Origin: Planctomycetota bacterium
GTDB lineage: Bacteria > Planctomycetota > Phycisphaerae > UBA1845 > UTPLA1
Assembly (NCBI GenBank): GCA_003576905.1
Contig: QEVG01000027.1
Location: forward strand, 1 to 64,000
Length of the DNA: 64,000 bases
Direction of reading: 5' to 3'
The notes beneath the pieces are model-generated. The model ran no database searches. It was not told the DNA's origin and saw nothing but the letters and a program-made list of their open reading frames with translations. Positions 1 to 64,000 of the stretch are shown here, piece by piece (within the stretch, counting starts at the first letter, position 1; the number at the start of each line of letters is the position of its first letter). The translations under genes were made by a program, and so were the position numbers.

Positions 1-1
1 C

Positions 2-751
2 GAGGCGGTGTACCAGCACGGCGACCAGATCGGGAGCATGCGGATGCTGACGTATGACGGAGCGTCGGTGGGCCGCCAGGCGGTGTACACGGCCTTCGGG
101 GAGCGGGTCTGGAGCGACGGCTCGATCGGGGCGACGCGGTACCAGTACGCCGGGGCGTGGGGGTACCAGACCTTCCCCGAGCACACCGGCCAGCCCGGCG
201 ATGAGATTCCGTTCATCCACGTCGGGCATCGGTGGTACGACCCGGCGACGGGGAGGTTCCTCCAGCGCGATCCGATTGGGATTCGTGGGGGCCTCAACCT
301 ATACAGTTTTGTCAAGAATACACCGGCCATGGCATTAGATCCCGACGGTCTCACGACTTTCTTGATCCATTGGAAGGAAGGAGGCGGAAGGGGAGTTGGC
401 CATACGGCGGTTTACTCATCCGAGACGGGGGCCTATCTCAGCTTTGTTCCGTGTTGTTCTATCTTTGGATCGCCGTCTTTTCCCGATCGCACATTATTCG
501 ACGATTACGGGAAGTATGGATTACCAACAGACATGTGGGTACTCGACGGATTAAACGAGAACGGCATACGTGACGTTGCAGACAAATACAATGGCGAATT
601 CTGGCAACCGCATCGTAACTGTATTACCGCTACTATGGAAGCATTAAATAATGCGGGTGTACCTGTGAATACGATTCCGCCACTTCCGCCGAAGGTCCGC
701 GAAGAACTTAATCGCGTGAGCAACCTAATGGGAGGGAGAAAGGCGTTTTGA
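2..751 (+). CDS. RHS repeat protein, C-terminal end with variable tip (5' truncated by window)
   Basis: The reading frame is open to the window edge, so this is the 3' part of a longer RHS gene. The first ~110 residues carry the RHS core ending: a YxYAG-like stretch, then RWYDPATGRF, then RDPIG, then NLYSFVKNTP, closing with DPDG. The remaining ~130 residues are a different tip. It contains GHTAVY and, further on, the motif HRNCITATMEAL. A His followed by a Cys in this order resembles circularly permuted papain-like (NlpC/P60, YiiX/LRAT-type) folds, so a peptidase or amidase toxin tip is possible; this is inference. The tip DNA is visibly lower in GC than the core, as is typical of exchanged RHS tips. 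The gene is followed 45 bp later by another low-GC gene. Confidence 0.85.
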   Translation, partial: EAVYQHGDQIGSMRMLTYDGASVGRQAVYTAFGERVWSDGSIGATRYQYAGAWGYQTFPEHTGQPGDEIPFIHVGHRWYDPATGRFLQRDPIGIRGGLNLYSFVKNTPAMALDPDGLTTFLIHWKEGGGRGVGHTAVYSSETGAYLSFVPCCSIFGSPSFPDRTLFDDYGKYGLPTDMWVLDGLNENGIRDVADKYNGEFWQPHRNCITATMEALNNAGVPVNTIPPLPPKVREELNRVSNLMGGRKAF

Positions 752-796
752 GCGCGCTCAGGAGACTCTTATCGTTACAACCTTGGAGATCACATC

Positions 797-1828
797 GTGT
801 TTTTGGCATCACTCATAATTCAAAGCGCATTGGCGGGTCCGTTATTGACCCGGATGATCACTCTCGACGAATATTGTATACTACGCGCATATACATATCA
901 CGTGCCAATTGTTGATCCAATACCTGTAAATGCCAGCCGACCAGATGTGCTAATTGAGCAGTACCACATCACATCCAATATCTCGCCGATTCGGTTTCAC
1001 GGTCAATTGCGGGAGAGAGCTGCGCTCTCTTGCCTCAAGAAGTGGATGACGCTTGGATCATTTGGTCAAATTCTTAGACATTCGACTAATCGGCGCATCG
1101 CCGATTGTCTCAAAACAGGGAACAATTACGATTTGATTAATCTCGGTGTGGTTGGTGTTCGGGAAAACGACGATTGTCTGGTTATTGCCAGGTACGGTGA
1201 GTTTGAGGCCCCGGACTGTTTCTTTCCTTCTTCGTATATGGTCAAGAAGATAGCTACTGGCACTGAGGTCTATTCTTGGAGCGTATGCCGACCCTGTCGC
1301 TGGAATGGGTTTTCTGGTTTTATCAATTCAGCTGGGCTGAGCTTTGTTATTTCAGCGCGCAACGTGGACGACGGCCGGTACGTTCCTATGATATGGAAAA
1401 GTGGAAATACTCGGCCGATCAATGGACGCGACGAATACGCATTTTCGGCATCGCCAGATGGTCGCCGCATTGTGTCTTGGAGAGTAACACAAGATGGGCG
1501 TCTCGACATCGATATGCTGAGTGAAGACATCGAGCAGGTCATTTGGAGTGCTAGTAAGGAGTTGGGTGCGCTCCATCGTGACGAATTGATTAGATGTCTT
1601 TGGAGCGATGACGGCCTAGTTTTTTCTTTATGGTACGACACACTCGGTACAAACTGTTCAATGATACACACGTTTGATAGTCGCTCTGGTGCAGAACTGG
1701 GTTCTAGGGAGTTGCCATTCGCGTCAGGAGCTGCTGGAGCGCTCGCAATTGCGCCAATAACAAATGTCATCGCGTCTATTGAATTGCTGGGTGTTGATAA
1801 ACTGTCGGATAGCGACGTACGCAAGTAA
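797..1828 (+). CDS. Hypothetical protein linked to the RHS tip (possible immunity or accessory protein)
   Basis: The product is 343 aa and I do not recognise the family. A GTG start at 797 is supported by GGAG about 8 nt upstream. The N-terminus (MFLASLIIQSALAG) is hydrophobic, ends in an A-x-A-like site and could be exported, although it lacks basic residues. The central part contains a stretch resembling beta-propeller (PD40/TolB-like) repeats: FSASPDGRRIVSW, followed by similar Trp/Asp-rich strands. GC is low, clearly below that of the genes from 1985 on and like that of the RHS tip, so both were probably acquired together. Immunity to the RHS tip is suggested only by position; immunity proteins are usually smaller and cytosolic, so an accessory secreted protein is equally possible. 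Confidence 0.6.
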   Translation: MFLASLIIQSALAGPLLTRMITLDEYCILRAYTYHVPIVDPIPVNASRPDVLIEQYHITSNISPIRFHGQLRERAALSCLKKWMTLGSFGQILRHSTNRRIADCLKTGNNYDLINLGVVGVRENDDCLVIARYGEFEAPDCFFPSSYMVKKIATGTEVYSWSVCRPCRWNGFSGFINSAGLSFVISARNVDDGRYVPMIWKSGNTRPINGRDEYAFSASPDGRRIVSWRVTQDGRLDIDMLSEDIEQVIWSASKELGALHRDELIRCLWSDDGLVFSLWYDTLGTNCSMIHTFDSRSGAELGSRELPFASGAAGALAIAPITNVIASIELLGVDKLSDSDVRK

Positions 1829-1984
1829 TGATTCGAGGCCGTGGCCTGCTCCCCGAAACTTGATCCAGTGCTAATGAGTCTTTTTTGCCGCGTGCATACC
1901 GAGACCTGTGGCTTACGCCAGGCAGGGGTCGAGGGAGCCGTGGCCCCCCACCTGAAGGCAACGCCATGGCAGTCGGCGGGCCGG

Positions 1985-2404
1985 TCAGTCGAACTCGAGC
2001 ACGCCTTTGCCGAGGTCGTAGATGAGGCCGACGAGGAGGAGGCCGAAGAAGATGGCCATTTCGACGAAGAGGAAGGTCATCAGCGAGGGGTCGCCCGCGC
2101 CGCGGGCGTCGAGGAAGGCCACGGCCCAGGGGTAGAGGAAGATCAATTCCACGTCGAACAGGAGGAACAGCATCGCCACAAGGTAGAACCGCACGTTAAA
2201 CCGGCGGCGGGCGTCGCCGATGACGGGCATGCCGCTCTCGTAGGTCTCGTCCTTGCGCGGGCCCTTGCGCTGGGCCTTGGGAAGAACATGGGTGATGACC
2301 AGGATCAGCGTCGAGACGAACATCACCACGAGGATCAGCACCAGGATCGGCCCGTACCCCAGCGACGGCAGGTCGGTCTTTGAGATGTCGGCGAGCGGAT
2401 ACAT
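1985..2404 (-). CDS. nuoA: NADH-quinone oxidoreductase subunit A
   Basis: This small membrane subunit of respiratory complex I is 139 aa, the usual NuoA length. It has three hydrophobic segments (about residues 15-37, 75-97 and 107-130). It carries the family hallmarks: YESG after the first helix, then FNVRFYLVAMLFLLFDVELIFLYPW (quoted in part: FYLVAMLFLLFDVE), with the conserved acidic DVE in the second helix. The ATG at 2404 is preferred over one 60 nt upstream because AGAGGGA lies about 6 nt before it. No other nuo gene is adjacent, which is unusual because nuoA normally heads the nuo operon; the remaining subunits must be encoded elsewhere. Confidence 0.93.
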   Translation of the reverse strand: MYPLADISKTDLPSLGYGPILVLILVVMFVSTLILVITHVLPKAQRKGPRKDETYESGMPVIGDARRRFNVRFYLVAMLFLLFDVELIFLYPWAVAFLDARGAGDPSLMTFLFVEMAIFFGLLLVGLIYDLGKGVLEFD

Positions 2405-2756
2405 CGGTTCCCTCTGTCCGGATCGGCCCCCGGCAGCCGAGGCCGGGGCGAATGCCAGGAACATGGTAACGGATGCCCGGCCGGGGGGAAGCGGTGGGCG
2501 AAGAGGTCGAGAAACCGGTGGGAAACGGAGCTGCGCGGGGAGCGGGCCGCGAAGAACAGGGCATGACGGGTACCCCGCTCTTGCGGGGCCAGGGTCGAGC
2601 GCGGGCGTGACGCGTCCCTTGCGGTCGGTGTTCGGATTGGGACCGGCGGTGATCCAAAAAGCGGGCGGGGCGCCGGGGCCACCCTTGTCTGCCCGGCGCC
2701 CGCACCCAGGCTTCCGGACACGGCGATCTCCCCAGCGCCGTGCCCGGAGCAGTCGT
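2404..2756. other. Gap between nuoA and sulP
   Basis: The gap holds the terminator of the upstream operon and about 250 bp of GC-rich DNA that should contain the nuoA promoter. I saw no clear -35/-10 pair and no convincing gene; the open frames here are high-GC artefacts. Confidence 0.4.
2656..2703 (-). terminator. Rho-independent terminator after the carbonic anhydrase/SulP operon
   Basis: Read on the minus strand, GCGGGCGCCGGG (2692-2703) pairs with CCCGGCGCCCCGC across a 13-nt loop with one bulged C. It is followed within a few bases by TTTTT (2656-2660). It lies about 50 bp past the SulP stop codon. Confidence 0.7.
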
Positions 2757-4372
2757 TAATGTGCCCCGGCGGTGAGGGCATCGCGCATCGAGGGTCGCCT
2801 GCCGTTTGAGGCTTCTCCGCCATCGGGGGCGTTTACTGCGGAGTCGTCGGCGGAGTCGTCTGCGCGGAACTTTGCGGTGAGGTCGTCCCAGTCCATGACC
2901 AGGCGTCCGCCGGTGGCCTTGTGCTGCTTCTCCCAGTTGACGAAGAGGTCCAGGCAGGCGTGGTCGATATAGGTGAGCTTCTCGAAGTGGACGTGAAGCT
3001 CGGTGGTCGGCCGGACCTGTTCGAGCATCTGGGCGAGCAGGGGAAGGCGGATAAAGGTCGCCGCACCGCTGAGGAGCAGGACGGTTCGGTCGCGCTCGGG
3101 CTGATCTTCGAGCCGGACGTCGAGATGGGTGAAGTTGTAGAGCAGCTTGGCCATGGAGAGGCCGACGCCGACGAGCACGCCGGTGAGCAGGCCGGAGACG
3201 ACGATCATCGCGATCGTGACGACGTAAATGGCGGCCTCGCCGCGGCTGATGGTGGAGAGCTGGCGCATGGTCTTGAAGTCGACGAGCTTGTAGCCGGTAT
3301 AAACGAGGAGTGCCGCGAGGCTGGCGGTGGGGATCATGCGCAGCACGAACGGCAAAGCGGCGACGAAGACAAGGAGCCAGAGGCCGTGCAGGATCGCCGA
3401 GGCGCGGGTCCTGGCGCCGGCCCCGACATTGGCGGCGCTGCGGACGATGACGCCGGTCATGGGCAGGGCGCCGGCGAAGCCGCAGAGCATGTTGCCCGTG
3501 CCCTGGGCGATCAGCTCCTTGTCGTACTTCGTGCGCGGGCCGGTGTGGAGCTGGTCAACGGCGGTGGCGCAGAGGAGCGTCTCAGCGCTGGCGACGAAGG
3601 CCACGGCGAGGGCGGCGAGCATGATCTGCCCGTCGATGAGCCGGGCCAGCTCGGACCAGGCGGGCACATTCACCGCGTCGAGGATCCGATCGGGCAGCGA
3701 AACGCGGCTGATCGGTAGCTTGAAGACGGCGGCGACGACCGTGGCCACAAAGACGGCGACGAGCGGCGCGGGGATGACCTTCAATTGCTTGGGGGCGAGA
3801 GGTTTCCAGAGGATGATGAGCAGGATGGTGAGCAGGCCGATCATGGCCGCCAGGTGATGCGGCGAATCGTCAAGCGGCACGACGCCCTTGTAGATGGACT
3901 CGGGCACCGAGAGGAGGTTCGCCAGCCCTGAGCCGCGCGGGGCGTCGTCGACCATGACGTGAAACTGGCTGGCGAAGATGAGGACGCCGATTCCGGCGAG
4001 CATGCCCTTTATCACTGAGGGGGAAACGGCGCGAAACCACTGGCCGAGGCCCAGGAACCCGGCGACAAGCTGAAGGGCGCCGGCAAGAAGGACGATCGGC
4101 CCGAGGACGGCGACGCCGTCGCGCTGAACAATCTCGTAGACCATGACGGTGAGGCCGGCGGCGGGGCCGCTGACCTGAAGCGGGGCCCCAGCGAGCGCGC
4201 CGACGACGATTCCGCCGATGATGCCGGTGATGAGACCGGCGGCGGGTGGGAGCCCGGAAGCAATGGCGATGCCCATGCACAGGGGCAGGGCCACGAGAAA
4301 GACGACGATCGAGGCGAGCAGATCGTTCTTGAGAAACTGCAGCGGGTAGATGGAATCCTTGTCACGAGTCAT
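2756..4372 (-). CDS. SulP-family anion (probably bicarbonate) transporter with STAS domain
   Basis: This integral membrane transporter is 538 aa. The first ~400 residues form 10-12 hydrophobic segments and start with the SulP pattern LPLCMGIAIASGLPPAAGL, followed by a second-helix glycine-rich stretch (LAGAPLQVSGPAAGLTV). A cytoplasmic STAS domain follows at about residues 425-505 (LLLSGAATFIRLPLL, then THLH-like strands with YIDHACLDLF). It lies 40 bp downstream of a beta-carbonic anhydrase gene in the same orientation, an arrangement known for SulP bicarbonate carriers, so bicarbonate is the likely substrate. Sulfate or other anions remain possible because specificity cannot be read from the sequence. 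An intrinsic terminator follows. Confidence 0.9.
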   Translation of the reverse strand: MTRDKDSIYPLQFLKNDLLASIVVFLVALPLCMGIAIASGLPPAAGLITGIIGGIVVGALAGAPLQVSGPAAGLTVMVYEIVQRDGVAVLGPIVLLAGALQLVAGFLGLGQWFRAVSPSVIKGMLAGIGVLIFASQFHVMVDDAPRGSGLANLLSVPESIYKGVVPLDDSPHHLAAMIGLLTILLIILWKPLAPKQLKVIPAPLVAVFVATVVAAVFKLPISRVSLPDRILDAVNVPAWSELARLIDGQIMLAALAVAFVASAETLLCATAVDQLHTGPRTKYDKELIAQGTGNMLCGFAGALPMTGVIVRSAANVGAGARTRASAILHGLWLLVFVAALPFVLRMIPTASLAALLVYTGYKLVDFKTMRQLSTISRGEAAIYVVTIAMIVVSGLLTGVLVGVGLSMAKLLYNFTHLDVRLEDQPERDRTVLLLSGAATFIRLPLLAQMLEQVRPTTELHVHFEKLTYIDHACLDLFVNWEKQHKATGGRLVMDWDDLTAKFRADDSADDSAVNAPDGGEASNGRRPSMRDALTAGAH

Positions 4373-4412
4373 ATGGGTATCACCCTGTCTTCGTTGGCGG
4401 GAACGGATGCCG

Positions 4413-5054
4413 TCAGACCGACACGCTCTTTCGATTCCTGGTCAGCGACACGAACTCCCTACGCTCGGGGTCAAACTCCGAAACGTCGCCCGCGCCGATG
4501 TCATAGACCCATCCGTACAGGTGGAGATGGCCGGAGGCGACGCGCGCGGCGACGGAGGGATGGGTCTTGAGATGTTCGATCTGCATGAGAACGTTCTGCT
4601 CGATGGCGACGCGGATGCGTTCGGACTCGGGGAGGTCCTGGAAGTTTTTCTGCATGACGCGCAGGGTGCTCTCGGCGTAATGCAGCCAGGAAACGACGGA
4701 GGGCAGATCGGACAATTCGCTGCGGCGCAGCAGGGCGCTCATCGCCCCGCAGTTTGAATGGCCGCAGGTGATGATGTCCTCGACGCCGAGGACTTCGACG
4801 GCGTACTCGATGGTCGCGGCCTCACTTCCGGGATCGGCGTGGCTGTACGGGGGAACGATGTTTCCGGGGTTACGAAGAATGAACAAGTCGCCCGGCTCGG
4901 TCTGGGTGATCAAGTTCGGGTGGACGCGGGAATCTGAACAGGTGATGAAGAGCGCGCGCGGGCGCTGGGCCTTGGCGAGAGACTCAAAGAACTCCCGCTG
5001 CTGGGGGAAGATGAAGTCGTGGAAATTGATGACGCCTTGTCGGACCTTTTCCAT
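4413..5054 (-). CDS. Beta-class carbonic anhydrase
   Basis: This zinc enzyme interconverts CO2 and bicarbonate. The 213-aa protein shows all beta-class ligands: C39 and D41-R43 in CSDSR, then H99 and C102 in CGHSNCG. The start at 5054 is chosen because AAGGAG lies about 8 nt upstream; a longer reading frame to 5144 adds a basic Cys-containing leader without a ribosome site. It is first in a two-gene operon with the SulP transporter, which suggests that the enzyme sets up or consumes the imported bicarbonate pool. The protein has no signal peptide and should be cytoplasmic. Confidence 0.95.
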   Translation of the reverse strand: MEKVRQGVINFHDFIFPQQREFFESLAKAQRPRALFITCSDSRVHPNLITQTEPGDLFILRNPGNIVPPYSHADPGSEAATIEYAVEVLGVEDIITCGHSNCGAMSALLRRSELSDLPSVVSWLHYAESTLRVMQKNFQDLPESERIRVAIEQNVLMQIEHLKTHPSVAARVASGHLHLYGWVYDIGAGDVSEFDPERREFVSLTRNRKSVSV

Positions 5055-5196
5055 GGGAATATCTCCTTTTTTCCGGCGGCGCGACACACGCGCACACGGA
5101 CACAAAGGGACCGCGCCGACGCGTTGGTGCAGCGCCGGCGGCAATCATAGCCAGTATCTTATCGATGAGACGCGGATATGCGGCGAACGACGCGGA

Positions 5197-5592
5197 TCAG
5201 ACGGTGAGCATGCCGCCGAATCCGTTGACGCGGGCACGCTGCGGATCGGCACCGGGAGGCAGGCCGGACCGGAGCGAGAAGCCGCGCTGACGGACGCCGC
5301 AGTCCCGCTGGCCGGTGATGATGCGCGTGGAAAGGGCCGGCCCGCGGCGATCCGCCCGGTACCGACCAATGGTGGTGATGTCCTCGACTCGGGCGCCGGA
5401 AGCGTGGCGGAGTTCTTCCTGTACGTTGCCGCCTCCGCGATTTTCCTCTTCGGTGACGCGGACGCTGGGCATGCTGACGCGCCATGCCACGGGCGAGCCC
5501 TGGACAAGCAGGAGCGTGCAGACAAAGGCCGTCAACCGCGCGAGCGATTGTCTGCCTGCGAATCGGCGGATGATGTTGAGCGGTCGCAGCAT
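5197..5592 (-). CDS. Hypothetical secreted protein
   Basis: This is a weakly supported 131-aa frame. From the ATG at 5592 it has a basic start, then a hydrophobic segment (LTAFVCTLLLVQG, about residues 20-32) that would serve as a signal peptide or single anchor. The rest is polar, without recognisable motifs. I see no clear ribosome binding site. The frame extends upstream to 5700, but the signal-like segment favours the shorter start. It lies upstream of, and in the same orientation as, the carbonic anhydrase gene, with a gap of about 140 bp. It could be a false frame in GC-rich DNA. Confidence 0.4.
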   Translation of the reverse strand: MLRPLNIIRRFAGRQSLARLTAFVCTLLLVQGSPVAWRVSMPSVRVTEEENRGGGNVQEELRHASGARVEDITTIGRYRADRRGPALSTRIITGQRDCGVRQRGFSLRSGLPPGADPQRARVNGFGGMLTV

Positions 5593-5782
5593 TTCGTTTC
5601 GTACAGGATCAGCGGCTATCTTGGTCCTTTGACCGGCCCGCAGTTGCCGCAGCCCAGGGATTCTTCTGCCGGCGTACGAGTCCGCAGAGTCACGTGGCAT
5701 TATCGGCGTTTCGCTCCGGCCAAGACATTATACGGGAAAACCGCTCGGAGCGTTCTCGCCAAAATAGCGGATCCTCGGAAAT

Positions 5783-5806
5783 AATACCCCCGTTTTCGGG
5801 CCAGGC
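5783..5806 (+). repeat. 24-nt element, copy 1, upstream of the sigma factor gene
   Basis: The element reads AATACCCCCG followed by TTTTCGGGCCAGGC. A near-identical element lies at 6544-6568, just before the kinase gene. The two differ only by one C/G exchange and a C-to-AA change near the 3' part. Placement before both genes of the module suggests a shared regulatory signal. Confidence 0.6.
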
Positions 5807-5886
5807 ACGTGGAATTCGGTGGTCCCGGAGAATTTCATTTTACGCCCGGATATCCCGACCGATGTAGGAATGCCGTCGGGCCACGC

Positions 5887-5903
5887 TTAACATATGTTAA
5901 AAT
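5887..5903 (+). promoter_or_regulatory. Perfect 14-bp palindrome overlapping a -10-like hexamer before the sigma gene
   Basis: TTAACATATGTTAA (5887-5900) is a perfect palindrome in otherwise GC-rich DNA. It overlaps TAAAAT (5898-5903), a plausible -10, about 28 bp before the ATG at 5931. It may be an operator. No good -35 is visible. Confidence 0.5.
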
Positions 5904-5930
5904 AGGCGAAAGCAGCCGGAGGTATGCACT

Positions 5931-6497
5931 ATGGAATCCGGGGAAAGCACGATCGCCGAAGACGCCGCGCTCCTGGCAAGCATGCGGGCCGGTAACGAAG
6001 AAGCGGCCACGCGGCTGTCAGAGCGCTACTGGCCGGCGCTTTATCGGTTCTGCCTCTCGTACCTGGCGGATGAGCCGCTCTCGGAAGACGTCACACAGGA
6101 AACGTTTGCGGCATTGTCGGGAACGGACAACCCCCCCTCCGGCGACGTTCGTCCCTGGCTTTACAAGGTTGCCCGAAACCGATGTCTCGACATCCTTCGG
6201 CGTCACGACCGGAGCCCGACGCACCATAGGCCGTTCCGAACCGGATTTGACCCTTCGTTCTCCACCGCCGGTCCGGCCACGCGCGCAGCGAACAACGAGC
6301 GGCAGGAGATCCTCCGCCAGGTTATCGCGTCGATGCCGGAAGAATATCGAAGTGTACTGATGCTCAAGCACATCGAGGGGCTCTCGCGGATTCAGATCGC
6401 CGAGGCCCTCGAAGTGAGCGAACCGACGATCAAGGGTCGGCTCGTTCGGGCGTCCGAGTATCTGCGCGAAGAGCTTCGCAAGTACTCAACGGCCTGA
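5931..6497 (+). CDS. ECF-type RNA polymerase sigma factor
   Basis: This 188-aa sigma-70 family factor has region 2 at about residues 20-95 (RYWPALYRFCLSYL, then EDVTQETFAAL and WLYKVARNRCLDILRR) and region 4 at about 125-182 (MPEEYRSVLMLKHIEGLSR, then IAEALEVSEPTIKGRLVRA, a helix-turn-helix). GGAGG sits about 9 nt before the ATG. It lies 73 bp upstream of a Ser/Thr kinase gene in the same orientation. Sigma factors paired with such kinases (the ECF-STK groups) are established for Planctomycetota. The kinase here also has an anti-sigma-like zinc motif, so it is the probable regulator. Confidence 0.93.
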   Translation: MESGESTIAEDAALLASMRAGNEEAATRLSERYWPALYRFCLSYLADEPLSEDVTQETFAALSGTDNPPSGDVRPWLYKVARNRCLDILRRHDRSPTHHRPFRTGFDPSFSTAGPATRAANNERQEILRQVIASMPEEYRSVLMLKHIEGLSRIQIAEALEVSEPTIKGRLVRASEYLREELRKYSTA

Positions 6498-6543
6498 GCG
6501 GCGCGGCGGAGCAAGGGCCGGCGCGGGTGCCCGGCGGCCCGCG

Positions 6544-6568
6544 AATACCCCCCTTTTCGGGAACAGGC
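6544..6568 (+). repeat. 25-nt element, copy 2, immediately before the kinase gene
   Basis: The element reads AATACCCCCC followed by TTTTCGGGAACAGGC and ends 2 nt before the kinase ATG. It matches the element at 5783-5806. It could be part of a promoter or a translational control site. Confidence 0.6.
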
Positions 6569-6570
6569 GA

Positions 6571-8910
6571 ATGAGCTGCGACATGTCACGGGACCGGCTC
6601 TGGGCATGGGTCCAGGGCGAGGAAGACGACGCGGCGGAGCGGAATGAGATCGCCGCGCACGTGGATCTCTGTCCAAGCTGCAAGTCGCTGATCGCCGAGA
6701 TGCGGGACATCCTCGGCGACTTCCAGGTGGTGGGCCAGGCGCAGCCTGCGCGCGGGCGGGGCGACGAAAGTTCGGCAATGCAGCCGGAGTTCATCGCCGA
6801 CTACCGCATCGTCCGGCGGATCGGGCACGGCGGAATGGGGGTCGTGTACGAGGCCGAACAGGCCGAGCCGCGGCGACCGGTCGCGCTGAAGGTCATCATC
6901 GGCGGCGGTCACGTCAGCGAGACGCAGATTCGATTCTTCCAGCGGGAAGTGCAGACGCTCGCGCGACTCAGTCACCCGGCCATCGCGGGGATCTACGACG
7001 CGGGTCAGACACCCGACGGCAATCACTTCTTCGCGATGGAACTGGTCCGCGGGGTGAACCTGCTGGACTTCTGCACCGGCAAGCGGGCGGGGGGCGAATC
7101 GCGCCCCTTGAGTCTGCGCGAGCGGCTCCTGCTGTTCCGTGAAATCTGCGAGGGCATCAGCTACGCCCATCAGCGGGGCGTCATTCATCGTGATATCAAG
7201 CCGGCGAATATCCTCGTAACGGAAACCGGCGTGGGCGGCGCGGGCGCGGGGATCCCCGAGGACAAAGGCCGCATCGGCGGCCTGCTCTCCGCCTTTTCGC
7301 GCGGGCCGGCATCGGACTTTCATCCGAAGATCCTCGATTTCGGCCTGGCGCGGGTCATGGAGGACGACCCCTCGGTGCCGTCGATTCATACCGAATCGGG
7401 CCGGCTGCTGGGGACGCTGCCTTACATGAGCCCGGAACAGGCCCAGGGGCGGCCGGACCTGATCGACATCCGCAGCGACGTGTATTCGCTGGGGGTGGTG
7501 CTTTATCAGCTCCTGACCGGAGCGATGCCGCACGATGTCAGCGGGGTGGCCCTGCACGTGGCGGTCCGGATGATCTGCGAACAAACGCCGCCGTCGCCGC
7601 GCGCGGTGAACCGGTCGGTGCCGGACGAGGTCGCCACGATCATTCAGAAGGCGATCGAGAAGGACCCCGCGCGAAGGTATCAGAGCGCGGCGGCGCTGGT
7701 GGACGACATCGACCGTTACCTGACGGGACAGCCGATCCAGGCGCGGCCGCCGAGCACGATGTACCAGGTGCGCAAGCTCGTGATGCGGCACAAAATTCCG
7801 GCGGCGCTCGCGGCGCTGGTCGTGCTGAGCCTGACGGGCGGCGGCATCGGAATGATGATCCAGGCGAATCGGGTCGAGAAGGAGGCCGCAAAGGTGCGGC
7901 GCATCAGCGCCGTGCTGGAGTCGCTCTACCAGGATGCCGACCCGGAGCGCGGCGGGCGGAGCCAGGTGACCGTGCTCGACGCGCTCGACTCGCGGGCCCA
8001 GGAACTGGCCGGGGAATTCGAAGACGACCCGCTCGTCGCGGCGGCGGTGCGGAACACCATCGGCAATACGTACAAGAGCCTGTCGGAGTACCAGGCGGCG
8101 GACCAGCACCTTTCGTTCGCCCTGAAGACGCGCCTCGAACTGCTCGGAAACCATCACCCCGACACCGCCGAAAGCATGAACGACCTCGGTGAATTGCGCT
8201 ACTTTCAGGGGCGCCTTAAAGAGGCCGAGCAACTCTGGGACGCGGCCCTGCTGATTCGCCGGGAGGTCTTCGGCGAGGACGCGGAAGAGACGGCGGAAAC
8301 GCTGAACAACCTCGGCAATCTGCGCCGCAAGGATACCGCCCGCGTCGAGCGCGCCCGCCAGGACCTTGAAGAAGCATTGAGCATCCGGCGGCGCGTGTAT
8401 GCCCGCGTCGAGACGGATTCGCTCAGCACCGCGCGGGAGCGCAAGATCGCCCGAAACAACGTGGCCCAGACACTGAACAACCTTGGCGGTCTGCTGCGCA
8501 GCCGGAAGAAGCCCGAAGACCTGCTTCAGGCGGAACGCAGCTACCGCGAGGCGCTGCGCATGCGGGAGGAGTCCTTCGGGCCGATGCACCCGCAGGTGGC
8601 GAAGATGCAGAACAACCTCGGCAAGCTCCTCCAGGACAAGGGCGATCTCGACGGGGCGGAGCAGTGCTTTCAGACGGCGCTGCGCATCCTGCGAGCCGAT
8701 CCGGAGTACGGGGTGCAACACGCCTATGTCGCGCGGCTGCTGCACAGCATGGCCGAGGTGAAGCTGGCGCGCGGGGACATCATCGCGGCACGCACGCTCG
8801 CGGGCGAATCACTGACGATGCGCCGGCGCCTCTTTGGCGAGAATCATCCTGAAACGATCGAGTCGCGCCGCATGCAGGAACTTCTCACGAGCGGCCAGGC
8901 ACGAAAGTAG
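6571..8910 (+). CDS. Membrane Ser/Thr protein kinase with N-terminal zinc anti-sigma motif and C-terminal TPRs
   Basis: The protein is 779 aa. Residues 1-50 look like an anti-sigma zinc domain, with H30-x3-C34-x2-C37 (AAHVDLCPSCK). A Hanks-type kinase domain follows at about 78-385: glycine loop GHGGMG, K107 in VALKV, H207-R208-D209 in the catalytic loop and D257 in DFG. A ~35-residue insertion rich in Gly lies between the catalytic loop and DFG. The activation segment ends in GTLPYMSPEQ. A single transmembrane helix lies at about 410-430, so the TPR-type repeats at about 490-770 (signatures such as ETAETLNNLGNL) should lie outside the cytoplasm. The gene follows the sigma gene directly, which suggests that the kinase binds and/or phosphorylates that sigma factor. 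Confidence 0.92.
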   Translation: MSCDMSRDRLWAWVQGEEDDAAERNEIAAHVDLCPSCKSLIAEMRDILGDFQVVGQAQPARGRGDESSAMQPEFIADYRIVRRIGHGGMGVVYEAEQAEPRRPVALKVIIGGGHVSETQIRFFQREVQTLARLSHPAIAGIYDAGQTPDGNHFFAMELVRGVNLLDFCTGKRAGGESRPLSLRERLLLFREICEGISYAHQRGVIHRDIKPANILVTETGVGGAGAGIPEDKGRIGGLLSAFSRGPASDFHPKILDFGLARVMEDDPSVPSIHTESGRLLGTLPYMSPEQAQGRPDLIDIRSDVYSLGVVLYQLLTGAMPHDVSGVALHVAVRMICEQTPPSPRAVNRSVPDEVATIIQKAIEKDPARRYQSAAALVDDIDRYLTGQPIQARPPSTMYQVRKLVMRHKIPAALAALVVLSLTGGGIGMMIQANRVEKEAAKVRRISAVLESLYQDADPERGGRSQVTVLDALDSRAQELAGEFEDDPLVAAAVRNTIGNTYKSLSEYQAADQHLSFALKTRLELLGNHHPDTAESMNDLGELRYFQGRLKEAEQLWDAALLIRREVFGEDAEETAETLNNLGNLRRKDTARVERARQDLEEALSIRRRVYARVETDSLSTARERKIARNNVAQTLNNLGGLLRSRKKPEDLLQAERSYREALRMREESFGPMHPQVAKMQNNLGKLLQDKGDLDGAEQCFQTALRILRADPEYGVQHAYVARLLHSMAEVKLARGDIIAARTLAGESLTMRRRLFGENHPETIESRRMQELLTSGQARK

Positions 8911-8944
8911 CCCGGCCCCTTTCGGCTGTTGGCCTCGCGAAACG

Positions 8945-9085
8945 TCATGCACCTCCGCCCAGCCCGGCGAAGATCGCCTCGAGCAGGGGCTCCACCACCG
9001 CTGAAAAGATCGATGAAATGATCGCCTCAATGAAATACCCAATCGTGTCGATTAGCACGCTGATAAGCTGTTGACCGGGGGACAT
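8945..9085 (-). CDS. Possible 46-aa hydrophobic small protein
   Basis: A short frame from the ATG at 9085 encodes a 46-residue peptide, mostly aliphatic: MSPGQQLISVL, then DTIGYFIEAIISSIFSAV, ending in AGLGGGA. It could form a membrane or amphipathic helix. No good ribosome site is visible. Two other short hydrophobic, alanine/leucine-rich secreted proteins are encoded at 11773 and 12083, so short proteins of this flavour are a local theme. The frame is convergent with the kinase gene. Confidence 0.4.
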   Translation of the reverse strand: MSPGQQLISVLIDTIGYFIEAIISSIFSAVVEPLLEAIFAGLGGGA

Positions 9086-9565
9086 TCTCGAAAACGCTCC
9101 GTTTCCACTGGCGCGAGGTCAGCCCGTCTTGTAACGAACCCGTGATGCCGACGTCCGGGTCCACCCCCGCCACACGCTCGGGGCAAGCGGATTGTCGGGC
9201 ACAGGGGCGGCCGGTGGCAAGGCGAGTTGCCCACCCGGTCTTCCTTCGTCGCCGGAACCGTCGCCGCCGACCGGGGAAACAAGAGGCGGCGCGGACAAAT
9301 CACAGACCCGGAAAGCCTCGGAGCGGCCCTCGCGGCCGGGCGGCCGTTGAGGGGAGCCGTCGCGATTCCCAGCCGGAAACTGGTTCGCGGCGTCGGGCGC
9401 CTGCGTTCGGCTGAAGAATTTCACCCCGGTAATAATCGGTGTCCCACCTTGCAGGTTCTTTCCGCATGGATATCGTGAAGACAGAGTTCGGCGCCGGGCC
9501 ACGCACGGGGCCGGCCGCGTCTTACAGATGACCAACGGGATTACACTCATGCAAGGAGAATCCGC
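9086..9565. other. 480-bp gap without a convincing gene
   Basis: Several overlapping GC-rich frames occur on both strands, but none shows a start signal, signal peptide or recognisable motif. The last ~40 bp (CAAGGAGAATCCGC) supply the ribosome site for the next gene. Confidence 0.4.
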
Positions 9566-10363
9566 ATGCAAAAGTTGAAGTCGAATTCAATGGCCCTCGC
9601 GACAATCGTCTCCTCAGCGCTGATCGCGCTGGGGCTGATTCTGGGAGGTCCGAACTGGATCTCGGCCCAGACCCAGGGTCACGACCACGCCGGCCATTCC
9701 CACGCGCAAAGCGACGGCACGTCACACGATCACGGACATGGCGACGCGGCGAGGAACCCGGCGCACTGGGGCCCGGTAAGCGGGATGCACCTGTACCTGT
9801 GCGCGTTCCACATCGCCAAGGAGCAGCCGTCGTTCGCCATCGAGGCGCACCACTACTGCTCGCCGCAGGGCAACATGCACCAGTGCGTGATCTACAACGG
9901 CAAGGGTCCGGGTTCGAAGCTTCTGGGCGTCGAGTACCTCATCAGCGATGAACAGTATCGAAAGCTCCCGGACTCAGAGAAGAAGTACTGGCACCCGCAC
10001 GCGTATGAAATCATCTCTGGGCAGCTGATCGCCGCCGACCTGCCGATGCAGGGCGACGACCTGTTCAAGGGGCTTATCACGACGTGGGGGAAGACCTGGC
10101 ACACGTGGCCCGACCCGAGCACCGAGTTCCCGATGGGCGAGCCGATCCTGATGTGGTCGGCGAACGGCGACGGCCAGATTGATAAGGGCATGCTGTCGAA
10201 GCGCGACGCGCAGTTCGGCATTTCGACCGACGCGATTCGCGAGCGCCGCAAGGCGATGGGCTACGACGTGCCGCAGATTCCGGTGCCGAAGACGATCCAT
10301 GAGCTGGGCCGACAGTGGACGGCATCCGGCCCGGACACGCCGAAGATGCTCAGCGCGAAGTAG
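9566..10363 (+). CDS. Secreted DUF1264 (oil-body-associated-protein-like) protein with His-rich N-terminus
   Basis: This 265-aa protein starts with a signal peptide (about residues 1-35, ending near ISAQT). A His/Asp-rich linker (HDHAGHSH, then HDHGHGD) follows. The rest matches the DUF1264/OBAP pattern: HLYLCAFHI, EAHHYC, HQCVIYN, LLGVEYLIS, KYWHPHAYE and KTWHTWPD, all in the family order. AAGGAGA lies about 12 nt before the ATG. The family occurs in plants, fungi and bacteria and its biochemical role is not settled; the His-rich linker and conserved His/Cys suggest metal binding, by inference. The 3' end overlaps the end of mutY by 14 bp on the opposite strand. Confidence 0.85.
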   Translation: MQKLKSNSMALATIVSSALIALGLILGGPNWISAQTQGHDHAGHSHAQSDGTSHDHGHGDAARNPAHWGPVSGMHLYLCAFHIAKEQPSFAIEAHHYCSPQGNMHQCVIYNGKGPGSKLLGVEYLISDEQYRKLPDSEKKYWHPHAYEIISGQLIAADLPMQGDDLFKGLITTWGKTWHTWPDPSTEFPMGEPILMWSANGDGQIDKGMLSKRDAQFGISTDAIRERRKAMGYDVPQIPVPKTIHELGRQWTASGPDTPKMLSAK

Positions 10364-11531
10364 CAGACGCAGCCGGGCCGGCGCGGCGTGCGCTCCTCCG
10401 GCGTCGCCCGCCCCGCGAAGCCGCGTCCGCCGCCGCCAACGCGGAGAGCACGACCTTCATGGCATTTGAGATCCCCACAGCGCGGAGTTGAACCAGCGTC
10501 AGCCACCGCGCTTTTTCTTTGCCCTTTTTGCGGGCGGGCGATGTTCGAGCCCCGCCGGGGCGGTGCTCTAGATCGAAGCGAAATCCGACGAAGCGAATCC
10601 GTCGGTGCGATAACAGGCGTTCCAGGTCGCAAAAAGCCTTCGCGGACCGAGGCGCCGCGCCGACGAACCGCTCGACAAGCCCGGCGGCCGCCGCCCTCGG
10701 TGTAGCGCCGTTCACGACCGCGGTGGGCAGTTCCCACAGGCCGCCCCACAGGCCGCGCTGGTCACGCTGCACGACGAGCCATCGCCCGGCGCGATGAATG
10801 GCGGCGACGGCGTGCGTCTCGGTGGAGACAGTCGTCCGGGCGCGTTTTCGCGGCAGCTTCTCAACGAGACCCGCGGCCTGCGCCGAACAATGCGTCCGCA
10901 GGGGACATTGGGGGCAGCGCGCCGCGGCGCCGGGCAGGCAGACCGTCGCGCCTAGTTCCATCAATGCCTGGTTGAAGTCCCCGCACCGGCGCGGGGGGAT
11001 GAGCTCATCGGCGCGTCGCTGGATCAGCGCCTTGCCCTTCGCCGTGGAGACAACTTCGCGCACGGCATGGAGCCGGGCGAGCACGCGGGCCACGTTTCCA
11101 TCGACAACGGCGGCCTGGACGCCGAAGGCGATTGATGCCACTGCAGCTGCACTATACGGCCCGATGCCGGGCAGCCGCCGGAGTTCCTCGACCGATGCCG
11201 GAAAATCGCCGCCGAACTCCGCCACGACGGCGCGCGCCGCTGCGTGCATGTGGCGCGCCCGGGCGTAATAGCCCAGCCCGGCCCAGAGCTTGAGCACATT
11301 CTCCAGGGGCGCGGCGGCCAGAGCGCGGACGTCGGGAAAGGCGGCGGTGAATCGCTGATAGTACGGAATGACCGTCGCGACCTGGGTCTGCTGGAGCATC
11401 ATTTCGCTGAGCCAGACCCGGTAGGGATCCTTGGTGCGGCGCCAGGGCAGGTCGCGCCGGTTGCGGTCGTACCACGCCAGCAGCTTTCGCCGCATGTGAG
11501 CCCGATCGCGCGAGGACGCCCCGTTGTTCAT
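10350..11531 (-). CDS. mutY: A/G-specific adenine DNA glycosylase
   Basis: MutY removes adenine mispaired with 8-oxoguanine. The 393-aa protein has the glycosylase domain with catalytic E43 (SEMMLQQTQV), the helix-hairpin-helix LPGIGPYSAAAV at about 120-131 and D144 (VDGNVARVLAR). The [4Fe-4S] cysteines are C198, C206, C209 and C215; the first spacing is seven residues rather than the usual six. The C-terminal NUDIX-like 8-oxoG recognition domain follows from about 238 (GLWGGLWELPT). The last ~25 residues are a basic Arg/Ala tail. A later ATG (M13) is an alternative start. The gene is monocistronic by appearance. Confidence 0.95.
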   Translation of the reverse strand: MNNGASSRDRAHMRRKLLAWYDRNRRDLPWRRTKDPYRVWLSEMMLQQTQVATVIPYYQRFTAAFPDVRALAAAPLENVLKLWAGLGYYARARHMHAAARAVVAEFGGDFPASVEELRRLPGIGPYSAAAVASIAFGVQAAVVDGNVARVLARLHAVREVVSTAKGKALIQRRADELIPPRRCGDFNQALMELGATVCLPGAAARCPQCPLRTHCSAQAAGLVEKLPRKRARTTVSTETHAVAAIHRAGRWLVVQRDQRGLWGGLWELPTAVVNGATPRAAAAGLVERFVGAAPRSAKAFCDLERLLSHRRIRFVGFRFDLEHRPGGARTSPARKKGKEKARWLTLVQLRAVGISNAMKVVLSALAAADAASRGGRRRRSARRAGPAASATSR

Positions 11532-11772
11532 GGGCGGGATTGTACGCCGCAGGCCCCGCAGCGCCGCGCGGCGTCTTCGCGGGCCGTACCGCGCCGCGGC
11601 TCAACACGCGGAAACGCCGGTGCGAGCAGGAGCCGAGGGCCTGTTGCCTTGAATACCCGCGGGGCTTACACTCCCCGACCGGCATGCGGACTGACGAATC
11701 GCCGGCCCTCGGGGCCCCGCGATCGATCATGAAAAAGGCGGGCTCGGTGTTCCCCTCGCTTACAGGAAATCG

Positions 11773-12030
11773 ATGATGTCACCGGTATATCGACGCTTGA
11801 ACGGATGGCGCAAACGAATCGTCCTCGCGGCCGCGGCCCTGCCGCTGCTGCAGGCGACGGGCACCTGCGACCCCTTCGCGCTGAACTCGACACTCGCCGG
11901 GCAGTTTGCCAGCGCGACGCTCGGCGTCTTCATCGGGGCGGTGCAGCAGGTGCTGCTCCAGAACTTCCCCTCTGCCGACGTCCTGCAGATCCTGCTGGGC
12001 GGCAATCGACAACCATTCTTCCAGAGTTAG
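11773..12030 (+). CDS. Small secreted protein (85 aa), member of a local pair
   Basis: The 85-aa product has a basic start (RRLNGWRKR), then a hydrophobic core AAAALPLLQATGTC. This looks like an export signal with a Cys directly after it, though it is not a canonical lipobox. The remainder is hydrophobic and Gln/Leu-rich (VFIGAVQQVLLQNF). AGGA about 6 nt before the ATG supports the start. The next gene encodes a protein of identical length and the same layout (RR, then AALPLLQ, then Cys), so the two are probably divergent duplicates. The function is unknown. Confidence 0.7.
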   Translation: MMSPVYRRLNGWRKRIVLAAAALPLLQATGTCDPFALNSTLAGQFASATLGVFIGAVQQVLLQNFPSADVLQILLGGNRQPFFQS

Positions 12031-12082
12031 CGCCCACGCGTTGAATCGGGCAGGAACCGGGGACACCCCCAGAGGCCAGGAC

Positions 12083-12340
12083 ATGACGAAGAAAACCCTG
12101 AGACGATACAAGGTTGCCCGCCGCGTGGCCGTTTTCATGGCGGCGCTTCCGCTGCTTCAGCTTTCGCAATGCTCGACGGGCATCCGGCAAATCGCAGCGA
12201 ATACGGCCAACGGCCTTCCCTCCGCCTACAACCAGGTGGTCGCGAGCCTGCTGTGGCTACCGGCGCAGGCCCTCATCAGCGCGATTTTCGGAACGTCGGG
12301 AACGGGTGATTTCGACAACAACAATAACAATCCGTTCTGA
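12083..12340 (+). CDS. Small secreted protein (85 aa), second member of the pair
   Basis: The 85-aa product starts MTKKTLRRYKVARR, then has the hydrophobic stretch AVFMAALPLLQLSQC, giving the same export-signal layout as the preceding gene. The middle is hydrophobic (YNQVVASLLWLPAQALISAIF) and the C-terminus is an Asn/Asp tract (FDNNNNNPF). AGAGGCCAGG lies just upstream of the ATG. It is 52 bp downstream of its partner in the same orientation, so they probably share a transcript. The function is unknown. Confidence 0.7.
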   Translation: MTKKTLRRYKVARRVAVFMAALPLLQLSQCSTGIRQIAANTANGLPSAYNQVVASLLWLPAQALISAIFGTSGTGDFDNNNNNPF

Positions 12341-12389
12341 CGTCGTCCGGCGCGCGCCGGCGGCTCACGGCACGAACGCCGCGCGCCGG

Positions 12390-13274
12390 TCAGGCGAAGA
12401 CAATCCCGGCATAGCCGACGGAATCCTGCATCGGTTCGCAGCCGATCCGTGCCAGGACCTCTTCACTTGTGGTGTGTTCGAGAAGCTCCGCGCGCTGCGC
12501 GCCGAATGCCCGGCACGCCGCCAATGTCGCCGCGATGGCACCCCCGCCGCATGCGCTCTTGTTCATGACCGCTTCCTTCACGGCGTCGCGGTCGCGCATG
12601 GCCAGCATGAGCTGGATCATCCGCTGGTCGTTCACTTCCCTGGCCCAGCGCAGGCCGTCGGGGCCGACGCCGTGCGGCGCAAAACCGTAGCTCGGGCCAT
12701 AGTGCGTCAGATCGGTTGAACAGAGAAAGCACGCGCGCACGCCGAAGCTCCGGCACGTGCGGCCCACGGCCGCGCCGAGATCGGCCGCCTTCTCGGTCAC
12801 GGGGACCATGACCGGAATCATCGGCACGCCGGGCAACAGATGCTGCAAGAACGGAACTTCGACCTCGATGCTGTGCTCGCGGTCGTGCGCGTGCGGATCG
12901 CACTCGAGAAGCCCGCACTGCCCGCACAAACGATCCACTAGGCGCGATTCAATCTGGGCGAGGCCAAGCGGCGTCGACCACGCCCCCGAGGGGAAGACGG
13001 CGGATCGAACGACGTTGGGAACATGCACCGCGCCGAAGACGATCACCACGTCGGGCGGTTTTCGGGCGGCGATCTCTCGCAGGACGCCCGCCGCGACGCC
13101 GCCGCTGCACACCCACCCGGCGTGCGGCACGACGCCACCCATGATCTGGTCCAATTCGCGCAGGGCCGGTCCCGGCGCCAGCGCGCGGTCGATACACGCC
13201 TCCAATTCGGAGACACACTGCGCCGCGTCACGGGGGTAGAACATTCCGGCAACGGCTGGCTCGCGGATCATCAT
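12390..13274 (-). CDS. MEMO1-family protein (AmmeMemoRadiSam system protein B)
   Basis: This 294-aa protein belongs to the MEMO family, related in fold to class III extradiol dioxygenases. Family motifs in order are EPAVAGMFYP at the start, PHAGW (H51), FGAVHV (H84), HSIEVEVPFLQ, STDLTHYG and NKSACGGGA (C242). H51, H84 and C242 fall where human MEMO1 has its metal-binding His-His-Cys. The family is usually encoded with AMMECR1 and a radical SAM protein. Here the radical SAM partner is 7 kb away (20421) and no AMMECR1 is visible in the window. The substrate is unknown. Confidence 0.9.
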   Translation of the reverse strand: MMIREPAVAGMFYPRDAAQCVSELEACIDRALAPGPALRELDQIMGGVVPHAGWVCSGGVAAGVLREIAARKPPDVVIVFGAVHVPNVVRSAVFPSGAWSTPLGLAQIESRLVDRLCGQCGLLECDPHAHDREHSIEVEVPFLQHLLPGVPMIPVMVPVTEKAADLGAAVGRTCRSFGVRACFLCSTDLTHYGPSYGFAPHGVGPDGLRWAREVNDQRMIQLMLAMRDRDAVKEAVMNKSACGGGAIAATLAACRAFGAQRAELLEHTTSEEVLARIGCEPMQDSVGYAGIVFA

Positions 13275-13391
13275 CGCAGCACCGAGGGGTCGAGCGGGAT
13301 CGGTCAGCGCAGCAGATTATATCGATCCCGCATCGTCGCGGCAGCGTGATTTCAACGCAACACGCGGCGCGCCCTGCGCGAGCCTGCTCGA

Positions 13392-14315
13392 TCAATCGTC
13401 GTCGCGCTCGTCATCGTCACGAAGACCCTCACGCGCGGGCGGAGGCGGCGGTGCGTCGCGGCGCGGGCGGTCCCGGCCGTGGAAATCGGACTTGTCGATT
13501 CGGTCGTCCTTGTTGCGATCGAGACGGTCGAAGCGGCCCGGCCTTCCCGGGAACTCATCGCGTGCTACGACTCCGTCATCGTCCGCATCAAAGCGGTCAA
13601 AAAACCTCGCGCCCGGGCGACCGTCTCTTACGGATTCGCGCGAATCGTCGCGGAACAGACGCCCGCCCCGCTCGAATCGGCGTCCCCCGCCGCGCCGCGG
13701 GGATCGAAATGGCGCCGCCGCGTCTTCGCCAGAACCGCGCCCTCGTCCCCAGCGCCGCCGCTGCGCCGGTGCATTGTCGGATCGCATTGCGCATCGGCAG
13801 TCGGGGCAGCATGGACCGCCCATGCGCGCGTCTTCGGCTCGGCCTCCGTCGCGGTAGAAGCCGAAGCCCGGAGCGTCGGGACCGCGCCCCGGACCTCGGC
13901 GGGGTCGATCATCCCGGCGCTCGATTCGCTCGCGCGCTTCGCGGCGCGGCCGCTCACGCATCAGCTCGCGCATGCGGGCCTGCAGGCGCTCGCGCTGCTC
14001 GGGCGTCAGATCGCCGACGACGTCGCGAACCGCATCGAGGATTGCGGCTTCAACGTTTTTGGCGCCGCGTCGTTCCGCGGGCCGCTCGCGCCAAACTTCG
14101 TGTGGCCGCAGCTCGCGAGGGGCAGGCCCGCGCGGGGATGCAGGTTCTCCGCGCCGCGGCGCGTCGGGTGTCCACTTTGCCGGGGGTGAAACGACCCGAT
14201 CAGGTGGCGCCAGCGCCGCGGCCGTGCCGTTCGCGAGGGCATGGGCGCGGTGCGCTGACAGCAGCGATGCAAAGAAAATGGCCGCAAGAGCAGGTGTGTA
14301 ACGGGTGGCGGACAT
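13392..14315 (-). CDS. Secreted Arg-rich protein with two C-terminal EF-hands
   Basis: The 307-aa protein has a signal peptide (about residues 1-27, ending AHA). An Arg/Pro-rich low-complexity body follows, with a short helix-like stretch at about 90-120 (TPEQRERLQARMRELM). A CCPDC cluster lies in the middle. Two 12-residue EF-hand loops are near the C-terminus: DADDDGVVARDE and DRNKDDRIDKSD, suggesting calcium binding. It ends in a strongly acidic tail. AGGAGG lies 6 nt before the ATG. Such EF-hand secreted proteins are frequent in Planctomycetota. No catalytic domain is seen. Confidence 0.8.
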   Translation of the reverse strand: MSATRYTPALAAIFFASLLSAHRAHALANGTAAALAPPDRVVSPPAKWTPDAPRRGEPASPRGPAPRELRPHEVWRERPAERRGAKNVEAAILDAVRDVVGDLTPEQRERLQARMRELMRERPRREARERIERRDDRPRRGPGRGPDAPGFGFYRDGGRAEDARMGGPCCPDCRCAMRSDNAPAQRRRWGRGRGSGEDAAAPFRSPRRGGGRRFERGGRLFRDDSRESVRDGRPGARFFDRFDADDDGVVARDEFPGRPGRFDRLDRNKDDRIDKSDFHGRDRPRRDAPPPPPAREGLRDDDERDDD

Positions 14316-14470
14316 GTCGGCCTCCTGTGCGGGTTATGCCCTGGTCCGTGTGAGAGCGGGCGGGGGCGTTGCAATGATCCATTGCGCGAAACGCCGGGGA
14401 CTTTGCGCTATTGCCGCGAACGTCCCGAATCGGGGTTTTTCGGCGGTTTTCGGCGAGATCTGTGTCTTAC

Positions 14471-14494
14471 CCCCTTAAGATCAAGGGGTTATAC
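14471..14494 (+). promoter_or_regulatory. Possible promoter with adjacent inverted repeat
   Basis: CCCCTT (14471-14476) and AAGGGG (14483-14488) form a dyad directly before TTATAC (14489-14494), a plausible -10. The site lies in the divergent spacer, about 190 bp before the ATG at 14687. No good -35 is seen, and the rest of the 371-bp spacer shows nothing else. Confidence 0.3.
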
Positions 14495-14686
14495 TGCCGG
14501 GCCGCGCGAAGGGCGAGGATAACGGCCATTCGTGGCCTTCGAAGTCGTTAGGCATGAAGCGGCCGGTCGTTAAGCTTCCATCGGTGGATAGTTCTTGCAG
14601 GATTCCGCGCCGGGGCGAGCCGCCTCTTCATCCGACCTCGCGAGATGACAACAACGCGGACATGCAGCAGATGAAGGAGTGATTTC

Positions 14687-16687
14687 ATGACACGAACGAA
14701 GATGATGTGCGCTTTGCTACTGGTTTGCGGCCTGATGCTGACGCCGCGGCCGGCCCTTGCGGGCGGGACTGACTTCAGCAAGTTTCCGCTGACCAAGGCC
14801 ATTCCGGCCGACGTGTTTGTCGCCGTCGCGGCGCGGGAGAACCCGGAACGCCAGTTCCTGGACGCATACTGGGCGGAGGTCGGTAAGGCCTTCTGGGAAA
14901 GCGGCATCATGATCGACGTCTGGGACATGGCCGCCGACTCGATGAGCGACGAGCAGGTCGAGGAGGTCGAGGCGCTGCACGAAAAGTTCGCGACCCTTTT
15001 TCACGAAGTGCAATGGGGCCAGCTCTTCGGCAAAGAGATGATCCACGTCGGCCGCATGGTCATGCCCAAGGGCCAGATAAGCAGCCTGTACGAAGGCGCC
15101 CTGCTCGGGCGGATGGACGAGAAGAGCGCCGCCGCGAATTATCAATCGTTGAAGGCGCTCCTGGGCGAGGTCGTGAAGTTTGCCGAGACCAAGGGCGGCG
15201 AAGGCACACTGCGTCTTCAAGAAGAGACGATCGACGACCTGACGGTCGTCAGCCTGATGCCCGGCCCGGCACCTTTTCATATTGTCTGTATCGGGCACTA
15301 CAAGGATGTGATCGCGATTTCGTTCGCCGGCCGGCAGATCATGACCGACTGCATCGATCTGCTTCGAGGAAAGGGCGAACTGAAGCCGCTGGTAAGCGAC
15401 GAGCGGTTCAAGAAGGCCTTTGCGGCGCTGCCTGCGGCCGAGGATGAGCTGTTCTTCTTCAGCCCGCCGGCGATGTTCGGCCCGGTCAGCAATGTGCTCA
15501 AGATGTTCGGCGGCGGCAAGGGCCCGAAGGGCGGCGAGAAGCCGTCGGGCGGCGAAGAGTCGGAAGGCGATCCGGGCGCTTCGGAGGGGAAGTCTGAAGA
15601 GGCGGCGATTGTCGGGACGATCGCGCGGGTGATCGACGATGTTTCGATTTTCGATCACATTGCGGGCGTTGAGTGGACCGATGGGTACAGCGTCCACACC
15701 CAGACTGTGACTCGATTGACAAAGGACGCCAAGGAGAGCCCCTTTTACGGCATCCTCGCCACGAAGTGCGCCGGCCAGAATTACGACCGGTTCGTGCCGA
15801 AGGAGGCCAAGACCTTCTGGTGCAGTTCGGGAATCAACTGCACGAAGCTCTACCACTATGGCCGCGATATTGTGAAGGAAGTGGCTCCGGAAGGGGCGCA
15901 GATGCTGGCCGAGTTCGACCGGCTTCAGAAGGAACAGTGGGAGCTGAACATCGAGAAGGACATCCTCGCCCTCTTTGAGGGACCGATGATCTCGGTGCAG
16001 ATGGGCGCCGACTCCGTCATGATGTTCAAGGTGTCCGACGAGGCCGCCGCCAATGCCCGCGTCAAGAACCTTTTCGCGCGGCTGAACGATGTATTGGGGA
16101 AGGAGAACGCCCTGCAATTCACGTCGGTGGACGTCGAAGGCGCAAAATTCACGCAGATATCCCACCCGATGATGATGATGGCGGGCGTGACATCGCCGCC
16201 GCTCATCGGCTGCGCCGAGGGGCACCTGATCATCGGTTCGAACGCCAAGTCGGTCACGCGGTGTCTGCGCACCGCCGCGGGCAAGCACCCGAGCGTCGTG
16301 AAGAACAAGCGCTTCGCCAAGGAAGGGCTGATGCCTTCCAAGGGGGAGGAGATCGACTCGATCAGCTTTACCGACGAATCCAACACGGCGCAGGAGCTTC
16401 AGCAGTTCATCGGTGTCATATCGATGGCGATGGGGTTTGCCGGAATGGGCATGGCCGAAGCGCCGCCGCATGTGCAGGCGTTTTTCCAGGGCATCCCGCC
16501 CATCCTCGCCAAGCTGGGGCCGGTCGCCGGCAAGATGGACTTCTTCCAGTCTTCGGCGGAGGTCTGCACGTTTGACGGAAACACCTACATGACCCGCGCC
16601 GTGCAGAATTACAAGGAGCCCAGGCCGGAGACCGAATCGGAAAACGGCGAAGAGTCCGGCGAAACCGAGGGCGAGGAGGCCCCGTAA
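14687..16687 (+). CDS. Large secreted protein of unknown function (DUF3352-like layout)
   Basis: The 666-aa product has a clear signal peptide (MTRTKMMCALLLVCGLMLTPRPALAG, quoted in part: ALLLVCGLMLTPRPALA). Two long alpha/beta regions without catalytic motifs (about 30-280 and 320-630) are separated by a Gly/Lys/Glu linker at about 280-310 (GGGKGPKGGEKPSGGEE). The C-terminus is a Glu-rich tail. The layout, with paired LF..L segments and an IPADVFVAV-like opening, resembles DUF3352-type secreted proteins of Planctomycetota, but this is a loose match. AAGGAG lies about 9 nt before the ATG. A strong terminator follows. Confidence 0.75.
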   Translation: MTRTKMMCALLLVCGLMLTPRPALAGGTDFSKFPLTKAIPADVFVAVAARENPERQFLDAYWAEVGKAFWESGIMIDVWDMAADSMSDEQVEEVEALHEKFATLFHEVQWGQLFGKEMIHVGRMVMPKGQISSLYEGALLGRMDEKSAAANYQSLKALLGEVVKFAETKGGEGTLRLQEETIDDLTVVSLMPGPAPFHIVCIGHYKDVIAISFAGRQIMTDCIDLLRGKGELKPLVSDERFKKAFAALPAAEDELFFFSPPAMFGPVSNVLKMFGGGKGPKGGEKPSGGEESEGDPGASEGKSEEAAIVGTIARVIDDVSIFDHIAGVEWTDGYSVHTQTVTRLTKDAKESPFYGILATKCAGQNYDRFVPKEAKTFWCSSGINCTKLYHYGRDIVKEVAPEGAQMLAEFDRLQKEQWELNIEKDILALFEGPMISVQMGADSVMMFKVSDEAAANARVKNLFARLNDVLGKENALQFTSVDVEGAKFTQISHPMMMMAGVTSPPLIGCAEGHLIIGSNAKSVTRCLRTAAGKHPSVVKNKRFAKEGLMPSKGEEIDSISFTDESNTAQELQQFIGVISMAMGFAGMGMAEAPPHVQAFFQGIPPILAKLGPVAGKMDFFQSSAEVCTFDGNTYMTRAVQNYKEPRPETESENGEESGETEGEEAP

Positions 16688-16725
16688 CACCCGGCGATCC
16701 TTTGCAGTTTCCCCGAAGTGACATC

Positions 16726-16770
16726 CGCGCGGCCCGGTCATTCGATCGGCGCCGCGCGTTTTTTTTTTTT
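16726..16770 (+). terminator. Strong Rho-independent terminator
   Basis: CGCGCGGC (16726-16733) pairs with GCCGCGCG (16751-16758), followed directly by 12 T residues (16759-16770). It ends the plus-strand gene at 16687 and sits between convergent genes. Confidence 0.85.
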
Positions 16771-16785
16771 AATAAGCGCACCGAT

Positions 16786-19700
16786 TCAACAATCCGTCGG
16801 AGCGGAACATTTGCGGCGAGCCGGCGCGTCGCGCGGCGGCGCAGGGGCCGGCGCGCCTTCGCAAAGACGCGTCAGAACCTGCACCTGATTCTGCACGGAA
16901 GAAAGTTCTTCGGCGGCGCGAGACCCTGCCGCGGCTGAAGCAAGGCAGCCGACGACCTTCTCCACGAGGCGGCGCCGGTCGATCGGCTTTGCCACGTAGT
17001 CGTCGCACCCGGCCGCCAGGCACTTTTCGCGGTCGCCTGCCATGGCATGCGCCGTCAGGGCAATGATCGGCCGATGGTAGCCCAGTCCGCGCAGGATGCG
17101 CGTCGCCTCATAGCCGTCGATCTCCGGCATCTGCATGTCCATCAGCGTCAGGTCGAATCCGCCCCGCCGGGCGGAGCCGTCGTCATCGCGCGCCGACGCC
17201 TTGATCATCGAGACGGCCACCCGTCCGTTCTCGGCGATCTCGACCCGGGCGCCCGCGCGCGACAGGATATGGGTGATCAGGCGCTGGTTGTCGGCGCCGT
17301 CTTCAACGACAAGGATGCGGAAACCATCGAGAGGTCTCGAAGTTCTGATCGCACACGGCTGCGGCGATTCGTTGGCGTTGCGCGGTCCCTTCTTTGCCGC
17401 CGTGCCGACGGCCTGATCGGCCTCCTGTTCCGCGCTGCCCGCATGGTCCGCGGCGACGGTGAGGGAAAACGTGCTGCCCCTGCCGGGCACGCTCGAAACG
17501 CTGATGTCTCCGCCGAGAATCTGGGCCAGGCGCTTGCTCACGGCCAGCCCCAGTCCGGTTCCACCGTACCTGCGCGTCATCGATGAATCGGCCTGCGTAA
17601 ACGCCTGAAAGAGGTTCCTGGTCTGCTCTTCGGAGAGGCCGATGCCGGTGTCGATGACGTCAAAGCGGATGCGCGGCTTCCCCGCGTCGGCATCGGCCAT
17701 CCGCATCACGACGCGAACAGAGCCGGACGACGTGAACTTGAGGGCGTTGCCGATGAGGTTGATGAGGATCTGGCGCAGCCGGGTCGGGTCGGTCGAAATG
17801 AACGGTGGCATGGGCCCTTCGCACGAAGTCGTAAACGCCAGCTTCTTCGCCTCGGCGCGGACCTTCATCAGTTCATAGACCTCCGAAAGAATCCGGGCCG
17901 GCGAGCAGGCGATGCGCTCCACGCTCAGTTTGCCCGCCTCGATCTTGGAAAGATCGAGAATGTCATTGATAATTTCGAGCAGGTGTTCGCCGTTGCGCTT
18001 GATTGTCACCAGGGTCTGGCGCAACTCCGGATCAAGGCGGCCTTCCTCGATCAGAATGTCGGTGTACCCGAGGATGGCGGTCATCGGCGTCCGGATTTCA
18101 TGGCTCATGTTCGCGAGGAACTCGGATTTCGCGCGGGTGGCCGCTTCGGTGAGCCGGTTGGCTTCGGCCAGGGCGTTGTAGGCTTTTACGAGGGCGGCGT
18201 TGTACTCGCGCAGTTCGGTCTCGGCCTTCTTGCGCAGGGTCGCGTTGCCGATCGCGCCGTCCAGCCAAAGGACGTTGCCTTCCTCGTCGTAGGCCGCCTG
18301 GCCTTTTTCCGACGCCCAGCGGATGGCGCCGTCCCGGTGAACCAAGCGGTATTCCAGAAAGTAAGGCTCCCGGCGCCCCACGGCCCGGCGGATGGCCATT
18401 TCCACGCGGCCGCGATCCTCCGGATGAATGAACGAAGCGTAGGTCCGCTGGCGATTACCGATCAGCGCAGCCGCCGGAAAGCCGCACAGGTCCTGAATCG
18501 CGTCGCTGATGTATTCCATGCTGCGCTCGTCGTCGAAGGCGCATCGGTAGACGGCCTCGGGGATGTTGGCGACGAGGGTTCGGTAGCGCAACTCGCTTTC
18601 GCGCAGGGCCTGTTCCGCCTTCTTTCGATCGGTGATCTCGGACTGGATGGCCATGAAGCTGGTCAGGGTGCCGTTTGCGTCCACGATGGGCTGCACTTCG
18701 GCTTCGATCCAGTATTCGCGGCCGCTCCGGGAGTAATTGACGATCTCCACGTGAAAGCCCTCGCCCCGGGCGATCTGGCGGCGCATGTAGGCGACCGTCG
18801 CGGGATCGGTGCGCGGCCCCTGAAGAAAATGACCGGGCTTTCGACCGATGACTTCGTGAAGCGCGTACTCCGTAATGCGCGTGAAGCCTTCATTGGCCCA
18901 CTCGATGCGCCCCTGGGCGTCGGTCAGGACGACCGAGTTGCTCGTGCGGCTCGCGACCAGGGCGAGCTTGCGGGCCTCCGCCTCGCTGGTGCGAAACGCC
19001 ACGGTCATGCGCCGGGCAAGGGCTTCTGCCCGGGAGCGCGTCGTGGAAATCGACCACACGATCATCGAGATTAGCGTGCTGACCAGCAAACCGCAGACAA
19101 GTGCGTAGCGCGGCGTATCGCCTGCGCCTTCCGAGGCGGCAAAGTCCGGCAGGGCGCGAACCTCCAGGATCCATGATCGGCCCGCCAGGTCCATCGTTTT
19201 CCGCGAGACGAGTTCCGCGGAGCCGCCGACGCGCCGGCCCCCTCCATTCTCAAAGAGGAGCATTGGGTCCGCCCCGGCCTCGGCGTCAATCAGCCGGCAC
19301 TCAAGGTGGCGTTCGGCGAAGGCAGGGATGGCATCAAGAAACCGATCGAGGCGCACCGCCAGGGCGACCCAGCCGACGCAGCACGCGCGTCGCTCTTCGA
19401 CCGTGGCCGGCGAGACGCGGCTCGAAAACATAGGCAAGGCGAGTACGACGGCGTCCACCTCTTCGCTCGGCACGGGGATGCGCACCTTGCGCGACAGGAT
19501 CGGCTTGTCGCAATCGCGGGCCAGTTCGAGCGCGGCCCGCCGGACCGGCTCGGTCCGCGTATCGAAACCGCGCAATGTCCCCGACGTCTCGGTGGGCTCC
19601 AGGTAGGTCAGGATCCAATGCTCGTCGCGGCGGCCGGGCGGGGTCACTTTGAAGTCGGGAGAGTGTGCCCGGCGCTGGCTGTCCACGAATTCGTCGAGGG

Positions 19701-20079
19701 CTTCGCCCGGCACGCGATGAATGATGCCAAGGCCGATCATGCCGGGCAGAAAGTTGCGAATGTCGAGCTGTTCGACGTAGGTCCGAAACTCGATGCTGTT
19801 GACGTTGTCGCTCGCGGCGAGCATGGCCCGCGCGGCCAGCAGGCACTCCTCGTACGCCTTCAACGTCTTGGCGACGGCGAAACGGCTTCGATCCACGTGT
19901 TCGTCAAACCGTTGTTCGATGTAACGGGACTCCTGCCTCGTCATGCCGCGCCAGATGGCAAGCGTCGTGACAATGCACAGGGTGAAGATCAGGATGACCG
20001 GCCCGGAGATCGCGAAGCGCCCTTGCGAAGCGCCGGTCGACTGCGGCGAAGCATCGGACGTATTTCGACTTCTGCTCAT
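16786..20079 (-). CDS. CHASE/PAS hybrid sensor histidine kinase with receiver domain
   Basis: This 1097-aa membrane sensor has a first transmembrane helix at about 24-44, then a periplasmic CHASE-type region at about 65-300 with the LPGMIGLGIIHRVP signature. A second helix lies at about 325-347. Two PAS domains follow (about 375-490 and 500-620), then HisKA with H660 (NMSHEIRTP) and HATPase_c with N, G1 (DTGIGL) and G2 (GGTGLGLA) boxes. A C-terminal receiver domain has D981 (LTLMDMQMPE). The first PAS reads GRKPGHFLQGP and lacks the LOV cysteine. The start at 20079 has GGAG 6 nt upstream; the longer frame to 20121 does not. The gene is not next to a separate response regulator. Confidence 0.92.
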   Translation of the reverse strand: MSRSRNTSDASPQSTGASQGRFAISGPVILIFTLCIVTTLAIWRGMTRQESRYIEQRFDEHVDRSRFAVAKTLKAYEECLLAARAMLAASDNVNSIEFRTYVEQLDIRNFLPGMIGLGIIHRVPGEALDEFVDSQRRAHSPDFKVTPPGRRDEHWILTYLEPTETSGTLRGFDTRTEPVRRAALELARDCDKPILSRKVRIPVPSEEVDAVVLALPMFSSRVSPATVEERRACCVGWVALAVRLDRFLDAIPAFAERHLECRLIDAEAGADPMLLFENGGGRRVGGSAELVSRKTMDLAGRSWILEVRALPDFAASEGAGDTPRYALVCGLLVSTLISMIVWSISTTRSRAEALARRMTVAFRTSEAEARKLALVASRTSNSVVLTDAQGRIEWANEGFTRITEYALHEVIGRKPGHFLQGPRTDPATVAYMRRQIARGEGFHVEIVNYSRSGREYWIEAEVQPIVDANGTLTSFMAIQSEITDRKKAEQALRESELRYRTLVANIPEAVYRCAFDDERSMEYISDAIQDLCGFPAAALIGNRQRTYASFIHPEDRGRVEMAIRRAVGRREPYFLEYRLVHRDGAIRWASEKGQAAYDEEGNVLWLDGAIGNATLRKKAETELREYNAALVKAYNALAEANRLTEAATRAKSEFLANMSHEIRTPMTAILGYTDILIEEGRLDPELRQTLVTIKRNGEHLLEIINDILDLSKIEAGKLSVERIACSPARILSEVYELMKVRAEAKKLAFTTSCEGPMPPFISTDPTRLRQILINLIGNALKFTSSGSVRVVMRMADADAGKPRIRFDVIDTGIGLSEEQTRNLFQAFTQADSSMTRRYGGTGLGLAVSKRLAQILGGDISVSSVPGRGSTFSLTVAADHAGSAEQEADQAVGTAAKKGPRNANESPQPCAIRTSRPLDGFRILVVEDGADNQRLITHILSRAGARVEIAENGRVAVSMIKASARDDDGSARRGGFDLTLMDMQMPEIDGYEATRILRGLGYHRPIIALTAHAMAGDREKCLAAGCDDYVAKPIDRRRLVEKVVGCLASAAAGSRAAEELSSVQNQVQVLTRLCEGAPAPAPPRDAPARRKCSAPTDC

Positions 20080-20420
20080 GTCGTGCTCCGCAATCGCCGC
20101 AACCGCGCGTAAATCGTGCACGGGCGCGGCGGCCGGCCGCTAATTCATCACGGGAAAACCCGAGGCGACCCCCGGAATACCCGGACTCGCTTCACTCGTT
20201 CATTCGGTCCATTCGCGGCGGCGATTCATAACCTCTTTCGCCCGCGCATGATGTCGAAACGCGGGACCGTGACGGCGCGCGGCGCTTTCGGACGTGCGCG
20301 AGGCGCACCCTTGGCCGAGGCCGCGGGCGCCGTTCGCGCCAACGCCGGCCGACACGCTTCTTTACCGGGCGGACCGGGCCCGAAGCGGCTATAATTCGCG
20401 CGACAGCGCGGATTACGCCG
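20080..20420. promoter_or_regulatory. Divergent spacer with a TATAAT box for the radical SAM gene
   Basis: A perfect TATAAT lies at 20390-20395, preceded by GGC, 25 bp before the ATG at 20421. No -35 at 16-18 bp is recognisable. The rest of the spacer holds no gene that I can support. Confidence 0.5.
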
Positions 20421-21530
20421 ATGTCCAATTCGCTCAAATCGCTTCTCTACGATCACACGATGGCGGCCCATCCGGACCTTGTTTCGATCGAGGAGAACGG
20501 CGTCCGCTGCCGGGCCTGCGGGCACCAATGCCTCGTGCGTCCGGGGCGCTCGGGCGTGTGCCACGTTCGATTCAATCGCGACGGCGAGTTGCGCGTGCCG
20601 GGCGGCTACGTCGCGGGATTGCAGATCGACCCGATCGAGAAAAAGCCCTTTTACCACGCTTTTCCCGGGCGAGAAGCCCTTTCGTTCGGGATGCTCGGCT
20701 GCGACTACCACTGCGGCTACTGCCAGAACTGGGTCACATCGCAGGCACTTCGCGACGACCGGGCGATCAGCATGCCACGGTTCTGCAATCCGAGGCAACT
20801 CGCCGACCTCGCCGTGGATCACGGCGCGCCGGTGGTGGTGTCGACCTATAACGAACCGTTGATCACGAGCGAGTGGGCTGTCGAAGTCTTCAAGGAGGCG
20901 CGCCGGCGCGGCCTGACCTGCGGCTATGTCTCGAACGGCAACGGCACGCCGGAAGTGCTCCGTTTCATTCGCCCGTACGTCGACCTCTACAAGGTGGACC
21001 TCAAGGGATTCAACGACCGGCACTACCGCGAACTCGGCGGCGTCCTGTCCCACGTGCTGGGCACGATCGAAAACCTAGTCGCGATGGGCTTCTGGGTCGA
21101 GATCGTGACGCTGGTCGTGCCGGGCTTCAACGACGGCGACGAGGAGCTTTCCTCGATCGCGAAGTTTCTCGCCGGCGTCTCCCGGGACATGCCCTGGCAC
21201 GTCACCGCGTTTCACCCGGACTACAAGATGCAGGACAACGGAAGCACGCCGGTGTCGACGCTGCTGCGGGCCTATGAGATCGGCAAAACCGCCGGGCTGC
21301 GGCACGTTTATCCCGGCAACGCCCACGGCGGGGTCGGGGACCGCGAGAACACGTTCTGTCCGGACTGCGGGGCGACCGTGATCGTGCGGACGGGTTTCTA
21401 CGTCAAGGAAAACCGCATGAAGAAGCCCGGCCACTGTCCGGAGTGCGACGGTGCGATTGCCGGCGTCTGGGAAAGCGCCGCGCCATCGCGCAGCGACGGC
21501 ACGGGAATACCGCGGCCCGTCCGCGTTTGA
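20421..21530 (+). CDS. AmmeMemoRadiSam system radical SAM enzyme
   Basis: This 369-aa protein is a radical SAM enzyme. The [4Fe-4S]-SAM motif is C94-x3-C98-x2-C101 (GCDYHCGYCQNW). Before it lies the family N-terminal Cys cluster (C30, C33, C37, C47) and the pattern DPIEKKPFYHAFPG that is typical of this family. The TIM-barrel core includes STYNEPLI, YVSNGNG and VDLKGF. A C-terminal zinc ribbon has CPDC and CPEC. The usual partners are MEMO and AMMECR1 proteins; the MEMO gene is 7 kb upstream on the other strand. The reaction is not established for the family. An internal ATG at 20460 is an alternative start. Confidence 0.92.
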   Translation: MSNSLKSLLYDHTMAAHPDLVSIEENGVRCRACGHQCLVRPGRSGVCHVRFNRDGELRVPGGYVAGLQIDPIEKKPFYHAFPGREALSFGMLGCDYHCGYCQNWVTSQALRDDRAISMPRFCNPRQLADLAVDHGAPVVVSTYNEPLITSEWAVEVFKEARRRGLTCGYVSNGNGTPEVLRFIRPYVDLYKVDLKGFNDRHYRELGGVLSHVLGTIENLVAMGFWVEIVTLVVPGFNDGDEELSSIAKFLAGVSRDMPWHVTAFHPDYKMQDNGSTPVSTLLRAYEIGKTAGLRHVYPGNAHGGVGDRENTFCPDCGATVIVRTGFYVKENRMKKPGHCPECDGAIAGVWESAAPSRSDGTGIPRPVRV

Positions 21531-21645
21531 CAACTCCCACGCATCCCGGCGAAATCTCCTGCGCTTACGCGTCGCGCCGGCGGCTTTCGGGAGCTGCCGG
21601 GATCGCGATCGGTCAGGCACGGTCCAATCCCACAGGAACAATCCC

Positions 21646-22095
21646 ATGCAGAAATTGACCTTTCCGCACCCGTTCCAGCATGAACATCCGCCGGTCCGAA
21701 ACGTCAATCAACTGGTTGAAGAGAAGTACACGTTTGCCCACCGGGCCGCGGACCTGGTCGCGGCGATCGTCGGTTCGTGGACGTTTATTGTCGTTCAGAC
21801 GGTTTTTCTTGCCGTCTGGGCGACTCTGAACGTTGTCGCATACGTTCGCCACTGGGATCCGTATCCCTTCATCCTGATGAATCTGTTTCTGTCGATGCAG
21901 GCGGCGTACACCGCGCCGATCATCATGATGAGTCAGAACCGACAGGCGATGAGAGACCGGCTCGACGCCCAGGAGGATTACGAGATCAACAAGAAGGCAG
22001 AGGAGGAAGTCCGCGCAGTCCTGGAGCACCTTGCGGCCCAGGACAAGGCGCTCGGGGAGATTCACGCGATGATCGCGGCGCGAAGCACGGCATGA
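21646..22095 (+). CDS. DUF1003 membrane protein
   Basis: The 149-aa protein has two transmembrane helices (about 43-62 and 71-96) with the DUF1003 signature: DLVAAIVGSWTFIVVQ, then WDPYPFILMNLFLS, then APIIMMSQNRQAMRDR. A charged helical C-terminus follows (DYEINKKAEEEVRAVLEHL). The ATG at 21646 is chosen because AGGA lies 8 nt upstream. The cellular role of the family is unknown. It lies 115 bp downstream of the radical SAM gene and may be cotranscribed with it. Confidence 0.9.
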   Translation: MQKLTFPHPFQHEHPPVRNVNQLVEEKYTFAHRAADLVAAIVGSWTFIVVQTVFLAVWATLNVVAYVRHWDPYPFILMNLFLSMQAAYTAPIIMMSQNRQAMRDRLDAQEDYEINKKAEEEVRAVLEHLAAQDKALGEIHAMIAARSTA

Positions 22096-22097
22096 TC

Positions 22098-22125
22098 GCA
22101 CGCGCGCACGCGTGCACGCGTGCAT
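22098..22125. repeat. Alternating purine-pyrimidine tract with an 18-bp perfect palindrome
   Basis: All 28 bases alternate purine and pyrimidine. Within the tract GCACGCGTGCACGCGTGC (22106-22123) is a perfect palindrome. It lies between two convergent stop codons. It could adopt Z-DNA or a cruciform, or form an RNA hairpin at transcript ends. Confidence 0.6.
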
Positions 22126-22161
22126 CTAACGTGCCCTTCGTGGAGGCGAAACGTACCGGCA

Positions 22162-25020
22162 TCAGTGGGACGAATCCCCGGCGGGCTTCTCCTCGTCCTT
22201 GCCGGCCTCGACCAGCTCGGGCAGGATCACAATGCGAATCCGCCGTTCGGGCGTCGCATACTTCCGGGCGACTTCCTGAAGCTGTTTCGCGGTGAAGGTC
22301 TTGTACACGCCGGGCAGGTCCTTTAGCTCTTCGAGCTTTCGGCCGCGATAGGTGGATTCGGAAAGCTGGTTCCGCCAGAAATCGGGCTCTTCCATCGTTT
22401 TTTCGAGATTGGTGATGAGCTGCTTGGCCGCCGTCTCGACCTCCTCGTCGGACGGCCCCTTCTCAGCGACATCCTGCATCATTTCGAGAATCTCGTCCGC
22501 CAGGCGCGCCGTGTTTTCAGGATCGGCGGGGGCGGCGGCAATGAAGAGTCCGAGACCGGGAATCCCCCGCGCCGGCTGACTCTGGCACCCGATGCTGTAG
22601 ACGAGCTGCTCCTCCTCGCGAAGCCGTTTGATCATGCGCTCGGAGAGGATGCGCGAGACCATCGAAAGGGCGCGGCGATCAAACGTATCGCGCTCCTCGC
22701 AGCCGACGAAGCCGGCGAAGGCAAGCCCCTTGGGCGTCACCGTCTGGAACACAAGATCCTTCGCGTAGGGTCCCGGCCCGCGCTTGAGCTGGCGCAGATG
22801 ATCGAGGGCAACGAAATCGGATGACCGTTCTGATAGCGCGCCGAGGTACTTTGCCGCAAGCTCGAGCGCCCTGTCGAGCGGGATATCGCCCACGATCGTC
22901 ACTTCGACGGCGGCCTTGTCGGTAATCCGCCGGAGCCACGCCTGCGCGGCGTCGGTGCCGATGGCATTGACCTGTGCGGGCGTCAGCTCGGTGAGGCGCA
23001 CGTCGCCGGCAAAGAGCGTTTCGTCCATCGCCCTGCGAAGCTGGCCCTGTACGACCTTCTGCATCATCTCGAGGCGCTGAAGGCGCATCTTCTTCCAGTT
23101 GTCCACCGCGGCGGGCTCTACCTTGCCGTCGGTCAGCAGGGCGTAGATCAGTTCCATGCCGAATTCGAGATCGGCCGGCGAGGCATTGAGCGAGATGGAA
23201 AGGGTGTCCATCGAGATATTGCCGTTGAGCCGAACCTTCCGCCCGGTCATCAGGTCGCGCATCTGCGTCGAGTCCAGGCGATTCGTCGCCGGGCGTGAAA
23301 AGACGACTTCCGCCGCCTCGCTGATGCCGCGGTTGTCCGCCGTCTCTTCAATCGCGCCGCCGGGCAGTATCACCTGCACCTCGACCTGCTCCTTCTCATA
23401 GTCCATGAAGCGGTGGTGCACGACCACGCCGTTGGAGAGCTTCGCGGTCGTGACCTTCAGATCGTCGTCGGTGACGCGCGAAGCGATCTTGCCGGGCGTC
23501 GGCTGCTTGGCAAGAAGGCTCTCCATCGCGGCCTCCTTCCGAGGCGGCTCGGTCTTCCGCGACCATGCCGCGGCGGCCGCCGCCATGACGTCGTCCGTGG
23601 TCGGCAGCTTCAGTTCCTCGCGCTTTTCGGGCATCATAAGAACATAGGTGTAGGCCTTGTTCCGGAAGTTCTCGACAAACACGCGGCAGACCTCTTCGAG
23701 CGTCGCATCCTTAAGCGCGCGCTGCGTCAGCGCGAGCCGCTGCTTCGCGGAGAGGAGCGGCTCGTTCTGCCCGATGGTCCGGCTTGTCATGCCGATAATG
23801 ACGCTGGCGTCGAGGGTCGGTTCGCGTTCGACACGGCGCTCGGCGTCGGAAATCGTCTCCTGCTTCGCCAGCTCCAGTTCGCGCTCGGTAAAGCCGTGCT
23901 CGGCGGCGCGGCTGATTTCCATCACGACCTGTTCGAGCATCTTGTTCCATTCTTCCGGCTGGCCGAAGGAGATGGCGGTCGGAACGATGCACTCGTTGAA
24001 AAAGTCGCTGACGCCGACGTTCGCGCCACGAAAGGCGGCCTCGCCCCGGTCGACCATCTCCCGCAGGCGGCGGCTGACGATCCACGTCCCGATGTTCTCG
24101 ATCTCATTCTTTCGGAAGTCCTCGTAGGTCCGCATCGGGGGACGTCCCGGCTTGATGGAGACAACCTGAACCTGGCACATGACCTGTTCGGGGTCCGTCA
24201 GGATGATCGCCCGCGATGCCTCATCGGGCCTAATACCCGCGCCGGGGTACTTCCGGGCCGGTCCGCGCGGCTTGAACTCCGCGAAATGCTTCTTTATCTC
24301 GGCCTCGATGGCGTCGGTCCTGACGTCGCCCACGACGATCAGCGTCATGTTGTCCGGGCGGTACCAGGTGTTCCAGTAATCCTCGAACTCGGAGCGGGGA
24401 AAGGTCTTGATCTGCTCCTCGTCGCCGATGACGTCATGGACGGCGACCCGGCTGCCGGCGAAAAGCTCGCGCAGCCATTGTTTCTGAATGCGCTCCATCG
24501 CGCTCTTGCGCGCCCGCATCTCCTCCAGGATGACCTGTCGTTCCTTGTTGATCTCCTCCTCCAGGAGGAGCAGCCCGTTGGCGAAGTCCGACATGATCGT
24601 CATGACCTGGGTGATGGTCTCTTCCTTTACGTCGGGCATAAAGAGCTTGTACACCGTTTCCTTGTGGTCGGTGTGCGCGTTGGAATCCGCGCCGAAGCGC
24701 ATACCGAGCTTGCTCATGTAGGGTATCAGCTCGCCGGGCGCGAAGTGCTTCGAGCCGTTGAATGCCATGTGTTCGAGAAAGTGTGCCAGGCCGTTCTGCT
24801 TGTCGGTCTCGTTGAGCGCGCCGGTCTGCACGTGCAGATACACCGCAATGCGTTCCGGCGGGTTCTTGTGCTCGCGGATAATGTACGAAAGGCCGTTCGC
24901 AAGCTTGCCGTAGCGGTTATTGTCATCGCGGGGCAGCGCCTCGTCGGCGGCGGGAACCGGGGCGGCAAACGCGAGCAGGCAGACGGCAGAGACGAAATAC
25001 CGGAGATCGCGGCGAAACAT
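22162..25020 (-). CDS. M16-family zinc metallopeptidase (insulinase/PqqL-like), secreted
   Basis: The 952-aa protein has a signal peptide (MFRRDLRYFVSAVCLLAFAAPVPAA in part: VSAVCLLAFAAPVPAA). The M16 inverted zinc motif is H80-F-L-E83-H84 (NGLAHFLEHMAFNGS), with the downstream AHTDHKETVYKLFMP region that supplies the third ligand. Two M16 halves follow, the second an inactive-type domain from about residue 490, giving a single-chain clamshell protease of usual length. AGAGG lies about 7 nt before the ATG at 25020; the frame upstream to 25122 lacks a ribosome site. It probably degrades peptides outside the cytoplasm. Confidence 0.93.
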   Translation of the reverse strand: MFRRDLRYFVSAVCLLAFAAPVPAADEALPRDDNNRYGKLANGLSYIIREHKNPPERIAVYLHVQTGALNETDKQNGLAHFLEHMAFNGSKHFAPGELIPYMSKLGMRFGADSNAHTDHKETVYKLFMPDVKEETITQVMTIMSDFANGLLLLEEEINKERQVILEEMRARKSAMERIQKQWLRELFAGSRVAVHDVIGDEEQIKTFPRSEFEDYWNTWYRPDNMTLIVVGDVRTDAIEAEIKKHFAEFKPRGPARKYPGAGIRPDEASRAIILTDPEQVMCQVQVVSIKPGRPPMRTYEDFRKNEIENIGTWIVSRRLREMVDRGEAAFRGANVGVSDFFNECIVPTAISFGQPEEWNKMLEQVVMEISRAAEHGFTERELELAKQETISDAERRVEREPTLDASVIIGMTSRTIGQNEPLLSAKQRLALTQRALKDATLEEVCRVFVENFRNKAYTYVLMMPEKREELKLPTTDDVMAAAAAAWSRKTEPPRKEAAMESLLAKQPTPGKIASRVTDDDLKVTTAKLSNGVVVHHRFMDYEKEQVEVQVILPGGAIEETADNRGISEAAEVVFSRPATNRLDSTQMRDLMTGRKVRLNGNISMDTLSISLNASPADLEFGMELIYALLTDGKVEPAAVDNWKKMRLQRLEMMQKVVQGQLRRAMDETLFAGDVRLTELTPAQVNAIGTDAAQAWLRRITDKAAVEVTIVGDIPLDRALELAAKYLGALSERSSDFVALDHLRQLKRGPGPYAKDLVFQTVTPKGLAFAGFVGCEERDTFDRRALSMVSRILSERMIKRLREEEQLVYSIGCQSQPARGIPGLGLFIAAAPADPENTARLADEILEMMQDVAEKGPSDEEVETAAKQLITNLEKTMEEPDFWRNQLSESTYRGRKLEELKDLPGVYKTFTAKQLQEVARKYATPERRIRIVILPELVEAGKDEEKPAGDSSH

Positions 25021-25159
25021 GGCCAAACCTCTCATTTCGGTGAAACCCGTTCGAAACAGGCCCGGCGGATGTTCGCCGATGGCCGACGGAGGTAGTGTAA
25101 GCCGTCCCGCCCCGAACTGCACGCAGGGGACGCGAGCGCCATCGGCCCCCGGAAAGGGC

Positions 25160-25165
25160 TATAAT
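25160..25165 (+). promoter_or_regulatory. TATAAT -10 box before the HAD-like gene
   Basis: A perfect TATAAT preceded by GGGC lies 33 bp upstream of the ATG at 25199, inside a 178-bp divergent spacer. No clear -35 is present. Confidence 0.5.
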
Positions 25166-25198
25166 CCTCGCAATCCTCAAGAAAACGGGAGAAACAGC

Positions 25199-26140
25199 AT
25201 GCGCTACGCGAGGCAGACGGCACAAGCGGCCTTTCTGATGATCGCCGCGGCGCTGCCATCGCCGGCACGGGGCGAGCAGATTCTCGCGCTTCAGGATTCG
25301 ATCATCGGTCCCGGCCGACACGCGCGCCTGGTGGCCTACTTGACGCGGGAATCGCTGTTCGGGATCCCCAAGGACATCGAGCACACGAACGTCACTTTTT
25401 TCGCGGGAAGTCACACGCTCGGCACGGCAAACACGGGCGAAGCGGGAATGGCAATACTGGAGTGCCCGATCCCCTCGGATGTGCCGGATGAAATCCGCGC
25501 CGAGGCGACCTACTCCGGGAATCGAATGGAGGGGACCGCGAGGCTCTTCCACTGGACCGACCGGAAGATCGCCGTCTGCATCGATATCGACGACACGATC
25601 AGCCGGACGGACCTCGATGACGTCCTGCTCGATGAGGAGGACGACGATTCAAAGCCGTTGCGTCATTCGCGCGAGACGCTTCAGTACCTCTCGGAGGACT
25701 ATCACATCTTTTACCTGACGGCGCGGCCGTCGTTTCTGCTGGAAAAGACCCGGAATTGGCTGTCGAGCCGCGGCTTCCCGGCAGCACCCGTTATCGTTTC
25801 GCACCGCAAGCGCGACCTCCTTCAACAGGCGGAGTACAAGGAGCGCATGCTCCGAACGCTCCAGAAGGACTGGCCGAACATTCTCATTGGCATCGGGGAC
25901 AAGGCCACCGACGCGCAGGCCTACGGCGAGCGGGACATGCTTGCGATCATCGTTCGCGGAAAAAAGCCGGAAGAAATCGGCCGGCACGCGCTGATGATGC
26001 CCGACTGGAAGACGATCCACCGCTTCTTTCGAAACAACCGCCATATCCTGACAAACGCTCAGAACTGCCGGCTGGCTATCGCCGGAAAGCAGCCGCTCCT
26101 GCTGACGGTCAACACCTACGACCGGGACGAAGACGACTGA
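25199..26140 (+). CDS. Secreted HAD-superfamily phosphatase-like protein (LNS2/lipin-type domain)
   Basis: The 313-aa protein has a signal peptide (about residues 1-25, ending ARG). A beta-rich N-terminal domain covers about 27-118. A HAD-type domain follows, with motif I as D129-I-D131-D-T133 (CIDIDDTIS), motif II in YLTARPSFL and a later acidic IGIGDKATDAQAY. The combination LTARP and GDKATDAQAY resembles LNS2 (lipin C-terminal) phosphatidate phosphatase domains, so a phospholipid or similar phosphate ester is a candidate substrate, by inference. GGGAG lies 7 nt before the ATG. The 3' end faces nnrE with a 20-bp gap. Confidence 0.8.
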   Translation: MRYARQTAQAAFLMIAAALPSPARGEQILALQDSIIGPGRHARLVAYLTRESLFGIPKDIEHTNVTFFAGSHTLGTANTGEAGMAILECPIPSDVPDEIRAEATYSGNRMEGTARLFHWTDRKIAVCIDIDDTISRTDLDDVLLDEEDDDSKPLRHSRETLQYLSEDYHIFYLTARPSFLLEKTRNWLSSRGFPAAPVIVSHRKRDLLQQAEYKERMLRTLQKDWPNILIGIGDKATDAQAYGERDMLAIIVRGKKPEEIGRHALMMPDWKTIHRFFRNNRHILTNAQNCRLAIAGKQPLLLTVNTYDRDEDD

Positions 26141-26160
26141 TGCCGGTTGGCGCGGCCCGG

Positions 26161-26850
26161 CTACATCGGCGACCGGACGCGCTGGATGATTTCCGCCGGA
26201 CATCCGATGTCCGCCACATGCACACGGCCCACCCAGGCCGCGGCGGCCGGCGCGAGAAAGCCCGGTTTCTTGGCCACAAACGTGATTGTATGCGCCGCCC
26301 GGACAGTCGCATTCGACGGCTGCCCGGTGTCGCAGTCGAGACCCGATGGGAGGTCGAGCGCGAAGACCGGCCTGCCCGCCGCGTTGATTTCCTCGATGAC
26401 CTGATCGAACGGGCGCTTCACCGTCCCGGCAAAGCCCGTGCCGAGCAGTGCATCGACGATGACATCGGCCTGGCTCAGCCGGTGACGATTTGCGGACATG
26501 TCGTTCGGCGAGGCGAATGGATGCATCTCGAGACCCATCCGCTTCACAATCGCGTAGTTGACGGCCGCGTCGCCGCCCAGGGCCGCCGGGTCGCACACAA
26601 GCAGAAGCGTGACCTTCCGCCCGGCGTTTTGAAGGTGGCGTGCGACCACGAACCCGTCGCCGCCGTTGTTACCGCGGCCGCACACGATGGCGACACGCGC
26701 CGCGTCCGGTGCGAGCTCGCGCAGCAGCCGCGCGGCACTTGCGCCGGCGTTCTCCATGAGCGCGATGCCGGGCATGCCATACTCATCGATCGCGATCCGA
26801 TCGACTTCGCGTACCTGTGCCCGGCTGAGGATCATCGTCGCGTCGTCCAT
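26161..26850 (-). CDS. nnrE: NAD(P)H-hydrate epimerase
   Basis: The enzyme epimerises damaged NAD(P)HX. The 229-aa YjeF N-terminal-type domain has MENAGASAARLL near the start, the loop CGRGNNGGDGFVVARHL (about 52-68), VDALLGTGF with the catalytic Asp, and DLPSGLDCDTG. The dehydratase half (NnrD) often fused to it is absent. The ATG at 26850 is used because homologues begin with an ILSRAQVREVD-like segment; the frame further upstream overlaps polX. The gene starts 23 bp downstream of polX, so the two are probably cotranscribed. Confidence 0.92.
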   Translation of the reverse strand: MDDATMILSRAQVREVDRIAIDEYGMPGIALMENAGASAARLLRELAPDAARVAIVCGRGNNGGDGFVVARHLQNAGRKVTLLLVCDPAALGGDAAVNYAIVKRMGLEMHPFASPNDMSANRHRLSQADVIVDALLGTGFAGTVKRPFDQVIEEINAAGRPVFALDLPSGLDCDTGQPSNATVRAAHTITFVAKKPGFLAPAAAAWVGRVHVADIGCPAEIIQRVRSPM

Positions 26851-26873
26851 GGCAAACCCCAGGGGCCGCGGCG

Positions 26874-28607
26874 TCAGGCGTTCTTGCGCTTCTTTGCAAT
26901 CCAGCGGCGCATGGCGGCAAGCGGCATGGCATTGAGCACGCTGCGGGCCGAGAGCCATCCGCGTCGCGCCGTCGCGACGCCGTACTTCATCTGGGCAAGC
27001 TGGGCCGTCGCGTGCGAATCGGTGTCGATGGACATCATGGCCCTGGCGTCGCGGGCCATGCGCACGTATCGATCGCACAGGTCGAGACGCTGCCAGGAGG
27101 AATTGATTTCCAGCACCGTATGCGTTTCGACCGCCTTCGTGATGATGGCCGGAATGTCGAGGTCCATCGGGGCGCGGCGGTTGATCAGCCGGCCGGTCGG
27201 GTGCCCGAGAATGGTGACGAAGGGATTCTCCATCGCCGACAAAACGCGCTGGGTGATTCGCCCCTTTTCCTGGCGCATCGCGGAGTGCACGCTGGCGACG
27301 ACGATGTCGCAGGCGGCGAGGATCGTGTCGGGGTAGTCGAGCGTTCCGTCGGCGAGGATGTCACATTCGCAGCCGACGAGAATCGCCACCGAGTCGTGCT
27401 TCTCGTTGAGTTTGCGCAGGTGTTCGATCTGACGCCACATGCGATCGAGGGACAGGCCGTTGGCCTGGGCGCTGGAGCGAGAGTGGTCGGTGATCGCGAT
27501 GTATTCGTACCCCAGATCGCGCGCCGCCTGGGCCATGGTCGCGGCATCGACGGTCCCGTCGCTGGCCCTGGTGTGCATGTGCAGGTCGCCGCGGATGTCC
27601 TCGACCGTGATAAGATGATCGAGGACATCGCCCTCCACATCGAATTCGCCGCGGTCCTCGCGCATCTCAGGGGGCACGCAGGGCACGCCCAGCTTCTTGT
27701 AGATTCCGGCTTCGTCGGCGCCCGCGATCTGCTTTTCGCCGTCGAAGAGCCCCCATTCATTGAGCGTCCACTTCTTCTTCACCGCGATGCCGCGCAGACG
27801 GACGTTGTGCTCCTTGCTGCCGGTGAAGTATTGCAGGGCCGCGCCGAATGACGCCTTCGGCACGACGCGGCAGTCGGCCTGAATCTCTCCGCCGTCGCGC
27901 CGCTCGACAATGATCGAGCCCTTGGTGTCGCCCGACGCCAGGATGCGCCGGACCTGCGGCAGCTTTGTGAACGCCTCCACAACGGCAGGGCCGTTGTCCG
28001 ACTCGCACAGCAGGTCGAGATCGCCGATCGTCTCACAGCCGCGGCGGACGCTCCCCCCGATCTCGACGCGCCTCACAGACTTTACGCGGCGCATCGCCTC
28101 GGCGAGCTCCTCCGCCAGGGGCCACGCCAGCCCGAGCGGCGTCCGATCGCTCGATTTCTCGGCAAACTCAAGCCCCTCCGCGATCTGCTTGACGCTCTTT
28201 TCCCCCATGCCCTTGAGCTTCGCGAAGCGGCCGTCGGCAATGACTTTTTTCAGATCCTCCACGCTCTCGACGCCGAGTTCCTTCCATACGTGCGCGACCT
28301 TTTTCGGCCCCATGCCGGGGATCTTCAGCAGGTCGGGCAGGCCCCTGGGCACGGCGGCTTTCAGTTCCTCGTGCAGGTCGATTTTGCCGGATTTCAGAAA
28401 CTGCTCGATCTTGGCGGCCGTGCTCTTCCCGACGCCGGGCAGGTCGGCCACGCCCCCTCGAGCCGCGACTTCGGCGATGTCCTCCGTAAGGTTCTTGATG
28501 TTCCGAGCGACGCGGCGGTAGGAATTGACCCGAAAGGCGTCCTCGCCCGTGATTTCGAGCAGGTCGGCGATTTCCTCGAAGAGGGCTTCGAGTGGCTCGT
28601 TGTGCAT
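26874..28607 (-). CDS. polX: Family X DNA polymerase / 3'-5' exonuclease with PHP domain
   Basis: The 577-aa protein has an N-terminal 8-kDa-type domain with helix-hairpin-helix motifs (LPGVGKSTAAKI, IPGMGPKKVAHVW, LKGMGEKSVKQI). The polymerase X core follows with GSVRRGCETIGDLDLL, which carries the catalytic aspartates. The C-terminal PHP domain (about 335-565) has HMHTRASDG, AITDHS, GCECDI, HPTGRLI and DTDSHA metal-binding motifs. This is the standard bacterial PolX architecture for gap-filling repair. The gene lies upstream of nnrE in the same orientation. Confidence 0.95.
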   Translation of the reverse strand: MHNEPLEALFEEIADLLEITGEDAFRVNSYRRVARNIKNLTEDIAEVAARGGVADLPGVGKSTAAKIEQFLKSGKIDLHEELKAAVPRGLPDLLKIPGMGPKKVAHVWKELGVESVEDLKKVIADGRFAKLKGMGEKSVKQIAEGLEFAEKSSDRTPLGLAWPLAEELAEAMRRVKSVRRVEIGGSVRRGCETIGDLDLLCESDNGPAVVEAFTKLPQVRRILASGDTKGSIIVERRDGGEIQADCRVVPKASFGAALQYFTGSKEHNVRLRGIAVKKKWTLNEWGLFDGEKQIAGADEAGIYKKLGVPCVPPEMREDRGEFDVEGDVLDHLITVEDIRGDLHMHTRASDGTVDAATMAQAARDLGYEYIAITDHSRSSAQANGLSLDRMWRQIEHLRKLNEKHDSVAILVGCECDILADGTLDYPDTILAACDIVVASVHSAMRQEKGRITQRVLSAMENPFVTILGHPTGRLINRRAPMDLDIPAIITKAVETHTVLEINSSWQRLDLCDRYVRMARDARAMMSIDTDSHATAQLAQMKYGVATARRGWLSARSVLNAMPLAAMRRWIAKKRKNA

Positions 28608-28730
28608 GCGTGGAGTTTAAGCCATCGCTACGATGCAATAAAGGCCGATCTGAACATGTGATTTCTAATTAATTGCTGTCCGAATTTCGCTCGCGACATG
28701 CGTCATCTGATGTCACTGGCAGCCGAATCC

Positions 28731-31547
28731 TCATTCCGCGAGTAACAACTCGACGAACATCGGCACGTCCAGAAAGGTAATCGCTCCATCGTAATTGAAG
28801 TCAGCGAAACATACATCTTCCGCCCGTTGAGAATGATGCCGCGCGGCGTCTGTGAAGGCCTGCACATCAATTCCATTCCGAAGGCCATCCCGGTTCATGT
28901 CCCCGGTCGGTCGCCCCATGAAACATTGAACAGAGATCAGAGCAGGATTGCTGACCGTCATGCCGCACGGAGCGGTGACAACGACCTCATACCGACCTGT
29001 GTCCGGCAGATCGACGGGCTGAATGATGAGGGTCGATGTTTGTGAACCACTGACCCTGTCGTCGTCCGTCAGCGGCGTTCCATTCCGACGCCATTGGAAA
29101 TTCAGGTTGGATTCGTCTTCAACCGTCACCGAAATCTGTAGCAAGTCGCCGTATGGCAGCGTCTGGCTCGAAGGATGATCGAGAATCGCGATTTCCCCTT
29201 GGCGCACCTCATACTTGCCGATGCACAAGGACTCCAAACCATTGACGTGCGTAAAGGAACCACCGAAGTAGATTGCTCTTCCGAACTGCTCGGGTATTTC
29301 CTCTACGGCGTAGACTCCCGGCGCCTCACCGCCGGATACACCTCCGTCAAAGGCCGTCCAATTCAGGCCATCCCATTGGGCTATGTGCGAGACTGGCGTG
29401 TCGCCCGCGTAGTCAAATGTCCCAGCGACAAGGAGGGTTGGCGCTTCTGATGCTTCGAGGACATGGAGTTCAAGAACGTAGCCATTGACGCCACCGTCGA
29501 CTGCATGCCATTCTTTGCCGTCCCATCGGGCAATGCCGATTGCCTGGGCATTACCGGCCTGTGTGAAATAGCCACCGATGTATAGTTCCTTATTGTCGCC
29601 CGGCCCGAACGGGGTCATGGAATAGACACCAACTCCGTTGTCGCCTGAAATCCCGGCCCCCATCGCCGTCCACGCGCCATCCTTCCATCGCGCGATGTTC
29701 TGCGCCGGCGATCCACCGGCCATCGCGAATTCACCGGCGACGATGAGTGCCGGCCCGTCCCCGTCGTCGTAGGTGGTCATGGAAGTCGGGAACGCGCCGC
29801 CAGATGGCCCGCCCCCGGTCAATCCATCCCCAAGCGTGGACCAGCACTTCCCGTCCCATCTGGCGATCCGGTTTGCTGAGATATCGCCCACCTGGTCGAA
29901 CTGCCCGGTGACGTACAGGGCCGGGGCGCTTCCATCATCATGCACGTGAAGTCGCGTGACTATTCCGTCGGTTCCGCCTCCGACCGGTGACCACGCGTGG
30001 CCATCCCATTTTGCAATATTGCTCGCCGGTGCGCCCCCCGCCTGATCGAACCAGCCTCCGACGTAGAGGGCGGGCCCCGTGCCGTCGTCGAAAACCGTCA
30101 GCGAGTAGAGGTATCCAGGAAAGTCACCGAAGAGTGTCACTCCGCCTCCCACGTCGGACCACGCGTAGCCGAGCCACTGTGCAATCCCGTTCACATCCAT
30201 GACCCCTGTATGGTAAAGGCTGCCACCGATGAACAGGGACGCTCCCGTCCCCGGGTCGAATTGTGCCATGTCGTGTATTCCACCGGTGCCGTTTCCCAGT
30301 CCACTCCAACCGCCATCCTTGCGCCGCGCCACGCAACTAGTCTTTCGTGAATCGATGATGTCAAAGCCTCCCGCCGCGTAAAGCGCGGGGCCGCTGCCGT
30401 CGTCGAAGGAGGTAAGGCGGATCCCGAAATCGTTCGCCCGGCCGGCGCCTTTCCACTCAACGCCATTCCATTCAAGAAATGTGTGTACTCCTCCTGGTGG
30501 GAAACCATAACTGATGCCGGCGGCGTAAAGACGTGATCCGTTCTTATCCCGAAACGCGTGCAGGTCATAAACGCCGACGGGCGATGATTGAGGCACAGGT
30601 CCGACAGAGGACCATGTCTCGCCATCCCAGCGAGCAACTTTTCCGGTTTCCACGCCATCGATGGTTGCCCAACTTCCGGCGACATAGAGTGCGGGACCCC
30701 TTCCATCATCCCACGTGGCCATGGCTGCGACCTCAGAAGCGGCATTGCCGAAACAGTGCCATGAAGTTCCGTCCCATCTGGCGAGTCTGAAACTCCCGGA
30801 TTGCGTCGACGTGGCCACCGATTGTCCGCCTGCATACAGCACCGGGCCGTGATTCTCTTCGACGACGGCCAGATGAGTCACACTTCCGGAGAGCGATGGT
30901 TCCACCAGCGACCAGGTATTTCCGTTCAGTCTGAGTACAGAATACAACCACTGGGAATTTGGAAGCCCGACCAAGCCTGCCATATAGAGCGATGGTCCAG
31001 AGCCATCGTCGTGGACGATAAAGGCATTAACATATGAAGCGATGATGTTCGGATCGACCGCCGACCAGGCGTGCCCATCCCACTTGGCCATCCCATTGAC
31101 GGTCACTCCTTCGATTACGTCAAAGTTACCGGCGACATAGAGCCTGGGACCGCTGCCGTCGTCGAACGCGCACATGGCCGTGATGTTTCCGACGCTGATA
31201 CCCGGGCCGGGAACTGACCACGAGTGGCCATTCCATCTCGCGATTGAAGTATGAATGGAAGTCCCCTGAAACAGACTGTTGTAGCCGCCGACATAGAGCG
31301 CCGGCCCGGTTCCGTCGTCGAACACGGCCAACGCCGTGCCGTCATAACCATTTGCCGGGCGACACGGCACCGACGTGGCCGGCGGTCCAAAGCCCGAGGC
31401 CCACTGGTATTCACACGCCTGCCCATGAGCGGCCCCCGGCGTCAACGCCGAAGCGGTGACAAGGCAAGCAAATGTCAGCGCAGAACGCCGCCTTGATTGC
31501 CGGTCATCCCGGGGCAAAGGCAACGAAACGGAATTGACCCTTTTCAT
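28731..31547 (-). CDS. Large secreted repeat protein with Ig-like domain and EF-hand tail
   Basis: The 938-aa protein has a signal peptide ending near GAAHGQ (about residue 42). About 12 repeats of 55-65 residues follow, each with a variant of FDDGSGPALYVGG and IARWDG..W, probably forming beta-propeller-like blades. An Ig-like domain covers about 785-875 (NFQWRRNGTPL, then DTGRYEVVVTAPCG). The last ~60 residues form a double EF-hand/dockerin-like tail (GDMNRDGLRNGIDV, then ADFNYDGAITFLDV). Similar tails end the proteins at 45108 and 52223. It is presumably cell-surface or extracellular. GC is somewhat lower than in the neighbouring housekeeping genes. Confidence 0.85.
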   Translation of the reverse strand: MKRVNSVSLPLPRDDRQSRRRSALTFACLVTASALTPGAAHGQACEYQWASGFGPPATSVPCRPANGYDGTALAVFDDGTGPALYVGGYNSLFQGTSIHTSIARWNGHSWSVPGPGISVGNITAMCAFDDGSGPRLYVAGNFDVIEGVTVNGMAKWDGHAWSAVDPNIIASYVNAFIVHDDGSGPSLYMAGLVGLPNSQWLYSVLRLNGNTWSLVEPSLSGSVTHLAVVEENHGPVLYAGGQSVATSTQSGSFRLARWDGTSWHCFGNAASEVAAMATWDDGRGPALYVAGSWATIDGVETGKVARWDGETWSSVGPVPQSSPVGVYDLHAFRDKNGSRLYAAGISYGFPPGGVHTFLEWNGVEWKGAGRANDFGIRLTSFDDGSGPALYAAGGFDIIDSRKTSCVARRKDGGWSGLGNGTGGIHDMAQFDPGTGASLFIGGSLYHTGVMDVNGIAQWLGYAWSDVGGGVTLFGDFPGYLYSLTVFDDGTGPALYVGGWFDQAGGAPASNIAKWDGHAWSPVGGGTDGIVTRLHVHDDGSAPALYVTGQFDQVGDISANRIARWDGKCWSTLGDGLTGGGPSGGAFPTSMTTYDDGDGPALIVAGEFAMAGGSPAQNIARWKDGAWTAMGAGISGDNGVGVYSMTPFGPGDNKELYIGGYFTQAGNAQAIGIARWDGKEWHAVDGGVNGYVLELHVLEASEAPTLLVAGTFDYAGDTPVSHIAQWDGLNWTAFDGGVSGGEAPGVYAVEEIPEQFGRAIYFGGSFTHVNGLESLCIGKYEVRQGEIAILDHPSSQTLPYGDLLQISVTVEDESNLNFQWRRNGTPLTDDDRVSGSQTSTLIIQPVDLPDTGRYEVVVTAPCGMTVSNPALISVQCFMGRPTGDMNRDGLRNGIDVQAFTDAARHHSQRAEDVCFADFNYDGAITFLDVPMFVELLLAE

Positions 31548-31883
31548 GTCTCAGCTCGAGGGCCCGAACGAAAGGTGTCAGGCGATCTGCACAGCCCGAC
31601 GAACGATCATAGCTACCATCCATCATACGTAATTCCGAGGTCCGCTGGGCACAACAGCCTCAGTTTTACGGAAATCATGCTCTAGCATTGCTTTATGGGC
31701 TTAGCTAGAATAGGGATTCCCACGCGAATCATGGCGAGAATCGACTCGCCTTCGCATGGTGCGGATGAGCCGGACTCCGCAAGCAAAGGAACGGCAAATG
31801 GGGACTCACCGGCAGGATGCCGGTGCCACCTGTGAACCGGCCGATCGCCGGGGTCAGGCACAGCACGGAGGCTGCGACCGTCT
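31548..31883. other. Divergent spacer before smc
   Basis: No gene is visible. The leftmost ~170 bp are comparatively AT-rich and should hold promoters for both neighbours, but no clean -35/-10 pair is seen. The right part holds the hairpin at 31807-31825. Confidence 0.4.
31807..31825. repeat. REP-like hairpin
   Basis: CACCGGCA (31807-31814) and TGCCGGTG (31818-31825) form a perfect 8-bp stem with a GGA loop. The form (a CCGG-type palindrome around a purine-rich centre) resembles dispersed palindromic repeats of Planctomycetota genomes. No T-run follows. Confidence 0.5.
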
Positions 31884-34800
31884 ATGCTTCTGAAGAAACT
31901 CACCGCCACGGGCTTCAAATCCTTTGCCGACAAGACCGAGTTCGATTTCGGACGCGGCATCACCGGCATTGTCGGCCCCAATGGGTGCGGCAAGTCCAAC
32001 GTGGTCGATGCCATCAAGTGGGTGCTTGGCGAACAGTCTGCCAAGAGCCTTCGCGGCAAGCAGATGCAGGACGTCATCTTCAACGGCTCCGGCACCCGGA
32101 AGGCCGCCGCTCTCGCCCAGGTGGACCTTACCTTCGACAACAGCGACGGAACTCTGCCGATCGATCAGACCGAGGTCACGGTCTCCCGACGGCTCTACCG
32201 CAGCGGCGAAAGCGAATACCTGCTCAACAAGCAGCCCTGCCGGCTCAAGGACGTGCGCGAGCTGTTCCTCGACACGGGCGTCGGCATCGACGCCTACAGC
32301 GTGATCGAGCAAGGCCGTGTGGACGTGCTTCTCCAGGCCAATCCGCAGGAACGGCGGCAGATCTTCGAAGAGGCCGCGGGCATCTCAAAGTACAAGGTCC
32401 GAAAGAAGGAAGCCCAGCGAAAGCTTGAGCGCGTCAACCAGAATCTCCTGCGCGTGCAGGATATCGTCGAAGAACTTGAAAAACGCCTGCGCAGCGTCAA
32501 GCTCGCGGCGGGCAAGGCGCGCAACTACCAACAGTACACCCAACGGCTCCGCGAGCTGCGCAGTCGCTACGCCCTCGCCGAGTACCACCGCCTGCGATCG
32601 TCGGAGGGAGAGATCTCCCGCGAGGCGGACGGGCTGTCCGATCAGGCGACGCGCCTCCGCACCGATCTCTCCAACAACGACGCCGAGTCCAGCCGGTGCG
32701 GCGTGCGTATCGACGAACTGGAGCAGGAAACCTCGCTGGCGGAGGGCCGCCTCCTCACCGTCCAGTCGCAGATCACCGGACAGCAGGAACGCATCGCCGC
32801 CGCCGAACGACGCATCGCTGACCAGACCGAGTTGCTTGGACGTTCGCGCGACCGCCTCGCGGGTTTCGATGAGCAGGTCGCCTCGCTCGACGGCAAGCTG
32901 GCCCAGCACCGCGACCTTGTCACGTCTCTCGAGACGGAACTGGCCGCAGTTCAGGCGGAGCTCGCCCGGCTCCAGGAGAGCGACCGGGCGATTGCCTCGC
33001 AAATGGTCGAAAAGCAGCGCCGCCTGGAGGACGAGAAGGCGGGCATCATCGATCTGCTCCGCCGCACCAGCCAGCTCAACAACGAGATTCAGGGACTGAA
33101 CCTCCAGCACGAGTCGCTCACCAGCCAGAAGAGCAAGCTCGACGAGCGCGACGCCGCCCTGGCGACGGAACTCGCCGAGTCGCTCGACAAGCAGCAGCAG
33201 CTCGCCGCCCGTCGCGACCGGATCATTGACCTTATCGAGGAACAGTCGAGCAAACTCGAGGAGACACGGGCCCGGTTGACCGAGGTCGCCCACCACCGCT
33301 CGGCGCTGCTCGACCAGATCGCCGCGGCCAAGGAGTATCGCAGCGGGCTCGAAAGCCGGCGGCAGCTTCTTTCGGAGATGGATCGAAAGCACGAGGGCCT
33401 CATGGCCGGCGCGCGGGAAATTCTCGAGCGCCGCGACGCTGCGCCGACGGCCGATTCCGCCGAGGGCGAAACGGCTCCCAGCCCGTTTGCATATGTCCTC
33501 GGCGCGGTCGGCGAGTTGTTCGAAGCCGACGTGGCCCATGCCGGGATCATTGAGGCCGTCCTCGGTAACTATGAAAAATACCTTGTGATCGAACGCCGCG
33601 ATCTCTTTCTCGCGGATCGCGACATGCTCTCCGATCTTTCCGGCCCCGTTCGGGCCTTCTGCCTTGATGCGGTGCCGGCGCCCATTTCCGGACCGGACTT
33701 GTCCGGCCAGGAGGGATTCATCGCCCGGCTGCTCGACTGGGTGCGCTTTCCCGATGCGTGCGCCCAGCTTGCCCGATATCTCTTCGCACGAACCTACGTC
33801 GTTGAGTCGATCGAACATGCGCGCCGCATGGCGAATCTGGACCCGGGTGCCCGATTCGTCACCATGGATGGACTGGTCTGGGAATCGGACGGGCGGATCG
33901 GCATGGGCCCGCTCGGCTCCGGCACGGGCCTCATCAGCCGCCGCAGCGAGCTGCGCGAACTCGACAAGCAGCTGGTGGAGGTCGCCGAGCGGATCGACGC
34001 ACTGACCCGCAGCCTCCAGGAAAGCGATTCGGAGGCGAGCCACCTGGAGGAGATCCTTCAGAGCCTGCGCGACGCCATCGGTGAAGCCAATGCCCAGCGC
34101 GTCGAAGTCTCGGCGCAACTTTCGGCGGTCGAGGATACGGTGGCTCGTCTCTCGCAGGAGCGCCCGCTTATCGCCTCGGAGGTGTCGATCCTTGTCAATC
34201 GCCTGTCCGAGATGCAGGCGCGCGAGATCGCCAGCCGGCAGAGCCTGGGCGAGCTTGAATTGAAGAACCGCTGGGGAGAGCAGGTCGTCGCCACGCTTCA
34301 GGCCGAGATTCAGACGCTCACCGAGCAGCGGCAGGCCGTCTCGGAATCAATCACAAACGCGCGGGTTCGATCCGGCGAAATCTCCCAGCAGCGATCGTCG
34401 GCCGCGACGGCGGTCGCCGAGCTTCAGGCGAGCCGCATTCAACTTGTCAGCGACCGCGACAAGGCCGAGCGCGATGTGACGCTCGCCCAGGAGCGCATCG
34501 AGCAGTCCCAGGGGCAGATGGCCGACGCGAAGAAGCTCCTCGGCGAACTGACCGCCGAACAGGAAGAACTAACCGGCACCGCCCGCCGCCTGCGGCAGGA
34601 GCGCGAGGATCAGCGCAGCCGCGTGGAGCAGCTTTCCGCCGAGGCCCGCGAGTTTCGCCGAAACCTCGAGGCCGTCGAGGGACAGCTCCACGAGCGCCAG
34701 ATCAAGCTCCAGGAGGTCCGCGTCCGGTTGGAAGACCTTACGGCCCGGGTGCTGGAAGAACTCTCCGTTGATCTGGCGGCGCAGTACGAGAATTACACGC

Positions 34801-35483
34801 CCGACCAGCAGGAGGACTGGCCGGCGGTCGAGGCGGAGATTGAGGAGCTGCGTCAGAAGATCGAGCGCCTGGGCAATGTGAATCTCGACTCGATTACCGA
34901 GCAGAGCGAGCTGGAAGAGCGGCTGGCCTTCCTCACGACCCAGTGCGAGGACCTGAAAAACAGCGAGAAACAGCTTCTCGAACTTATCGAAAAGCTGAAT
35001 CTCGAGTCGCGGCAACGCTTCCTTGATACATTCAACGCCGTCGTCCCCCACTTCCAGGCCCTCTTCAAGCGCCTCTTCGGCGGGGGCAAGGCCGAACTCG
35101 TCCTCATGGATGAGAACGACGTGCTCGAATGCGGAATCGAGATCACCGCCAAACCGCCGGGCAAGGAGCCCAAGAGCATCAGCCAGCTCTCCGGCGGCGA
35201 ACGCACCATGACGACGATCGCCCTGGTGCTCGCCGTCTTCCGCAGCCGCCCTTCGCCCTTCGTCCTGCTTGACGAAGTGGATGCCGCGCTCGACGAGGCC
35301 AACAACGTCCGCTTCAACAACATCATCAAGGAATTCACCGAGCTGTCGCAGTTCATCGTCATCACCCACAGCAAGCGGACGATGAGCATCGCCGACGTGC
35401 TTTACGGCGTCACCATGCAGGAAGCCGGCGTCTCGCGGCGCGTCAGCGTGCGCTTCGACGAAGGCGAAGCCGCCGTCGCCTGA
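31884..35483 (+). CDS. smc: Chromosome segregation protein SMC
   Basis: The 1199-aa ATPase has the SMC layout: an N-terminal head with Walker A GPNGCGKSN (31-39), a long coiled coil rich in Glu/Gln/Arg (about 170-510), a hinge (about 535-665, with YVLGAVGELFEAD and ARFVTMDGLVW), and a second coiled coil to about 1020. The C-terminal head has signature LSGGERTM (about 1102) and Walker B FVLLDEVDAALDEAN. Length and architecture are normal. It forms condensin with ScpA and ScpB, which are not in the window. The gene stands alone in its orientation after a divergent spacer. Confidence 0.96.
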   Translation: MLLKKLTATGFKSFADKTEFDFGRGITGIVGPNGCGKSNVVDAIKWVLGEQSAKSLRGKQMQDVIFNGSGTRKAAALAQVDLTFDNSDGTLPIDQTEVTVSRRLYRSGESEYLLNKQPCRLKDVRELFLDTGVGIDAYSVIEQGRVDVLLQANPQERRQIFEEAAGISKYKVRKKEAQRKLERVNQNLLRVQDIVEELEKRLRSVKLAAGKARNYQQYTQRLRELRSRYALAEYHRLRSSEGEISREADGLSDQATRLRTDLSNNDAESSRCGVRIDELEQETSLAEGRLLTVQSQITGQQERIAAAERRIADQTELLGRSRDRLAGFDEQVASLDGKLAQHRDLVTSLETELAAVQAELARLQESDRAIASQMVEKQRRLEDEKAGIIDLLRRTSQLNNEIQGLNLQHESLTSQKSKLDERDAALATELAESLDKQQQLAARRDRIIDLIEEQSSKLEETRARLTEVAHHRSALLDQIAAAKEYRSGLESRRQLLSEMDRKHEGLMAGAREILERRDAAPTADSAEGETAPSPFAYVLGAVGELFEADVAHAGIIEAVLGNYEKYLVIERRDLFLADRDMLSDLSGPVRAFCLDAVPAPISGPDLSGQEGFIARLLDWVRFPDACAQLARYLFARTYVVESIEHARRMANLDPGARFVTMDGLVWESDGRIGMGPLGSGTGLISRRSELRELDKQLVEVAERIDALTRSLQESDSEASHLEEILQSLRDAIGEANAQRVEVSAQLSAVEDTVARLSQERPLIASEVSILVNRLSEMQAREIASRQSLGELELKNRWGEQVVATLQAEIQTLTEQRQAVSESITNARVRSGEISQQRSSAATAVAELQASRIQLVSDRDKAERDVTLAQERIEQSQGQMADAKKLLGELTAEQEELTGTARRLRQEREDQRSRVEQLSAEAREFRRNLEAVEGQLHERQIKLQEVRVRLEDLTARVLEELSVDLAAQYENYTPDQQEDWPAVEAEIEELRQKIERLGNVNLDSITEQSELEERLAFLTTQCEDLKNSEKQLLELIEKLNLESRQRFLDTFNAVVPHFQALFKRLFGGGKAELVLMDENDVLECGIEITAKPPGKEPKSISQLSGGERTMTTIALVLAVFRSRPSPFVLLDEVDAALDEANNVRFNNIIKEFTELSQFIVITHSKRTMSIADVLYGVTMQEAGVSRRVSVRFDEGEAAVA

Positions 35484-35497
35484 TGCGTTGCGATTTC

Positions 35498-35518
35498 CGG
35501 CGGGCGTGCGGCCCGCCG
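35498..35518 (+). other. Hairpin after smc
   Basis: CGGCGGGC and GCCCGCCG form an 8-bp stem with a GTGCG loop 14 nt after the smc stop codon. There is no T-run, so it may be a 3'-end stabiliser rather than an intrinsic terminator. Confidence 0.35.
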
Positions 35519-35556
35519 TCGCCGGTCCCGGTCCGCGGCAGTCATCCACCGAATAC

Positions 35557-35586
35557 CTGACAAATCGCGGATGCGCCGCCTACAAT
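35557..35586 (+). promoter_or_regulatory. Sigma-70-type promoter before the flavin reductase gene
   Basis: CTGACA (35557-35562) and TACAAT (35581-35586) are separated by 18 bp, 34 bp before the ATG at 35621. This is the best -35/-10 pair that I found in the window. Confidence 0.6.
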
Positions 35587-35620
35587 GGCCGCGGGGGCAT
35601 AATCATCCGGAGTCAGGCTC

Positions 35621-36205
35621 ATGTCCTACGCGCCAAAGATCCTCGCCTTCGCGGGCAGCGCTCGGAAGGATTCGTACAACAAGAAGCTGGTCCGAATTGC
35701 CGCCGAACACGCCCGTCGGGCCGGCGCCGAGGTCACGCTGATTGACCTGCGCGATCTGCCGCTGCCGATCTTCGACGAGGACCTCGAACGCGAAGAGGGG
35801 CTGCCTGCCAATGCACGCCGACTGAAGGACCTGTTCCTTTCCCATGACGGGCTTCTCATCGCCTCGCCGGAATACAACAGTTCCATCACACCCCTTCTGA
35901 AAAACACGCTCGACTGGGTCTCGCGCCCGGTCCAGGGCGAGGCCCCGCTGGGCTGTTTCGACGCGAAAGTCGCGGCGATCATGGCGGCCTCGCCCGGCGC
36001 GCTCGGGGGCCTTCGCGGACTTGTCACCCTTCGCATGATCCTCGGCAATGTAAAAGTGACGGTTCTGCCTGACCAGGTCGCGGTGGCAAAAGCCCATGAA
36101 GCCTTTAGCGCGGCGGGAGACCTCAAGGACGCCGCGATGAACCAGACCATCGGTGCGATTGCCACAAAACTCGTCGAAACCGTTCGCCGCCTGAGATCGG
36201 TTTAG
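35621..36205 (+). CDS. NADPH-dependent FMN reductase family flavoprotein
   Basis: The 194-aa flavodoxin-like protein has the FMN-phosphate loop GSARKDSYNKKL (about 12-23) and the conserved SPEYNSSITPLLKNTLDW (about 82-99) typical of the NADPH:FMN/quinone/azo reductase family (SsuE, YieF-like). A strand-loop AAIMAASPGALGG follows. It is cytoplasmic, and the substrate (quinone, chromate, azo compound or free flavin) cannot be told from the sequence. A good promoter lies just upstream, and a cupin gene follows 65 bp downstream in the same orientation. Confidence 0.9.
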   Translation: MSYAPKILAFAGSARKDSYNKKLVRIAAEHARRAGAEVTLIDLRDLPLPIFDEDLEREEGLPANARRLKDLFLSHDGLLIASPEYNSSITPLLKNTLDWVSRPVQGEAPLGCFDAKVAAIMAASPGALGGLRGLVTLRMILGNVKVTVLPDQVAVAKAHEAFSAAGDLKDAAMNQTIGAIATKLVETVRRLRSV

Positions 36206-36270
36206 GTGCCGGCCGGGTGTCGCCGTACTGACCGGCGAGCCGTCGCCGGCACACATTGGAGCCTTCGATC

Positions 36271-36750
36271 ATGTCCTCCTACTCAACGGCCCGAGTATTA
36301 CAGCCCCGTAAAGGACCGACGTATTCGATCCTGGGCGAACTTTATACGATCAAGATGTCCGGCGCGGATACCGGAGGCGCCTACGCGCTTTTTGAATTCA
36401 TGATCCCGCCGGATCACGGGCCGCCCCCGCACGTGCATACGCGCGAGGACGAGTGCTTTTACATCCTCGAGGGCGAACTGACATTTTACGTCGCAGACGA
36501 ACGGCTCGTGCTCGGAGCCGGCGGGTTCCTCAGCGCCGTGCGCAACGTCCCCCATCGCTTCCGAAACGAAGGCAGCCGCGTCGCCCGGGCGCTTTGCATG
36601 GTGACGCCGGCCGGGCTGGATCAGTACTTCATGGAAGTGGGCGAGCTGGTCAAAGACCCCGCCAACCCGCCGCCGTTTAATCCGGCCCAGGCGCAAGTTC
36701 TCGTGGAACATTCCCATCGGTACGGGCTGAGAATCCTCACGCACGGATAG
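36271..36750 (+). CDS. Cupin-domain protein
   Basis: The 159-aa single-domain cupin has motif 1 PPHVHTREDECFYILEGE (about 52-69), containing the His-x-His-x4-Glu metal ligands, and motif 2 with NVPHRFRNEG (about 93-102) supplying the last His. It resembles quercetin-dioxygenase-like cupins of unknown substrate. The ATG at 36271 is preceded by GGAG about 10 nt upstream. It probably shares the transcript of the flavin reductase gene. Confidence 0.88.
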   Translation: MSSYSTARVLQPRKGPTYSILGELYTIKMSGADTGGAYALFEFMIPPDHGPPPHVHTREDECFYILEGELTFYVADERLVLGAGGFLSAVRNVPHRFRNEGSRVARALCMVTPAGLDQYFMEVGELVKDPANPPPFNPAQAQVLVEHSHRYGLRILTHG

Positions 36751-36762
36751 GGGCGACGGCGG

Positions 36763-37959
36763 CTACCCTTCCGAGACGGAATCCACCGGGGCGTCCGGAT
36801 CCGCTGAGGGCGGCGGGGCCATTACCATGACCCGCCGGGAACGACCAAAAAGCGGAGTGCCGCCGCGGAGACGCCATCGGCCGGCCGGCGACGGCCAGGG
36901 CATTTCATCGAGAGGGACCCCGGCGGTATCAAACTGCCACTGCGCAAGGGCGTACAGGTCGCGGGTCGCGGATTCATCCGGTTCCGAAGGCGACTCGAGT
37001 TGCAGGTCGGACAGGCCCAGGGCGTCGAGCCCGATGCTGTCGCAGACAAATCCCTCGACAACGCCGGGCTCGGGCGGAAAGGTTCGAAAATTGACCGCCG
37101 TCGCCGCGGCAAGCGCGAAACCCCGCTTCTCCGATGCCAATAGCCCGGCACGCACCGGGGGCAGGAGCCTTCCCGCGCCGGGCCAGAGAATGGCGACAAC
37201 CGGCGCGAACTCAGCCAGCGCCTGGTGCATGCGGCAGTGCAGCCGCAGTACACATTCGCGCGACGCATCTCCGGTTCCGGTGTAGGCCGTCAGGCTGCTG
37301 GATACGACAATCCGGGCCACGTGCCTTCGCGCGGTTTCGAGGGCCTCGCCCCACTCCCAGCTCTGAGCCGCGGCTTCCTCAAGGACGGGCCCGCCGACCG
37401 GGCCCGACACGTACTCAATCTGAAGCTGCACGGGACCGATGGAAACCCGGGCGACTCCTGCATGGTCGCCGTGCGGTTCGAGCCTTGCACCGCGCTCGCC
37501 GCACCGCCGCAGCGAGGCCACCAGAACATTCGGAGCAAGCTGCCACATGTCTGATAGCAGGACGATCGTGCTGAGCGGCGGAGGGGAATCGGCAGCCGCG
37601 CCTTCGGCAGATACGCCGCCCGCCGAATCCGCCCCGGCCGCCGCCGGGTCGGGCGCGTCGGGAGGTGAACCGGACACCGCATCCGGTTCGGTCGCACGCG
37701 GCGGATCAACCGCCTCCGAGCTATCCCATCGCCGCGCCGCGCTCATCGGGGCGATTCGGCGCATGGCCTCGACCAGGAGGGCGCCCCCGAGGGCGCACCA
37801 CCCCGGCAGGCCCGAGTGCCCCAGCGCCCACGCCGCGGCGAGCAGGACCAGGGCCACAGCGGCGTGAAAATCAAACCGCCGCGCCACGGCCCCCGCGACG
37901 GCGGCCTGAAGCGCTGAGGCCAGCCCGACAGCACCCAGGATGACGAACAACCAAAGCAC
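36763..37959 (-). CDS. Membrane-anchored protein with DUF4261-like domain
   Basis: The 398-aa protein has two or three N-terminal hydrophobic segments (about 1-22, 33-48 and 50-65), then a Pro/Ala/Ser linker (about 75-128). The soluble domain (about 130-390) has PNVLVASLRRCGE, a middle VVAILWPGAGRLLPP, and SIGLDALGLSDLQLES followed by LYALAQWQFDTAGVPLDEM. That order resembles DUF4261, although I cannot confirm it without a profile search. It is the last gene of the anmK-murQ-thioesterase run, starting 27 bp after the thioesterase gene. The function is unknown. Confidence 0.65.
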   Translation of the reverse strand: MLWLFVILGAVGLASALQAAVAGAVARRFDFHAAVALVLLAAAWALGHSGLPGWCALGGALLVEAMRRIAPMSAARRWDSSEAVDPPRATEPDAVSGSPPDAPDPAAAGADSAGGVSAEGAAADSPPPLSTIVLLSDMWQLAPNVLVASLRRCGERGARLEPHGDHAGVARVSIGPVQLQIEYVSGPVGGPVLEEAAAQSWEWGEALETARRHVARIVVSSSLTAYTGTGDASRECVLRLHCRMHQALAEFAPVVAILWPGAGRLLPPVRAGLLASEKRGFALAAATAVNFRTFPPEPGVVEGFVCDSIGLDALGLSDLQLESPSEPDESATRDLYALAQWQFDTAGVPLDEMPWPSPAGRWRLRGGTPLFGRSRRVMVMAPPPSADPDAPVDSVSEG

Positions 37960-37986
37960 GAATACGGTTCCGATGACGCGGTTCGT

Positions 37987-38394
37987 CTATTCCGATTGCG
38001 CCGCGAAAAAAATTTCGTCGGGAATGGGGATGAGCTTTCCCGCACGGTCGATGCACGCCAGCGTCGTCTTCGCCTCGCAAAGCACCCTTTCGCCGCGGCG
38101 CAGTGAATAGGAATGATCGATCCGGGCCCGCGTCATGCGCTCGATCCGGGTGGTCAGGACGAGTTCGTCGTCGTAATAGGCGGGGGCCAGGAACCGGACT
38201 TCGACCTTGGCGACGGCGAACAGCACGCCGCGCGCTTCGAGATCGCGGTATCGAAAACCCGCGAGGCGGAGCAGCTCGGTCCGGCCCATTTCAAAGTACT
38301 CGAAGTACTTCGCGTGATGGAGATAGCTCATGGGGTCGCTTTCCGCGTAGCGGACGCGGATGTGCAGATCGCAGGATGTCGGAGGCCTGGACAT
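37987..38394 (-). CDS. Hotdog-fold acyl-CoA thioesterase (4HBT, YbgC/FadM type)
   Basis: The 135-aa protein shows the YbgC-type hotdog pattern: IRVRYAESDPMSYLHHAKYFEYFEMGRTELLR (quoted in part: YLHHAKYFEYFEMGRTE), with the catalytic Asp in the ESD segment, then a beta-sheet core (VEVRFLAPAYYDDELVL). It hydrolyses acyl-CoA thioesters in the cytoplasm; chain-length preference is not visible. The ATG at 38394 gives the usual family length; the frame to 38526 runs into murQ. It lies 4 bp downstream of the murQ stop, which points to translational coupling. Confidence 0.9.
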   Translation of the reverse strand: MSRPPTSCDLHIRVRYAESDPMSYLHHAKYFEYFEMGRTELLRLAGFRYRDLEARGVLFAVAKVEVRFLAPAYYDDELVLTTRIERMTRARIDHSYSLRRGERVLCEAKTTLACIDRAGKLIPIPDEIFFAAQSE

Positions 38395-38398
38395 GCCC

Positions 38399-39400
38399 CT
38401 ATTCTGGGGCGGGGGCCGTCCGATGCAAGTCGCGCGAGCGAGCCAGGGCCCCGCGTACGCTCCCGCCGCAGCGTTCAAGCAGGGCTTCAGCCTTCGAGCG
38501 GTTAAGCCCTCGAAGCGCCATGACAATCGCCGTCTTTGCCCGGCCTCGCGCGTCGTGCAACAGCCGCGCGGCCCGCGCGCGATCGACGGCGGTCGCCTCC
38601 ATGATGACCCGCGTCGCCCGATCAGTCAGTTTCCGACAGGCGTAGCTGTTCAGGTCCACCATGAGATTGCCATAGGTCTTGCCGAGGCGAACCATGCTGA
38701 GCGTCGTGATCATGTTGAGCACGAGCTTCGTCGCCGTTCCCGCCTTCAAACGCGTGGAACCCGTGACAACCTCCGGCCCGGTCAATACGCGGATGTCGAC
38801 GTCGCACGCGACGCGGACCTGTGACACCGGAACGCAGGCGAAGAAGATCGTTCGCGCCCCAAGGCGTCGCGCCGCCGCCAGCGCCGCGTGGACGTAGGGC
38901 GTGGTACCGCCGCTGGCGATGCCCATAACGACGTCCCGACGCCCGACACCGAGGGCCTTCACGGCCTCGGCCCCGGCGGCCTTCTCGTCCTCCGCCCCCT
39001 CGACACTGCGCCAGAGCGCTTTCCTGCCGCCCGCGATGACCCCGCGAACCATCCTGGGGTCCGATCGAAACGTCGGCGGACACTCCGAGGCGTCCAGCAC
39101 GCCGAGCCGCCCGCTGGTGCCGGCGCCGACGTAGATGAGCCGGCCGCCTTCCTGCCACGCGCTCGACACCAGGGCGATGGCCCGGACAATCGCCGACTTC
39201 GCCTTCGCCACGGCGATCGGCACCGAACAATCCTCCGCGTTCATCACGTCAAAGGCGCGGCCGATGTCCATGTCGTCCAGGCCCACGGTTCTCGGATTGC
39301 GACGTTCAGTCAGCAGGTGCCCGCGCGGTTGCTGCCGCCCACTGTGTCCGAATGATCCCCCGTTTCGACGTTTCGACTTTTCGACGCTTCGACGTTTCAC
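38399..39400 (-). CDS. murQ: N-acetylmuramic acid 6-phosphate etherase
   Basis: MurQ cleaves the lactyl ether of MurNAc-6-P to GlcNAc-6-P during peptidoglycan recycling. The 333-aa protein carries LLTERRNPRTVGLDDMD, YVGAGTSGRLGVLDASECPPTF (quoted in part: GAGTSGRLGVLDASE) with the catalytic Glu, and IASGGTTPYV of the SIS domain. A C-terminal UBA-like helix bundle follows. The GTG start at 39398-39400 overlaps the anmK stop by 4 nt (GTGA). The first ~13 codons run through an 8-bp tandem repeat, giving a basic extension (KRRSVEKSKRRN) absent from typical MurQ. No other start exists between the repeat and the conserved region. Confidence 0.92.
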   Translation of the reverse strand: MKRRSVEKSKRRNGGSFGHSGRQQPRGHLLTERRNPRTVGLDDMDIGRAFDVMNAEDCSVPIAVAKAKSAIVRAIALVSSAWQEGGRLIYVGAGTSGRLGVLDASECPPTFRSDPRMVRGVIAGGRKALWRSVEGAEDEKAAGAEAVKALGVGRRDVVMGIASGGTTPYVHAALAAARRLGARTIFFACVPVSQVRVACDVDIRVLTGPEVVTGSTRLKAGTATKLVLNMITTLSMVRLGKTYGNLMVDLNSYACRKLTDRATRVIMEATAVDRARAARLLHDARGRAKTAIVMALRGLNRSKAEALLERCGGSVRGALARSRDLHRTAPAPE

Positions 39401-39401
39401 C
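39362..39401. repeat. 8-bp tandem repeat (about five units) at the anmK/murQ junction
   Basis: Units on the plus strand are GTTTCGAC, GTTTCGAC, TTTTCGAC, GCTTCGAC and the degenerate GTTTCACC. The unit length is not a multiple of three and the tract lies within the first codons of murQ, so slippage would shift the murQ frame. Confidence 0.75.
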
Positions 39402-40605
39402 TCGCGCCCCCCGTGTCGCAGATGCTCCCGAGCACGACGCGCCGCCGCGCGCCGGTCACGCGTGGAAGGTTGGCCGGCGCCCGATCCACGCATGCGGCAG
39501 CCAGCATCGCGAACGACAGCCCCTCCTTGGCCTGCGTCGAGATCCCGTAATCATCCGTCGTCGTGACCTCGATCCTCCGCCGGCCGCCGGAGAGGCACTT
39601 CGAAAGCTGTGCAACCAGTGTGGCATTTCGCGCGCCGCCTCCGCAGAGGATGATCTCGTCCATCGGCGGAAACCGCCCCGCCCCCTCGTCGCTGAGCCAT
39701 GCATAGCCCAGAACCATGCACGCCACGGAAAAGTGCGTCGCCGTCGCCACCCAGTCCTCCGCCGATAGCCGCACCCGACGAAACGCCCGAACCAGCGCCG
39801 CGACATGACCCTCGCCGAACTGCTCGCGGCCGCAACTCTTCGGCGGACTGATCTTTAAGTAGGGATGAGCCATCAGCCTGGCGAGCACCGCGCCACTCAC
39901 CCGGCCCCGCGCCGCCATGCGCCCGCCGCGATCGAACGCCGCCTTTCCGCCCGAAAACCGGCGCACCAGCGCGTCTATCACCATGTTGCCCGGCCCCGTG
40001 TCGAAGGCCACCGTGTCGTCAACGCGGCCCGCCGCCGGGAGCCATGTGAGGTTGGCGATTCCCCCGATGTTCTGAATCACCCGGCTCTTTCGCGCGTGGC
40101 GAAACAGAACGTAATCCGTCCAGGGCACCAGCGGCGCGCCCTGTCCGCCCGCGGCCATGTCCGCCTGCCGAAAGCCGTGCACGACAGGGCATCCCAGGGC
40201 CTCGGAGATGATCGCCGCGTCGCCGATCTGAAGCGTCGCGGGCACGGCCCCGCGACGCGCGGCGGGGCCGCGCTCGGGCGGAAGGTGGCAAATCGTCTGG
40301 CCATGCGAGCCGATCAGGTCGACCCGCCGGAGGCCGAGCTTTCGCACGACCGCCGCCGCCGCACCGGCAAAGACGCGGCCCACTTCTGCGCTGAGCCGAC
40401 ACAGCTCCTCGGTGCGCGTCGCCGCCGGCGCCATGATCGCCAGGAGTCTTCGACGCAGGTCCGGCGAATACGATCGCTGAAGGTGACCCAGCACCTTTGC
40501 GCGCAGGGCCGGGCCCCGGCCGGAGATGGCGCATGCCACGGCATCGACACCATCGGCGCTCGTTCCGCTGTTGAGTCCGATGATGATTCGCGATTTTCGG
40601 GCCAT
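39397..40605 (-). CDS. anmK: Anhydro-N-acetylmuramic acid kinase
   Basis: AnmK converts 1,6-anhydroMurNAc to MurNAc-6-P, the substrate of MurQ encoded next to it. The 402-aa protein begins with the ATP-binding motif IGLNSGTSADGVDAV (about 8-22). It has SHGQTICH (about 100), LQIGDAAIISEALG, and the sugar-kinase strand GGIANLTWL and DTGPGNMVIDALV. GGAAGG lies about 9 nt before the ATG at 40605. It is first in a four-gene minus-strand run and overlaps murQ by 4 nt. Confidence 0.93.
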   Translation of the reverse strand: MARKSRIIIGLNSGTSADGVDAVACAISGRGPALRAKVLGHLQRSYSPDLRRRLLAIMAPAATRTEELCRLSAEVGRVFAGAAAAVVRKLGLRRVDLIGSHGQTICHLPPERGPAARRGAVPATLQIGDAAIISEALGCPVVHGFRQADMAAGGQGAPLVPWTDYVLFRHARKSRVIQNIGGIANLTWLPAAGRVDDTVAFDTGPGNMVIDALVRRFSGGKAAFDRGGRMAARGRVSGAVLARLMAHPYLKISPPKSCGREQFGEGHVAALVRAFRRVRLSAEDWVATATHFSVACMVLGYAWLSDEGAGRFPPMDEIILCGGGARNATLVAQLSKCLSGGRRRIEVTTTDDYGISTQAKEGLSFAMLAAACVDRAPANLPRVTGARRRVVLGSICDTGGAR

Positions 40606-40917
40606 CCGATCACGCCTTCCGCCGATAACGGAGCGGCATTGTTCAGGAGCACCGGACGAATTGCAAACGCTCCGCCGCGCCGCTGGTACGAGGAAAAACC
40701 GAAGCGGGCGATGCGATTGATCGAAGCGGCGAGCGCCGCCGCCGGAACCGCCACGCCACCGGCCGAAATATGACCTGTTTGCATCACCGAAATTCAAGCC
40801 GGCACGCCCTTCCGACCGATTCTCCTTCGCTGCCGGATAGGCCGCGAAACGCGGGATATTCGGACGCTGGTCGCGGCTGCACAGGCTTTTGCCGACCGCG
40901 ACGGAGGGGGAAGACGC
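40606..40917. other. Divergent spacer before the HD-GYP gene
   Basis: This is GC-rich intergenic DNA expected to hold two divergent promoters. I see no clear promoter, repeat or gene. Confidence 0.35.
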
Positions 40918-41757
40918 ATGCGGGGAGTTACCGCGATACACCGAGCCCTGGCGAGCCCGCCGCAACGGGAGCCCGCCGGGGATGCCGCCCCGGCCCTCGC
41001 CATCCCGTTTGTCGCGGCGCCCGCCATACCTTCCACCGACGACATCCGAATGGGACACGATCCCATGGAAGACGCGCGCCTCCCGCATTCCACTCTTCGC
41101 CGGAAGCTGCGAAACGCGCATATCGAAAGCGTCATGGCCCTCGTCGCGGCCGTGGAGGCCAAGGACCCGCATACCGAGCGCCACTCCGTCGGCGTCGCGA
41201 CGTATGCCGAGGAACTGGCCCGCGCCGCCGGACTGTCCGCGAAAGACGTCGAGTCCATCGTCATTGCCGGCCTCCTCCACGACGTCGGAAAGATCGCCGT
41301 GCCCGACGCTATACTCGCCAAGCCCGGCGCGCTGACCGAGTCCGAGTTTAACGTGATCCGCCTGCATCCCGAGCGTGGCGTCGCCATCCTGCGCCCGATC
41401 GAGTCCCTCGGGCGCGAACTGCCGCTCGTCCTTCACCACCATGAATGGTTTAATGGGCGCGGTTACCCGCGCGGCCTGCGAGGAAGGGAAGTCCCCTTTG
41501 GCGCTCGGATTCTCCAGGTCGCCGACAGCATCGACGCCATGCTCTCTCCGCGCAGTTACAAGAAGGCCCGCTCCGTCAAAGAGACCATCTGCGAGCTACA
41601 CCGCTGCCGGGGGACACAGTTCGATCCCTGTCTCGCCGACCTCGCAATCGGCATGCTTCAGGACCGCCGCGTCAACGGCGTCCGCCACGGTTCCTCAACG
41701 ACCGGCTGGCCCCGCAGCCTCACAGCCGCCTACTGGCCCGTCATGACCCCCGCCTGA
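40918..41757 (+). CDS. HD-GYP domain phosphodiesterase (cyclic-di-GMP type)
   Basis: The 279-aa protein has a short Pro/Ala-rich N-terminus without a receiver domain, then an HD-GYP domain at about 65-255. Motifs are HTERHSVGVATYAEEL, LLHDVGKIAVPD (HD pair), LHPERGVAIL, HHHEWFNGRGYP (GYP signature) and ILQVADSIDAM. These residues bind the metal centre that hydrolyses cyclic di-GMP in active members, so activity is likely here. GGAGGGGG lies just upstream of the ATG. The lack of a sensory partner domain means its input is unknown. Confidence 0.9.
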   Translation: MRGVTAIHRALASPPQREPAGDAAPALAIPFVAAPAIPSTDDIRMGHDPMEDARLPHSTLRRKLRNAHIESVMALVAAVEAKDPHTERHSVGVATYAEELARAAGLSAKDVESIVIAGLLHDVGKIAVPDAILAKPGALTESEFNVIRLHPERGVAILRPIESLGRELPLVLHHHEWFNGRGYPRGLRGREVPFGARILQVADSIDAMLSPRSYKKARSVKETICELHRCRGTQFDPCLADLAIGMLQDRRVNGVRHGSSTTGWPRSLTAAYWPVMTPA

Positions 41758-41823
41758 CCTTGCCCCCCTGCGAGAAGACCGCCTCGCGGCGCATCGGCGG
41801 GGGAACGTGCGCCCGATCCCGCA

Positions 41824-41829
41824 TATACT
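41824..41829 (+). promoter_or_regulatory. -10-like TATACT directly before mnmA
   Basis: TATACT ends only 6 nt before the ATG at 41836. If used, transcription would start at or next to the start codon and the mRNA would be leaderless; no ribosome site is seen before this ATG. Confidence 0.4.
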
Positions 41830-41835
41830 ACGCGT

Positions 41836-43029
41836 ATGAATCACCGGGAGCGGGTACTGGTCGCCATGAGCGGCGGCGTCGACAGCAGTGTCGCGGCCTG
41901 CATGCTACATGAGCAGGGCTACGACGTAGTCGGCGTCTTCATGCGGCTCGGCGCCCACGATCCCGAGCCACAGGCATGCGACGCAGCGCCCGTCGAAGGC
42001 GGCTCACCCGCCACAGCAACAAGCGCGACGCCGGACTCGAAGTCCGGTCGTATCCGAGGTCTCTCACTGCCCGTTCAGGCCGCGACACGGGCCGCGCCGG
42101 AGCGTCAGCGCGGCTGCTGCTCAGCCGCCGACGCCACGGACGCGCGCACCGTGGCCGGAAAGCTTGGCATCTCCTTCTACGCGCTTAACTTTGAAGAAGA
42201 CTTCGGCCGACTGAAGCAGTACTTCGCCGACGAGTACGCCGCGGCACGCACACCCAACCCCTGTGTCATGTGCAACCAGTGGCTGAAGTTCGGGCGGCTG
42301 ATCGACTACGCCGACGCCGTCGGTGCGGCGCGCGTGGCGACAGGCCACTACGCGCGGCTCGACACGAGCGGCCCGCGCCCCCGGCTCTTTCGCGCAACGG
42401 ACGCCGCGAAGGATCAGTCCTATGTGCTGTTCGGAATCGACCCGACGATCCTGCGGCGGACGCTTTTTCCGCTCGGGGAGATGTCCAAGGCCGACGTGCG
42501 GTCGGCCGCGAGAAGATTCGGCCTGGCCGTGCATGACAAGCCGGAATCGCAGGACATCTGTTTCGCGCCCGATCGAGATTATGCCCGCGTCGTGAAGAAG
42601 TATCGCCCCGACGCCTTCACTGGCGGGACGATCCGCCACGTGGACGGCCGCATCCTGGGACGACACGACGGACTGCCGAACTTCACCGTCGGCCAGCGCC
42701 GCGGCCTGCGCGTCGCCGTCGGAACGCCGGTGTATGTCTCGCAGCTCGACGCCGATACCGGCGACGTCGTGGTAGGCCCGCAGGAATCCGTGACGTCGCG
42801 CGAGGTGAAAGCCTCGCGGGTCAGTTGGCTGATTGATGCGCCGTCAACGGCCTTGCGGGCGCTCGCGCGCATCCGCTACAACCACGAGGCCGCGCCGGCC
42901 ATCGTGCATCCGCTTGGGCATGACCGCGTGCGGATCACTTTCGACGAGCCGCAGTGGGCCGTGACGCCGGGCCAGGCACTGGTCATCTACGACGGCGACG
43001 AAGTCCTCGGCGGGGGCTGGATCGACTGA
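41836..43029 (+). CDS. mnmA: tRNA-specific 2-thiouridylase
   Basis: MnmA thiolates U34 of tRNA-Glu, -Gln and -Lys. The 397-aa protein has the PP-loop SGGVDSS (12-18), the catalytic C143 (NPCVMCN) and the second C242 (SQDICF). The tRNA-binding region (KDQSYVLFGI) and C-terminal beta-barrel (NFTVGQRRGL) are intact. Compared with E. coli MnmA (C102, C199), both cysteines are shifted by about 41-43 residues. The shift is caused by an insertion at about residues 42-93, low in complexity and encoded partly by a palindrome at 42031-42047. The rest of the protein looks functional. Confidence 0.94.
   Translation: MNHRERVLVAMSGGVDSSVAACMLHEQGYDVVGVFMRLGAHDPEPQACDAAPVEGGSPATATSATPDSKSGRIRGLSLPVQAATRAAPERQRGCCSAADATDARTVAGKLGISFYALNFEEDFGRLKQYFADEYAAARTPNPCVMCNQWLKFGRLIDYADAVGAARVATGHYARLDTSGPRPRLFRATDAAKDQSYVLFGIDPTILRRTLFPLGEMSKADVRSAARRFGLAVHDKPESQDICFAPDRDYARVVKKYRPDAFTGGTIRHVDGRILGRHDGLPNFTVGQRRGLRVAVGTPVYVSQLDADTGDVVVGPQESVTSREVKASRVSWLIDAPSTALRALARIRYNHEAAPAIVHPLGHDRVRITFDEPQWAVTPGQALVIYDGDEVLGGGWID
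42031..42047. repeat. 17-bp palindrome inside the mnmA insertion
   Basis: CCGGACT and AGTCCGG flank CGA, making a perfect 7-bp inverted repeat. Its form resembles the CACCGGCA/TGCCGGTG hairpin at 31807. It encodes PDSKSG in the MnmA insertion and keeps the frame open. Confidence 0.5.
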
Positions 43030-43038
43030 CGCAAAAAG

Positions 43039-43578
43039 CTACTTCGACCGATGGGCGTGGTTCGGATACTTCCCCGCCGCGTGCAGCCGGCCGAGGTGGA
43101 TGTAGCTCTCATTCACTTCGCGGAAGTACAGCCGCTCCTCCTCCGTCGTGTCGCGAACGATCTTGCCCGGCACGCCCATGACGACCTTCCCGTCGGGCAC
43201 GATCGTCTTTGGCGGCAGCAGCGCCCCTGCGGCGATGAGACACCCTCGGCCAATCTCGCAATCGTCCAGCACGATCGCGCCGATCCCGATCAGCGTCCCG
43301 CTGCCGACGCGGCGGCAGTGCACAACGGCATGATGGCCGATGGAAACATCGTCATCGATATCCAGCGGCACGCCGCGATTGGTGTGGACGACCGTCCCGT
43401 CCTGGATGTTGCAGCGCTTTCCGATGCGGATGGCCGAGACATCTCCCCGGATCGTCACATGGTGCATCACGGTGCACTGGTCGCCGAGCGTCACCTCGCC
43501 GCCGACGTATGCCGTCGGGGCGATGTACACCTCGCGGCCGAGGATGACTCTGTCCGGCAGATCGGTGAATTCAAACAT
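43039..43578 (-). CDS. Gamma-carbonic anhydrase-like hexapeptide-repeat protein
   Basis: The 179-aa protein is a left-handed beta-helix of the YrdA/gamma-carbonic anhydrase family. It has the hexapeptide pattern (APTAYVGGEVTLGDQC) and RGDVSAIRIGKRCNIQDG. The three candidate metal histidines lie in VVHTNRG and IGHHAVVHC. Family members are active carbonic anhydrases in some organisms and of unknown activity in others. The ATG at 43578 starts the conserved region. It is convergent with mnmA (9-bp gap). The window therefore encodes both a beta and a gamma type. Confidence 0.9.
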   Translation of the reverse strand: MFEFTDLPDRVILGREVYIAPTAYVGGEVTLGDQCTVMHHVTIRGDVSAIRIGKRCNIQDGTVVHTNRGVPLDIDDDVSIGHHAVVHCRRVGSGTLIGIGAIVLDDCEIGRGCLIAAGALLPPKTIVPDGKVVMGVPGKIVRDTTEEERLYFREVNESYIHLGRLHAAGKYPNHAHRSK

Positions 43579-43805
43579 GGCGACGATTGAAACGGCGGAC
43601 GGGCAAATCGTCAAAACGCCGAATCCCCTGCCCTTTGCGCGACGCAAACGGGATCAATGAGTCAGGATCGAAGCCTGCGATCACTTGTCACGCTCCGGAG
43701 CGCTGGCGCGGATGCGTCGACCTGCTATGATCCGTGCGATTTCGTCGGGCCGTACTTTCACTGACGCTCGGCGGCAACATGCTCGTACTCGAATGGAGGC
43801 CTATC

Positions 43806-44156
43806 GTGGCAAAGAGAATCGACTGGTACTATCACCGCCCCGGCTGAAACTCCTGCGTGAAGTCGCAGGGGTTCCTTGCGAAGAAGAAGGCTCAGCCCGA
43901 GGTGATTCACAACGCCGGCAAGGCCCGGCTCGGTCGCGCCGACGCCCTGAAGCTCGCCCGCTCCGCGACGAAGGTCATCGCCGCGCGGGGCAAAGCCGTC
44001 GTCATGTTTGACATGACGAAAAACCCACCCACCGACGACGAACTCCTCGCCGCCCTCCTCGGGCCAACCGGCAACCTCCGCGCGCCGACGCTGCGCGTGG
44101 GAAGAACACTGCTGGTCGGCTTCAACCCCGATGCCTACGCATCAGCCCTGAAGTAG
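43806..44156 (+). CDS. Candidate selenoprotein: thioredoxin-fold (ArsC/glutaredoxin-like) protein with UxxC motif
   Basis: A GTG at 43806, with GGAGG 6 nt upstream, opens a frame reading MAKRIDWYYHRPG. TGA follows at 43845-43847, and the same frame continues NSCVKSQGFLAKKKAQ to a stop at 44156. Read through, this gives 116 aa, the normal size for the ArsC/Spx/glutaredoxin group. The TGA falls exactly on the first cysteine of an expected CxxC motif. A cis-Pro segment (LRAPTLRVG) later in the chain fits a thioredoxin fold. Directly after the TGA, 43848-43857 and 43864-43873 form a 10-bp stem (one G-U pair) with a 6-nt loop. The loop is closer to the UGA than the usual bacterial SECIS. The alternative is a pseudogene made by a Cys-to-stop change. 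No selA, selB, selC or selD is in the window. Confidence 0.6.
43848..43873 (+). promoter_or_regulatory. Stem-loop directly after the in-frame UGA (SECIS candidate)
   Basis: AACTCCTGCG pairs with CGCAGGGGTT around the loop TGAAGT. The loop contains G and U as in bacterial SECIS elements, but it starts 10 nt after the UGA, shorter than the usual spacing of about 16 nt or more. Confidence 0.4.
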
Positions 44157-44312
44157 CCGCCCCCCTATACGCGTACGGGTGGCACGGTCTGACTGGTACC
44201 CGCCGGCCAATGACGCCGCGCGATCCGACCGGGCATCTGGTACGCCCTCAATGACTCGCCTAACATCCCAGCCCGGTCTGAGCCACTGAAAACCGAAAAG
44301 GAGCACATTCAG

Positions 44313-44768
44313 ATGAAGCCTGAACAGGATTCCGCACGCGAGGTGGGATGCTACGCCTCGCTCATTCTGCGTCTGGCCATCGCCGCGCTCTTCTTCGCGG
44401 CGGCCTTCGCCAAGCTCAAGGGCGGCATGGAGACCATCAACGGCACCGTCGGCTACTTCAAGACGGCCTTCGCCGAGACCTGGCTCCCGATGTGGATGGT
44501 GACCATCCATGCCTACATCACCCCATTCGCCGAAGCCCTGATCGCCATCTGGCTGCCGCTCGGCTGGAAGCTCAAGTATGGCTGGCTCTTCGCCGGGCTC
44601 TTCACCATCAGCCTCGCCTTCGGCATGTCCATCCTCGGCAAGCACGACATCGCCTCCGGCAATTACAACTACGTCCTCATGTGCGCCCTCGGGCTGTACC
44701 TCTCCCGGTTCGACTGCCTGAGCATCGACGGCTGCCTCCGCGGGTGCGAGGGAATGAAGAAGCAGTAG
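44313..44768 (+). CDS. DoxX-like membrane protein
   Basis: The 151-aa protein has four predicted transmembrane helices (about 15-33, 60-82, 87-106 and 115-132). The first helix reads LRLAIAALFFAAAFAKLKGG, the pattern of DoxX/MauE-like families, followed by a loop with a conserved Thr/Tyr-Phe. A short Cys-containing tail closes it. AGGAG lies about 9 nt before the ATG. DoxX relatives are linked to redox processes. Its position 156 bp after the UxxC gene is suggestive only. Confidence 0.75.
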   Translation: MKPEQDSAREVGCYASLILRLAIAALFFAAAFAKLKGGMETINGTVGYFKTAFAETWLPMWMVTIHAYITPFAEALIAIWLPLGWKLKYGWLFAGLFTISLAFGMSILGKHDIASGNYNYVLMCALGLYLSRFDCLSIDGCLRGCEGMKKQ

Positions 44769-45107
44769 TTTCCTGTCACAGTCGAGCCTTCGGGCATCAT
44801 GGGCATGGGTGCCCCATCCCTTCAGGGATGGGCTCTTGGGAAAATCGGGAATCCGTCCCAGCAACTAGCTTAACTGTTCATCCGTGAGTTTCAGAAAAAT
44901 GCTGTTATACGCACGAAACGGAAATAGGTTTTGGGATAGCCTCTACTCGGATAAGATTATGCATGCCGCGAGACTGACCGGCGGCCGCTCCTGGTGGACC
45001 GCTCCATGTCCCGGCTGCTCAAAGGCGACTGGCCGCGATCCATCGAAGACCTGTAGCGGCCACCACCCTGCGAAGCAGCAAAACCTCTACGACAAGCGAT
45101 GCGGTCG
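44769..45107. other. Gap of 339 bp between DoxX-like and FG-GAP genes
   Basis: The gap holds the hairpin at 44813-44832. The rest is of mixed, partly lower GC and contains one plus-strand frame (from 44884) without motifs or start signal. I do not support a gene here. Confidence 0.4.
44813..44832. repeat. REP-like palindrome CCCATCCC / GGGATGGG
   Basis: CCCATCCCTTCAGGGATGGG is an inverted repeat of 8-9 bp around a 2-4 nt centre, 45 bp after the DoxX-like gene. No T-run follows. It may be a dispersed repeat or a 3'-end structure. Confidence 0.5.
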
Positions 45108-47408
45108 TCACGGCACAAGCAAATCAGCGAATTCCTGGACGTCCGCGCCGTCGATTTTGCCGTCGGGCTGCATGTCGCCCAAATGGATGTTGCATGCCGG
45201 ATAGCCAATTGTGTAAGCGACCGGATCAAGCAATGCCTCCACAAACACGGCAACGTCCTCGAAGTTTAGCGCGCAGTCACAGTTCATGTCACCAGGTGAT
45301 GAGCATGAATCCATCATGAGGTGATAGACGAAAGCACGGCCTTCATCGGTGTGGCCGTTATCGTAATTAAGCGATCCTACAATGACATCATCATAGCCGT
45401 CGTTGTTCACGTCTCCTGCGGTGGCCACTGAATTGCCAAAGTTTGCAAAGGCCTGATCGGCCTCGGCATCCCAATTGGGTACGGCCGACGTGCCCGCGAC
45501 AGAGCCATAATAGACCAGGGCCCGACCCTCGTCAGTCTGCCCGTTGTTGTAATCGCGGGCCCCAACAATCACGTCCCCGTAGCCGTCACCGTTCACGTCT
45601 CCTGCGGAAGCTACGGAGAATCCCAAGTGCGCATTCGCCTGGTTGATATCGGCAACCCAGTGGGACGTGGCCGACAATCCGGCGGTCGAGCCGTGAAAGA
45701 TGAAGGCCCGTCCCTCGTTTACGTGGCCATGGTCGTACAGATACGCTCCGACAATCACGTCACTGTATCCGTCGCCGTTTACGTCCCCAGCTGTTGACAC
45801 GGAGTAGCCGAACCAGGCGTTGGTCTGATCGCTTTCAGCGGTCCAGGCGGGCCCAGCTGATAAGCCTGATGCCGAGCCGTGATATACGAAGGCACGCCCT
45901 TCGTCGGTCTGTCCGTTGTCAAAGAATGGGGATCCTACGATCACGTCACTGTAACCGTCGCCATTCACGTCGCCCGCAGTGGCGACGGACCGGCCGATTT
46001 GGGCGATTGTTTGATCGCTCTCGGTGGTCCAGTCGGGCGCGGCCGGCAGCCCTGCGGCCGAGCCGTAATATACGAAGATCTTACCCTCACCAGTCTGGCC
46101 GTTATTAAAGTAGGGGGCTCCGACAATCACGTCGCTGTAGCCGTCGCCGTTCACGTCCCCGGCCGTGGCTACGGAGTAGCCGAATTGAGCTGACATCTGA
46201 TTGCCATAGGCGGTCCAATCAGGTGTGGCCGACAGCCCCGAGGCCGATCCATGATAGACAGAGGCCCGGCCTTCAGAAATCTCAGTATTACCGTAATCGG
46301 GGGCACCGACAATCACATCGCTGTAGCCGTCGCCGTTCACGTCGCCCGCCGTGGAAACCGATAGACCCCATCCGACATGCAACAAATTGCTCGCGGCGGT
46401 CCAATTGGGCGCGGCCGACAACCCTGCCACAGAACCGTGATAAACGAAGACTCGACCATCGCCTTGGGCGTTGTCAAAATATGGGGCCGCGACGATCACG
46501 TCACCAAAGCCGTCGCCATTCACGTCCCCGGCGGCGGATACACACGAGCCGAAGCGAGCATTTTCTTGATCGCTCTCGGCGGTCCAGGCCGGACTGGTGG
46601 CCAAGGGATCGATCGTGATCGGGTAGATCGCACCAGCATCACCGATCAAGAGGGCCAGGCAATTACCCTCTATCTCGAACCAAGCGGGCAGCGGAGTGCC
46701 GGCCGCATCTACGGCGTGCAATTCACCGAAATGAATCACCCGTTTTCCTCGTGGCGTGATGAAGTCTACAGATTGCCTATCGTCGTTCATGGTTGGCGCA
46801 ACGTCACCTGTCACGCTAAAATCCAGGCAAAGCGTAGGTATCCCCGAATCCAGTGGTGCATCAGAACAATTGAAAAAGGTAGCCTCGCGTTCGCTGCTTC
46901 GACGCGGAGGCACATCGATCGAAAACCCCTGTTCCAGCCCACGCGGGTCGTTGACGTACCACTCGACGATCTCGCCTCGCGCATATTCCACCCGATTGCC
47001 GTTCGTTGTGATGACCGCCGGCGCTACCGGATGCATTTCGCCCGCCCGGCCCCAAGAACTCGCTTGCAGGCCCCATTCCCACGCCGGAACCATGTTCTTT
47101 CGTTGCGTGCGAGGAAACACCCGTATTCCGTCGGCTGTGAAGCACGTCCGGAAGTTCTGCGCCCGGTTCGGCGCATGATAGGATTGTAATAGATCGGCCT
47201 GCGTCGCCCGCCCACATGTCACGTGGTACTCAATCTCCAGCAATTTCTCTTGTGCCGCCAGCCGCCAGTCCTCCCAGGTTCCCGCGGATCGCGCCGTTGC
47301 TGGCGCATCATCCAGCCGCCCATCTACCTGAGCATGGCACGCGGCGAAAGGGCGCAGCGCAGCGGCGAACACTGTTGCCAAAAGGAAGACGGCGGGATAG
47401 GAGCGCAT
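45108..47408 (-). CDS. Secreted FG-GAP repeat protein with double EF-hand tail
   Basis: The 766-aa protein has a signal peptide (MRSYPAVFLLATVFAAALRP in part: AVFLLATVFAAAL). A ~250-residue N-terminal region of unknown type follows. Seven tandem FG-GAP repeats of about 60 residues come next, each containing AGDVNGDGYSDVIVGA or a close variant. These integrin-alpha-like repeats form a beta-propeller and their DxNxDG loops bind calcium. The C-terminal ~60 residues start GDMNCDCALNFEDV and form a dockerin-like double EF-hand shared with the gene at 52223. The start at 47408 is chosen for the signal peptide; no ribosome site is seen. Confidence 0.87.
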   Translation of the reverse strand: MRSYPAVFLLATVFAAALRPFAACHAQVDGRLDDAPATARSAGTWEDWRLAAQEKLLEIEYHVTCGRATQADLLQSYHAPNRAQNFRTCFTADGIRVFPRTQRKNMVPAWEWGLQASSWGRAGEMHPVAPAVITTNGNRVEYARGEIVEWYVNDPRGLEQGFSIDVPPRRSSEREATFFNCSDAPLDSGIPTLCLDFSVTGDVAPTMNDDRQSVDFITPRGKRVIHFGELHAVDAAGTPLPAWFEIEGNCLALLIGDAGAIYPITIDPLATSPAWTAESDQENARFGSCVSAAGDVNGDGFGDVIVAAPYFDNAQGDGRVFVYHGSVAGLSAAPNWTAASNLLHVGWGLSVSTAGDVNGDGYSDVIVGAPDYGNTEISEGRASVYHGSASGLSATPDWTAYGNQMSAQFGYSVATAGDVNGDGYSDVIVGAPYFNNGQTGEGKIFVYYGSAAGLPAAPDWTTESDQTIAQIGRSVATAGDVNGDGYSDVIVGSPFFDNGQTDEGRAFVYHGSASGLSAGPAWTAESDQTNAWFGYSVSTAGDVNGDGYSDVIVGAYLYDHGHVNEGRAFIFHGSTAGLSATSHWVADINQANAHLGFSVASAGDVNGDGYGDVIVGARDYNNGQTDEGRALVYYGSVAGTSAVPNWDAEADQAFANFGNSVATAGDVNNDGYDDVIVGSLNYDNGHTDEGRAFVYHLMMDSCSSPGDMNCDCALNFEDVAVFVEALLDPVAYTIGYPACNIHLGDMQPDGKIDGADVQEFADLLVP

Positions 47409-47978
47409 TGGGTTTACAACAGAAGATTGCACGATGAAGCACCTTCGATAACAGACCCAGTTGATTGGATATGCGGGGCGACCCAGTCGCCTTAGGAATA
47501 CGTTAAGGCAACTCAACATTGTAACATTGTCGGTTGTTCAGTTCAACGAGTATCGGACGAGGTTCGTCATACTCCGGCGCTCGGGCAAGAGATACAGTCA
47601 TAACACGCGAGTGCCGCCGGGCGATCGCGCGGAATCCTCCGCGCCGCTCGCCCGCGCCCGCTTCGCGCACGGAAGACACGCATATGCCTTTCTTCGCCAA
47701 TCGCTATTCCCTGTTTGCTCCCCGCTCGCTCCGCACGCGGAAACAGCGTCGAAAGAAGCCCCAAACAAACCTAAAGTATTTCAGGTTATTCGGGCTCCAT
47801 TCAGCTTTCCTTCGCAAAAAGTACCTGAATTTGAGATAATAAATAAGTTTCTTGACCCCATTCAGGTTTGCTTATCCGGACCCCGCCGGCGAACCTGCGC
47901 GGCTTCGCCGCTCCCCGCCCTGTGCCAGAGTGCAGGTGGCGGCTCGGGTTGGCGCGGAGTCGCTCCCCTTTGTGGCAC
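47409..47978. other. 570-bp gap with a low-GC stretch and no supported gene
   Basis: The region includes an AT-rich stretch at about 47760-47870 with an imperfect inverted repeat (TTCAGGT and ACCTGAA about 40 bp apart). It lies after the Rieske gene (minus strand) and before the FG-GAP promoter side. Short frames on both strands have no recognisable features; it may be a degraded insertion. Confidence 0.4.
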
Positions 47979-49094
47979 CTACGCGCGCGTCGCCGCGCGG
48001 GACAGGTCGGCATGCAGCAGCCGATGAAACAGGTGCTCGCCCACCTCGCGGCGGACCGCAAGCCTCCCTGCGACGTAGGCCCGGCTGGAGAGGCCGCGCT
48101 GGACAGCTTCACAGATGTCGATGTCTTCCTGCTGCACCCGCTCGCCGACGGCGATGCTCTGCCGGTTCCGCTCCTCGGTGTCGGCGGCGATGCAATCGAA
48201 GTAGAAATCGAAGATGACCTCGCACCGATCCACCCCGAGCGGCAGCACAAGGTTGGTATCCATGACGCCTTCGTACCAGTTGATCATGAAGTTCGGATAG
48301 ACCCACCAGTAATATGCCGCCTCGCCGCGGCGCACCGCCGCCGTCTCGGCGTCCTTGCCCTGCTTCATCGGACTCCATTGCAGGACGCTGCGCTCGCGAC
48401 ACTCGATCTGGTAGTCTTTGTATTCGATGACCGTGTTAAGGCTCTTGTGCAGATAGGGAACGTGATACCCGCCGTCAAGGTAGTTATCGACATAGACCTT
48501 CCAGTTGCAGTTGAGCGTGTAGCTCCGCCGCTGGAAGAAGTGCAGCTTCGACAGGTCGAGCTTCGCCACATGATCCACGACGCCGCCGAGAAACTCCCGC
48601 AGGGCCATTCGCCTGCCCGCGACTGGATCAAGATGCACAAAGACGAAGTTCTCCCACGTCTCCACCGCCACCGGCGCAAGACCACTGGCACCCTTGTCGA
48701 AGTCGCAGACGCCGTCAAAATCCGGCGTCACCCGCAGCGACCCGTCCAGCCCGTAGGTCCATCCGTGATAGGGACATCGCAGGGCCGAGCAGGTGCCCTC
48801 CGCTTCGGTCGCGACCGCCGCCGCATGATGCCGGCACACATTGAAGAACCCCCGCAGCGCGCCATCCTCCCCACGCACGACGACGATCGGCTCGCCGCCC
48901 ACCGTCGCCGTGACGAAGGCCCCCGGCGCGCAAAGCTGATCCGCGCGCCCGACGACCTGCCACGTCGCGCCGAAGACCGCCTGCCGTTCGAGTTCGGCGA
49001 TGCGGGGATCGGTGTAATACGGACCGGGAATCGTCCATGCCCGCTCGAGGGGCAGGCCGGGGTCGTACGCGTTCAGAATGCTTGCGATGTCCAT
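47979..49094 (-). CDS. Rieske non-haem iron oxygenase, alpha-subunit type
   Basis: The 371-aa protein has a Rieske [2Fe-2S] motif C87-x-H89-x17-C107-x2-H110 (NVCRHH, then CPYHGW). The mononuclear iron site includes NYLDGGYHVPYLHK with H211 and H216. It resembles the choline/betaine monooxygenase (GbcA-like) branch, where VYVDNYLDGGYHVP is typical, but the substrate is not certain. No reductase or ferredoxin gene is adjacent. It starts 44 bp after the glycogen debranching gene in the same orientation. The ATG at 49094 is the first before the conserved region. Confidence 0.88.
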   Translation of the reverse strand: MDIASILNAYDPGLPLERAWTIPGPYYTDPRIAELERQAVFGATWQVVGRADQLCAPGAFVTATVGGEPIVVVRGEDGALRGFFNVCRHHAAAVATEAEGTCSALRCPYHGWTYGLDGSLRVTPDFDGVCDFDKGASGLAPVAVETWENFVFVHLDPVAGRRMALREFLGGVVDHVAKLDLSKLHFFQRRSYTLNCNWKVYVDNYLDGGYHVPYLHKSLNTVIEYKDYQIECRERSVLQWSPMKQGKDAETAAVRRGEAAYYWWVYPNFMINWYEGVMDTNLVLPLGVDRCEVIFDFYFDCIAADTEERNRQSIAVGERVQQEDIDICEAVQRGLSSRAYVAGRLAVRREVGEHLFHRLLHADLSRAATRA

Positions 49095-49138
49095 AAACGA
49101 AAATGGTACCGCTCGCGCCGATAGGCCGCACGCGGAAC

Positions 49139-51217
49139 TCAGGCCACCGTGGCGCGCGGCGCGTCCGACGAACGCGGCGCCGCGACCGGCGCCGAGACGG
49201 ACTTCTGCCCGCCGGGGGACGTGCGGAGGATGTCTTCGCACAGCGCCCGGAGCGGCTCGGCCACGCTCCACGCCTGCCACGGGCACCCGCCGGGCGTGTG
49301 GGGCGGATCGGCATCGGCCACTTCGCTGACGCTGCCGATGCCCGCCTCGCTCAAGTGCGGCAGCAGGCCATCGAGGAACCCCCGCGCCGTTCGCATCGCC
49401 TCCGGCGCCTCGCCATGGGCCCTGACAAACGCGGTCACGAAGGGACCGAGCAGCCAGGGCCAGACCGTGCCCTGGTGATAGGCTTCGTCCCGTGCCCGTG
49501 GATCGCCCGAATACCGCGATCGATAGTCCGCGCTGCCCGGCGCGAGCGTGCGCAAACCGATCGGCGTGAGCAGGTCGCGCCGGCATACGTCGACGACGCT
49601 TCGCCACCGCGCGGTGTCGAGGATCGGATATGCAAGGCTGATCGCGATAATCTGGTTCGGGCGGATCGACGCGTCCACCGTGCCCGGCACATGGTCCACG
49701 TCCAGCACGTCGTACAAGCAGCCCGCGGCGCCGTTCCAGAATCGCGTGTTGAACGTCCCGCGCGCCCGCGCCGCAAGCATGTCCCAGTGATCGGCGCGCT
49801 TGCCGTCGCCGAGACGGTCAGCGAAGGACGCGGCGATCTCCAGGGCGTTGTACCAGAGCGCGCTGATCTCCACCGGCTTTCCGATGCGCGGCGTCACCGC
49901 CCGGTCGGGCAGCTTGGCGTCCATCCAGGTCAGCGCGAAGCCGTCTTCGCCGGCGGCGAGCAGGCCGTCCGGCGCGAGGCGGATGCCGTGCCGCGTGCCG
50001 GTCTCGTGCGCGTCGAGAATCGCGCAGATGACGGGATAGAGCTCATCCGCGATCAGCGGCCAGTCCTCGGTGTAGGCCACGTAGCGGCCGATCGCGTGAA
50101 TGAACCAGAGCGTGGCGTCGACCGTGTTGTACGCGGGCGGCTCGCGAAAGTCCGGAAAGCGGTTCGGGATCATCCCGCCGTTGACGTACTTCGCAAAGGT
50201 CTGGATGATCCGCCGCGCCTCGGCAAAGCGCCCCGGCACGAGGCACAGGCCCGGCAGCGAGATGAAGGTGTCGCGCCCCCAGTCTGAAAACCACGGGAAC
50301 CCGGCGAGTATCGTTTTGTAAGTGTCGTCGCGCGTGGCGAGAAAGTCGCCTGCGGCGCGAAGCAGCGGCTCGGCAAGCGGGTCATCCTCCGCGCGTTCGA
50401 TCAGCGGCACCTTGGCCCGCGCCGCGGCCTCGACAAACGCCTTTTCATGCAACCTCCACGGGCGCTGCTGCGTTGAGGCGGCGCAGACCAGGCCCCCGGC
50501 GGCGCCGGCGGGCTCGAGTGTCGCCGTGATGACCCCGGGCATGAAGAGATCCTGCGTGGCGTCGTAGCCGCGCTGGGCGTCGGTGCTGAGCACAAACTGG
50601 TAGTACCAGTCCGGCCGCGGCTTGAACGTGCCGTTGTGCGATAGAAACCAGTCCGGCCGCCCACCCGACCAGTGAAAGGCGAGTTGGTCGGGACCGGTCT
50701 CGACGTTTGGCGGGCCCATCTCCCGGTAATTGGTCAGGGTGTGGAAGTGCCGGCTCGTGCACAGCGGCCGCACGGACAACTGCACCGGCCTGTCGCCCTC
50801 CACAAGCCGGAATCGGATGAACGTCGTGTCTTCGCCGTAGCTCATGCACAAAGACTGCTCGATCACCGATGCCCCTGCGCGCCACCTCCACGTCGGATAC
50901 GGGTGCGTCGTGAAAGATTCGAGTAGCCGGTACCCCTGCGGGTGAACCGTCTCGACGTAGTCATTGGTGGCCAGTTCATAGGTCAGGCCGTCGATCAGGG
51001 CCGTCACTTCAAGTTTGGCCAGCAGCACAAAGCGCTCGACGGGCGCCTCGACGGCGGCAACCAGCAGGCCGTGATACCGGCGCGTCAGCATCTGGTTGAC
51101 GGCCGCCATCGCATAGCCGCCGCGCCCGTTGGTCACCAGCCATTCGAGCTGCCGTGCCGTGTTCAGATCGCCGCAGCGCGATTTGTCGATGCGATAGATG
51201 TTCTGGCCCAAGTCCAT
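49139..51217 (-). CDS. Glycogen debranching enzyme (amylo-alpha-1,6-glucosidase, GH133-type)
   Basis: The 692-aa cytoplasmic protein starts with the N-terminal GDE domain (EWLVTNGRGGYAMAAVNQMLTRRYHGLLVA, quoted in part: TNGRGGYAM and RRYHGLLVA). The C-terminal (alpha/alpha)6 barrel follows from about residue 310, with FPWFSDWGRDTFISLPGL, NTVDATLWFIHA, and DEAYHQGTVWPWLLGPF. These are the conserved catalytic segments of bacterial and archaeal debranching enzymes that hydrolyse alpha-1,6 branches. The ATG at 51217 is preceded by GGAAGGGG. No glycogen synthase or phosphorylase lies nearby. Confidence 0.93.
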   Translation of the reverse strand: MDLGQNIYRIDKSRCGDLNTARQLEWLVTNGRGGYAMAAVNQMLTRRYHGLLVAAVEAPVERFVLLAKLEVTALIDGLTYELATNDYVETVHPQGYRLLESFTTHPYPTWRWRAGASVIEQSLCMSYGEDTTFIRFRLVEGDRPVQLSVRPLCTSRHFHTLTNYREMGPPNVETGPDQLAFHWSGGRPDWFLSHNGTFKPRPDWYYQFVLSTDAQRGYDATQDLFMPGVITATLEPAGAAGGLVCAASTQQRPWRLHEKAFVEAAARAKVPLIERAEDDPLAEPLLRAAGDFLATRDDTYKTILAGFPWFSDWGRDTFISLPGLCLVPGRFAEARRIIQTFAKYVNGGMIPNRFPDFREPPAYNTVDATLWFIHAIGRYVAYTEDWPLIADELYPVICAILDAHETGTRHGIRLAPDGLLAAGEDGFALTWMDAKLPDRAVTPRIGKPVEISALWYNALEIAASFADRLGDGKRADHWDMLAARARGTFNTRFWNGAAGCLYDVLDVDHVPGTVDASIRPNQIIAISLAYPILDTARWRSVVDVCRRDLLTPIGLRTLAPGSADYRSRYSGDPRARDEAYHQGTVWPWLLGPFVTAFVRAHGEAPEAMRTARGFLDGLLPHLSEAGIGSVSEVADADPPHTPGGCPWQAWSVAEPLRALCEDILRTSPGGQKSVSAPVAAPRSSDAPRATVA

Positions 51218-51556
51218 TACCCCTTCCGGCCCGACGCCCCCGGGACCTCCGATGTCCCGCACGCGCGGGCGATTGACCCGGCCGCAGCCCGCCGTCGCGG
51301 CCGGAACAATGGCCGCCAACGCCCTGACGCGGATCAATTCTCCCAACAAACTAACCCCACCGCGCTGATCGGGCAATAGCCCGCGAGGATCTGACGTCAA
51401 TGGGGAACAGGCGGTAGCGTCGTCTTTCCGCCATATACACGCTTCTCGCTACGGAAATATCGCGGCATTGGCTGTATGCTTTCCATGTCGCGCCGATCGA
51501 CCCGGCCGAGCCGAAGCCCTCGTTGCACTCATTCTCAGTATCCATGGAGGACGATC
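51218..51556. other. Divergent spacer between the debranching enzyme and eda
   Basis: No gene is visible. The right-hand ~120 bp are less GC-rich and should hold the eda promoter, but no convincing hexamer pair is seen. Confidence 0.35.
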
Positions 51557-52216
51557 ATGGCTCGCGAATCCCCTACATCCGCCGTGGAAATAATCCTCCA
51601 GCGGCGTGTGAGCGCCATTCTCCGAACCCACGACCAGTCGCTCGCCCGCAATGCGATGTCGGCGGCCGTCGCCGGCGGATTCCGAATGATCGAATTCACG
51701 CTCACCATACCCGGCGCGCCGGCCCTCATCGCCGAGTTCGCGAAACAGCGCGACCTGCTCGTTGGCGCGGGCACGGTTCTGACAATCGACGACGCGCGCC
51801 GGGCCGTGGAGGCCGGCGCGCAGTTTCTTGTCTCTCCCGTGTGCGACCCGGCGGTGATCGCGGAGGCTAGGCGGCTTGGTGTCGCCGCAATACCTGGCAC
51901 ATTCACTCCGACCGAGATGCTCGAGGCGCACAGGGCCGGCGCCGCCTTCGTGAAACTCTTCCCCTCGCCGCACGACGTCGCCGGCTATGTCAGCGCCGTC
52001 CTCGGCCCTCTGCCCTTCCTGCGCATTTTTCCCACGGCGGGGGTCACGCCGGATAACTTCGTCGACGTGCTGCAAGCCGGCGCCACCGGCGTCGGCTTCG
52101 TAAAGAGCCTGTTTGAACCCGAAGACATGCGCGCCGGCGCCTTTGCAAGTATTGAACGCCGTGCCCACAACATCATGTCCAAGCTGGAGTCCGTAGCGGC
52201 TGTCCGCGCGACGTAA
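51557..52216 (+). CDS. eda: 2-keto-3-deoxy-6-phosphogluconate (KDPG) aldolase family protein
   Basis: The enzyme cleaves KDPG to pyruvate and glyceraldehyde 3-phosphate in the Entner-Doudoroff pathway. The 219-aa class I aldolase has E46 (IEFTLT) and the Schiff-base K133 (FVKLFPS), at the same numbering as the E. coli enzyme (E45, K133). It also has LVGAGTVLT, IPGTFTPTE and PTAGVTPDNF. GGAGG lies 6 nt before the ATG. No edd gene is adjacent, so related KHG or KDPGal aldolase activity is possible. The 3' end faces the next gene with a 6-bp gap. Confidence 0.9.
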   Translation: MARESPTSAVEIILQRRVSAILRTHDQSLARNAMSAAVAGGFRMIEFTLTIPGAPALIAEFAKQRDLLVGAGTVLTIDDARRAVEAGAQFLVSPVCDPAVIAEARRLGVAAIPGTFTPTEMLEAHRAGAAFVKLFPSPHDVAGYVSAVLGPLPFLRIFPTAGVTPDNFVDVLQAGATGVGFVKSLFEPEDMRAGAFASIERRAHNIMSKLESVAAVRAT

Positions 52217-52222
52217 CGTCCG

Positions 52223-55200
52223 TCACGGCAGTACGAGGTCCATGAACGTCTGCGTATCCGCCGCGTCGATGACGGTGTCTCCGTTCGCATCGGCACGGGT
52301 GTGGGCGCACGTGGGATAGGCGGCCGCGTACGCCACGGGGTCCAGAAGCGCCAGTACGAAGGGTTCGATGTCAAACACGTTTACTGCGCAGTCGCAGTTC
52401 ATATCGCCGAAAAATCCGACCTCTCCCGTCACATCCACCACCACCGACGTCGCGAGCACGCGGACCGACACCCCGCTGCACGGCACGTCCACCGCGGAAA
52501 ACGTCCCTGACCGCGAGGCGTACGTCATCACCGTGAACGACTGCCCAATGGTGGGCACGAATCCATTCACGAATCGCACGCGAAGCGTCCCGTCGAGTGT
52601 CGCCGCGCCGCCCACGGCCAGTACGTCATGCTGTGCGCCCGGCACGGCTCCGGCGATCTCAATGTCGAGCAAGCCCGAGGCCGACTGGGCAAATGTTCCG
52701 CTCACCGCGAGTTGCCCCGTTGACTGCCCCGGCTGCACCGTTCCGCCGCTGGAGACGTTGCCGGAAACCGTTCCGCTCCCACGCAGCGCGCCGCCCTGAA
52801 TCTCGATGAGCGCCGTCGCCGACAACGTGCCGTTTACGGTCGTCGTTCCGCCTGTCTGCAAAAGACCGCCGATCCGACTGATCGTGGATGAAGCTTCCAC
52901 GGTGACACTGCCCGATGTCGTGAATGGCCCGTCGCCGATGTTCATTGTCGCGCCGGCCGTCGCCAGCAACGTCCCGGAATTGGTAAGACCCATCGTGTTG
53001 TCGGGGTTGAGTGTGAGCGTCGCGGGCTGGTTGGCGACGATCGTCCCCTGGTTGGTAATCGGCGTGATGTTAAACCCGATCTGCCCGCTGCCTGAGATCG
53101 TATTATCCACATTGACCAGTGCCCCGCCACTGACTCCGAGGATGCGATTGTTGACGTTGTTTGACATCGTGAGCTGCCCGCTGCCGGAAAGAAAAAGCGG
53201 TCCACCGGTCGGCTCGAAGTCCGTGAAGCTGCCCGTTGACGCGATGTGGATCACGCCGCTGTTGACGATCTGCCCCGTAAAAGTGACGTCGGCGTTATTG
53301 ACAAGTTCAATCCGGCCCGCGTTCTCAACCGCCGTCGTCGTACCGTCGAAGGTCGCGGCCGGGTTGACCCGTATTACGCCGGAACCGGTTGTTGCAAACG
53401 CCCCGCCGATAAAGGTCGCGTTCGAGATATCCACCAGTGAGCCGTCGGCCGCCTCGATGGAGCCGGCGGCGTTGTCAAACGCGCCGTTGACCAGCCGCAT
53501 CGTTGCCCCGTCTTCCGCGCGGAGCACGCCCGTATTAACCATCGCCCCGACGGCAGGGTCCAAAGTCAGTGTCGCCGCCTGATCGGCGATGATCACGCCG
53601 TGATTGGCAAACTCAAGCGTGTTGGCGCCGATCTGCCCGGAACCCCGAATCGTGTTATCCATGTTGGCAAGCGATCCGCCGCTTGCCCCCACGATGCGAT
53701 TGCCCGTGTTGTTCGACAGGTTGATTATCCCGCCTCCGCTCAGAGTCGTCGGGCCGTCCGCGATCCGCAGGTCGGTGTTGACGCCGGTCGAGTTCACGTC
53801 CATGCGGAAATTGTTCACCAGCGACCCGCGGACGGTCACCACCCCCGCGGTCTGAATCTCGAACGGCCCGCTGAGCGATACGGCCGATGCCTGTCCGTTC
53901 AGTTCGTTCGCGCTGACGGCCCGGAAGCGCCCTGTTCCCGTGGCGGCGAGTTCTCCGCCGACCACGGTCGCCGATGACAGCTCAACGGCCGATGCGTCGC
54001 GCGATTCGATCCGCCCGCTGTCGTTTTCGAACGAGCCGTTGACAAGTCGAAGCGTCGCACCTGCCTCGGCGGCCAGCGTCCCCTCGTTGACGAGACTCCC
54101 CAGCGGGTCGAGGGTCAGACTGACGCTCGCATCGGCGGTGATCGTCCCCATGTTCGTGATCGCCATCGTGTTGACGCCGATCTGCCCCGCGCCGCGAATC
54201 GTATTACTCACGTTAACCAGCGAACCGCCGTTGACCCCGATGATCCGGTTGCTCACGTGGTTGCCGAGTGCCACAATGCCGCCACCCGTCAGCTCCACCG
54301 GCCCGTCATGGCACTCCAGTTCCGTCGCCGTACCGGAAGACAGCAGGGCGATCGTCCCCGAGTTGACCAGGTCCCCGAAAAGCCGCACGTCGACGCCGTT
54401 CATCGCCTCGAGGCGTCCCGCGTTCGTCAGGGTGTGCATTGTCGAGTAAAGCGATGTGCCGCTCACCGCCCGAACCGCGCCGCTGCCGGCGCTGGCCAGC
54501 GTTCCACCCGAGACCCCCGTCGCCGAGAGCAGCACGAGCGACCCGTCGGCGGCCTCGATCACGCCTCCGGCGTTGAGAAAATCCCCGTTGCTCAGGCGCA
54601 ATGTTCCGCCGGCTTCGGCTCGAAGGATTCCGGTATTGACCAGCGCGGTCGTCGACGGGTCGATCACCAGTTCAGTCGGCTGATCGGCGATGATCGCCCC
54701 GGAGTTCGTGATTGCGGTGGCGTCGACCCCGATCTGGCCCGCGCCGCGGATCACGTTGTCAACGTTCACGAGCGAGCCGAGATTGATACCCATCAGGCGA
54801 TTGTTCGCGCTGTTGGACAGGAGAATCGTCCCCCCGCCCGAGAGCGTCACCACGCCCCCGTCGAATCGGATGTCCGTGAAGTTTCCGGCGGAATTGAGGC
54901 TCACTTCGCCCGCGTTCGTCAACGCGCCTGCCGCGGGACCGGTCGCCAGCGTGAGTATCCGGATGTTGGGAAGGGTCAACCGGTCCCCTGCGTCAACGGT
55001 CAGATTATCAACCGTTGCGTTGACGTTGAGCGTCACTGCCGACGCCGTGAATATATCCAGATTATCAATAAAGACGTTGTACGTGCCGCCCGCGCCGTTC
55101 TGCGGCACATCCGCCGGATCCCAGTTCGACGCGGCGTTCCAGTCGCCCGTGCCGCCGACCCATACGGCGTCAAGCTGGGCAGCCTCGGCAGGGCTGAAAA

Positions 55201-55291
55201 TGCCTGCACACGCACCGGCCCAGACCGCGATCAGGCCGGCGATTCGCGGCTTCCACGAGACATCCTGATGCAGCGCGGGCAGGCGGCGCAT
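52223..55291 (-). CDS. Giant secreted beta-repeat surface protein with double EF-hand tail
   Basis: The 1022-aa protein has a signal peptide (about residues 15-38, ending PAEAA). The segment WVGGTGDWNAASNWDP follows, which opens many autotransporter-associated and planctomycete surface proteins. About five repeats of 150-160 residues follow, each with LVNVDNTIRGAGQIG, ITNxGTIxAD and LRAEAGxTLRL, suggesting a long beta-helix. A final region includes a GAxLDIEIAG motif. The C-terminal ~60 residues form a dockerin-like double EF-hand (GDMNCDCAVNVFDI, then DANGDTVIDAAD). GAGGGAT lies about 5 nt before the ATG. It has no autotransporter barrel. Confidence 0.85.
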   Translation of the reverse strand: MRRLPALHQDVSWKPRIAGLIAVWAGACAGIFSPAEAAQLDAVWVGGTGDWNAASNWDPADVPQNGAGGTYNVFIDNLDIFTASAVTLNVNATVDNLTVDAGDRLTLPNIRILTLATGPAAGALTNAGEVSLNSAGNFTDIRFDGGVVTLSGGGTILLSNSANNRLMGINLGSLVNVDNVIRGAGQIGVDATAITNSGAIIADQPTELVIDPSTTALVNTGILRAEAGGTLRLSNGDFLNAGGVIEAADGSLVLLSATGVSGGTLASAGSGAVRAVSGTSLYSTMHTLTNAGRLEAMNGVDVRLFGDLVNSGTIALLSSGTATELECHDGPVELTGGGIVALGNHVSNRIIGVNGGSLVNVSNTIRGAGQIGVNTMAITNMGTITADASVSLTLDPLGSLVNEGTLAAEAGATLRLVNGSFENDSGRIESRDASAVELSSATVVGGELAATGTGRFRAVSANELNGQASAVSLSGPFEIQTAGVVTVRGSLVNNFRMDVNSTGVNTDLRIADGPTTLSGGGIINLSNNTGNRIVGASGGSLANMDNTIRGSGQIGANTLEFANHGVIIADQAATLTLDPAVGAMVNTGVLRAEDGATMRLVNGAFDNAAGSIEAADGSLVDISNATFIGGAFATTGSGVIRVNPAATFDGTTTAVENAGRIELVNNADVTFTGQIVNSGVIHIASTGSFTDFEPTGGPLFLSGSGQLTMSNNVNNRILGVSGGALVNVDNTISGSGQIGFNITPITNQGTIVANQPATLTLNPDNTMGLTNSGTLLATAGATMNIGDGPFTTSGSVTVEASSTISRIGGLLQTGGTTTVNGTLSATALIEIQGGALRGSGTVSGNVSSGGTVQPGQSTGQLAVSGTFAQSASGLLDIEIAGAVPGAQHDVLAVGGAATLDGTLRVRFVNGFVPTIGQSFTVMTYASRSGTFSAVDVPCSGVSVRVLATSVVVDVTGEVGFFGDMNCDCAVNVFDIEPFVLALLDPVAYAAAYPTCAHTRADANGDTVIDAADTQTFMDLVLP

Positions 55292-55453
55292 GTGTATCCC
55301 TCGGGATTGCCGAACCGGGTGCTCGTGCGAGGTCGCCCCCCGAGTCAGACGAAGGCCGAATCGTTACGAAACGACCCTTTACAGAATATCAGGTCCCCCG
55401 GCGTTTCTCAAGAAACAACGCATTTCACCGCACCGCAAGCGACTCCGCGCGAT

Positions 55454-56983
55454 TCAGTGTTGCCTGTCGAGCTGCCGGTAATGCACGGCCTCGCTCAGAT
55501 GCTCGGCGGAGATGCGCTCGCTTCCCGCAAGGTCCGCGATCGTCCGCGCCAACCGCAGGACCTTGTCATGCGCACGTGCCGACAGGCCCAGTTCGGTCAT
55601 CGCCTGTTTCAGAATCATTTCGCCGGCACTGTCCAGCGCGCAGTGCTGCCGCACCAGGCGCGGGCCCATCCGAGCGTTCAGCATCGTCTTCTTCCCCGCG
55701 AAGCGCTCGCGCTGCACGGTCCGCGCCGCCAACACGGACTCCCGCATGGTCGTCGAATTCGTCCCCGGCCGCGTGTGCCGCAGCTCATCGAACGGCACTG
55801 CCGGCACGTTGACATGAATATCGATGCGATCGATCAGCGGCCCGCTGACCCGGGCGCGGTACCTTTCCACCTGTGGGGGTGAACACTTGCAGGGCTTCCG
55901 CGCGTCGGTCATATAGCCGCACGGACAGGGATTCATCGCCGCCACCAGCATGAACTCCGCCGGGAAGCGGACCACACTGTGCGATCGCGCGATCGTGACG
56001 CAGCCATCCTCCATCGGCTGGCGCAGCGTCTCCAGGATTGACCGCTGAAACTCCGGAAACTCGTCCAGAAAAAGCACCCCGTGATGCGCCAGCGACACTT
56101 CGCCAGCCTGCGGAACCGACCCGCCGCCCACGAGGGCCGGGCTGCTCGCCGAATGATGCGGCGTTCGAACCGGGCGGGTCGCCATCAGCGTCGCGTCCGG
56201 CGGAAGCTTTCCGGCCGCGGACCAGATGCGCGTCGTCTCCAGCGATTCGGCCAGTGTCAGCGGCGGGAGGATCGTCGGAAGGCACTTCGCCATGAATGTC
56301 TTGCCGGAGCCGGGCGGCCCGACGAGCAGAACATTGTGCCCGCCGGCGGCAGCAATGGTCAGTGCCCGCTTCGCGAATTCCTGCCCCCGGACGTCGGCGA
56401 AGTCCACGTCGTAAGACGCCGCCTGGGCAAACGCGGAATCCAGGTCAATGTGGATCGGCTCGAGCGGCAGCTGGGCGGTGACGAAGCCGACCGCCTCGGT
56501 AAGCGAGGATACGGGGATCACCTCCAGCCCTTCGACGACGGCCGCCTCGTTGGCATTCTCGCGCGGAACGAGGATTCCGCGGAAGCCTCCCTCGCGCGCC
56601 GTCATTGCGATCGACAGCGCACCCTTGATCGGGCGAACGCGCCCGTCCAGCGCCAGTTCGCCGACGATCATGTACTCCTTGATATCCGGCGGGAACGTGC
56701 CATCCGCCGCAAGGAGCATCCCCAGGGCGATCGGGAGATCGAACGCCGGACCCTCTTTGCGGATGTCCGCCGGGGCGAGGTTTATCACCGTGCGATGCGC
56801 CGGCGGCTGGTATCCGCAATTCGTGATGGCCGTGCGAATTCGTTCCAGGCTCTCCTTCACCGCGGCGTCCGGCATGCCCACGATCGCCGGGTTTGCGAAT
56901 CCGCGCGACGCGACATTCACCTCGACTTCGCATGGTATGGCATCGATCCCGAACAACGTTGCGCTCTGAATCTGCACCAGCAT
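55454..56983 (-). CDS. comM: YifB/ComM-family Mg-chelatase-like AAA+ ATPase
   Basis: The 509-aa protein has an N-terminal Lon-protease-like domain (about 1-175; NLAPADIRKEGPAFDLPIALG is typical, quoted in part: GPAFDLPIALG). The AAA+ core follows with Walker A GPPGSGKT (about 217-224) and Walker B VLFLDEFPEF. The region PHHSASSPALVGGG and a Cys-rich insert (MNPCPCGYMTDARKPCKCS) mark the YifB branch, and a C-terminal magnesium chelatase-like domain closes it. ComM acts as a branch-migration helicase in natural transformation in Vibrio and Haemophilus; a similar role here is inferred. Confidence 0.93.
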   Translation of the reverse strand: MLVQIQSATLFGIDAIPCEVEVNVASRGFANPAIVGMPDAAVKESLERIRTAITNCGYQPPAHRTVINLAPADIRKEGPAFDLPIALGMLLAADGTFPPDIKEYMIVGELALDGRVRPIKGALSIAMTAREGGFRGILVPRENANEAAVVEGLEVIPVSSLTEAVGFVTAQLPLEPIHIDLDSAFAQAASYDVDFADVRGQEFAKRALTIAAAGGHNVLLVGPPGSGKTFMAKCLPTILPPLTLAESLETTRIWSAAGKLPPDATLMATRPVRTPHHSASSPALVGGGSVPQAGEVSLAHHGVLFLDEFPEFQRSILETLRQPMEDGCVTIARSHSVVRFPAEFMLVAAMNPCPCGYMTDARKPCKCSPPQVERYRARVSGPLIDRIDIHVNVPAVPFDELRHTRPGTNSTTMRESVLAARTVQRERFAGKKTMLNARMGPRLVRQHCALDSAGEMILKQAMTELGLSARAHDKVLRLARTIADLAGSERISAEHLSEAVHYRQLDRQH

Positions 56984-57090
56984 GCGGGCAGCGTACTAGC
57001 CCTTCCCAAACCGGACAAGCGTATCGCGAAGCCCTGCCGCGACCGAAACCTCGCTCCCGCCGGCGGGTTTTGTGGCCGCCGCGCCCGCCG

Positions 57091-57096
57091 TACAAT
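57091..57096 (+). promoter_or_regulatory. -10-like TACAAT before the FixL-like kinase gene
   Basis: TACAAT preceded by GCCG lies 36 bp before the ATG at 57133. TTTTGT 17 bp upstream (57068-57073) is a weak -35 candidate. The layout matches the TACAAT boxes before other genes in the window. Confidence 0.4.
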
Positions 57097-57132
57097 GGCG
57101 ACGGCCAGACCGGCCCTCAGGAGGCAGCAGAG

Positions 57133-60100
57133 ATGCGCCACTCGTATTCGGCGAAGAGCGCGATTGGGTGTCTCCGAGGCACGCCCCGGTGCCAGTCGTC
57201 GTGTCTTCCTTTCGCGGTCGCGGGTCTGCTGTTCATGACGGCGCCGCTCTCGGCCGGCAGGCCAGCGCCGGCGTCCCCGAACGACCCGCCGCCGAAGAGC
57301 GTCCTGCTCCTGCACAGCTTCCATCCCGACACTGACTACACGATCCTCCAGCGCAGAGCCATCGTCGAGACGATCGTCAGGAAAGCGCCTCGGACGGATA
57401 TTCGCAACGAGTACCTCGATGTCTCTTCCGCGGACATGGAGAACGCATTTGACGAGCTCCGCGACGTGCTGAGAGTCAAGTTTCGGCACGACCTTTTCGA
57501 TCTGATCATCTGCACCGATACCGCCGCGTTTCAGTTCCTGACGCAGCACGGCGAAGAGCTTTTTCCCAGGGTGCCCATTGTCTTTTCCGCGCTCGTCCCG
57601 GCCGAGCTCGCCGCGCACGCGCGCGGCCGCGAGATCACCGGTGTCATGGAGCGCGTAGAGATCGCCGCGACGGTCCGCCTGATGCGGCGCCTGATGCCCA
57701 CTCTCGAACGCATCGTCATCGTGAACGACACGAAAGGGCATGGAAACCGACTACAGGCCCTGGCCAATGAAGCGCTGCGCGAATTCGAGGGGCAGATCCG
57801 ATTCGAGGAATGGCTCGACCAGCGCGTCGAAGGGCTGACCGACCGGGTCGCGCGTCTCGCGCCGCAGCGCGACGCCGTGCTTTTTCTCGCGGGCGGCGAC
57901 CTCTGGCCCGATCAACTGGACTCGACCGACACCGGCCTCTCGGCCATGTGTCGCGCTTCGCCCGTTCCCGTGTACGCGGTCTATGACGCCTACCTCGGCA
58001 GCGGCATCGTCGGCGGCGTTTTTGCCAGCGGCGAGGCCATGGGCCAAACGGCCGCCGAGCTGGCGCTCCGCGTTCTGGCGGGCGAGCGCGCATCGAACAT
58101 CCCCATCGTCTGGGAAAGTCCGAATCGAACCATGTTCGACGCAACCGCGCTCGGCAGATGGGGAATTTCCGAAGCGAGCCTGCCGCCCGGGAGCATCGTT
58201 CACACCGAACCCCCTTCCTTCGCGCGGAAGTACGGCTGGCTGATCGCCGCGGGCATTGTCTGCCTCCTCGTCGAGCTTGCGATCATCGCGTCCCTGGTGA
58301 ACCAGCGCCGCCTTCTGAGAAAGTCGGAAAAGGCACTGAGATCCAACGAGGCCCGCCTGCGGCTGCTCATCGAAAACTCGCCGGCAGCCATCGCCATGTT
58401 CGACTGCGACATGCGCTACATCGTCTACAGCCGGCGGTGGCTCACCGATTACAACCTCCCGCACGAATCCATCGTCGGCCTGTCCCATTACGAGGTCTTT
58501 CCCGACATCCCGGACCGATGGAAAGAGATACACCAGCGATGCCTTCGTGGCGCCCGGGAGAGCCTGCGCGAGGACTGTTTTGTCCGCAGCGACGGCACCA
58601 GCGTGTGGATCAACTGGGGCATCGAACCCTGGAGGGACGATCACGGCCGCATCGGCGGCATCATCATGTTCACCGAGGTGATCACCGAGCGCCGCCAGCT
58701 CGCCAGCGAATTGAGTCACTTCTTTGATCTCTCGATGGACGTGCTCTGTGTCATGGACGAACACGGCCGCTTTCATCGCGTCAACCGCGCCTTTTCCGCG
58801 ATCCTGGGATACCAGCCCGACGAACTCCTTCGGCAGCCCCTCATCGCCTTTGTCCACCCGGACGACCACGCAGCGACGACGACAGAGTTTCTCAAAAAGC
58901 TCTCGCGCGAGGCGGTCATCGACTTCGAAAACCGCGTCGTCCGCAAGGACGGATCGATCCGCTGGCTCCAGTGGCGCGCCACGAGCATCGCGTCGGACGG
59001 CCTCTGCCACGCCGTCGCCCGCGACATCACCGACCGCCGGGCATCGGAGCAATCCCTCCGCGAAAGCGAACGCCGACTGGCCCTTGTTCTCGATGCCACC
59101 AGCGAAGGCATCTGGGACTGGAACATCCAGACGGGTGAGGATTTCTTCAGCGACCAGTGGGTCAAGGCCCTCGGATACACGCGCGAAGACATCATCCCGC
59201 ACGTTTCATTCTGGGCGTCCATCGTCCATCCCGATGACATGCCCGTGGTGCTGGAAGCCCTGCAGGATCATCTCACGGGCAAGAAGCCGCTCTACCGGTG
59301 CGAAAACCGGCTCCGCATGCAGTCCGGAGAATACCGCTGGAACCTCGCATGCGGGCGCATCGTCGAATGGGACGAATACGGCAGGCCCTTGCGGATGATG
59401 GGGACCGACAGCGACATCAGCGGCCGCAAGGCCGCCGAATTCGCCCTGCACGAGGCGAACGAGCTGCTTCAGCAGCGTGTACTGGAAAAAACCGCGGCCC
59501 TGCGCGAAAGCGAAGAGCGTCTCTTCCGGCTCGCCAACGCCGCTTTCGAGGGTATCGCCATTCACGAAAACGGCCAGATCCTTGCCGCAAACCAGTCCTT
59601 TGGAGACCTCTTCGGGTATCGGCCGGACGAACTCATCGGCATGACCCGCCCCGAACTCATGGTCGACTGGCCGCCGGACGGCCAGTTCCCTGAGCCGAGC
59701 GCCGGCGAGGCATCGGAGGAAAAGGTGTGCGAGAGCATCGGCACGCGGCGCGACGGCTCGACGTTTCCGTGCGAGCTTCGCGCCAAGTGGATGCCCTATC
59801 AAGGGCGCTACGTGCGCGTCACCGCGGTTCGCGACATCACCGAGCGCCGCCGCGCCGCACAGGCCGAGGCGGAACATCGCAACGAACTGGCCCACGCGAT
59901 GCGCCGCGTGACCCTGGGCGAACTCGCCTCCGGCCTTGCCCACGAGCTGAACCAGCCCCTCGCGGCAATCGTCAACTACACCAACGCCTGCCTGCGGATC
60001 ATCGAGCGAAACCGCGAGGCCCGCGAAGAAATCTCGGACGCCATGCGCCAGGTCGCGACCCAGGCGCAGCGCGCCGGCGACATCATCCGCCGCATGCGGA

Positions 60101-60654
60101 ACTTCGTCTGGAAGGGCGAACCCCAGCGCGCGGAAGTCGACATCAACGACGTCGTCCGCGACGCCCTTCGATTCATGGATGCCGACTTTCGGGCCAAGGG
60201 CATCTCCGTCCAGTTGCTTCTCGCCGAGGGCATCGAGCCCGTCCGCGCGGATTTCATTCAGCTCGAACAGGTTATCCTGAACCTGCTCCGCAACGCCACC
60301 GACGCCCTCGGCGATATGCCCGAAGCCGAACGGACGATTTCCATCGAATCTTCCCGCGACGCGGATGGAGTTGTTGTAGTGCGCGTCGCTGACAATGGGC
60401 CGGGTATCGCCGCGGAAGTGTGTTCCAGGCTTTTTGTGCCGTTTTGCAGCACCAAGGCCAAGGGCATGGGTCTGGGACTATCCATCAGCCGCGGAATCGT
60501 GGAAGCCCACGGCGGACGCCTCACATTTGATTCCAAGCCGGGCGGCGGCGCGCGCTTTACGGTCCGCCTTCCTGCCCAATCGCCTCGAGGGGCGGCACTC
60601 TCGGCAGGCCCGCTTAACCGGGAGGTGCCCCTTGCGGCGGTCCCCCCCGGTTGA
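57133..60654 (+). CDS. Sensor histidine kinase with periplasmic ABC-type binding domain and PAS domains (FixL-like)
   Basis: The 1173-aa membrane sensor has a signal or anchor segment (about 24-42). A periplasmic domain of the ABC transporter substrate-binding type covers about 55-350 (KSVLLLHSFHPDTDYT, then LIICTDTAAFQFL and VPIVFSALVP). A transmembrane helix lies at about 367-388. Four PAS-type domains run to about 920, then HisKA with H937 (GLAHELNQPLAAI) and a HATPase_c domain with DNGPGI and KGMGLGLSI. GGAGG lies 9 nt before the ATG at 57133. It is followed by a FixJ-type regulator gene, so the two are the likely pair. Its ligand is unknown. Confidence 0.93.
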   Translation: MRHSYSAKSAIGCLRGTPRCQSSCLPFAVAGLLFMTAPLSAGRPAPASPNDPPPKSVLLLHSFHPDTDYTILQRRAIVETIVRKAPRTDIRNEYLDVSSADMENAFDELRDVLRVKFRHDLFDLIICTDTAAFQFLTQHGEELFPRVPIVFSALVPAELAAHARGREITGVMERVEIAATVRLMRRLMPTLERIVIVNDTKGHGNRLQALANEALREFEGQIRFEEWLDQRVEGLTDRVARLAPQRDAVLFLAGGDLWPDQLDSTDTGLSAMCRASPVPVYAVYDAYLGSGIVGGVFASGEAMGQTAAELALRVLAGERASNIPIVWESPNRTMFDATALGRWGISEASLPPGSIVHTEPPSFARKYGWLIAAGIVCLLVELAIIASLVNQRRLLRKSEKALRSNEARLRLLIENSPAAIAMFDCDMRYIVYSRRWLTDYNLPHESIVGLSHYEVFPDIPDRWKEIHQRCLRGARESLREDCFVRSDGTSVWINWGIEPWRDDHGRIGGIIMFTEVITERRQLASELSHFFDLSMDVLCVMDEHGRFHRVNRAFSAILGYQPDELLRQPLIAFVHPDDHAATTTEFLKKLSREAVIDFENRVVRKDGSIRWLQWRATSIASDGLCHAVARDITDRRASEQSLRESERRLALVLDATSEGIWDWNIQTGEDFFSDQWVKALGYTREDIIPHVSFWASIVHPDDMPVVLEALQDHLTGKKPLYRCENRLRMQSGEYRWNLACGRIVEWDEYGRPLRMMGTDSDISGRKAAEFALHEANELLQQRVLEKTAALRESEERLFRLANAAFEGIAIHENGQILAANQSFGDLFGYRPDELIGMTRPELMVDWPPDGQFPEPSAGEASEEKVCESIGTRRDGSTFPCELRAKWMPYQGRYVRVTAVRDITERRRAAQAEAEHRNELAHAMRRVTLGELASGLAHELNQPLAAIVNYTNACLRIIERNREAREEISDAMRQVATQAQRAGDIIRRMRNFVWKGEPQRAEVDINDVVRDALRFMDADFRAKGISVQLLLAEGIEPVRADFIQLEQVILNLLRNATDALGDMPEAERTISIESSRDADGVVVVRVADNGPGIAAEVCSRLFVPFCSTKAKGMGLGLSISRGIVEAHGGRLTFDSKPGGGARFTVRLPAQSPRGAALSAGPLNREVPLAAVPPG

Positions 60655-60978
60655 CAGGTAATGACTCCCTCGGCGAGCGGAGCACCGAATCGTTCCCCCC
60701 TTGGCTGGATGGTGCGAATCTCCCCATCTACACGATTCGATTGCTGCAAGCCGTGGCAAATCCCGAGCATGGAAGGGCCGGAAAGACCCGGATGCGGACA
60801 AGAAATTCACACATGAATATCCCCTGTTGCGAATAAGTCATGCATTAAATCGTTCATATCGTTGAGAATGCCGTGAGTGTCCGATCGCTCTCAATGCGCA
60901 TCTTCCATCCGTTCAGTGAGCGTTTATGCTATTGGCAATCCGTCGACTCCCGCACAGCGCCGGGCTTGGAACTCGTGA
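60655..60978. other. Spacer between the sensor kinase and response regulator
   Basis: This 324-bp gap has a relatively AT-rich second half (about 60820-60945), which may hold a separate promoter for the regulator gene. I identify no clear hexamers and no gene. Confidence 0.35.
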
Positions 60979-61599
60979 ATGAACCGCCAGAATCCGACCG
61001 TCTTTGTGATCGATGACGACGCCGCCGTACGCGATTCGCTCAAGTACTTGATCGAATCCGTGGGCCACCGCGTGCGCACGTTCGCTTCAGCTAATGAGTT
61101 TCTCGACGCCTGCACGACTGAACACGCAGGCTGCATTCTCGCCGACGTGCGCATGCCCGGCATGAGCGGCCTGGAGCTCCAGGAGCGGCTCGTCGCCCGC
61201 GCGATACTCATGCCCACGATCATCATCACCGGTCACGGTGACGTGGCCATGGCCGTACGGGCGATGAAAGCCGGCGCGCTCGATTTCATCGAAAAGCCCT
61301 TCAGCGACCAGGTCCTGCTCGATCAGATTCACGTCGCCCTCGAACGCGACACCCGCGAACGGGAAAAAAGAGACCGGCAGCGACGCATCCAGGACCGGTT
61401 CTCGCTGCTTTCCCCGCGCGAACGAACGGTCATGGACAAGGTCGTCGCCGGGAAATCGAACAAGACCATCGCCGCCGAACTGGGTCTAAGCCAGAAGACC
61501 GTTGAGGTCCATCGCGCACATGTCATGGCCAAGGTCAAAGCGGACTCTCTCGCGCAGCTTGTGCACATGGCCCTCCAAAACGGATTGACGGCCCAATAA
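60979..61599 (+). CDS. FixJ/TodT-family response regulator
   Basis: The 206-aa protein has a receiver domain (about 5-125) with IDDDAAVRDS, phospho-acceptor D56 (ILADVRMPGMSG) and the Lys in FIEKPF. It is followed by a LuxR-type helix-turn-helix (about 140-200; LSPRERTVMDKVVAGKSNKTIAAELGLSQKTVEVHR, quoted in part: LGLSQKTVEVHRAHVM). This is the FixJ/TodT architecture. It probably receives phosphate from the upstream sensor kinase. Targets are unknown. A distinct DNA-binding palindrome was not searched for. Confidence 0.93.
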   Translation: MNRQNPTVFVIDDDAAVRDSLKYLIESVGHRVRTFASANEFLDACTTEHAGCILADVRMPGMSGLELQERLVARAILMPTIIITGHGDVAMAVRAMKAGALDFIEKPFSDQVLLDQIHVALERDTREREKRDRQRRIQDRFSLLSPRERTVMDKVVAGKSNKTIAAELGLSQKTVEVHRAHVMAKVKADSLAQLVHMALQNGLTAQ

Positions 61600-61810
61600 C
61601 GATCGCGGTTCCCCGCGCCCGGCGGCCGCTCCCCTTCATGCACGGTCAACCACCAGACGTCTCGCACGATTCCGCGTCCTCTCACAATTCCGCGGCCCGG
61701 CTACGTACAAACCCTTAACCCCCTCCGACAATCGTTCGTGGAGTCCGTCGGCCGCCCGGCCGATGACTTGTCGGAATTCCCGCGTCGCGTGGGGGGAAGG
61801 TTGAGCGTCC

Positions 61811-63382
61811 GTGTTGAGCTGGCATCGGGAAACGAACCCCAGGAAACGGCATGCCGACTCGCGGACCTGCATTCTCGGCGTGGGCTGCACGTTCTTCGCG
61901 TGCGGCCTGATACTCGTGCTTCCGAGCCTTCCCACTGCAACGGCCGTGGCACTACGGCTACCCGCCGTGGGGGCGGCGGCCACCCTGCTCGGCGGCCTGC
62001 TCATCCTCTATGCGGGCCTTCGACGCAATCCCTCGCCGCCCGCAGCCAGCCCGCCGGCAGGATCAACCGCGTCCAGCTGTTCCGATTCCACACTGGAGGC
62101 GATCGCCCACCTCTCGCACGAAATCAGAAACCCCCTCGCCGCGGTCGTCGGAATGGCCGAGACCCTCGCCGATCAAGGTCTCTCCGAAGACGACCGCCAG
62201 GCGGCACTCCGCACGATCGTGTCGGGCGGCCGACACCTGCATCAGCTTCTCAACGACGTGCTCGACCATGCCCGGCTCGCGGCCGGACGGCTCGAAGTCA
62301 GCCGCTGCGCCTGTCGGATACGCCTTCTGGCCGGCGAAGTCGAGGCCATTCACGCGCCGCACGCCCGCGCGAAGGGACTCTCCCTGCGCGCCAAGATCGA
62401 TCCGCAAATTCCCGAGTGGATCGAGACGGACCCGACCCGGCTCCGCCAGATTCTCATCAACCTCGTCGCCAACGCCATCAAGTTCACGCAGCGCGGCGGC
62501 GTTGAGATGCGTTTAATTGTTGCATCCGGCGATCCGCCCGCACATGCGGGACAAATCCTTCAGTTCGCCGTCGCGGACACCGGAATCGGCATGAATGAAC
62601 GGCAGCTTTCCGCGCTGTTCACTCCCTTCGCACAGGTCGGCGAATCCGCCGGCCGCGTCGGCGGCGCGGGCCTCGGACTGGCTATCAGCCGAAGGCTCGC
62701 CCTCCTCCTGGGCGGCGACATCACCGTGGCGAGCAAGATTGACGCCGGAACGACTTTCACGGTCCATATCCCCCTGATCCCGGTCGCCGCATCGGCTAAT
62801 GCCGTATCCATAGCACATAGGCGCGACGGCCTGAACGTGCCTTCGCTGGAGATTCCCGGAGACGACGGCCGAACCCGGCTCGACGGTCTCCGCATCCTCC
62901 TCGTCGAAGACGTGGCAGAGAATCAGAAGCTCCTCTCGTTTCTACTGGAAAGGGCGGGTGCGATCGTCACCCTCGCCGAGAACGGTCGCCGCGCTGTCGA
63001 ACTGTTCACTTCGGCGGACTCGGCCCGGCACCTGGGCCGGCCCGCCGAGGCGTTCGATATTGTTCTCATGGATGTGTTCATGCCGACCATGAATGGCCTT
63101 GAGGCGACGCGACTGCTGCGGCGCCTTGGATACGACCGCCCCATCATCGCCCTGACCGGCCGAAGCCTGGCGGAAGACCGCCGCGCCTGTATCGACGCGG
63201 GATGCGATGACTTCCTGGTAAAACCCATCGACCGGTTTCTCCTGATCCAGCACATCTCCGGCTGGATGAGAAAACCGCGCCCGAATGACTCCAGTCGCTG
63301 CCATGAAGCGGCACACGCCGTCGGACATCCTGGCGCGCCGCGCAGACGGCCTAGTCGGTCAGACTCACGCCCTGAGTGTTGA
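61811..63382 (+). CDS. Hybrid sensor histidine kinase with C-terminal receiver
   Basis: The 523-aa protein has two N-terminal transmembrane helices (about 20-40 and 48-68) with almost no periplasmic loop. A HisKA domain with H103 (AHLSHEIRNPLAAV) follows, then HATPase_c (DTGIGMN, GGAGLGLAI), and a receiver domain with D421 (IVLMDVFMP) and the Lys in FLVKPIDR. It lacks PAS or other sensor domains, so its input may be membrane-proximal. The GTG start at 61811 is preceded by GGAAGG about 11 nt upstream. It ends 32 bp inside the opposite-strand gene. Confidence 0.88.
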   Translation: MLSWHRETNPRKRHADSRTCILGVGCTFFACGLILVLPSLPTATAVALRLPAVGAAATLLGGLLILYAGLRRNPSPPAASPPAGSTASSCSDSTLEAIAHLSHEIRNPLAAVVGMAETLADQGLSEDDRQAALRTIVSGGRHLHQLLNDVLDHARLAAGRLEVSRCACRIRLLAGEVEAIHAPHARAKGLSLRAKIDPQIPEWIETDPTRLRQILINLVANAIKFTQRGGVEMRLIVASGDPPAHAGQILQFAVADTGIGMNERQLSALFTPFAQVGESAGRVGGAGLGLAISRRLALLLGGDITVASKIDAGTTFTVHIPLIPVAASANAVSIAHRRDGLNVPSLEIPGDDGRTRLDGLRILLVEDVAENQKLLSFLLERAGAIVTLAENGRRAVELFTSADSARHLGRPAEAFDIVLMDVFMPTMNGLEATRLLRRLGYDRPIIALTGRSLAEDRRACIDAGCDDFLVKPIDRFLLIQHISGWMRKPRPNDSSRCHEAAHAVGHPGAPRRRPSRSDSRPEC

Positions 63383-64000
63383 CGGACGCCGATTCGAACC
63401 GCGCCGCCACCGGGAGCCGAACCGTAAACGTCGATCCTTTGCCCACCTCGCTGGCCACCCGGATCGTCCCGCCGAGCATCGTGACCAGCTCGTGGCTGAT
63501 GGCGAGCCCCAGCCCGGTACCCCCGAATTCGCGGGTCATCGAGTCGTCGAGCTGCCTGAACTTCTCGAACACCCCGGCCAGTTCCGATTCGGGGATGCCG
63601 ATGCCCGTATCGCGAACGTCGATCTCGATGTGCTCGGCGTCCATGAGGCGCAGCGTCAGCTCGATCAGCCCCCCGTCGGGGGTAAACTTCACGGCGTTCG
63701 AGAGCAGGTTGTAGAGAATCTGCTGGATGCGGCCGGCGTCCGAGTGAATGCTCGGTATGCCCTCTTCAATGGTCGCGACGAGTTGGAGACTTTTCTTGTC
63801 CGCGAGCGGCCGCATGAAGTCCACGAGATTCCGGCACATTTCGACCATGTCGACCTGCCCGAGATGCAATTCCATCTTGCCCGCTTCGATCTTCGCAAGA
63901 TCGAGCAGGTCGTTGATGATGCCCAGCAGCATGCGCCCGCTGGACATGATGTTCTCCGAATAGCGGAGCATCCGGCCGCCCTCGGCGCTCGCCGCCTCCC
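63351..64000 (-). CDS. Sensor histidine kinase, C-terminal part (5' end beyond window)
   Basis: The frame is open to the window end, so the N-terminus and probably the phospho-acceptor His lie outside. Visible are the end of a HisKA domain (IINDLLDLAKIEAGKMEL), then a HATPase_c domain: N-box NLLSNAVKFT, G1 DTGIGIPESE, and G2 GGTGLGLAI. It ends soon after GKGSTFTVRLP without a fused receiver domain. It converges with the hybrid kinase gene and overlaps its 3' end by 32 bp. Confidence 0.9.
   Translation of the reverse strand, partial: EAASAEGGRMLRYSENIMSSGRMLLGIINDLLDLAKIEAGKMELHLGQVDMVEMCRNLVDFMRPLADKKSLQLVATIEEGIPSIHSDAGRIQQILYNLLSNAVKFTPDGGLIELTLRLMDAEHIEIDVRDTGIGIPESELAGVFEKFRQLDDSMTREFGGTGLGLAISHELVTMLGGTIRVASEVGKGSTFTVRLPVAARFESASVNTQGVSLTD

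Follow-up and report, generated by a model that had tools for sequence, protein, structure and literature searches.

A gene for a predicted ArsC-related UxxC selenoprotein (NF041106) and its candidate bacterial SECIS hairpin in a member of the Planctomycetota

The window analysed here (the whole stretch of 64,000 nucleotides) carries a short gene whose frame is interrupted by a TGA, which raises the questions of whether this codon is read as selenocysteine (Sec), which RNA hairpin would direct the insertion, and whether the gene is of a new type. Positions 43806-44156 of the forward strand form one frame, closed by TAG at 44154-44156, in which TGA 43845-43847 is the sole break. A ribosome binding site (GGAGG), a GTG start and a single in-frame TGA had been claimed in an earlier sequence-only reading, and all of them were found (Table 1). 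Read-through would give a product of 116 aa, reading VAKRIDWYYHRPG-U-NSC..., in which the Sec codon is codon 14. An in-frame ATG at 43779 is an alternative possible start. In the relatives, a start codon lies at the position of GTG 43806 or within a few codons of it, which lends this GTG weak support, since our script chose the start nearest to it.

Table 1 Features of the selenoprotein locus in the window.
Feature	Position	Strand	Details
ArsC-related selenoprotein gene (NF041106)	43806..44156	+	GTG start, Sec codon 14, TAG; 129.5 bits vs cut-off 85
GGAGG, candidate ribosome binding site	43795..43799	+	6 nt 5' of GTG 43806; sequence reading
TGA, predicted selenocysteine codon, first residue of U-N-S-C	43845..43847	+	TGA in 55/65 rows, TGC/TGT in 10/65
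TGC, Cys17, second residue of the UxxC pair	43854..43856	+	Cys in 64/65 rows, Ser in L006
Predicted bacterial SECIS hairpin	43863..43881	+	stem 43863-43870/43874-43881, 8 pairs; loop GUU 43871-43873
10-bp hairpin of the sequence-only reading	43848..43873	+	stem 43848-43857/43864-43873; loop of 6

The gene product matched the NCBIfam family NF041106 (ArsC_rel_Se_1, “ArsC family (seleno)protein”) over profile positions 1-107 of 107, with a score well over the cut-off. The redox pattern of this family, Sec or Cys first and Cys three residues on, is present, with TGA at codon 14 and TGC at codon 17. In profile searches of the same product, Pfam ArsC PF03960 (22.8 bits; gathering score 24), Pfam Glutaredoxin PF00462 (15.6 bits; gathering score 22.9) and Spx/MgsR TIGR01617 (19.4 bits; curated cut-off 75.05) stayed under their thresholds. 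The genome of the window (4.71 Mb in 65 contigs, 97.2% complete) contains a single match to the product. An AlphaFold model built with 19 sequences reached a pLDDT of 89.4 and a pTM of 0.81 at best, the five models spanning pLDDT values from 72.7 to 89.4. The PDB entries nearest to this model were YffB (1rw1), Spx and ArsC-related proteins (TM about 0.55, rmsd 6-8), in agreement with a sequence search against solved chains.

All 17 genomes of the taxonomic family carry the gene. In 16 of them the best copy contains a single TGA; that of G014 (L044) contains none and has TGC in the TGA column. As to decay of the gene, which the earlier reading had considered, no stop other than TGA lies inside the best copy in any of the 17 genomes. 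Homology continues through the TGA in both directions in 16 of the 17 genomes (the window's own counted) and also in 18 of 18 loci among the close relatives listed (at least 18), all of which have the TGA. Therefore, the TGA pattern is far above chance. The records listed for these close relatives are named Planctomycetota or Planctomycetes, Myxococcales, Deltaproteobacteria, Nitrospinae, Krumholzibacteriia or plain “bacterium”.

In a phylum sample of 392 genomes, 81 rows in 80 genomes scored over the NF041106 cut-off, 70 with one TGA and 11 stop-free. Thirty loci of these 81 rows were fetched and read (21 TGA, 9 Cys). Among the 11 genomes whose copies are all stop-free, ten were read as Cys (nine fetched loci and G014); for the copy of G284 and the stop-free one of G061, all that is known is the absence of an internal stop. 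Cys does occur at the TGA position in homologues, as the TGA column of the 65 aligned rows held TGA in 55 and TGC or TGT in 10. These row counts exclude L057, a second copy in G008 without the active site, and L001, a duplicate of L040, was not used. L057 (G008:C5:52399-52587) consists of the C-terminal part only (profile positions 45-107) and by eye is identical to the full copy L048 over that part, reflecting either a duplication or an assembly effect. The gene tree, with few columns and many forks open, needed seven Sec/Cys changes, at least three of which were forced by well-supported branches. Rows named Planctomycetota stood in this tree among those from the window's own phylum.

A sequencing error or a nonsense mutation in a Cys gene would explain the TGA as a fault or decay in what is normally CxxC. 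This explanation can draw on the Cys homologues and on the single base that separates TGC from TGA. It is opposed by TGA at the same codon across many assemblies, and the independence of these assemblies speaks against an error at 43845-43847 in particular. It could also be supposed that the true start is GTG 43857, after the TGA, which would then be the ordinary stop of a short leader; the list of open reading frames indeed has a 99-aa ORF starting there. The best-conserved residues argue otherwise. W7, Y9 and R11, each present in 65 of 65 rows, form a best-conserved stretch just 5' of the TGA and, together with C17, precede GTG 43857, and a protein begun at that GTG would lack both the active site and the initial strand of the predicted fold. 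The other best-conserved stretch is G89, L91, R92 and P94, of which the last three are each present in all 65 rows (Sec was entered as Cys in this alignment). We therefore rejected the downstream start, which is exceedingly improbable. A gene call that halts at the TGA would place the start after it and lose the active site, as in the 99-aa ORF.

The genome of the window encodes selA (C63:6458-7813, 521 bits), selB (C63:4497, 295.9 bits) and selD (C48:154742-155659, corresponding to L029:1501-2418, 359.9 bits), all over their cut-offs, as well as a tRNA-Sec with anticodon TCA (C17:72941-73034, 66 bits against a gathering score of 47). Among 14 control genomes, the cut-offs were passed by one for selA, two for selB, two for selD and five for tRNA-Sec. 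Therefore, the tRNA-Sec score alone is weak and the least specific of these signals. The selD of the window genome also contains an in-frame TGA, close to where the match begins (residue 11 of the matched stretch, ASCAGUAGK), and thus looks like a Sec form; the selD genes of the four relatives searched (G005, G014, G015 and G016) have one TGA each. Of 69 genomes with the TGA form, 64 had a selA over the cut-off, versus 3 of 11 with only stop-free copies (Fisher's exact test: p = 6e-6, with related sequences treated as independent). In this comparison G061, which has a TGA copy and a stop-free copy, was placed with the TGA genomes, and 16 TGA-form genomes were left out (G212, G241, G245, G186, G195, G252, G128, G301, G181, G375, G023, G333, G021, G292, G256 and G068). 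Completeness is below 90% in four of the five TGA-form genomes that lack selA and 91% in the fifth (G280). For tRNA 2-selenouridine synthase, no match was found in the window genome, and G014 showed one fragment under the cut-off. The Sec machinery, on whose presence the sequence-only reading had made its case depend, is thus there, and it also weighs against a sequencing error or nonsense mutation.

The legend of Fig. 2A in PMC13188914 gives rules for the bacterial SECIS: a loop of 3-9 nt, a stem of 4-16 bp, a G in the first two loop positions, a distance of 16-37 nt after the UGA and an energy of -7.5 kcal/mol or lower. The hairpin at 43863-43881 agrees with these published rules, with 8 bp, a GUU loop (G first) lying 23 nt after the UGA, and -10.4 kcal/mol; its stem starts 15 nt downstream of the TGA. 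Each of the 16 TGA genes in the taxonomic family preserves seven or all eight of the pairs, so that 127 of 128 cells (99.2%) are paired, compared with 33-56% in slid controls, and RNAalifold picked the helix unprompted from the same genes. Covariation is slight, with one double-changed pair (G-C to A-U, in two sequences) and five of eight pairs invariant; the observed share of paired cells was reached by 5 of 500 shuffles and the observed number of double-changed pairs by 144 of 500. Against synonymous recoding, based on codon use pooled from the taxonomic family's own genes, the number of pairs was high in the window gene (p = 0.018) and in the other 15 TGA genes (p = 0.002-0.026), and p values for the hairpin energy ranged from 0.002 to 0.090 across the 16 genes.

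The sequence-only reading had instead pointed to a 10-bp stem-loop directly after the TGA as the possible insertion signal. This stem-loop exists. In the window species it is the more stable of the two in isolation (-15.7 versus -10.4 kcal/mol), and in the window gene it stands out against synonymous recoding (p = 0.020). No such excess is seen, however, in the remaining 15 TGA genes (p = 0.08-0.65), and over the 16 TGA genes 71.3% of its cells are paired, as against 99.2% for the hairpin at 43863-43881. Its loop follows the UGA by 10 nt, outside the published range of 16-37 nt (PMC13188914), in line with the caveat in the earlier reading that the spacing is shorter than the bacterial SECIS consensus. 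Moreover, the Cys copy of G014 has no need of a SECIS, yet it retains 9 of the 10 pairs of this stem-loop. Because of this poor conservation and its persistence in a Cys copy, the 10-bp stem-loop is probably not the insertion signal, and we rejected it as the SECIS; that Sec is inserted through it is very improbable. On sequence grounds, the better-supported place for the predicted SECIS would be 43863-43881. The two hairpins overlap and are mutually exclusive.

The G014 copy can be regarded as a natural experiment, in which Cys has replaced Sec and the SECIS pairing has eroded, with selA and a TGA-containing selD retained in the genome. It has 5 of the 8 SECIS pairs left and no hairpin passing the rules. 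We infer that the pairs of the 10-bp stem-loop kept in this copy stem from the protein code, in which TGC (Cys17) faces TCG-CAG (Ser-Gln). Over the aligned rows, a contiguous-stem scan under the published rules (PMC13188914; -7.5 kcal/mol or lower) found a qualifying hairpin in 32 of 55 TGA rows and in 0 of 10 Cys rows (Fisher's exact test: p = 0.0009, with related sequences treated as independent). With the TGA shared by 55 rows, the Sec machinery present and the SECIS-type hairpin confined to TGA forms, a nonsense mutation or sequencing error was rejected, and we give it practically no chance.

The 23 TGA rows that failed the scan all lie outside the window's taxonomic family. They include three rows whose hairpin at the SECIS place falls just short of the threshold (L002, L061 and L082; -7.1 to -7.4 kcal/mol) and 17 rows with no hairpin there. 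Fourteen failing TGA members belong to other lineages (L004, L005, L007-L013, L016, L019, L079, L086 and L087). A simple scan of these 14 found no hairpin with G in the first two loop positions at -7.5 kcal/mol or lower, and RNAalifold found no helix common to them. Folding was more stable than in synonymous recodings at p 0.05 for eight of the 14, but also for 4 of the 10 Cys rows. These 14 members may use another SECIS type. The folding energy of the whole downstream stretch in the window gene was not unusual against synonymous recoding (z = -0.50, p = 0.283). Its mean z was -1.93 in the 16 TGA rows of the taxonomic family and -2.37 and -1.38 in two other TGA sets (n = 17 and 22). It is not a specific test, since the 10 Cys rows are low as well (mean z = -1.36; four with p under 0.05). 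A search of Rfam over 42000-46000 gave no match with E up to 1.

The computed frame, conservation, machinery, SECIS-type hairpin and predicted fold together make us highly confident that this is a functional NF041106 selenoprotein gene, in which the hairpin at 43863-43881 would recruit SelB for insertion of Sec at the UGA. The UxxC selenoprotein predicted in the sequence-only reading is supported by the Sec/Cys exchange at the TGA column, by the machinery and by the conserved SECIS-type hairpin. In the proposed mechanism, the ribosome would stop at UGA 43845-43847, the hairpin would bring in SelB with Sec-tRNA(Sec), and selenocysteine would be inserted, giving a 116-aa protein of ArsC/Spx fold with the active site U-N-S-C. 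Most likely the selenol would attack an oxidised substrate, such as a disulfide, and the adduct may then be resolved by Cys17. While halted at the UGA, the ribosome should occupy the first dozen downstream bases and would therefore be expected to melt the 10-bp stem-loop and free the SECIS. In the window species, the two exclusive hairpins could thus act as a switch, 43848-43873 hiding the SECIS until the ribosome at the UGA melts the 5' arm. We consider such a switch very improbable; if it were true, the SECIS would form only when needed.

Our best estimate is that the protein is a soluble selenol-thiol oxidoreductase with the ArsC/Spx fold. The six neighbours scanned encode AnmK, an HD-domain protein, a tRNA methyl transferase-domain protein (MnmA-like), a hexapeptide protein, a DoxX/MauE-like protein and an FG-GAP protein. 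The hexapeptide protein we take to be gamma-carbonic-anhydrase-like. When four of these neighbours were looked for in the fetched loci, the hexapeptide gene alone recurred. It lies on the reverse strand at 43042-43647 of the window, and a divergent hexapeptide gene is found upstream of the selenoprotein gene in 7 of the 17 taxonomic-family loci including the window's, within about 165 nt in five of these seven. A control region common to the two genes is possible. A scan of 43550-44350 for promoters and terminators found nothing. The relatives' flanks (about 1.5 kb on each side in the taxonomic-family loci, less downstream in two) contained no counterpart of the downstream DoxX/MauE-like gene, which therefore gives no functional clue.

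It is known that planctomycetes possess Sec-insertion genes and selenoproteins, as reported in PMC4807772. The table of prokaryotic selenoproteins in a 2026 review has the entry “Arsenate reductase-like protein, NF041106, UxxC” (PMC13188914). As its reference 61 for this entry, the review gives a 2008 survey of the Global Ocean Sampling selenoproteome, whose own table has “Arsenate reductase 2, cd03032, UxxC” (PMC2398784). The list in PMC9312934 also has an arsenate reductase-like UxxC family, and ArsC-like selenoproteins were listed already in PMC1794560. Since it is entered in these published tables, the family is already known, and the suggestion of a new selenoprotein did not hold: the gene is a sound added member of a catalogued selenoprotein family and not a new gene type.

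Compared with NF041106, the window protein is a full-length match with the same UxxC that the review's table gives for the family (PMC13188914), and no diagnostic difference from that entry was found. Arsenate reductase 2 in the table of PMC2398784 is likewise described as ArsC-like with UxxC. ArsC PF03960 belongs to the same superfamily, yet the window protein scores below its gathering score, and no arsenic gene occurs among the six scanned neighbour proteins. The Spx/YffB proteins (PDB 1rw1, 3l78 and 6ghb) are the nearest solved chains by both sequence and fold, but they share about 20% identity with the window protein, superpose at the TM and rmsd given above, and the Spx/MgsR profile TIGR01617 was not reached. 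The finding leaves knowledge of selenoprotein families unchanged, and it puts a small selenium redox protein in the lineage of the window.
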